From positions 1 through 32,968 of the forward strand of contig JAILFE010000073.1 in assembly GCA_024697725.1 (NCBI GenBank): a stretch of DNA of 32,968 nt. Reading direction: 5' to 3'. The notes under the pieces were generated by a model, which did no database searches, was not told where the DNA came from, and was given only the letters and a program-made list of their open reading frames with translations. The first letter of the stretch is position 1. Each line of letters starts with the position of its first letter. Shown here piece after piece: positions 1-32,968 of the stretch. This stretch comes from Oscillospiraceae bacterium (GTDB lineage: Bacteria > Bacillota > Clostridia > Oscillospirales > Ruminococcaceae). Position numbers and translations under genes: made by a program.

Positions 1-363
1 ATATCGAACGGTGTGCTTTACGGAAAAGCCGAAAAGGTATTCAGAGGAACGATAGATTTCAAGGAGGGCTCATCCGGGAGCAAGGGCGCTGAAAAGGAAG
101 ATGTCCTTCTTATGGATGAGACCGTCGTCAACCGTTCAATCCCGATAATACTTTGCCACGAAGAGGATGTCGAGGGTGAACACGGAGCGACCATCGGAAA
201 GTTAAACGATGAACAGCTGTTCTATATGAATTCGCGCGGACTTCCCGAAAAGGAAGTATACAAGCTGCTTGCGGATGCGCGTATAGCTGCTGCTGCAAAG
301 CTCATCCCCGATGAAGAGACCCGTAAGAGTGTTCTTGATGAGCTTGTCTATATCGAAGAATAA
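1..363 (+). CDS. sufD: FeS cluster assembly protein SufD/SufB family, C-terminal part (truncated by window start)
   Basis: Open frame from base 1; ...DETVVNRSIPIILCHEEDVEGEHGATIGKLNDEQLFYMNSRGLPEKEVYKLL is the typical SufB/SufD C-terminus; followed by sufS and sufU. Confidence 0.9.
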   Translation: MSNGVLYGKAEKVFRGTIDFKEGSSGSKGAEKEDVLLMDETVVNRSIPIILCHEEDVEGEHGATIGKLNDEQLFYMNSRGLPEKEVYKLLADARIAAAAKLIPDEETRKSVLDELVYIEE

Positions 364-420
364 CAGGTCTGCCGACAGTAAACAAAGCGTATTTTATCTT
401 ATGAAAGGTTTGGTCATGGA

Positions 421-1644
421 ATGACTCGGGAAGAACAAGAGATAAGAGAACAATTCCCGCTGATCTGCGGGAGCAGCGAGGCTTATCTTGATAATGCCGC
501 AACAACACAGAAGCCGCAGTGCGTGATAGATGCTGTCGCCGATTACTACAAGGCGGATAATGCCAATCCGATGCGTGGGCTCTATGCCCTGAGCCTCAGG
601 GCAACAGAAGCCTATGAAAATGCAAGGACAAAGGCAACAAAGCTCATAGGCGCTGAGGATCCGTCCGAGATAGTATTTACCCGAAATGCTACCGAGAGCC
701 TTAATCTTGTTGCTTACAGCTATGCAAGGACATTTCTTCATGAAAATGATGAGATAATAGTTGCAATATCCGAGCATCATTCGGATATGCTCCCGTGGCA
801 GGATGCTGCAAAGGCTGTCGGCGCGAAGGTAGTATATTTTTACTGTGAAAAGAACGGTCTTTACAGCGCCGATACGCTGAGGTCGATCATCAACAGCAAT
901 ACAAAGCTCGTATGCATGGCGCAGATATCAAATGTGTTCGGCAGAATAAACCCGATAAAGGAATTTGCATCTATCGCCCATGAATACGGAGCAAAATTCG
1001 TATGCGACGGTGCGCAGTCGGTTCCGCATATCAGAATAAACGTCAAAGAGCTCGGCGTGGATTTCCTTGCTTTCTCGGGACATAAGATATATGCGCCTAT
1101 GGGTATCGGCGTTCTCTGGGCTAAAAAGGATCTGCTCGAAGCAATGCCGCCGTTTCTGAGCGGCGGAGAGATGATCGAATATGTAACGCTCTGCGGAGCG
1201 ACATATGCCGAAGTCCCTCATAAATTTGAGGCGGGAACTGTCAATGCAAGCGGCGCTGTCGGTCTTGCTGCCGCGATCGATTATGTTGATTCGCTGGGCT
1301 TTGATCTTATCGAAGAGCGTGAGCTCGCTCTCACACGCCGCGCACTCGAAAAAATGGCAGATATCCCTCATGTTACGGTCATCGGCGGTGAAACGGCAGA
1401 GGAGCACAACGGTATAATTACTTTCAAGATAGATGATGTCCACCCGCATGATATTTCTCAGATACTCAGCACAGACGGCATCGACGCTCGTGCGGGGCAT
1501 CACTGTGCACAGCCGCTCCACAAATATATCGGAGTGATGTCATCAATGAGGATCAGTCTTTCGTTCTACAATACGTTCGACGAGATAGACAGATTTATCG
1601 AAAGTCTGAAAAGTGTCAGGGAGAGAATGGGATATGGAGAATAA
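421..1644 (+). CDS. sufS: Cysteine desulfurase SufS
   Basis: 407 aa; YLDNAATTQKP N-terminus, SGHKIYAPMGIGVLW PLP-lysine motif, RAGHHCAQPLH active-site Cys loop. Confidence 0.96.
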   Translation: MTREEQEIREQFPLICGSSEAYLDNAATTQKPQCVIDAVADYYKADNANPMRGLYALSLRATEAYENARTKATKLIGAEDPSEIVFTRNATESLNLVAYSYARTFLHENDEIIVAISEHHSDMLPWQDAAKAVGAKVVYFYCEKNGLYSADTLRSIINSNTKLVCMAQISNVFGRINPIKEFASIAHEYGAKFVCDGAQSVPHIRINVKELGVDFLAFSGHKIYAPMGIGVLWAKKDLLEAMPPFLSGGEMIEYVTLCGATYAEVPHKFEAGTVNASGAVGLAAAIDYVDSLGFDLIEERELALTRRALEKMADIPHVTVIGGETAEEHNGIITFKIDDVHPHDISQILSTDGIDARAGHHCAQPLHKYIGVMSSMRISLSFYNTFDEIDRFIESLKSVRERMGYGE

Positions 1645-2065
1645 TACATTTTATAATGAAATACTTACAGATCATAATATGAATCCTGTCCATAAGCATA
1701 ATATCGATGACGCAAATTTCAGTCTTGAGGGAGTGAACCCCTCATGCGGAGACGATATCGTCCTGAGTCTGAAGATAGAGGACGGGATCATCAAGGACGG
1801 TGCCTATACAGGAGACGGATGTGCGATATCACAGGCATCGGCTGATATAATGCTTGATCTCATCATCGGAAAGACCGTTGAAGAAGCCCGTCATCTCGGA
1901 GATATATTCATGAGGATGATAAAGGGTACTATAACGGATGCCGAGCGCGAGGAGCTGGAGGAGGCTGCCGTGCTCGCGGATGTTTCTCATATGCCCGCAC
2001 GGGTGAAATGTGCGGTGCTTGGCTGGCACACTGCCGATGAGATATTCAACGGCATGAAAAACTGA
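1634..2065 (+). CDS. sufU: SufU-type iron-sulfur scaffold / sulfur transfer protein
   Basis: ATG at 1634 overlaps the sufS stop; NPSCGDDI, GDGCAISQASADIM and VKCAVLGWHT cysteine motifs of SufU. Confidence 0.95.
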   Translation: MENNTFYNEILTDHNMNPVHKHNIDDANFSLEGVNPSCGDDIVLSLKIEDGIIKDGAYTGDGCAISQASADIMLDLIIGKTVEEARHLGDIFMRMIKGTITDAEREELEEAAVLADVSHMPARVKCAVLGWHTADEIFNGMKN

Positions 2066-2073
2066 ATAATACG

Positions 2074-2130
2074 AAAAAAAGCTCACGACCTTTTCCGCAG
2101 CGGATAAGGATCGTGAGCTTTTTTTATTTT
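2074..2130. terminator. Bidirectional intrinsic terminator between convergent genes
   Basis: AAAAAAAGCTCACGA ... TCGTGAGCTTTTTTT, 9-bp stem plus A/T tracts (2080-2088 / 2111-2119). Confidence 0.85.
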
Positions 2131-2720
2131 TCACCGTATATATTATGCATGATATACTCTATGAACAATTTGTCGTCATCCTCGGGTGAAAGCTCGATCA
2201 GTATTTTCAGCAAAGCAAAAAACGGACGTATCTTGTTGAGCAGTTCCTGCGGATATTCCTTCAGTTCGCTTTTATCGGGCATATGCGAGAGCAGGTATTT
2301 TTTCATTGTGCGATAATCGCTGCTGTCAAGCATAATGAACGAGCTCTTTTTCAGGATATCAACGATCCTGTATGCGGATATCAGCATATAATCGCTTTGC
2401 CGTTCACGGAGCAGCTGCTGCCGTTTGAGACGATAATGCTCATTTTGCAGACCTTTGTATACCATATAGAGCATATGCAGCTCTCTGTAAGTATCATCGC
2501 TCATTTTATCTGCTATTTCAGATCTGTTCAGAAGAGCGAACAGTAAATGCGCGATATTCAGATAATCCCTGTTTCCGCGCAGCTTATCTTTCAGAGCAAG
2601 GAAATCCTCAAGCTCGAGCTTCAGCGTTCCGCGGACGGGACAGACAGATGCAAAGCCATATTTCAGCCGAACTATGCTCTCGCCGCCGTCAGTGACAAGA
2701 ATAGTAAGCTCCGATGTCAT
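2124..2720 (-). CDS. Uncharacterised cytosolic protein (~198 aa from internal ATG; ORF opens at 2762)
   Basis: Intact ORF immediately downstream of, and overlapping, the kinase gene; MTSELTILVTDGGESIVRLKYGF preceded by a purine-rich RBS (GGGAGTGAAGG). Confidence 0.7.
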   Translation of the reverse strand: MTSELTILVTDGGESIVRLKYGFASVCPVRGTLKLELEDFLALKDKLRGNRDYLNIAHLLFALLNRSEIADKMSDDTYRELHMLYMVYKGLQNEHYRLKRQQLLRERQSDYMLISAYRIVDILKKSSFIMLDSSDYRTMKKYLLSHMPDKSELKEYPQELLNKIRPFFALLKILIELSPEDDDKLFIEYIMHNIYGEK

Positions 2721-2758
2721 TTCCTTCACTCCCTTATTCCTTGATCGTAATATAAGGA

Positions 2759-3697
2759 TCAATATTGCAGACTGCTTCCGCCTACAAATTCTCTTATCAG
2801 TGAATCATCCGGTATGCCGTCGCTGCGTATTGGATGCAGCTCATTCATGAATTTCATTATAAGCCCGTAGTTTTCGATCTTTTCAAGCCTGCTCTTTTCG
2901 AGAGCAAGATCCTCACGCAGAAATCCGGTATATACGGATGCTTCATATGCCATGAATGTGTCTATATTTATAGTGGCACGCTGCTTGTGCGGCATTATAT
3001 ACAGCTCCTCGCCGCGGGAAACGCTTTCAAACATATCGAAGATATCCTCGAATTGTCTTCCTCTGAAGAGCTTGTCGCGGCAAAGCCTTCTCATCAGCCT
3101 TATAAGACGGGGATGCAGCACAGTCTGGTCGGCAGAAGTTATACGTGTTCTGACACTGACATATATCCTTGTTGTGAAATCATCTGTTCCGCTGCCGGTC
3201 ACTTCCGGATTGAGAGCGTGTATTCCTTCGATTATAACGATCTCGTTCTCGCTCCTGCACATCCTGACCGATCCCTTTCGCAGCTGTGAGGCAAAATCAA
3301 AGATCGGGATGTCGATCGGTTCACAGGCGGACAGCTTTTTCAGATGCTCTCCGAAGAGCTTTATATCCAGTCTGTACGGAGATTCAAGGTCTGTATTGCC
3401 GTTTTCATCTACAGGAAGATCGCCCGAATCATACGGGAGAAAATAATTATCCATCGAAAGGGTATGTACCTTGGTGCCGCTGTTACTGATAATATTTGCT
3501 ATCTTGAGAGCCGAGGTGGTCTTGCCGGAGCCCGACGGTCCGGAAATAAGCACCAGCGGATGAGTGTCTTTCTTGATTATTATCTGTTCTGCCGAAAATC
3601 TGAGCTGAGAATAATAATTATCCTCCGATCTTGAGATATAATCAGCTCTGTTATCTGCAAGACCTTTGTTTATTGCTGATATTCTGATAAAATTCAT
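2759..3697 (-). CDS. Uridine kinase / phosphoribulokinase-like P-loop nucleoside kinase
   Basis: GPSGSGKTTSALKIANII Walker A; SMDNYFLP; IVIIEGIHALNPEV; short 312-aa form. Confidence 0.85.
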   Translation of the reverse strand: MNFIRISAINKGLADNRADYISRSEDNYYSQLRFSAEQIIIKKDTHPLVLISGPSGSGKTTSALKIANIISNSGTKVHTLSMDNYFLPYDSGDLPVDENGNTDLESPYRLDIKLFGEHLKKLSACEPIDIPIFDFASQLRKGSVRMCRSENEIVIIEGIHALNPEVTGSGTDDFTTRIYVSVRTRITSADQTVLHPRLIRLMRRLCRDKLFRGRQFEDIFDMFESVSRGEELYIMPHKQRATINIDTFMAYEASVYTGFLREDLALEKSRLEKIENYGLIMKFMNELHPIRSDGIPDDSLIREFVGGSSLQY

Positions 3698-3759
3698 AGA
3701 TATACCACCTTGTATAGAAAAATAGTACAGATCGGCAAGAGAATATATTGCACAATAAC

Positions 3760-3788
3760 ATTATATTATATTTGCTGTGATTTGTCAA
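3760..3788 (-). promoter_or_regulatory. Consensus sigma-A promoter for the kinase gene
   Basis: Minus strand TTGACA-N17-TATAAT (plus: ATTATA 3760-3765, TGTCAA 3783-3788). Confidence 0.8.
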
Positions 3789-3908
3789 CCTTTTACAAAG
3801 GTAATTTATATTATTTTTTATGCAAAGACAGCTGCATCATAATGACAGAATATGACAGTACAGGTGTGGTATTATTCTATTAATAACCGTAAAGGAAGGA
3901 CAATAGAA

Positions 3909-4214
3909 ATGAGTGTTAAAACAGAGATCACGGACGGAAAGATCACCGCATATCTGAGCGGCGAGATAGATCACCACAATGCAGGGCCGATAAGAAACGA
4001 GATCGACAATGCACTTGAAAAGAATCACCCCGAGGAGCTCGTACTCGATTTCTCGGAGGTATCTTTCATGGACAGCTCCGGGATCGGACTTGTGATGGGT
4101 CGGTACAAGCTGCTCAAAGAGCTCGGCGGAAGACTTATTATAAGGAATGCGCCGCCCGCCATAAAAAAAGTTATGAAGCTCGCGGGGATAGATCTTCTCG
4201 CAACTATATTCTGA
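3909..4214 (+). CDS. spoIIAA: Anti-sigma F factor antagonist SpoIIAA (STAS domain)
   Basis: SFMDSSGIGLVMGRY phospho-serine motif; followed by spoIIAB and sigF; ATG 3909 preferred over the upstream start at 3852. Confidence 0.9.
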   Translation: MSVKTEITDGKITAYLSGEIDHHNAGPIRNEIDNALEKNHPEELVLDFSEVSFMDSSGIGLVMGRYKLLKELGGRLIIRNAPPAIKKVMKLAGIDLLATIF

Positions 4215-4228
4215 AACTATAAAAGGAC

Positions 4229-4735
4229 GTGAACACAGAAATGGAAATTGAAAATGAAATAAGGATCGTTTTTCCTGCAAAAAGCTGCAATGAAGCTATG
4301 GCAAGAATGACCGCAGCGGTAGTTGCCTCGCAGCTTGATCCGTCGGCAGCAGAGATAATAGACATCAAGACAGCGGTCTCCGAGGCGGTGACCAACTGTA
4401 TCGTTCATGCCTATAAGGACGATATAGGAAAGATCGAGATGACCTGCCGCATCCTGAAGGGGAGTATCTTCTACATAAAGATAAAGGACAGCGGATGCGG
4501 TATACAGGATATCAAAAAAGCTATGGAACCGCTGTTCACCACAGCACCCGACGAAGAACGCGCAGGTCTTGGATTTGCAGTCATGGAGAGCTTTATGGAC
4601 AGCGTAAGGGTCACGGGCGGTCCGGGAAAAGGCACCTGTGTCGTAATGAAAAAAAGGATACTGCCGCGCACATATCGTCAGGCAGGATGTGAAAGAAACG
4701 GTTCGGATAACGCAAATGAAAGAACAGAGCAATGA
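4229..4735 (+). CDS. spoIIAB: Anti-sigma F factor / serine kinase SpoIIAB (start could be 4241)
   Basis: HATPase motifs AVSEAVTNCIVHAY, IKDSGCGIQD, ERAGLGFAVMESFMD; conserved operon position. Confidence 0.92.
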   Translation: MNTEMEIENEIRIVFPAKSCNEAMARMTAAVVASQLDPSAAEIIDIKTAVSEAVTNCIVHAYKDDIGKIEMTCRILKGSIFYIKIKDSGCGIQDIKKAMEPLFTTAPDEERAGLGFAVMESFMDSVRVTGGPGKGTCVVMKKRILPRTYRQAGCERNGSDNANERTEQ

Positions 4736-5423
4736 ACGTGCTCAGCGGGACGAGCTCACAAAGAAGAATCTCGGGCTCGTACATCTGTGCGCCAACAGAT
4801 TCCGAGGCAAAGGGATCGAATACGAGGAGCTTTTCAGTGCGGGATGCGTCGGGCTCGTGAAGGCATCATCGGCATTCGACAGCAGCAGGGGAGTATGTTT
4901 TTCAACATATGCCGTACCTGTCATAATCGGAGAGATAAAACGTCTTTTCCGTGACGGCGGACTGCTGAAGGTGAGCCGCAGTATAAAGGAGCTTTCTCTG
5001 CGTGCGGGAAGGGAACGCGACAGGTTTATCCTTGCAAACGGCCGCGAGCCGCAGCTTTCGGAGCTTGCGGAAATACTCGGTGTGCCTGCGGAAGATGTTG
5101 CAGAGGCACTTAATGCAGTGCAGTCTGTAGTGTCTCTTACAAAAAGCTCCGATGATGACGATGACAGTCAGAACGATATCGCCTGTCCTTCTCCGGATGA
5201 AGAAATGACAGACAAACTTTCGCTCATACAGGCTATGGATATGCTTCCGGCAAATGACAGAAGGCTCATCTATCTCAGATACTATAAGGATATGACCCAG
5301 TCGGAGACTGCAAAGCAGCTAGATATGACACAGGTGCAGGTATCACGGAGAGAAAAGAAGATACTGTGCAGTCTGCGCAGCGAGCTTTATCCCAATACGG
5401 AACAGGACAAAAATGCCCTTTAA
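4689..5423 (+). CDS. sigF: RNA polymerase sporulation sigma factor SigF (start GTG 4689 or ATG 4716)
   Basis: Sigma-70 regions: NLGLVHLCANRFRGKGIEYEELFSAGCVGLVKA; FSTYAVPVIIGEIKRLFRD; QSETAKQLDMTQVQVSRREKKIL. Confidence 0.93.
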   Translation: MKETVRITQMKEQSNERAQRDELTKKNLGLVHLCANRFRGKGIEYEELFSAGCVGLVKASSAFDSSRGVCFSTYAVPVIIGEIKRLFRDGGLLKVSRSIKELSLRAGRERDRFILANGREPQLSELAEILGVPAEDVAEALNAVQSVVSLTKSSDDDDDSQNDIACPSPDEEMTDKLSLIQAMDMLPANDRRLIYLRYYKDMTQSETAKQLDMTQVQVSRREKKILCSLRSELYPNTEQDKNAL

Positions 5424-5427
5424 AATC

Positions 5428-5464
5428 AAAAAGGCGGCTGTACCTCAGTGGTCAGCCGCCTTTA
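5428..5464. terminator. Intrinsic terminator between sigF and convergent citrate synthase
   Basis: AAAGGCGGCTG ... CAGCCGCCTTT inverted repeat. Confidence 0.8.
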
Positions 5465-5488
5465 GCTGTTATATAATGTGAAGAGGGA

Positions 5489-6838
5489 TTAGTCCTCTCT
5501 CATATCAAGGGGGATATACTCCTTTTCCTTTGAGATCGACTTGTATGCGGGACGGATTATACGTTTTCCGGAATTGATCTCTTCAAAGCGGTGTGCACAC
5601 CAGCCTGCCATTCTCGATACAGCGAACAGGGGAGTGAACAGATCCTCGGGGATGCCAAGCATTTTGTAAACAAAACCGCTGTACATATCCACATTTGCGC
5701 ACATTACCTTGCTGTCGCCCTTGATCTCGGCATATACCTTCGGAGTGAGCCTTTCTATCGCTTCAAGCAGATGGAACTCTTTCTCAAACTCGGTATCTTC
5801 TGCCATGGAACGAGCGTATTCCTTGAGGATCACCGCTCTCGGATCGGACAGGGTATATACCGCATGACCCATACCGTAGATAAGACCGCTGCGGTCGCCC
5901 GCTTCCTTGCGGAGTATCTTGCGAAGGAAATCAGCAATCTCGTCTTCGTTTTCCCAGTTGCTGACATTTTCCATTATGCATTTGTGCATCTCGATGACCT
6001 TGTGGTTCGCACCGCCGTGACGCGGACCCTTCAGCGAGCCTATAGCGGCAGCATATGCCGAATAGGGATCTGTTCCAGAGGATGTCACAACGCGGCAGGT
6101 GAAGGTCGAATTGTTTCCGCCGCCGTGCTCTGCGTGGAGCATGAGCATTAGGTCAAGGAGTTTTGCTTCATCGCGTGTGAATTTTCTGTCGGGGCGCAGA
6201 GTGGAAAGGATGTTCTCCGCAGCAGACTGCCCCTCGATAAGCGGATGCATTATCAATGAATCGTTGCAGTAAAAACGGCGCTTTACCTCATATGCAGACA
6301 CCATTATAACAGGCATTTTTGCTATAAGGGATATCGCAGTATCTATCTCGTGCTTTGCTGTCTTTTCCTCTGGAGAATCGTCATATGAATAAAGCGCGAG
6401 CGTAGAACGCGCCATTTTGTTCATTATATCGCGGGAAGGCGCTTTGAGTATCATATCCTCAAAGAACGAACGGGGCAGCGGGCGGTTCTCACAGAGCAGC
6501 ATAGTAAAATCTTCGAGTTCGCTTTTTGTGGGCAGCTTGCCGGTCAGAAGAAGGAATGCGACCTCCTCATAGCCGAATCTATCCTCGGCGACTGCTCTTC
6601 CGATAAGTTCGCGTATATTGTACCCGCGGAATATCAGTGCTCCCTCACAGGGCTGCTTTTCACCTTCGTTTATCACATATCCGTGGACATTGCATATATT
6701 GGTAACTCCGGCAAGGACACCTGTGCCGTCGGAATTTCTGAGTCCTCTTTTTACGTTGTATTTTTCATAATAACGCGGATCTATAGCATTATTGTCCGAA
6801 AATGCGGAATAAAGCGAATCCATATTGAATTTTTTCAT
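5489..6838 (-). CDS. gltA: Citrate synthase (type II)
   Basis: 449 aa; LMLMLHAEHGGGNNSTF, GPRHGGANHKV, GMGHAVYTLSDPRA motifs. Confidence 0.95.
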   Translation of the reverse strand: MKKFNMDSLYSAFSDNNAIDPRYYEKYNVKRGLRNSDGTGVLAGVTNICNVHGYVINEGEKQPCEGALIFRGYNIRELIGRAVAEDRFGYEEVAFLLLTGKLPTKSELEDFTMLLCENRPLPRSFFEDMILKAPSRDIMNKMARSTLALYSYDDSPEEKTAKHEIDTAISLIAKMPVIMVSAYEVKRRFYCNDSLIMHPLIEGQSAAENILSTLRPDRKFTRDEAKLLDLMLMLHAEHGGGNNSTFTCRVVTSSGTDPYSAYAAAIGSLKGPRHGGANHKVIEMHKCIMENVSNWENEDEIADFLRKILRKEAGDRSGLIYGMGHAVYTLSDPRAVILKEYARSMAEDTEFEKEFHLLEAIERLTPKVYAEIKGDSKVMCANVDMYSGFVYKMLGIPEDLFTPLFAVSRMAGWCAHRFEEINSGKRIIRPAYKSISKEKEYIPLDMRED

Positions 6839-6866
6839 ATAATATCAGATCCTTTTCATTGTCCGT

Positions 6867-6886
6867 TGCCGCACCTGAACGCGGCA
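6867..6886 (-). promoter_or_regulatory. Hairpin in 5' leader of citrate synthase
   Basis: TGCCGC-N8-GCGGCA perfect inverted repeat within the ~130-nt leader. Confidence 0.4.
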
Positions 6887-6972
6887 TACTGTTTTTGAAT
6901 AATATTGTACTGAGTGAGAAAATGAATAAAATTGACCGATAAAATTCAGATATATACTAAACCGATAATAAA

Positions 6973-7001
6973 ATTATATCAGCAATATCTTGTTCTGTCA
7001 A
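6973..7001 (-). promoter_or_regulatory. Consensus sigma-A promoter for citrate synthase
   Basis: Minus strand TTGACA-N17-TATAAT (plus: ATTATA 6973-6978, TGTCAA 6996-7001). Confidence 0.8.
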
Positions 7002-7155
7002 GCAAAGCGGAATGCGGCAATTTGATATTTGGTGTTTTGTACAATAATAACGTCATTTTTGCAGAGGTATTCGTTTTTAATTTTACAGTATATAATTTGT
7101 CAGAGCATTAACAAAAAATTTACATATTTTTGCAGACCTTTTTCGTCAAAAAAAC

Positions 7156-7184
7156 TTTACAAATCGTGTCGTATAATATATAAT
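7156..7184 (+). promoter_or_regulatory. Sigma-A-like promoter for XRE regulator gene
   Basis: TTTACA-N17-TATAAT, then AAAAGGAGGCGGC RBS before ATG 7247. Confidence 0.7.
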
Positions 7185-7246
7185 TTTAGTGTATGGCTGT
7201 ATAATTTACAAAAATTATTACAGAACGTTTAAAAGGAGGCGGCAGA

Positions 7247-7939
7247 ATGAATTCCGAATTTTCCAGGATCATATCCCTTTTGCGGAAAGAACGGAATATT
7301 AGTCAAAAACAAGCGGCTGCCGACCTTGGTGTGTCGCAGGCACTGCTGTCACACTATGAAAAGGGTATAAGAGAATGCGGTCTTGACTTTATCGTCAAGG
7401 CAGCCGATTATTATAATGTTTCCTGTGATTATCTTCTCGGAAGATCTCCCGAACCGGGCGGAAAGATGATACAGCCCGCAGGTGTACAGCCGCAGCGGGA
7501 AAAACAGTCATCACGCACAAAGAAGATACTGTACGATTCCGTAGATCTTCTAACTGAGCTTGCAGGAAAGACCGGGAATGATCTTATATTGAGATCCGTG
7601 TCGGATTATCTGCTGCTGTGCGTATATAAGGTCTTCAGGATGATATATTCTTCCAATCCCAGAAACGACCGCAGACTTTTCCGTATTTCCGATACCGAAT
7701 CGGACGGACTTACAAATGCCGCGATATGTCTGTGCGGTGCTCGCATATCCTCCGCTGCCGAACAGACCGTTTCCGAACATGAGGAGACCGGCACAGAGGA
7801 GCCCGTTATAACAACAGGTTCGCTTTCTGAGAACTATCCCGACCAGGCGACATCCCTGCTCAGTGCAGTAAAGGAAAGCGAGGACTATATACTGTCCATA
7901 TCATCGGCTGATCCGATGCTGCAGAGCAGCCTGAAATAA
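7247..7939 (+). CDS. XRE-family HTH transcriptional regulator
   Basis: IISLLRKERNISQKQAAADLGVSQALLSHYEKGIRECGLDFIVKAADYYNVSCDYLLGRS. Confidence 0.93.
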   Translation: MNSEFSRIISLLRKERNISQKQAAADLGVSQALLSHYEKGIRECGLDFIVKAADYYNVSCDYLLGRSPEPGGKMIQPAGVQPQREKQSSRTKKILYDSVDLLTELAGKTGNDLILRSVSDYLLLCVYKVFRMIYSSNPRNDRRLFRISDTESDGLTNAAICLCGARISSAAEQTVSEHEETGTEEPVITTGSLSENYPDQATSLLSAVKESEDYILSISSADPMLQSSLK

Positions 7940-7986
7940 CTGTTAATTTCTTAACGAAATTTAAGGCTCGTTTAATCCGGTGTTAA

Positions 7987-8015
7987 TTGACATCATCTGT
8001 TTATATTGATATAAT
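7987..8015 (+). promoter_or_regulatory. Consensus sigma-A promoter upstream of zinc-ribbon protein
   Basis: TTGACA-N17-TATAAT exact match. Confidence 0.8.
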
Positions 8016-8049
8016 AATATCAAGGTAAGAGAAAATGGGGGTGTCTTTA

Positions 8050-8925
8050 ATGTATGCTTATATCAGGATAATGTTTTTCCTTCTGCTGACAGCAGGGATC
8101 CTGGTCAGCCGCGCTTATTCCGATAAGCGTCCTCCGTCGAAAAGAGATGATAAAGACGGCCGGATAGATGCCAATGATCCGCTGGAGTTTCTTTATCTTT
8201 CCGAAAAGGCAAAGATGGATGCAGGTCTTATCATGGATCCGGACACCCGCAGGCGCGACATGGATCTCAGTATACAGGACAGGATGATCCGTGAGAAGAC
8301 CGAAGAACTTATGGCGCTCATGGCAAAATGGACAGAAAGCGACGATCACGACGGCGGTGCTATGAAATGCCCTGCCTGCGGAGCTCCTCTTCCTGTCAAC
8401 GGGATCAGATGTGATTATTGCAGGACTGTTCTTACCGATATCACGAGAAAAGGCTCTGTCAATGAATTCATAAACCGCCTTACGGTTATAGAAGGATATA
8501 AGCCAGTTATCGGATTCATGCGCACGAATAAGATACTGTGCGGATATATCGAGAATTATACCGTTATTATGATCGCTCCCGAGATAATTGCATTCATGGA
8601 GCTTGCAGCATCCAAGATCGACTCCAATCTCATCGCACGGGACAGTCAGAGCGTTCCGAATCTCATCTGGTACAAAAAATTCACCGGATTGTATAAAACC
8701 GCATCCGAACTTCTTTCGGGCGATGATCTGAAAACTCTCAAAACGATCTATAAAAACAAGATGACTGAGATCGAGAAAAAGACCGCCGAATTCAAAAGAC
8801 GCAGCGAGATGGCAGAGCTTGAATCAAAAAACACCGAACAGGATGCCGACAAATACAAGAAGAAGGCTTTTCTTGTTATAGCCGTCACTATCATCCTCAT
8901 ACTGGTGATATTAAGCTTTACTTGA
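8050..8925 (+). CDS. Membrane-anchored zinc-ribbon protein, function unknown (ORF opens at 8035)
   Basis: N-terminal and C-terminal hydrophobic helices; CPACGAPLPVNGIRCDYC zinc ribbon; GGGGGTG RBS before ATG 8050. Confidence 0.75.
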   Translation: MYAYIRIMFFLLLTAGILVSRAYSDKRPPSKRDDKDGRIDANDPLEFLYLSEKAKMDAGLIMDPDTRRRDMDLSIQDRMIREKTEELMALMAKWTESDDHDGGAMKCPACGAPLPVNGIRCDYCRTVLTDITRKGSVNEFINRLTVIEGYKPVIGFMRTNKILCGYIENYTVIMIAPEIIAFMELAASKIDSNLIARDSQSVPNLIWYKKFTGLYKTASELLSGDDLKTLKTIYKNKMTEIEKKTAEFKRRSEMAELESKNTEQDADKYKKKAFLVIAVTIILILVILSFT

Positions 8926-8947
8926 TCGATAAATTTCATACAAGCAT

Positions 8948-8993
8948 AAAGCAGCGGGGAGATCGCTATATAAGCATTCTCTCCGCTGCTTTT
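8948..8993 (+). terminator. Intrinsic terminator
   Basis: AAAGCAGCGGGGAGA ... TCTCTCCGCTGCTTTT. Confidence 0.85.
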
Positions 8994-9030
8994 CTGTCTG
9001 TATCACAAGGCAACCCCGGGCAGTCACTGT

Positions 9031-9951
9031 TTATTGAAACTGAGTTTCTATCGTCTTTTCGGAACAGCTCGTAGAATATGTCCATCTGTCGATATGGTCG
9101 CCGGCGGTGAAATACTTTATGGGCGGCAGGGGAGAATCATCATCAAATACATCCACGAGTATAAGCTTGACCTTCATTTTTTCGGGTATCAGTGCTTTTA
9201 TGTATACTCCGGCGTGCTGTCCCTCCCTGACACCCGCACGAGGCTCGGCAAGTCCTGCAAGATTGGGCATGAGCTCCACGAATATACCGTATTCCTCGAC
9301 CGAACGTATAGTTCCGGAAACAGTTTCTCCGCAGGAGAACAAAGCTGCATTCTCGGTCCATGTGCCGAGCAGTTCCTTATGGGAGAGCCAGACTCTGCTG
9401 CCGTTTATACCCTTGACGACAGCACGGATATCCTGTCCGACAGAGAATCGGTCGGACGGGTGAGATATGCGCGATACCGATATCGCATCTATAGGTATCA
9501 GCGACGGTATACCGCAGCCTATATCCACAAATGCGCCGAACTGTTCGAGATGTGTCACCTTTGCAGATATGATATCGCCCGGTCTCAGTGAATATGTGAA
9601 GCTGTCGATATAATCCTGCTGAACGCTTCGTCTTGACAGTATAGCGGTCTGCTTCCCGCCGATATCCTTTATCGCGATAACGCGAAAGCAGACGGGCTTG
9701 TTTACCTTTGTTATAAGTGCGATATCCCGTGTCGTTCCGTCGCTTATCCCGACAGCGCCCTCTTCACGCGGTATCACCGCGTTCATTCCGGGGATATCGA
9801 CGATAAGGTCATGGCTGCTCGTACAGATGCTTACCCGTGCTTCGAGTATCCTTCCGCTGCGCATCGCCTCCGCAAGCGAATGCGGATCACGCAGAGCGCT
9901 GATATTTTCCGCAGTATTGATAAGTGAGCCCTCCGGCAGAAATCTTTTCAT
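9031..9951 (-). CDS. S1 RNA-binding domain protein (ribosomal protein S1-like, 306 aa)
   Basis: GDIISAKVTHLEQFGAFVDIGCGIPSLIPIDAIS and GETVSGTIRSVEEYGIFVELMPNLAGLAEP S1 motifs; a more degenerate N-terminal S1-like repeat. Confidence 0.88.
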   Translation of the reverse strand: MKRFLPEGSLINTAENISALRDPHSLAEAMRSGRILEARVSICTSSHDLIVDIPGMNAVIPREEGAVGISDGTTRDIALITKVNKPVCFRVIAIKDIGGKQTAILSRRSVQQDYIDSFTYSLRPGDIISAKVTHLEQFGAFVDIGCGIPSLIPIDAISVSRISHPSDRFSVGQDIRAVVKGINGSRVWLSHKELLGTWTENAALFSCGETVSGTIRSVEEYGIFVELMPNLAGLAEPRAGVREGQHAGVYIKALIPEKMKVKLILVDVFDDDSPLPPIKYFTAGDHIDRWTYSTSCSEKTIETQFQ

Positions 9952-9957
9952 TTTATT

Positions 9958-10114
9958 GACCGATCCTTTCCTCGCCGCAGCAGAAATGCCGCATTTGTGC
10001 CGTGATAAACGGCGATCCCTTTTTCTGTTCCGAGTTTATTGCCCCCAGGCAACTCTCTGTAATGGAGCAATAGTTTGTGCGGGAACAGTAAATATATATG
10101 CGCACGGATCGGTC
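9958..10114 (-). ncRNA. Candidate structured intercistronic/leader RNA upstream of the S1-domain gene
   Basis: Nested complementary arms GACCGATCC/GGATCGGTC, CTGTTCC/GGAACAG and ATTGCTCC/GGGGCAAT, plus hairpins GCCGT-ttatc-ACGGC and AAATG-cgg-CATTT (minus-strand sense). Confidence 0.5.
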
Positions 10115-10140
10115 TTTATACACGCACGGAAGAAAACCGC

Positions 10141-10488
10141 TCAGATGCAGCGTATATTATGCCCGCCGCAGTTCACTACGATGCGTGATACGTCCCTTGC
10201 ATCTGCTTCACGACATACGAATTCGGCAGAATATCTCCCTCTCGGCATATATCTCATGTCATTTCTGCCGAAAACGGGGTCGATACTGCATACGGGCGAG
10301 GTCGGACGGTTTATGTCATATAATCCGCTGTATACGGCATAGACCGTACCATAATCCTCATCTGCATAATTGTTTCGTGCGGTATTGCTCTTTACTGCGA
10401 TATCTAATACCTGCGGCACCTTTCTCCTTACGGCGCCGGCTGCCGCATCGCATTCATCGGGGGTATAGAATTCGGCTCTGATCTTCAT
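10141..10488 (-). CDS. Hypothetical protein (115 aa)
   Basis: Intact ORF with plausible RBS (GAAAGGATCATGATGCCATG); no family recognised. Confidence 0.6.
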   Translation of the reverse strand: MKIRAEFYTPDECDAAAGAVRRKVPQVLDIAVKSNTARNNYADEDYGTVYAVYSGLYDINRPTSPVCSIDPVFGRNDMRYMPRGRYSAEFVCREADARDVSRIVVNCGGHNIRCI

Positions 10489-10612
10489 GGCATCATGATC
10501 CTTTCATATGCAAAATACAAGCATTCCGACCTCAGAATGATCGGTTTCGTCCATGCTTTTATTTTGGGTCACTGTCTGTCTTTTATTCAAGGATTATTCT
10601 GACTTTTTCATG

Positions 10613-10648
10613 AAGAAAAAAAACGTCGGCAGGTAAGTCTGCCGACGG
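10613..10648 (-). terminator. Intrinsic terminator for the secreted hypothetical gene
   Basis: CGTCGGCAG-N6-CTGCCGACG, followed by a U tract on the minus strand. Confidence 0.85.
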
Positions 10649-10656
10649 AAGAACGA

Positions 10657-11436
10657 TCATATTTCGGTACGGATGCTTTTTTTGGATGACAGCTCATAGC
10701 TGCTGCCGTTTTTATTCAGCAAAAGATAGTATCTTTTGCCTGCTGTGACCTCACTGTCAAAGAGAACAACGTTGAATTCTGACTTGACACTGCCCTTTAC
10801 AGTCTTTATCACACGACAGGAATAAAGACCGCATCCTTTGCTGCTGTCGGATATCCGCCGCACCACTTCTGCATACACGACAGCATCCGAGGCGGCTGTG
10901 ATCTCGGATATATCCGAGGAGCGTATGTAATCCTTGGCGGCGACCGATGTGTCGGGGATTCCGCCCATATACTTCTTGAGCGCAGAAACGCTTTTCGGCG
11001 GATTCTGGATAGTTATGTCCGAAGCGGTCATGCCGGTGATCTGATTTGTGCTGTCAACGGATATCAGCAGATCGCCGTTGAGAGTATATCTGTCATGCTC
11101 GTAGTATACGGATATATCGGAATCGAGCATCAGAACATAGCGTTTTCCGGCTTCGAGACGGTCTGCGAGCTTTTCATCGGCAGTTACGTAGAAGTACTTT
11201 TCGGAAAGCGTGTTCTTGAGCGTGCGTATCACCTTGAATTTATATTCTCCGTCCTCCCTGCCGACGTATGATGCGAGAACAGAACAGTCGCTTTCGGAAA
11301 TACAGGTATATATATCAAAACTGTCGGCTTCTGCGTTATAGTATGATTCGGCACACGCTGCCATGCCAGACCCTCCGGCTGCGGAAAGCAGCACGGCTGC
11401 GGCAGCAGCGGCGAAACCGAGTTTATTCATTTTCAT
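10657..11436 (-). CDS. Secreted hypothetical protein with two related repeat domains
   Basis: Signal peptide MKMNKLGFAAAAAAVLLSAAGGSGMAACAES; internal similarity between the FKVIRTLKN..LEAGKRYVLMLD and CRVIKTVKG..VTAGKRYYLLLN blocks. Confidence 0.75.
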   Translation of the reverse strand: MKMNKLGFAAAAAAVLLSAAGGSGMAACAESYYNAEADSFDIYTCISESDCSVLASYVGREDGEYKFKVIRTLKNTLSEKYFYVTADEKLADRLEAGKRYVLMLDSDISVYYEHDRYTLNGDLLISVDSTNQITGMTASDITIQNPPKSVSALKKYMGGIPDTSVAAKDYIRSSDISEITAASDAVVYAEVVRRISDSSKGCGLYSCRVIKTVKGSVKSEFNVVLFDSEVTAGKRYYLLLNKNGSSYELSSKKSIRTEI

Positions 11437-11582
11437 AGCACTCTTCCTTTCGATGCCGCAGTGATACAGATAATACCCATATGCGGCAGAACCCTTTATA
11501 TAATAAATGTATCAGGAAGCATATATTTTTTCATTTGCACAGTGATTTTGTATACATGCACAAAAAGCAGAATATAATATAG

Positions 11583-12089
11583 TTATTTTTGTACAGAACT
11601 TTCTTCAGGGAAGCAGTTGTTTGTTGCAAGAGCACCGTTGTAATATGCGGGATCGCCTGTGACTTCTTTTATCACCTCGATAAAATCAGGCAGATCTATC
11701 ACCTGATCTTCGCTTTCAAGCTCAAGCTCTATCGTGGCATAGCGCTTTGAAAACGGATATTCATCCTCTTCAAACCTCTGACCCTTATAGGTGAGGATAT
11801 GTCTTGTCTTTATGACCGGCGCGATGCTGCTGTCAGCCTCTGTGAGCAGTCTTTCGTATTCCGCAGCAGTGATCTCGCGCTCATTTTCCTCACGGGAGAT
11901 CCCTCCGAGACGTTTTTTTTCGGTATAGTAGTATTTCACATCACCGCTTGCTATTCTTCGTACCCTGCGCTGTATATCCGGATCATTCCTTACAAGATAG
12001 GTCTGTGTGATATGAAGGTCCTTGTCATAGCTGACCGTTCCTTCGGCAGGCAGTTTTATAAGGAACTTGCGCTCTGTTTCAATATTCAT
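11583..12089 (-). CDS. CYTH-domain (triphosphate tunnel metalloenzyme) protein
   Basis: MNIETERKFLIK (ExExK signature), RVRR, YYTEKKR, EIELELES-like C-terminal acidic strand (ATIELELESED). Confidence 0.92.
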   Translation of the reverse strand: MNIETERKFLIKLPAEGTVSYDKDLHITQTYLVRNDPDIQRRVRRIASGDVKYYYTEKKRLGGISREENEREITAAEYERLLTEADSSIAPVIKTRHILTYKGQRFEEDEYPFSKRYATIELELESEDQVIDLPDFIEVIKEVTGDPAYYNGALATNNCFPEESSVQK

Positions 12090-12588
12090 ATGGTCTGACT
12101 CTCCTTATTATACTATACATTATAATAATACACCAATATGATTGTATCATGTTTTCTGTCAGTTTTCAATAGCGGCAGAAGTATTTTTACGAGTTAAAGG
12201 AAAAAATTCAGAAATCAGTTTACAAATTAAATAACTTATGATATAATTTTTATGCAGGAATATATATATGCTGTCTGCAAACAACTGATAATGTTTTTTC
12301 TGATCCTGTCCGTACAAGCGGAAGGCGATAATGAATTTTTTTTGATTATAATTTAAAAATAAGAGCGTTATTTTGTTAAATTTACAAATTAAACGATGTT
12401 TGTTCATTATTTGTTAATATGATTTGTGCGTTGTTGTTGTATAATTAAAATATGTTAATTTGTAACAATAATTTGTCGCAATATGTGTGATTTTGATAAA
12501 AGTAATTCCGGGGAACGGTATTATGTACGGCAGCTGCAATATCAGCGAGACGTTTATCATATTCATTTTTTGTTAGGAGGATGTCCGT

Positions 12589-13290
12589 ATGTCACTGGGA
12601 AAAGTACTTGTGGTCGATGATGATAACAATATCTGCGAGCTTCTGAAGCTGTATCTTGAAAAAGAAGGATATAATGTTATGGTTTCTCATGACGGCGAGG
12701 AAGCTGTCGTAAAATTCAGTGCGCTGAAACCAGATATCGTTCTGCTCGATATCATGCTTCCCGGTCTTGACGGCTGGCAGGTATGCCGTGAGATCAGAAA
12801 GAAATCCAATGTCCCGATCATCATGCTCACAGCCAAGAGCGAAACTATCGATAAGGTCGTTGGTCTTGAACTCGGTGCGGATGACTACGTTGTAAAGCCG
12901 TTCGACACCAAAGAGGTCATTGCCCGCATCAAGGCTGTATCCCGCAGAACGAGCCAGTCTGCGGTCGAGAGCGAGGTCAAGGAAGTAAGGTACGACAAGC
13001 TCGTCGTAAATATGACCAGATATGAGCTCAGGGTAGACGGCAAGGTCATGGATACTCCGCCCAAGGAACTTGAGCTTCTGTTCTATCTCGCATCAAATCC
13101 GAACAGAGTATATACAAGAGATCAGCTCCTTGACGAGGTATGGGGATTTGAGTACTACGGCGATTCACGCACCATAGATGTCCATATCAAGCGTCTGCGT
13201 GAAAAGCTCGAGAACGTTTCACCGAAGTGGGCGCTCAAGACAGTATGGGGTGTAGGCTACAAGTTCGAGGCCGACGAAGAAAATGCGTAA
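12589..13290 (+). CDS. OmpR/PhoB-family response regulator
   Basis: VLVVDDDNNICELL receiver, D in LLDIMLPGLDG, winged-helix C-terminus TRDQLLDEVWGFEYYGDSRTIDVHIKRLREKLE. Confidence 0.96.
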   Translation: MSLGKVLVVDDDNNICELLKLYLEKEGYNVMVSHDGEEAVVKFSALKPDIVLLDIMLPGLDGWQVCREIRKKSNVPIIMLTAKSETIDKVVGLELGADDYVVKPFDTKEVIARIKAVSRRTSQSAVESEVKEVRYDKLVVNMTRYELRVDGKVMDTPPKELELLFYLASNPNRVYTRDQLLDEVWGFEYYGDSRTIDVHIKRLREKLENVSPKWALKTVWGVGYKFEADEENA

Positions 13291-14725
13291 AAGCATTTTC
13301 TCTCAGATCTTCTATATTTGTATTTCTGCTATTACCGCATCTATCATACTTGTCGCCACAGTCCATATCTTCTTGTCGCTCGAGACTTACCACAGGGACA
13401 GGAGAAACGAGCTTATAAAATATACATGGAACGCGGTGCAGTATACGCAGTCGCTGATATTCAGCGGCGCTGATACGGGAAGTATTGAATTTATCACCTC
13501 TGCAGACAACTATCTGAAAAATCTCTCCAAATCGACCGGTGCGGAATTTATGATGGCCGATGCCAACGGCAGAAGGCTTGCAGCATCGGATAACGGTAAA
13601 TACGAGATGCTTGGTGAGGTTCCATCCGGCGTGATCGGACAGATCTCGGGAGAGGGAACGTATTCATACGGGAACTACGGCGGTTTCTATGCTGATACGT
13701 GGTTCATCATGGCATATAAGCTTGAATTCGGAAACAATACATACTATATCTTCGGCAGGCTCTCTTCGGAGGGTATGCACGCATATATGGGAAAGCTCGT
13801 TTTTTTCATAATCATCACTGCGCTTGTGATACTTATAGTCGCTTACCTTCTTCTCTCATACGCCGTGATGAATATCGTGCGTCCGATACGTGAGATGACA
13901 ATGGCGGCTCATAGATTCGGAGAAGGGGATTTTTCCGAAAAAGTACATATCAGCGACCGCAACGAGCTCGGATATCTCGCAAATTCCTTCAATGAGATGG
14001 CGTATTCTCTCGAAAGGATAGAGGAAAACCGCAAGAGCTTCGTATCCAATGTATCTCACGAGCTGAAGACCCCGATGACTACTATCGGCGGCTTTGTGAA
14101 CGGTATCCTTGAAGGTGTGATCCCAAAGGAAGAACAGCGCCATTATCTCAAGATCGTATCGGAAGAGATCGACCGTCTGGCAAGGCTTGTACGTTCCATG
14201 CTGAATATATCCAAGTATGAATCCGGTGAGATCAAGCTTCAGACCGATAATTTTGAAGCATCGGCTATTATCGTCAGAACGGTATTGCTTTTTGAGAGCC
14301 GGCTGGAATCCAAGAAGATCGAGATCAAGGGACTTGACGATGAAAAATTCTATCTCAATGCGGATATCGATCTTGTACAGCAGGTGATATACAATCTGAC
14401 CGAGAATGCGGCTAAATTTGTGAACGAGGGCGGTTATATCGAATTCAGTCATGAAGAACAGGGAAAAATGACTGCACTCAGGATCCGCAATTCGGGCGAA
14501 GGCCTGAAAGAGAGCGAAATGCTCAAGGTGTTCGACAGATTCTATAAAACAGACGAATCCAGAGGAAAAGATAAGACAGGCGTAGGGCTCGGTCTTTCTA
14601 TCGTTCGTTCGATAGTCAGACTGCATGACGGAACTATAACTGTAAGAAGCAAACCCGGAGAATATACCGAATTCGAGTTTACTTTGCCGACAGGTGCACC
14701 TCCGCCAAAAAAATCAACAAAATAA
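13283..14725 (+). CDS. Sensor histidine kinase (HAMP, HisKA, HATPase)
   Basis: Two TM segments, HAMP (VRPIREMTMAAHRFGEGDFSEKV), H-box SHELKTPMTTIGGF, N-box NLTENAAKF, GVGLGLSIVRSIV; start overlaps the RR stop. Confidence 0.96.
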   Translation: MRKSIFSQIFYICISAITASIILVATVHIFLSLETYHRDRRNELIKYTWNAVQYTQSLIFSGADTGSIEFITSADNYLKNLSKSTGAEFMMADANGRRLAASDNGKYEMLGEVPSGVIGQISGEGTYSYGNYGGFYADTWFIMAYKLEFGNNTYYIFGRLSSEGMHAYMGKLVFFIIITALVILIVAYLLLSYAVMNIVRPIREMTMAAHRFGEGDFSEKVHISDRNELGYLANSFNEMAYSLERIEENRKSFVSNVSHELKTPMTTIGGFVNGILEGVIPKEEQRHYLKIVSEEIDRLARLVRSMLNISKYESGEIKLQTDNFEASAIIVRTVLLFESRLESKKIEIKGLDDEKFYLNADIDLVQQVIYNLTENAAKFVNEGGYIEFSHEEQGKMTALRIRNSGEGLKESEMLKVFDRFYKTDESRGKDKTGVGLGLSIVRSIVRLHDGTITVRSKPGEYTEFEFTLPTGAPPPKKSTK

Positions 14726-14768
14726 AGGTGATATCGGAAAAGAGATTTTTACGGTATCACCTTTTAGA
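14724..14768 (+). terminator. Intrinsic terminator after the histidine kinase
   Basis: AAAGGTGATA ... TATCACCTTTT. Confidence 0.7.
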
Positions 14769-14770
14769 TA

Positions 14771-14800
14771 TTGTAAAGTAAACGGCACTGAAAGTGTAAT
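14771..14800 (+). promoter_or_regulatory. Possible promoter for the htrA-like gene
   Basis: TTGTAA-N18-TGTAAT; imperfect match. Confidence 0.35.
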
Positions 14801-14851
14801 TTCCATTGTCGTTGACTGTAAACGGTAAATTGACCGAAAGGAAAAACGCAA

Positions 14852-16750
14852 ATGGATGAATTTGATAAAAGCAGCCCAACAGGATATACGGATGATCCGA
14901 ATAATGCTCCCGGGAACAGTTCTCCCGCAGCAGAGTCTCCTTCGGAAGGTTATAATCCCGATGCTTTGGCGGAGGATAAAAACTCTGTGCAGCAGTGCAT
15001 AGATCCCGGGACAGCGAACAGCACAGGCAGCTTTTCCCAGGCTGTACAGGATCAGGGCAATGACAGCCGCTCCCAGGACGCTGCATACCGTCAGGGGAAT
15101 GCGCAGTACTATTATAATTCCGCACCGTATCAGCGTCCCGTATCCGGCGAACCTGTTCAGAACAATACTGTAAATACGCAGGAGGATCCGTTCGCTGAGG
15201 AGAAATTTGACAATACTCCGGATCAGCCGGTGAATTACAGGCAGTTCACACCGTATAATCAGCAGGGCTTTCCGCAGAACGGAGGTATGCCCGGCGGAAA
15301 TATGCAGTATCGCATGAACGATCCGCGCTTTTATGCCGCAGGATATAGTGACCAATACGGTCAGGCAGGACAGCCTAATGCAGGAGCATATGACAACCGA
15401 TACAGAACAGATGTATATCCGAACGCAGGAGCTGTGCCGCCCTATTACAACGGTCAACCCGTTGGCGGGATGGCGGGGAGGTATGATCCCACAGGCGGCA
15501 GACCAAACTCCTGCCCTATGGATATGCCAAAGAAAAAAAGGCTCTCCACGGGCTGGATAATCGCTTTCGTGGCGATCTTTATCCTGATGTTCACTGCTCT
15601 TATCATCATTCTTGCAATGATATCATATAAACGTCAGGATACGATAGAAGGCTATCCCGCAACAGTCGAGATCACCGAGCATGAGCCGGATAAAAAGACG
15701 GAAAGCACTCCGGCTGCCGCTTCATCGGAAAATAACGGCGTAAAGGTCGAACTTAAGATAACTCCGAAGCCGTCGGTGGATGATGATCTTTATGCGGACA
15801 AGGCGAAGGGTCTGCTCACAGTTGAAGGAGTTGCAGCTGTAGTTTCACCGGCTGTCGTTGATGTGGATGTTTTTTCCGAGACTAAGATATATCCTTCGAG
15901 CCGCGGCAGCGGTATAATCATATCAGCAGACGGATATATCGTCACAAATGCTCATGTCGTATCGGATTCGGCACTTGGCATCAGGGTCACGCTTTCGGAC
16001 GGAAAGGATTATACCGCCAACGTGATAGGCAGTGACAGCAAGACCGATCTTGCTGTACTGAAAATAGATGCCGAATCGCTCCCTTGCGCCGAGCTCGGCG
16101 ATTCCGATCAGCTCAGGCTCGGTGAAATGGTCGTTGCGATAGGAAATGCGGGCGGCTATTCCGGGACTGTCACTGTCGGCCATGTCTCCGGTCTCGGAAG
16201 ACAGGTAGTCGGAGAGACTACAGGCGGCTCAAAGCTCGAATGTATACAGACAGATGCAGCCATGAGCCCCGGAGTATCCGGCGGCGCTCTGATAAATATG
16301 TACGGTCAGGTCATCGGTGTGACATCATCGAAATACAAATCAAGTGAGCTTGACGAGGGACTCGGCTTTGCGATCACAATGAAATTTGCAAAGCCTATTA
16401 TCGAGGATATCATATCAAAGGGATATATCAGCGGAAGAGCGCGTGTAGGAATAACCTATATTGCGATCAACGACTATGATGCCGACCGTATGGGAGTACA
16501 CAAGGGACTTTATGTGCAGTCGATAGACAATTCATGCGCTGTTGCGGATACCGAGCTTGAGGTCGGTGATATAATCACAACGATGAACGGCAAAGAGGTC
16601 TACAGCGCCGAAACGGTCCGCAGCGTTCTTGACAACTGCAAGCCCGGAGATGTCATGAAGGCTCATGTATTCAGAAAAGGCATATCCACGGGCGAAAGCA
16701 AAGAATTTGACATTGAATTCGAGCTTATGCAGGACACTTCACTCAGCTGA
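14852..16750 (+). CDS. HtrA/DegP-like membrane-anchored trypsin-like serine protease with PDZ domain
   Basis: 632 aa; TNAHVVSDS (His), SKTDLAVLKID (Asp), MSPGVSGGALIN (Ser); TM segment STGWIIAFVAIFILMFTALIIIL; C-terminal PDZ. Confidence 0.95.
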   Translation: MDEFDKSSPTGYTDDPNNAPGNSSPAAESPSEGYNPDALAEDKNSVQQCIDPGTANSTGSFSQAVQDQGNDSRSQDAAYRQGNAQYYYNSAPYQRPVSGEPVQNNTVNTQEDPFAEEKFDNTPDQPVNYRQFTPYNQQGFPQNGGMPGGNMQYRMNDPRFYAAGYSDQYGQAGQPNAGAYDNRYRTDVYPNAGAVPPYYNGQPVGGMAGRYDPTGGRPNSCPMDMPKKKRLSTGWIIAFVAIFILMFTALIIILAMISYKRQDTIEGYPATVEITEHEPDKKTESTPAAASSENNGVKVELKITPKPSVDDDLYADKAKGLLTVEGVAAVVSPAVVDVDVFSETKIYPSSRGSGIIISADGYIVTNAHVVSDSALGIRVTLSDGKDYTANVIGSDSKTDLAVLKIDAESLPCAELGDSDQLRLGEMVVAIGNAGGYSGTVTVGHVSGLGRQVVGETTGGSKLECIQTDAAMSPGVSGGALINMYGQVIGVTSSKYKSSELDEGLGFAITMKFAKPIIEDIISKGYISGRARVGITYIAINDYDADRMGVHKGLYVQSIDNSCAVADTELEVGDIITTMNGKEVYSAETVRSVLDNCKPGDVMKAHVFRKGISTGESKEFDIEFELMQDTSLS

Positions 16751-16776
16751 CCGAAAAATGCGGAGAGGATAATGAC

Positions 16777-18423
16777 ATGGATAAAAAGTTCGATTTGGGG
16801 GCGTTTGTCAATATCTTGATAATTTCATCCATTGCCGTTATAATCGTTGTGATAAGCGTCAGTCATATCGGACGTCTGGAGACTTCGCCGCTTTTGCCGT
16901 GCGATGGAGGATGGCACTATGAGGACGGTGCGGATGTGGATCTGCACGATCTGCGCTACGGAAGCAATATCATTATAACCAGAGCTTTTGAAAAGGATGA
17001 GATCCGCGAAAAAGCGCTCTGCTTCAGGGCAAAGAACGTATTGTTTTCGGTAAGCTGCGGCGGAAGCGTACTGTATGATTTTGATCCGGAATATCCGAGC
17101 GTATACGGCAAATCTACCGGTACTTTCGTGCATTATGCAGGCATACCGTATGATGGCGACAGAGTAGAAGTCACGATACGCTACACGAATATATACAACG
17201 ATTCCTCCTGCTATTTCAGCAATATGTGCATAGGCACATCAGGCGAATACATCAGACACGAGTTCTACAGCAACATCCCGAAGGCGGCTGTTTCCGTATT
17301 CATGTTCATGATCGGCATGATACTCGAGCTGTTCGCAGTGATACTCGGGAAATACATTGGCAGGAGCCGTACAGCTACGATATTCCTCGGGATATTTGCT
17401 ATACTTGCGGCAGTCTGGACAGCAACAGAGACCATGATACCTCAGCTGATATGCATGGATCCTGCTGCTGTACATTTCATCAATTATATGATCCTGATAA
17501 CGATACCCCATTCTGCCATCATGTTTGTTTCTGTACTGACAGAAAACGAAAAAACGCCTTTAGTACCTGTTATATGCATAATAACCGTGTCAAACCTTTT
17601 CCTCAATATCATCTCTACCGTAACAGGCGGATATGATTATCACGAGCTGCTCAGACTGACGCATACCGTACTGTTTTTGGCAATATCATGCGCATTCTAT
17701 CTGACTGTCAGCAGCATCATCAAAAAGAGACAGGAAAAGCTCTTCTTAAGATCTATGGTAGGATCGTTCATCGTTATACTGATAACGGGACTTATCGATC
17801 TTTTAAGATACAGCATATCAAAAGGAAACAACGATACAGCATTTTTTCTGCGCATAGGACTTCTTATATTCGTTACTGTAATGGGCATATATACGCTCAG
17901 GGATCTGATCGTGCTCTCGAATCTGGGACATAAAGCGGCATTCATGAGGAAGCTTGCGTATAACGATGCCCTTACGGGATTTAACAACAGGACAGCATTT
18001 GCCGAACGCGAAAAGGATATCAATGACAACATGAACGGAACGATATTCTTTGTTCAGCTCGATATAAATGACCTGAAGCTTGTGAACGACAATTACGGTC
18101 ACAGCGAAGGCGACAGACATATCATCGCCGCATCCCGTGTGATAAGAGAGAGCTTCGGCAGGATAGGCTCATGCTACCGCACAGGCGGAGATGAATTTAT
18201 TGCTGTCATACAGGGAAAGAATCAGGACGAGATAGAAAAAGCAGAGCAGAAGTTCAATGAACTTATATCCGAATACAACAGCGCCGAGGAGCCCCCGGTA
18301 AAACTTGCGATCGCATACGGGATCTCGAAATATGAAGTCGGTGAGGATAACCCCGAAAAGGCGGAAAGGGAAGCCGACAAGCGTATGTATGAAATGAAGA
18401 AAAAGATGAAATCCGATAGCTGA
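16777..18423 (+). CDS. Membrane-bound diguanylate cyclase (7TM-type sensor, GGDEF)
   Basis: Multiple TM helices; DALTGFNNRTAF ... YRTGGDEFIAVI GGDEF signature. Confidence 0.94.
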   Translation: MDKKFDLGAFVNILIISSIAVIIVVISVSHIGRLETSPLLPCDGGWHYEDGADVDLHDLRYGSNIIITRAFEKDEIREKALCFRAKNVLFSVSCGGSVLYDFDPEYPSVYGKSTGTFVHYAGIPYDGDRVEVTIRYTNIYNDSSCYFSNMCIGTSGEYIRHEFYSNIPKAAVSVFMFMIGMILELFAVILGKYIGRSRTATIFLGIFAILAAVWTATETMIPQLICMDPAAVHFINYMILITIPHSAIMFVSVLTENEKTPLVPVICIITVSNLFLNIISTVTGGYDYHELLRLTHTVLFLAISCAFYLTVSSIIKKRQEKLFLRSMVGSFIVILITGLIDLLRYSISKGNNDTAFFLRIGLLIFVTVMGIYTLRDLIVLSNLGHKAAFMRKLAYNDALTGFNNRTAFAEREKDINDNMNGTIFFVQLDINDLKLVNDNYGHSEGDRHIIAASRVIRESFGRIGSCYRTGGDEFIAVIQGKNQDEIEKAEQKFNELISEYNSAEEPPVKLAIAYGISKYEVGEDNPEKAEREADKRMYEMKKKMKSDS

Positions 18424-18438
18424 TGGAGACAAGGAAAA

Positions 18439-19647
18439 ATGACACAGATACAGACTGTAATTGACGGGTGCAGCGGAGAATGCCGCATACCGTCCGATAT
18501 ATATCATTCGCCGCTCAAAATAGAACATCCATGCCGTATCGTCGGAGACAGCTCCGTTATACTCTGCGGGGAAGAGCAGCCCGCCGCTGTTGTATCCAGC
18601 GGGGTCGAACTGCGCGATCTGCGGATAGAATCATTATCCTCCGAGCGCACTGCGCCTGTACTCATCTGCCCCGGGGATACCGTTCTCGATAATGTCACAG
18701 TGCGCGGAAGCATTGAGAAAAACGGAAAGCTCTCAGACAGCTCGGGCATACCTCTCAGCTTTGATCTCGGACAATTTGCGGCAGACTGTGAGAATTCATT
18801 TGTTTTTGATATCAATGTTACCGAAAACAGCTCGATAGAGTCGTGCATAAGCAATGTTCATGTCAGTCCCCGCGAGCTGGCGGAAGGGGAAAACAGGATA
18901 AAAATAAAAATAGATGCTCTTAAAAACGGGATATATCTGTTCGGAGTGCTGAGAATAAAAAGCGATGTCATAAGGGAGATATATATACAGGGATATGCAG
19001 CCGACAAAGCGCCTGTCTGCACCGAGCAGCTGCTGACATACGTCAGACAGCCGCAGGCCGGACTGTCGGTGAAGAACCTTCCGGCAGAGACTGTTCCCCC
19101 CGAATACCCTGAGAATGCGGTCACTGTTTTGCAGAAGGGACAGCGCGTGCCTATCGGCAGGCTCGATGCTATCGAGGATATAAAGCTGCTATTTTCCTGC
19201 GATCATATCGACAGACCACTTGATATCGACGGCTATGCATTTATTCTTGACAGCAGCAACAGGGTCACAAAGGATGACGATCTTGTTTTCTGGGGAAACA
19301 AGGCATCAGATCACGGAGCTGTCAGACTGCTGACAACAAACGGCCTTCCATGCTTTGACATCGACACATCTGCAGGCAACAACGGGAAGATCGCTGTATG
19401 CTATTCGATATACGGCGATGATCCGGACGAGACCTTCAAGTATATACGCGACCCATATGTAAGGATATTCATAGATAATACCGAAAGATTCAGGTTCTAT
19501 CTCAACGGGCTGAGCCTTGAAAAAACCATCAATGCCGTCGAGGTGTATGAACACGGCGGCGTATGGAAGCTGCACTGTGTCGGTGCAGGCTACCGCGCCG
19601 GACTGAAAAGAATGTGCGAGGATTACGGTGTGGATATAAGCGATTAA
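18439..19647 (+). CDS. TerD-domain protein with N-terminal beta-helix-like region
   Basis: C-terminal VLQKGQRVPIGR..LLFSCDHIDRPLDIDGYAFILDSSNRVTKDDDLVFWGN...EVYEHGGVWKLHCVGAGYRAGLKRMCEDYGVDI is TerD-like; N-terminal GVELRDLRIES / GDTVLDNVTVRG resemble beta-helix rungs. Confidence 0.8.
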   Translation: MTQIQTVIDGCSGECRIPSDIYHSPLKIEHPCRIVGDSSVILCGEEQPAAVVSSGVELRDLRIESLSSERTAPVLICPGDTVLDNVTVRGSIEKNGKLSDSSGIPLSFDLGQFAADCENSFVFDINVTENSSIESCISNVHVSPRELAEGENRIKIKIDALKNGIYLFGVLRIKSDVIREIYIQGYAADKAPVCTEQLLTYVRQPQAGLSVKNLPAETVPPEYPENAVTVLQKGQRVPIGRLDAIEDIKLLFSCDHIDRPLDIDGYAFILDSSNRVTKDDDLVFWGNKASDHGAVRLLTTNGLPCFDIDTSAGNNGKIAVCYSIYGDDPDETFKYIRDPYVRIFIDNTERFRFYLNGLSLEKTINAVEVYEHGGVWKLHCVGAGYRAGLKRMCEDYGVDISD

Positions 19648-19651
19648 AAGA

Positions 19652-19684
19652 AGCCGCAGTATCACTGAAAATGATACTGCGGCT
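19652..19684. terminator. Bidirectional intrinsic terminator
   Basis: AGCCGCAGTATCA-N7-TGATACTGCGGCT, 13-bp perfect stem. Confidence 0.85.
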
Positions 19685-19703
19685 GATTCTTTTAACTGAC
19701 AGA

Positions 19704-20735
19704 TCAGACAATCTGATCGGCGATATCGTATATGAGCTTTTCGCTCTTTTCCCAGCCAAGGCAGGGGTCGGTTATCGACTTTCCGTAAACGCCCTCCTCG
19801 ACCTTCTGAGAGCCGTCCTCGATATAGCTCTCGATCATAAAGCCCTTCACCATTTTTCCGATATCAGTGTTGTGACGGCAGCTGTGGAGCACTTCATGGC
19901 ATATGCGTATCTGTTCAAGATACTTCTTTCCGGAATTTGCGTGGTTTACATCGACGATCGTTGCGACATTCTTTAGTCCGGATGCCGAATACTGTTCGTA
20001 GAGCGCGGCAAGATCCTCGTAGTGATAATTCGGGATATTCTGACCATGGGAATTCGTGCTTCCGCGGAGTATAGCGTGTGCATACGGATTGCTCTGTGAA
20101 TGCACCTCCCAGCCTCTGTAAAGGAAGGTATGGCAGCTCTGAGCCGCTTTTATGGAATTTATCATTATGCTGATATCTCCGCTGGTGGGATTTTTCATGC
20201 CGCAGGGGATATCAAGACCGCTGGCAACTATCCTGTGCTGCTGATCCTCTACCGAACGCGCACCTACAGCGACATATCCGAGTATATCGGAAAGATATCT
20301 GTGATTCTCCGGGTAAAGCATCTCATCAGCACAAAGCAGACCTGTTTCCTCGACTGCACGGGTGTGAAGCTTTCTTATTGCGATTATACCCTCAAGCATA
20401 TCCTCTGCCTTTGTCGGGTCGGGCTGATGCACCATTCCCTTGTAGCCGAGCCCGGTCGTTCTCGGCTTGTTGGTATATATCCTCGGGATGATGAGTATCT
20501 TGTCCTTTACCTTCTCGCTGACCTTCGCAAGACGGCATATATAATCCATCACGGCATCCTCTCTGTCGGCGGAGCAGGGACCGATTATAAGCAGGAACTT
20601 ATTGCTTTCGCCGCTGAAGACCTTTTTTATTTCTTCAAGACGCTTCTGCCTTAACTCTATGACCGCAGAAGAAAGCGGGAACTGAAGTTTTACATCTCTC
20701 GGAACGGGGAGTTTCCTTATAAAATCCATATTCAT
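19704..20735 (-). CDS. aroF: 3-deoxy-7-phosphoheptulonate (DAHP) synthase, type I
   Basis: LLIIGPCSADREDAVMDYI, KPRTTGLGYKG, GARSVEDQQHR, GMKNPTSGDI, VDVNHANSGK motifs. Confidence 0.95.
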   Translation of the reverse strand: MNMDFIRKLPVPRDVKLQFPLSSAVIELRQKRLEEIKKVFSGESNKFLLIIGPCSADREDAVMDYICRLAKVSEKVKDKILIIPRIYTNKPRTTGLGYKGMVHQPDPTKAEDMLEGIIAIRKLHTRAVEETGLLCADEMLYPENHRYLSDILGYVAVGARSVEDQQHRIVASGLDIPCGMKNPTSGDISIMINSIKAAQSCHTFLYRGWEVHSQSNPYAHAILRGSTNSHGQNIPNYHYEDLAALYEQYSASGLKNVATIVDVNHANSGKKYLEQIRICHEVLHSCRHNTDIGKMVKGFMIESYIEDGSQKVEEGVYGKSITDPCLGWEKSEKLIYDIADQIV

Positions 20736-20943
20736 AATAAATTATCCTTTCTGATACAGTGCTGTACTGCAGCTGCGGCATCAGCAGCTTTTTTTCGGTA
20801 TGTACAGACACGATATACGCAGGCTTGACCTGATCTTGCTCTGTTTATACGCCGATTGCCGTATCTGCCGCTTATATGCGGGCTTCTGCTTTACGGCATG
20901 ATATGGAGCATATTATCCGGATACTGTCGGATATACAGATACA
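20736..20943 (-). promoter_or_regulatory. Long structured 5' leader of DAHP synthase
   Basis: Nested stems TGCCGTA/TACGGCA (20857-20898) around CCGC-ttatat-GCGG, and TGTAC/GTACA (20763-20806) around AGCTGC/GCAGCT. Confidence 0.4.
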
Positions 20944-20949
20944 AATATC

Positions 20950-20978
20950 ATAATATCATATTTTTCCGCATTTGTACA
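20950..20978 (-). promoter_or_regulatory. Possible promoter for DAHP synthase
   Basis: Minus strand TGTACA-N17-TATTAT. Confidence 0.4.
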
Positions 20979-21129
20979 GCATCAGGCACTATTTTGATGT
21001 GAATATTTACATAATATACATAAATTTATTATATTTCGTGATTTGTGCAGCTGGATCCACGCAGAAATCCTTATATAATACTTGTAGCCGAATTGCAATA
21101 CTTTTTCTGTATTTTTATTAATTTTATTG

Positions 21130-21158
21130 TTGATTTTTTTTTGAATATGTTGTATACT
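21130..21158 (+). promoter_or_regulatory. Sigma-A-like promoter
   Basis: TTGATT-N17-TATACT upstream of 21219. Confidence 0.6.
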
Positions 21159-21218
21159 GAAAAGGCAGAGAAAAATCGGTCCATGGAAAAATATATACTT
21201 TTTGCGGTGTAGAATGAT

Positions 21219-21881
21219 ATGCGCGTAGTTCAAAGGAAAGAAAACAGGGTCAAATTCCGCCTGTCGTTTGTGCTGCTGTTTGCAGCAGCGGCGATGGCGT
21301 GCTGTTTTGTCTTCTATATGAAGGAAAATCAGCCCGATTCGTATTATATCGACTCGGGTGCGGAAATAAGGACAGAATCTGTTTGCGAAAACACAAAAAA
21401 GGATATATCGTATTTTGACGAATGTCTTTTTATCGGCGGCAAAGCAGCTCACGGATTATGTGAATACGGGATCGTATCCGAGAGCCGTTTTGCGATGCGC
21501 GGCGAAGAACCCGGCACAGCTGAGATTTCCGATGATATCGCAAATATCTATTTCATGCCGTCCGCCGAAGAGTTGGGCGATGATGTGAGCGGGTTTGCGA
21601 TGAGCTACTGCAAAACCGCACCGATACTCGCGGAAAGCGGGAAAAGAAAGGTATATATCGTTTCACTTCTGACAACGGATAAGGATAAAGACAAGGAAAA
21701 GATCGCAGAGGTGAACCAAAAGCTCCTTGAATATGCCGAACTGTACGGGTTTAGCTATGTCGATATCGGAGAGATGTCCGGAATACAGGACGAAAACACC
21801 TCCGGAAGCGGCAGTATATATCCCGGAAAGGCAGCATATGATGACCTGGCTGATATTCTGCTGACACATACCGTCGGATGA
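21219..21881 (+). CDS. Membrane-anchored SGNH/GDSL-hydrolase-like protein lacking catalytic residues
   Basis: N-terminal TM; YFDECLFIGGKAAHGLCEYGIV resembles the FIGDS block of clostridial SGNH proteins; C-terminal YPGKAAYDDLADILLTHT block. Confidence 0.6.
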   Translation: MRVVQRKENRVKFRLSFVLLFAAAAMACCFVFYMKENQPDSYYIDSGAEIRTESVCENTKKDISYFDECLFIGGKAAHGLCEYGIVSESRFAMRGEEPGTAEISDDIANIYFMPSAEELGDDVSGFAMSYCKTAPILAESGKRKVYIVSLLTTDKDKDKEKIAEVNQKLLEYAELYGFSYVDIGEMSGIQDENTSGSGSIYPGKAAYDDLADILLTHTVG

Positions 21882-21900
21882 ATCGCCGACATGATTATTT

Positions 21901-21980
21901 GTGCTTGTTCCCGGAGGGCAAAAGAAATAATATACGCCCCACAGCTTAGCGGCATACCGGAAACATAAGCACAGGAACAA
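21901..21980 (+). ncRNA. Candidate structured cis-regulatory RNA upstream of the lipoprotein gene
   Basis: GTGCTTGTTCCCGG pairs with CCGGAAACATAAGCAC; internal GGGC/GCCC; alternative TTGTTCC/GGAACAA helix abutting AGGAAGAG. Confidence 0.5.
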
Positions 21981-21996
21981 AGGAAGAGAGAAATAT

Positions 21997-22626
21997 ATGA
22001 GAAAAAGTGAACTGACTGCAGCACTTGCTGCGTGCATGATCGCTGTATGCGCATTTTCGGGCTGCGGCAATGAGCCCGCAGAGCCTGTCAATGCGACCGC
22101 TCCTGTATCGAGCGAGACAACCGCTGCAAATACGACAGCTTCTTCGGCAGAAGAGACCACAGAGACGACTACGGTACAGACCGGATCCGAAACGACCGCT
22201 GAAGAGACTGCGTCTGAAACGACAGCTGCCGAAGCATCGGCTGCAGACCCCGATGCTGTCGTGGATGAGATACTTTCATCCGTCGAGATGTCTACGATGG
22301 CAAAGGTAGAGGATGACAGGATCGGAAATTATCTTGAAGTGGATATGAGCACGGTCGAAAGCTACTCTATGTACATATGCGGTTCCGGCGGGTTTGCCGA
22401 CGAGGTCGCAGTTTTTCTTATGACGGACGAGGACTCGGCACAGGCAGTCGTCGATGCTGCAAAGGCAAGGGTCGAGAGCCGTTCGATCGACTTCAAGGAC
22501 TATAATCCCGATGAATATGACAAACTGCAGAATGCTCTCATCAAGACAAAGGGCAGATATGTATTGTTTGTCGTATCCGGTGACAATGATACGGCTGAAG
22601 GGATATTCGACAAGGCGACAGGCTGA
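21997..22626 (+). CDS. Lipoprotein, DUF4358-like, Thr/Glu/Ala-rich linker
   Basis: Lipobox CAFSGCGNE; low-complexity SSETTAANTTASSAEETTETTT; C-terminal DAVVDEILSSVEMSTMAKVEDDRIGNYLEVDMSTVESYSMYICGSG typical of DUF4358. Confidence 0.78.
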   Translation: MRKSELTAALAACMIAVCAFSGCGNEPAEPVNATAPVSSETTAANTTASSAEETTETTTVQTGSETTAEETASETTAAEASAADPDAVVDEILSSVEMSTMAKVEDDRIGNYLEVDMSTVESYSMYICGSGGFADEVAVFLMTDEDSAQAVVDAAKARVESRSIDFKDYNPDEYDKLQNALIKTKGRYVLFVVSGDNDTAEGIFDKATG

Positions 22627-22667
22627 TGTCCTGCGGAAAATGATATCTGAAAATTCTGTGAATATAC

Positions 22668-22696
22668 TTTACAAATGACCTGTAATATAGTAAAAT
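22668..22696 (+). promoter_or_regulatory. Sigma-A-like promoter for the pyrH operon
   Basis: TTTACA-N17-TAAAAT. Confidence 0.65.
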
Positions 22697-22750
22697 ATAT
22701 AAGGCAAAAGAATTATTTCAGCAGTATCTGTATGAAAGGATGTTTGTTTG

Positions 22751-23470
22751 ATGGACACTAAGCCGAAATACGCCAGAGTTCTTCTTAAACTCAGCGGAGA
22801 AGCCCTTGCGGGCGAAAAGAGATTTGGACTTGATTATTCCGTTATCGGCAGTATATGCAGCAGCGTGAAGAAATGCGCGGATGCCGGTGTGGAGATAGGT
22901 ATCGTTGTCGGAGGAGGCAATTTCTGGCGCGGACGATCAAGCGGCGCTATGGATCGCACCCGTGCGGATCACATCGGTATGCTCGCAACAACGATGAATG
23001 CCCTTGCTCTTGCGGATATACTCGAATCTATCGGTCTTGATGTGCGTGTGCAGACAGCTATCTCGATGCGCGAGGTCGCCGAGCCTTATATACGCAACAG
23101 AGCTGTCAGACATCTTCAGAAGGGGAGAGTCGTAATATTCGGATGCGGAACAGGCAATCCTTTCTTCTCGACAGATACGGCATCGTCGCTGCGCGCTGCC
23201 GAGATTGATGCAGATATCGTGCTGAAGGCTACAATGGTCGACGGCGTATACGACAAAGACCCAAAAAAATATCCCGATGCGGTCAGATTCGATGAGATAA
23301 CCTTCAATGATATACTTGTCAACAATATCGCTGTGATGGACAGTACAGCGGCTTCGATGTGCAAGGACAATCATATCCCTATCATGGTGTTCTCGCTTGA
23401 GGATCCCGACAATATCTACCGTGCCTGCATGGGTGAAAAGATAGGGACTCTGGTCATAGATAAGGATTAA
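22751..23470 (+). CDS. pyrH: UMP kinase
   Basis: [51 protein letters not shown]. Confidence 0.97.
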
Positions 23471-23508
23471 CAGCAACCGGCAGACTGTATGAAAGGAAAT
23501 GTATTGAT

Positions 23509-24063
23509 ATGAATGAAAATGTCGAAAAATCAAAGGAAAAAATGGAAAAATGCCTCAAAAGCCTCACACATGAATACACAACGATAAGAGCGGGAAGAGC
23601 TAATCCCGCCGTACTCGATAAGGTATTCGTAGATTATTACGGATCGCCCACTCCGCTCAATCAGATGGCTGCTGTGTCCGTATCCGAGGCGAGGATACTC
23701 GTTATACAGCCGTGGGACAAATCATCCCTCAAAACGATCGAGAAGGCTATACAGGCATCGGATATCGGTATAAATCCCACAAATGACGGAAGCGTCATCC
23801 GCCTCGTATTCCCTCAGCTCAACGAGGAGCGCAGAAAAGAGCTCGTAAAGCAGATAAAGAAGATCTCGGAGGAAGCCAAGGTCACGATAAGAAATGTCCG
23901 CAGAGATGCGCTCGACAAGATCAAGGCTCAGAAAAAGAACAGCGAGATCACAGAGGATGACGTGAAGGATCTTGAAAAGGAGATGCAGAAGCTTACCGAC
24001 AAGTATATCGAAAATGTCGATAAGGTAGCTGCAGACAAGGAAAAGGAAATCATGTCTATCTGA
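23509..24063 (+). CDS. frr: Ribosome recycling factor
   Basis: EYTTIRAGRANPAVLDKVFVDYYGSPTPLNQ; PQLNEERRKELVKQIKK. Confidence 0.97.
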   Translation: MNENVEKSKEKMEKCLKSLTHEYTTIRAGRANPAVLDKVFVDYYGSPTPLNQMAAVSVSEARILVIQPWDKSSLKTIEKAIQASDIGINPTNDGSVIRLVFPQLNEERRKELVKQIKKISEEAKVTIRNVRRDALDKIKAQKKNSEITEDDVKDLEKEMQKLTDKYIENVDKVAADKEKEIMSI

Positions 24064-24078
24064 CAGGATCGGGGTTGT

Positions 24079-24795
24079 TTGACATTGAGTGATGGAACTT
24101 GTGTTCTGCCGCAGCATATCGGCATAATCATGGACGGAAACGGCAGATGGGCAAAAAAGCGCGGTATGCCGCGAAAGCTCGGGCATCGTGAGGGCGCTGC
24201 GGTATTTAAGAGAATAACCGATATCTGCAATGAGATCGGTATAAAATACCTGACGTTCTATGCTTTTTCAACAGAAAACCGCAAACGTCCGGAAGACGAG
24301 AAAAATGCGCTCATGGATCTGTTCGACAAATATCTTACCGATGTATGGGAACAGGTCGATAAAAATGTGAAGCTTGTTTTTCTCGGTGATAAATCGTATT
24401 TTTCCCCGTCACTCAGGGAGAAAATGATAAGGATCGAGGATGAATCGCGCAGCCATATCGGCATGACGCTGATGATAGCCATGAATTACGGCGGGAGAGA
24501 TGATATCATCTATGCCGCAAAAAAAACCGCAGAGCTTGTTTCCTCCGGATATATGAAGACAGAGGAGATAACCGAGGATACTTTTTCGGATATGCTTTAT
24601 ACGGCGGGAGCTCCCGATGTGGATCTTATGATACGCACCGGCGGGGAATACAGGCTCTCTAATTTTCTGATCTGGCAGTGCGCATATGCCGAGTTCTATT
24701 TTACCGATGTGCTCTGGCCCGATTTTGATAAAGCCGAGCTTGATAAGGCACTGGATTCCTTTGCATCAAGAAAACGCAGATTTGGAGGAGTATAA
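24079..24795 (+). CDS. uppS: Undecaprenyl diphosphate synthase
   Basis: HIGIIMDGNGRWAKKRGMPRKLGH; FYAFSTENRKRP; LMIRTGGEYRLSNFLIWQCAYAEFYFTDVLWPDF. Start codon (TTG 24079) uncertain. Confidence 0.96.
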   Translation: MTLSDGTCVLPQHIGIIMDGNGRWAKKRGMPRKLGHREGAAVFKRITDICNEIGIKYLTFYAFSTENRKRPEDEKNALMDLFDKYLTDVWEQVDKNVKLVFLGDKSYFSPSLREKMIRIEDESRSHIGMTLMIAMNYGGRDDIIYAAKKTAELVSSGYMKTEEITEDTFSDMLYTAGAPDVDLMIRTGGEYRLSNFLIWQCAYAEFYFTDVLWPDFDKAELDKALDSFASRKRRFGGV

Positions 24796-24797
24796 TA

Positions 24798-25631
24798 TTG
24801 TTAAAACGTTCTGTCACGGCCTTCGTCGGGATTGCTATTGCAATATGCGTGCTTGTCTTTTCGTATACTCCTCTGTATCCACTGACAGTTGCGGCGCTTA
24901 TCGTAATAGCTCTCTATGAGCTTCTGAAGGCTGCCGACTGCCTGCAGTTCAAAGTACACAGCATAGGGTGCTGCATATACGGAGTGGTCATACCATTTAT
25001 CAGATATTATTTTGCGGATCTGCGCTGGCAGTACCTGCTTTCGACTTTATTCGGACTGCTTATGTTTGCGGGATATGTCGGGGATCACAAAAAACTGCCG
25101 TTTACCAAGCTCAGCAGTATGTTCGTGTTTACCTACGGTGTGACACTTTCGCTCAGCGGACTGGTAACAATATATAAGATAAGTCCCGAGCACGGCATAT
25201 CCTATGTTGTAATAACACTTGCATCTGCGTGGCTTTCCGATGCGGGAGCATACTTTGTCGGGACATTCTTCGGAAAACACAAGCTCTGTCCCGATATATC
25301 TCCGAAAAAGACGATCGAAGGGGCGGTCGGCGGAGTTATATCAAATATCCTCATACTTTGTCTGTACTGTTTCGGCTATTGCTGGTTCATGGCAGGCAGA
25401 GGCCATGCTTTTACCGTGAATTATGCGGCTGTTGTGACAGTAGGCGCGATCACATCGATACTCGGTATCATAGGTGATCTTACAGCCTCTCTGCTCAAGC
25501 GTGAGCATGATATCAAGGATTACGGCAATATAATGCCCGGACACGGCGGTATTATGGACAGATTCGACAGCGTTCTCTTTATAACGCCTTTTATGTCGAT
25601 GTTCCTTGCATATTTCGGGCTTTTCCATTGA
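24798..25631 (+). CDS. cdsA: Phosphatidate cytidylyltransferase
   Basis: Polytopic; LSDAGAYFVGTFFGKHKLCPDISPKKTIEGAVGG ... HDIKDYGNIMPGHGGIMDRFDS signature. Confidence 0.96.
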   Translation: MLKRSVTAFVGIAIAICVLVFSYTPLYPLTVAALIVIALYELLKAADCLQFKVHSIGCCIYGVVIPFIRYYFADLRWQYLLSTLFGLLMFAGYVGDHKKLPFTKLSSMFVFTYGVTLSLSGLVTIYKISPEHGISYVVITLASAWLSDAGAYFVGTFFGKHKLCPDISPKKTIEGAVGGVISNILILCLYCFGYCWFMAGRGHAFTVNYAAVVTVGAITSILGIIGDLTASLLKREHDIKDYGNIMPGHGGIMDRFDSVLFITPFMSMFLAYFGLFH

Positions 25632-25708
25632 TATAATCATAGAAAAAAGGGCGTACATATGATATGTGCGCCCATTTACAGTATTATCCGGGAGATAAGT
25701 GATAGATC

Positions 25709-26854
25709 ATGAAAAAAATAGCGATACTCGGTTCTACAGGCTCTATCGGTACTCAAACGCTCGATGTCTGCCGGCGCAGCGGTATAGAGGTATACTCCGC
25801 CGCGGCCGCCTCGAATACAAGGCTCCTTGCCGAGCAGGCAAGAGAATTCGGGATGAAAAAAGTCTGTATATTCAACAGTGACAAATATAATGAAATGAAG
25901 ACGCTGCTTGCAGATACGGATACATCCGTTGTCAGCGGCATGGAGGGGCTTTGTGAGCTTGCTTCAGATAAGATCACCGATCTGGTCGTCAATTCTGTTG
26001 TGGGTATGCTGGGACTTCTTCCAACGCTTACCGCTATTGAGAGCGGTCATGATGTTGCACTTGCAAATAAAGAAACTCTCGTCACGGGCGGACAGCTCGT
26101 TATGCCCGCTGCAAAAAAGCACGGCGTAAAGATCTATCCCATTGACAGTGAGCATTCTGCTATATTCCAGTGTCTTCAGGGAAACAAGGCATCTCAGCTC
26201 AGAAGCATTATCCTTACCGCTTCGGGAGGTCCGTTCTTCGGGAAAAATAAGGATGAACTCAAAAATGTGACTGCAGAGCAGGCTCTCTCACATCCGAACT
26301 GGAGCATGGGCAGCAAGATCACGATAGATTCCGCTACCATGATGAACAAGGGACTGGAGCTGATCGAAGCAAAATGGCTGTTCGGTGTTGATACGGAGCA
26401 GATAAATATAATCATCCACCGCCAGAGCGTTATCCATTCCGCTGTGGAATACAATGACGGCGCTGTGATCGCACAGCTCGGCATACCTGATATGCGCATA
26501 CCGATAAGCTATGCGCTGATGTATCCCGACAGACCGGACAGCGGACTCAAAAGATTATCTCTTACCGATTACGGTACGCTCACCTTTGAAAAACCCGATT
26601 ATGACACATTTGACTGTCTGCGTGCCTGCGTGAACGCTGCAAAGGAAGGCGGGGATCGTCCCTGCATCGCAAACGGCATAAACGAGATCGCTGTACGGAT
26701 GTTCCTCGACGGAAAGATACCGTTCCTTCGTATCGGTGAGCTCGTTGAAAAGGGCGTATGCACGCTTCCTGTATTCGATGTGAGCAGCTATGACGGAGTC
26801 TGCGCCGCTGACAGTGCGGCAAGAGAATTTGCACAGAAAGAGGTTATCGGATGA
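25709..26854 (+). CDS. dxr: 1-deoxy-D-xylulose-5-phosphate reductoisomerase
   Basis: KKIAILGSTGSIGTQTLDV; LANKETLVTGG; PIDSEHSAIFQCL; MNKGLELIEAKWLF. Confidence 0.97.
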   Translation: MKKIAILGSTGSIGTQTLDVCRRSGIEVYSAAAASNTRLLAEQAREFGMKKVCIFNSDKYNEMKTLLADTDTSVVSGMEGLCELASDKITDLVVNSVVGMLGLLPTLTAIESGHDVALANKETLVTGGQLVMPAAKKHGVKIYPIDSEHSAIFQCLQGNKASQLRSIILTASGGPFFGKNKDELKNVTAEQALSHPNWSMGSKITIDSATMMNKGLELIEAKWLFGVDTEQINIIIHRQSVIHSAVEYNDGAVIAQLGIPDMRIPISYALMYPDRPDSGLKRLSLTDYGTLTFEKPDYDTFDCLRACVNAAKEGGDRPCIANGINEIAVRMFLDGKIPFLRIGELVEKGVCTLPVFDVSSYDGVCAADSAAREFAQKEVIG

Positions 26855-27978
26855 ACAGTGTTATCTCAATTCTTGTAGGCATACTGATGTTTTCTGTTAT
26901 CATCGTTATCCACGAGGGCGGGCATTTCTATGCAGCGCGTTTCTGCGGGATACCTGTCAAGGAATTTGCGATAGGCATGGGACCTGTCATATTCAAAAAG
27001 CAGGGAAAGCAGACGCTTTTTACGGTAAGAGCGTTCCCGGTCGGCGGATTCTGTGCAATGGATGAGGATGAAGAAGCTGTCGATGAAAACAGCTTCCGCA
27101 GCAAGCCTGTCTGGAAGCGGATGATAGTGATCGTTGCGGGAGCATTCATGAATCTGGTGCTGGGATTTGTTATAGCTGTGATATTCCATCTTGTGAGCGG
27201 TATCGGCATAACATCGACGATAGCGGCGTTTTCGGATAATTCCGCATCACAGAAGGCAGGACTTATGATAAACGACGATATCGTAAAGATAAACGGCATG
27301 AGAGTGTTCAGCTCGGGCGATATCATCTATGCCCTTCGCAGTGATGAGGACGGCGTTATTGATTTTGTAGTCCGCAGAAACGGTCAGCTCATTGCAATAA
27401 ACGATGTGAGATTTGAGATGGAAATGAGCGAACAGACGCAGAAGCCTGTTCTGAAATATGATTTCAAAGTGTATTCGGAGAAGATAACAGCCGCAAATCT
27501 CATACCATACGGCTTTAAAACAGCAGCTTATGATGCAAGGATCGTGATTTTGTCGCTTCGTGACCTGATACGCGGAAAATACGGTATAAACGACCTCAGC
27601 GGTCCTGTCGGTATCGTAACGGTGATATCAGAAGCGGCTACTCCTGAGGGCATAGACTGGGATTTTATCCTTGAACTGGCTGCACTCATCAGCATCAACA
27701 TCGGTATATTCAATCTGCTGCCTCTGCCAGCGCTTGACGGCGGAAGATTCGTCTTTCTCCTTATAGAATTGTTCAGAAAAAAGCAGCTGAAGGCAGAGAC
27801 TGAGGGAATGATCCACTTTGTCGGTCTGGCTCTGCTGCTGATACTCATGGTCGCAGTAACATTCAATGATATCAAGAATCTGGCAAAGCGCAGCGACGCA
27901 GACGAAAGAGCATCGGTGCGCATATGCCGGACATATGAGACGGGAGGGATCTCTTATGCGCAGAGTACGGCCCGTTAA
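26851..27978 (+). CDS. rseP: RIP site-2 metalloprotease RseP
   Basis: IVIHEGGHFYAARF (HExxH), GMGPVIF, PDZ domain, NLLPLPALDGGR. Confidence 0.95.
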   Translation: MNSVISILVGILMFSVIIVIHEGGHFYAARFCGIPVKEFAIGMGPVIFKKQGKQTLFTVRAFPVGGFCAMDEDEEAVDENSFRSKPVWKRMIVIVAGAFMNLVLGFVIAVIFHLVSGIGITSTIAAFSDNSASQKAGLMINDDIVKINGMRVFSSGDIIYALRSDEDGVIDFVVRRNGQLIAINDVRFEMEMSEQTQKPVLKYDFKVYSEKITAANLIPYGFKTAAYDARIVILSLRDLIRGKYGINDLSGPVGIVTVISEAATPEGIDWDFILELAALISINIGIFNLLPLPALDGGRFVFLLIELFRKKQLKAETEGMIHFVGLALLLILMVAVTFNDIKNLAKRSDADERASVRICRTYETGGISYAQSTAR

Positions 27979-28993
27979 GATCAAGGACTGCATACTTGAC
28001 GGAAAGAAAATATATATCCAGTCAATGCTGAATGTTCCCTCATACGATATAGAGGGGAGCGTCAGACAGGCGTGCGAGCTTGAAAAGGCGGGCTGTGATA
28101 TAATTCGCGCCGCGATACCCGACACGGCAGCTCTTGACCTGATACCTGCGATAAAGAAAAAGATATCTGTACCGCTTGTCGCTGATATACACTTCGATCA
28201 CCGCCTTGCCATAGGCAGCGCCGAAAGAGGGATCGACAAGATACGCATAAATCCCGGTAATATCGGCAGTGATGAAAATGTCAAAAAGGTCGCGGATATA
28301 TGCCGGGAAAAGAATATACCGATACGCATCGGCGTGAACTCGGGTTCGCTTGAAAAGCATATCCTCGAGGAATTCGGTTCACCGACTGCCGAGGCTCTTG
28401 TAAAAAGTGCGCTTTATCATGTGTCACTGCTTGAAAAATTCGATTTCGGAGATATCGTTATATCACTAAAATCATCCGATGTACCGACTATGATAAAAGC
28501 ATACCGTCTGCTTGCCGAAAAGACCGATCATCCTCTGCATCTCGGAGTTACAGAGGCGGGAACGGAACGAATGGGTATAATCAAATCTGCGGTGGGGATA
28601 GGTTCACTGCTTTGTGACGGCATCGGAGAAACGATACGTGTTTCACTTACCGATGACCCGATCAAGGAAGTATATGCAGCAAAGGATATACTAAGTGCAG
28701 TAGGGAAGGGGAACGGAGTTCAGCTCATATCCTGCCCTACCTGCGGACGCACCCGGATAGATCTTATCGGTCTTGCAAAGCGCGTTGAAGAGGCTGTAAA
28801 GGATATAGAAAAGAATATCACGGTCGCTGTTATGGGATGTGTCGTCAATGGCCCCGGAGAAGCCCGTGAAGCCGATATCGGAGTTGCAGGCGGCGACGGG
28901 ATGGGACTTATATTCCGCAAAGGAGAGATCATCCGCAAGGTGAACGAGAATGAGATCGTTCCCGCATTGCTCGAAGAGATCGACAGACTCTGA
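27956..28993 (+). CDS. ispG: 4-hydroxy-3-methylbut-2-enyl diphosphate synthase
   Basis: QSMLNVPSYDIEGSVRQACELEKAGCDIIRAAIPD; RINPGNIG; SCPTCGRTRIDL; GCVVNGPGEAREADIGVAGG; ATG 27956 with GGGAGGGA RBS, overlapping the end of rseP. Confidence 0.96.
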   Translation: MRRVRPVKIKDCILDGKKIYIQSMLNVPSYDIEGSVRQACELEKAGCDIIRAAIPDTAALDLIPAIKKKISVPLVADIHFDHRLAIGSAERGIDKIRINPGNIGSDENVKKVADICREKNIPIRIGVNSGSLEKHILEEFGSPTAEALVKSALYHVSLLEKFDFGDIVISLKSSDVPTMIKAYRLLAEKTDHPLHLGVTEAGTERMGIIKSAVGIGSLLCDGIGETIRVSLTDDPIKEVYAAKDILSAVGKGNGVQLISCPTCGRTRIDLIGLAKRVEEAVKDIEKNITVAVMGCVVNGPGEAREADIGVAGGDGMGLIFRKGEIIRKVNENEIVPALLEEIDRL

Positions 28994-29014
28994 CAGAGCA
29001 ATATCAAAAAAATA

Positions 29015-29043
29015 TTGACATTCATAAAATGATGATGTATAAT
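29015..29043 (+). promoter_or_regulatory. Consensus sigma-A promoter
   Basis: TTGACA-N17-TATAAT exact match upstream of 29175. Confidence 0.85.
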
Positions 29044-29174
29044 ACAATTGCAGGTTGATCCGGAAATATTGTTATGCCGATCGGTGTCTGCATATTGCCG
29101 GACGCATGACAAGCAGAATGATCAATAATCAATACGATCCGGAAAAACAATAAATTTATCGGAGGATTTTTATT

Positions 29175-29594
29175 ATGGCAACAAAAGCAAAAAAGCCCGC
29201 AGCAGAAGAAAACAAGGCGGCTTCCGATGCAGTAAAGCCCAAGCGTACAAAAAAAGCTGCTGCAAAGCCCGCAGAGGCAACACCATATGAGACAGTAGTT
29301 GCTGCCGCAGCAAAGAAGGCAGAAAAAGCAAAGGCAAGTACTGATTTTGCTACAGAAGTCACACTTACAGGTACAGTTGAAGGAAAGTTCTATGTAAAGG
29401 TATCAGACGGAAAGGTCGATGTTCAGCCTTATGACTACAAGGGCGCTGCTCTTACAGTTACAGTTGATTCCGATGCCTTCAATGAGCTCATTGAAGGCAA
29501 ACTCACCGCAAGCTCGGCAGTTGAGTCCGGAAAGCTCGAAATGACAGGACGCGCAAGCCTTATGGTCGCATTCCGTAATATACTCTTTGCCTGA
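29175..29594 (+). CDS. Lys/Ala-rich N-terminal tail plus SCP2-like domain protein
   Basis: MATKAKKPAAEENKAASDAVKPKRTKKAAAKPAEA tail; GTVEGKFYVKVSDGKVDVQPYDYKGAALTVTVDSDAFNELIEGKLTASSAVESGKLEMTGRASLMVAF is SCP2-like; GGAGGA RBS. Confidence 0.7.
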   Translation: MATKAKKPAAEENKAASDAVKPKRTKKAAAKPAEATPYETVVAAAAKKAEKAKASTDFATEVTLTGTVEGKFYVKVSDGKVDVQPYDYKGAALTVTVDSDAFNELIEGKLTASSAVESGKLEMTGRASLMVAFRNILFA

Positions 29595-29621
29595 AACGGC
29601 AGACATTATTCCGGTCAAATC

Positions 29622-29660
29622 AAAAATCCTCCTTTGTTTTTATGCAAAGGAGGATTTTTT
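29622..29660. terminator. Bidirectional intrinsic terminator
   Basis: AAAAATCCTCCTTTG-N8-CAAAGGAGGATTTTT. Confidence 0.85.
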
Positions 29661-29682
29661 GGTGATATGCAATGCGTTATCT

Positions 29683-31182
29683 TTATCTGTTGAATTCTAT
29701 ATTCACATCTCCGGAGGTAGTATTGACGACTATATTTTTTGATGCGCCGGCACCGGATGTATTTTCGATATTTGAATCTCCGGATGAGGTATTGACAGAT
29801 ATTGAGTAATTACTTTTATTATCGATCATTTCTATCTCGACGTCTCCGGAGGATGCCTCGACAGATATCGTATCGGATATATCGACATCCCTGAGCTTTG
29901 TTTCGCCAGATGAAGAGATACGGTTGATCTTGTTTGCCTTTATATCGCTGCCTGTGAGACTACCGGATGAGGATTGCAGCTTCACATCAGTGATGCTCTC
30001 GATCTCGGATGCGGATATATCCCCGCTTGTGGTAAGTATCTCTATCTTTTCCGAAGTGATTATATCACTGATACTTATTGTGCCCGCAGATGAATTTGCG
30101 GTAAGATAGGATCCGACTTTGAGATCATCGAGCTGTATATTTCCGGATGATGCCCAGAATTCAGCGGATTTTTCGGCTCTGAGCCTGTTCAGATTAATAT
30201 TTCCGGAGGATGCCGTTATTGAAAAATCGCTTCCCGATTTCACATCATCAACTTCAATACTGCCAGCAGTCGTTCTGAGCGATATCGAACCCCCGGCTGT
30301 TGTGTTCTCCATAGTAATAGCGCCCGAACCTGCTTCGGAATATATTGATCTGTCAATATCTATCCCTTCGATACTGATAGCGCCCGAGGACGATTTGGCA
30401 GTGAGATCTTCAAGTGTGCCTTCTGGGACTGTGATGTTTATGCAGTAATAATCATCATCTAAATTAACATTTGTATTATTGTTTCTTCTGAATGTCAGTG
30501 AGTCGCCCGATTCGGATATATCATACATCGGATTCGAGTTGTAGTCATAGTAGTCGATTATTATCCTGTCAACTGAGGATTCTGATATGTTGACATCATC
30601 GGCGGATATTTCGATATTGAGAGTATTGATATCGCCCGAGGCTGCGTACTCTATAAATGACCTCGCCGGTATGGGCAGCATCTTTCCTAAATTCCCGAAA
30701 ACTTTTGAGATTACAGTACGACCCGCTCCCAGCACTATGAGCGCCAGTATGATATATCTCAGTTTGAACCTTCTGTTCCTTTTCGGTGCTGCAGGAGGCT
30801 GAGCTGCGGATGTATACTGAACAGCTTTATTTTCGGACTTTTCTGCAACGACCATTTTCTCGGGATATCTTTCCACAGTGATCTCAGGATTTTCACGCGG
30901 TTTCTCTAATGTATCGTCATGCTTTTGCAGATCAATCATCTTGCCTTTATCAACAGCCTGCTTGTATCTGACAAGACGCGGATCTGCTCTGTCGCCGTAA
31001 TAATTATCGGCGGTCAGCTCTTCGGTCTGTGTCTGTGTGCTGACGGGATCGGTCCTTTCCTGCATATGTATTATATTATCACTGCTGTTCGTGACAGCTG
31101 TCACATTGTCCGCAGCCGCTGCGGATACATTGACATTTTCATTTTTATTCTTGTATTTTTCCTTATTAAGGCTTATACTCAT
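29683..31182 (-). CDS. Membrane-anchored DUF4097-like beta-solenoid protein (ORF opens at 31194)
   Basis: About 12 repeats of a ~20-residue xSSGxIxxxxI unit; disordered N-terminus, single TM (YIILALIVLGAGRTVI); AAGGTGGTG RBS before ATG 31182. Confidence 0.8.
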   Translation of the reverse strand: MSISLNKEKYKNKNENVNVSAAAADNVTAVTNSSDNIIHMQERTDPVSTQTQTEELTADNYYGDRADPRLVRYKQAVDKGKMIDLQKHDDTLEKPRENPEITVERYPEKMVVAEKSENKAVQYTSAAQPPAAPKRNRRFKLRYIILALIVLGAGRTVISKVFGNLGKMLPIPARSFIEYAASGDINTLNIEISADDVNISESSVDRIIIDYYDYNSNPMYDISESGDSLTFRRNNNTNVNLDDDYYCINITVPEGTLEDLTAKSSSGAISIEGIDIDRSIYSEAGSGAITMENTTAGGSISLRTTAGSIEVDDVKSGSDFSITASSGNINLNRLRAEKSAEFWASSGNIQLDDLKVGSYLTANSSAGTISISDIITSEKIEILTTSGDISASEIESITDVKLQSSSGSLTGSDIKANKINRISSSGETKLRDVDISDTISVEASSGDVEIEMIDNKSNYSISVNTSSGDSNIENTSGAGASKNIVVNTTSGDVNIEFNR

Positions 31183-31213
31183 AAATAACACCACCTTCTG
31201 ATTTATATGCCGA

Positions 31214-32101
31214 TCAAAGCTCGGCTGTTTCTTTTCCTCGTTTGTCTATCCTGAACTGCCTGGGAGTTGTTCCCTTGTATGTCTTGAAGCATTTTATCAG
31301 ATGACTGCAGTCGGAAAAACCTGTCTCCTGACTAATGTAGTTAAGATCATAATCTGTGAACAGCAGGAATTCTTCGACCTTGAATATCCGCATCCGTTCG
31401 ATATACTGCTTGCAGCTGATGCCGTATCTGTCGCGGAATTTCTTTGCAAAAGCGGAATAGCTGAGATTGCAGTGTGCCGCGATGCCGCTGACACGAAGAT
31501 CGTCCGAAAGAGATCCGCTGATATATTCGGTTATGTTTTCGATCGTGTAATCGTCCTTGCTCTGTATCTTGCTGCGGTTTATGACCATGCCGTCCGCGAG
31601 CCAGATACGTATGATGTTCATGAGCAGTCCGTATATCTCGGCCTGCAGGACAAGATCGCTGCCGTATCTGAAATTGGATATCTCCGATGTACAGGTGAGG
31701 AATATCCTCTTACAATCCAGCTTTTTTGCGGTCTTATCATCGAAATATATCCTTCTGCCCGTCTGAGCGGCATATCTGAATATATCGCGCAGCTTTGGCG
31801 CATATGCAGGAGTAAGTGTAAGCCGGTTGATATCGAATTTGAGTACGGCATACCGCGGAAAGCTTTCATCAGCACGGTCTATGGAATGGACGGATGACGG
31901 ATGAAAAAGTATGAATTCACCCTGCCTGACCGTCTGTGTCGTATTGTCTGCGCGTATCAACGCAGAGCCTTCAAGAACATATATCAGCTCGGCAAAATAG
32001 TGCCAGTGAGCCTTTATAGGGAATGACATGACCTTTGAATCAAAGACAAAAGCCTCTATCGGTGAGTGCAGAGAATCATCTTCCTCGAATGCACCGTTCA
32101 T
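31214..32101 (-). CDS. AraC-family transcriptional regulator with N-terminal cupin domain
   Basis: HWHYFAELIYVLEGSALIRADN cupin; C-terminal HTH: VSGIAAHCNLSYSAFAKKFRDRYGISCKQYIERMRI...ISQETGFSDCSHLIKCFKTYKGTTPRQFR. Confidence 0.93.
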   Translation of the reverse strand: MNGAFEEDDSLHSPIEAFVFDSKVMSFPIKAHWHYFAELIYVLEGSALIRADNTTQTVRQGEFILFHPSSVHSIDRADESFPRYAVLKFDINRLTLTPAYAPKLRDIFRYAAQTGRRIYFDDKTAKKLDCKRIFLTCTSEISNFRYGSDLVLQAEIYGLLMNIIRIWLADGMVINRSKIQSKDDYTIENITEYISGSLSDDLRVSGIAAHCNLSYSAFAKKFRDRYGISCKQYIERMRIFKVEEFLLFTDYDLNYISQETGFSDCSHLIKCFKTYKGTTPRQFRIDKRGKETAEL

Positions 32102-32148
32102 TTTCAGACCTCCTACGTATGAAAAAGCCTTGAAATATAATCATTGAT

Positions 32149-32177
32149 ATTATAACATATTATTTCCGGTTTTGCAA
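32149..32177 (-). promoter_or_regulatory. Possible promoter for the AraC gene
   Basis: Minus strand TTGCAA-N17-TATAAT. Confidence 0.45.
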
Positions 32178-32355
32178 CAGTGAAGTTATTATTTATTTGA
32201 TCAGCAGGCAATTATATTTTTTTACAGGTGTTATGTACAGTAATTTTGCGATAAATGCCGTATAAATATACATTTTCTTAACAAACGTTTTAACATTATG
32301 TTGCATTATATGGCTGAATTTTAATAACTTTTTCCGCAATTTTTTGTTCAGACTA

Positions 32356-32384
32356 TTGACGAAATACGCTTGATATGGTATAAT
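32356..32384 (+). promoter_or_regulatory. Near-consensus sigma-A promoter for the second citrate synthase
   Basis: TTGACG-N17-TATAAT. Confidence 0.75.
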
Positions 32385-32520
32385 AATATAAATATAGTAC
32401 TGCCATGCGGGTGCAAAATGTATAAAGTGCATTTTTGCAACAGCGCGCAGTATAAGTACTGCGTACCGCTGCATTTGTTTTCATAACGATGCATAACTGA
32501 TGAAAGGAGAAAAACAGATA

Positions 32521-32968
32521 TGGCATCTCATTATGCATTCTCAAAGGTCACACCTGAGATAACGGCTCTTGCAGAGCTTTGCACAGATAACGGGAAAATA
32601 GATCCTGAGCTTTATACAAAATATGATGTTAAGCGCGGTCTCAGAGATTTAAACGGACATGGTGTTCTCGCCGGTCTTACGGATATTTCGGAAATAAATG
32701 CATACAGGACCGGTGAGAACGGAGAAACGATCCCGTGTGACGGTACCCTGTGCTACCGCGGGATAAATATAAATGATATCGTTGACGGCTTTCTGAAGGA
32801 AGAGCGCTTCGGATTTGAAGAAACGACATATCTGCTGCTTTTCGGAAAGCTCCCGACTGCAGAACAGCTCAGATCGTTTTCTGATCTCATTTCAAATTTC
32901 AGACGCCTGCCCACTACGTTTGTAAGGGATATCATGATGAAATCGCCCAGCAGGGATATCATGAACAA
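32521..32968 (+). CDS. Citrate synthase (second copy), N-terminal part truncated by window end
   Basis: Open from ATG 32521 after AAAGGAG RBS; DPELYTKYDVKRGLRDLNGHGVLAGLTDI...RGININDIVDG...FGFEETTYLLLFGKLPT...SPSRDIMN aligns with the protein at 5489-6838. Confidence 0.92.

Follow-up and report, generated by a model that had tools for sequence, protein, structure and literature searches.

Expression of rpsA in E. coli is autoregulated by S1 through the leader of its RNA. For phage T4 gene e (lysozyme), and also for soc, 49, and I-TevI, a hairpin sequestering the Shine-Dalgarno sequence (SD) is present in early read-through RNA and missing from the RNA made from the late promoter; the 5' strand of the gene e hairpin is encoded by the late promoter region itself, and the effect was tested experimentally and amounts to about 100-fold (PMC3014915). 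A large hairpin has likewise been proposed to block translation of the RNA reading through from spoIIG into sigG (spoIIIG) of Bacillus subtilis, and this hairpin cannot form in RNA starting at the sigG promoter (PMC5942855). The locus described here is located in a window of 32,968 nucleotides, the whole stretch of Oscillospiraceae DNA that was analysed, and precedes a minus-strand gene for an S1-domain protein. The best explanation of its features, and in our view a probable one, is that an anti-SD sequence embedded in the promoter silences read-through RNA and is absent from the RNA initiated by SigE; we infer from sequence where transcription starts, that read-through RNA exists, and how translation would be affected.

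The gene (9031..9951, minus strand, as are all features below unless noted otherwise) encodes 306 amino acids with one clear S1 domain (Pfam S1, E 3.7e-19). Models of ribosomal S1 show only partial similarity to the protein, far below their curated cut-offs, and the canonical ribosomal S1 of this genome is an IspH-RpsA fusion encoded on another contig, so the product should be regarded as a short paralogue of ribosomal protein S1 and not as S1 itself. SigE is the mother-cell sporulation sigma factor, and the distribution of the paralogue follows it: 127 of the 150 relatives carry an orthologue, and the gene is lacking in 8 of 9 genomes that have no strong SigE match vs. 15 of 141 that do (Fisher p 8e-7). 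As judged from this co-occurrence, the gene is linked to sporulation. The paralogue is not universal among the sporulating Oscillospirales: SigE is present and the paralogue absent at E<=1e-20 in genomes G091 and G134 (family f2), G103 and G125 (f14), and G105 and G127 (f16).

The original prediction for this locus described three nested helices and two further hairpins in the minus-strand RNA, and every arm it named occurs in the DNA as proposed. All three helices are contained in the minimum free energy (MFE) structure of the minus strand of 9940-10130. The outer helix joins the 5' arm GACCGATCC (10106..10114) to the 3' arm GGATCGGTC (9958..9966) by 9 bp, with pair probabilities of about 0.99-1.0 for RNA starting upstream of 10114; helix 2 (10025..10088) consists of CTGTTCC/GGAACAG (10082-10088 and 10025-10031), and helix 3 (10038..10071) of ATTGCTCC/GGGGCAAT (10064-10071 and 10038-10045). 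Within the hairpin region at 9977..10013, the structure at 9999-10013 forms as expected, while the one proposed at 9984-9996 (AAATG/CATTT) is displaced in the MFE structure by the competing GCGGCA-TTTC-TGCTGC (9977-9992). Read on the plus strand (9998-10014), the hairpin at 9999-10013 resembles a weak terminator with the tail ATCCCTTTTT. The SD AAAGGA (9964..9969) lies 12 nt ahead of the ATG at 9951, and its predicted overlap with the outer 3' arm is real, if limited to the GGA of its last three bases; the arm spans the 3' half of the SD together with the stretch between SD and AUG. The significance of this fold depends on how it is assessed. Judged blindly, the leader reaches an MFE z of -2.2 with 6 of 200 shuffles equally good, and a perfect arm pair of at least 9 bp turns up in 5.6% of shuffles of a 200-nt leader, so that the significance is modest. 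It becomes strong when only 5' arms within the promoter spacer are considered, the spacer-SD duplex of -21.7 kcal/mol then having a P of 0.0005.

This spacer belongs to a predicted SigE promoter. The upstream regions of the orthologues share a bipartite motif, GMATATT-N13-GCATAnAATT, with fixed spacing and no common fold. A consensus built from 67 orthologues gives PWM scores above 9 in 200 of 228 loci of the S1 paralogue, and a joint score of 17.5 in the window for the -35 element GTATAAA (10115..10121) and the -10 element GCATATATAT (10092..10101), which are separated by a 13-nt gap. The SigE consensus of B. subtilis is made up of an 8-mer, a gap of 12+/-1, and a 10-mer (PMC517825), and the orthologue motif agrees with these element lengths and spacing, and not with SigK; it also carries a -35 box of the type kmATAtt and a -10 box of the type CATAnnnT at the spacing typical for SigE. 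An identical motif precedes spoIIIAA and spoIVA, known SigE genes, in related genomes of the same clade, with scores above 10 in 16 of 26 and 12 of 36 loci, respectively. On these comparisons, we regard the motif upstream of the S1 paralogue as a predicted SigE promoter. Note that scanning the genome itself with a strict SigE pattern gave 3 matches vs. 2 for a control pattern, a difference too small to be informative.

Transcription from this promoter is expected to start at ~10085 (10083..10087), about 6-9 nt past the -10 box. The 5' arm at 10114-10106 would lie upstream of this start, and the SigE transcript should therefore be unable to form the outer helix; given the predicted start, the locus contains an SD-masking helix whose 5' arm is located upstream of its own transcript. 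The 5' arm of helix 2 straddles the predicted start, and helix 3 is formed in both RNAs. In the folds, the 3' arm of the outer helix is unpaired with a probability of about 0.002 in read-through RNA and of 0.28-0.47 in SigE RNA. AAAGGA itself is unpaired with a probability of 0.49 in the read-through RNA of the window and of 0.19-0.82 in SigE RNA, depending on fold limits. The long leader of the window is thus predicted to keep the SD partly masked in some folds of the SigE RNA, which makes its release only partial there and is a point against the helix serving as insulation from read-through.

The leader is 140 nt long in the window vs. 43-50 nt in its congeners, and helices 2 and 3 as well as the small hairpins are therefore specific to this genome. 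A fold conserved within the transcript was not found, since leader lengths and arms already differ inside the genus, and none of the 150 relatives shows DNA-level similarity to the leader at the orthologous position. A 48-bp segment of another genus (L036; G087:C21:1381-1428), which lies at an unrelated position, is 80% identical to the window leader. All four members of the genus, the window and three congeners, retain a spacer-SD helix with differing arm sequences, so related loci bear out the proposed structure in its spacer-SD complementarity, which is kept with varying arms, and not in its inner helices, which the congeners lack. Searches of Rfam at gathering and permissive thresholds (E<=5) gave no match on the reported strand and hence no known family with an unrelated role; a SAM-SAH score was dismissed as a chance hit on the other strand. 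These data bear on the idea that the full leader may be a metabolite-sensing RNA switch with the outer helix as its expression platform. The three-level nested fold with its hairpins and the SD in the outer stem would suit such a switch, but the lack of an Rfam match even at E<=5, the absence of the inner architecture from the congeners, and the lack, outside the promoter, of any conserved sequence resembling an aptamer make it highly implausible.

Conservation of the pairing was assessed by comparing duplex energies of spacer and SD matched within a locus with those of pairs swapped between loci. In a first test on 66 loci, the energies were -10.93 for matched and -9.03 for swapped pairs (z -6.4). 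About 100 further loci were then added; the comparison in discovery and held-out sets covers 133 non-redundant orthologues. The enlarged discovery set yielded -10.85 vs. -9.01 (z -6.5, 0/3000 permutations) and the 64 held-out loci -10.34 vs. -9.08 (z -4.0, 1/3000), where the permutation counts should not be read as exact probabilities, since the loci are related by descent. The pairing is thus kept by coevolution of the arms in both sets. A sliding window places the signal sharply at the spacer (z -9.1), as compared to -1.1 just downstream and about -0.7 at 120 to 70 nt upstream. Among individual loci, P<0.05 against shuffled spacers is reached by 33% of the S1 loci with co-directional upstream genes and by 3% of generic genes; spacer-SD pairing is not present in every locus, which counts against a universal insulation. 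The frequency of perfect 9-bp arm pairs in shuffled leaders and the failure of most single loci at P<0.05 might be taken to mean that the inverted repeat of the window arose by chance at an otherwise ordinary SigE promoter and is followed by neutral leader hairpins. We consider this improbable, although it is the strongest of the alternatives, because of the spacer-restricted P value of the window, the replication in the held-out set, the sharp positional peak, and the dependence on gene direction and recurrence at other SigE genes described below.

The pairing depends on the orientation of the upstream gene, as called with a simple ORF caller. Loci with a co-directional upstream gene show a strong signal (70 loci, z -9.4), and a weak one persists in those with a divergent upstream gene (38 loci, z -2.2), which counts against the insulation reading. 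The energy excess amounts to -2.97 kcal/mol in the co-directional and -0.47 kcal/mol in the divergent loci (p 1.8e-4), so the helix occurs where read-through is possible and less where it is not. Confounding by clade was ruled out, since 16 co-directional loci with other, unrelated upstream genes show an even stronger excess of -4.8 kcal/mol (p 3e-5 vs. divergent), and confounding by GC content was rejected because co-directional and divergent loci differ in the same sense within each of three GC strata. The mean probability of an unpaired SD is 0.28 in read-through RNA vs. 0.45 in SigE RNA for the co-directional loci, and 0.44 vs. 0.50 for the divergent ones. This orientation effect also argues against the complementarity acting in the DNA, as regulator half-sites or local DNA structure in promoter function, instead of in RNA. 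The arms do lie within the promoter, and counts of G-U vs. A-C pairs do not separate selection on RNA from selection on DNA, but arm sequences that vary freely while complementarity stays are unlike a protein site, and the SD is always one of the arms, so we judge an action at the DNA level to be quite unlikely.

The candidate source of read-through in the window is a conserved co-directional small gene of about 115 amino acids (10141..10488), whose family is the neighbour in 54 S1 loci and whose product belongs to no Pfam or NCBIfam family. The terminator scan found no strong terminator between this gene and the SigE promoter, and a strong intrinsic one (10624-10647; 9 pairs, T8) between the small gene and a preceding gene for 259 amino acids (10657-11436). 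Transcripts running into the S1 gene would therefore have to begin at a putative promoter of the small gene itself, for which no clear SigE or SigA promoter was found, a point against the insulation reading. In relatives (e.g., L012, L045, and L067), the small gene is preceded by a conserved AAAGGCAATATTTTC ... ATTATA, which corresponds to a sigma-A-like TTGCC-N17-TATAAT on the opposite strand, and a divergent vegetative gene may be located there.

Spacer-SD complementarity recurs at other SigE genes, with a z of -4.0 in 20 loci of spoIVA and spoIIIAA and of -4.4 (0/5000) in 36 loci of spoIVA, spoIIIAA, and pdaB. Generic genes of the same DNA reach a z of -1.2 over a broad region, with one of four windows showing a small effect of 0.6 kcal/mol. 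An extension beyond the Oscillospirales via phylum-wide spoIVA was dropped because a control window gave a signal just as significant (z -2.9), although a few individual spoIVA loci from other orders (L394, L413, L411, and L335) have very strong spacer-SD complementarity, with energies down to -25 kcal/mol. True sigG loci served as an informal positive control; strong hairpins that mask the SD occur in 4 of the 5 included, with 22 bp in one of them. The SD-masking hairpins of Oscillospirales sigG (L440, L450, L456, and L443), of up to 22 bp, overlap an apparent SigF-type promoter.

The original prediction had interpreted the outer stem as masking the SD and thereby affecting translation, and had suggested an autoregulation by S1 as in E. 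coli rpsA. The computations lend support to the first part and speak against the second. An S1-binding operator in the leader would fit a gene for an S1-domain protein and a stably folding leader, but the gene is not rpsA, the leader fold is not kept within the genus, and the only conserved feature, spacer-SD complementarity, is common to spoIVA, spoIIIAA, and pdaB, none of which codes for an S1 protein. Moreover, autoregulation does not predict a dependence on gene direction, and with the predicted SigE start downstream of the 5' arm, RNA from the gene's own promoter would contain only part of the structure. An S1 operator is therefore very unlikely.

The reading as a promoter-embedded anti-SD builds on what was computed, namely the promoter motif, its match to the motif of spoIIIAA and spoIVA, the locus-specific pairing, the dependence on direction, and the recurrence at SigE genes. 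The S1-like gene would be transcribed in the mother cell from the SigE promoter at 10121-10092, whose spacer would double as an anti-SD. Polymerases coming from the co-directional upstream gene would read through and produce an RNA containing the spacer, in which GACCGATCC would pair with GGATCGGTC and mask the ribosome-binding site, so that this RNA would not be translated at the wrong stage or in the wrong cell. The SigE RNA, beginning at ~10085 without the 5' arm, would expose the site and allow the protein to be made. Mis-expression of the S1-like gene would presumably be harmful, a supposition of the same standing as the start site and the read-through RNA. Read-through between adjacent bacterial genes is common, and the silencing of stage-specific proteins despite it has been little studied. 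If the spacers of sporulation promoters do contain anti-SD sequences selected according to the orientation of the neighbouring gene, the evolution of promoters has to be considered on two levels, and the timing of protein synthesis would be misjudged from RNA-seq data alone; this rule can be tested from sequence in any spore former. The work further draws attention to an S1 paralogue under predicted SigE control, which is kept throughout an order of gut bacteria and may have a role in mother-cell translation. More tentatively, and with slightly more doubt than confidence, anti-SD spacers may be used generally by the sporulation regulons of the Oscillospirales and possibly of other Bacillota. 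Stage-specific genes that follow a co-directional gene would then evolve a spacer silencing the read-through RNA, the orientation of the neighbour would predict its presence, and one stretch of DNA would be selected for both sigma recognition and RNA pairing.

A view on the described systems shows both common features and clear distinctions. With E. coli rpsA, the locus shares a structured leader ahead of an S1-domain gene, but the gene is another one, the leader is not conserved, and the conserved element is located in the promoter and common to non-S1 genes. The likeness to T4 gene e is that the longer RNA is silent and the promoter RNA translated, which is predicted from sequence in the window; phage late promoters are involved there and a bacterial SigE promoter here, and there is no kinship between the two. 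B. subtilis sigG likewise is a sporulation gene with read-through from a co-directional upstream gene and a helix lost in the RNA from its own promoter, and sigG loci included here from the Oscillospirales share this arrangement (e.g., 22 bp in L440). However, sigG involves SigF and SigG in the forespore, whereas the genes discussed here (the S1 paralogue, spoIVA, spoIIIAA, and pdaB) are SigE genes of the mother cell, and the helix is smaller with its 5' arm within the spacer. Among openly accessible papers, no earlier survey of such anti-SD sequences in promoter spacers was found. New with respect to T4 gene e and sigG is that the arrangement occurs at SigE genes of the mother cell, an S1 paralogue among them, that the 5' arm is placed within the spacer, that the arms show statistical coevolution over a large number of genomes, and that the pairing varies with the orientation of the neighbouring gene.
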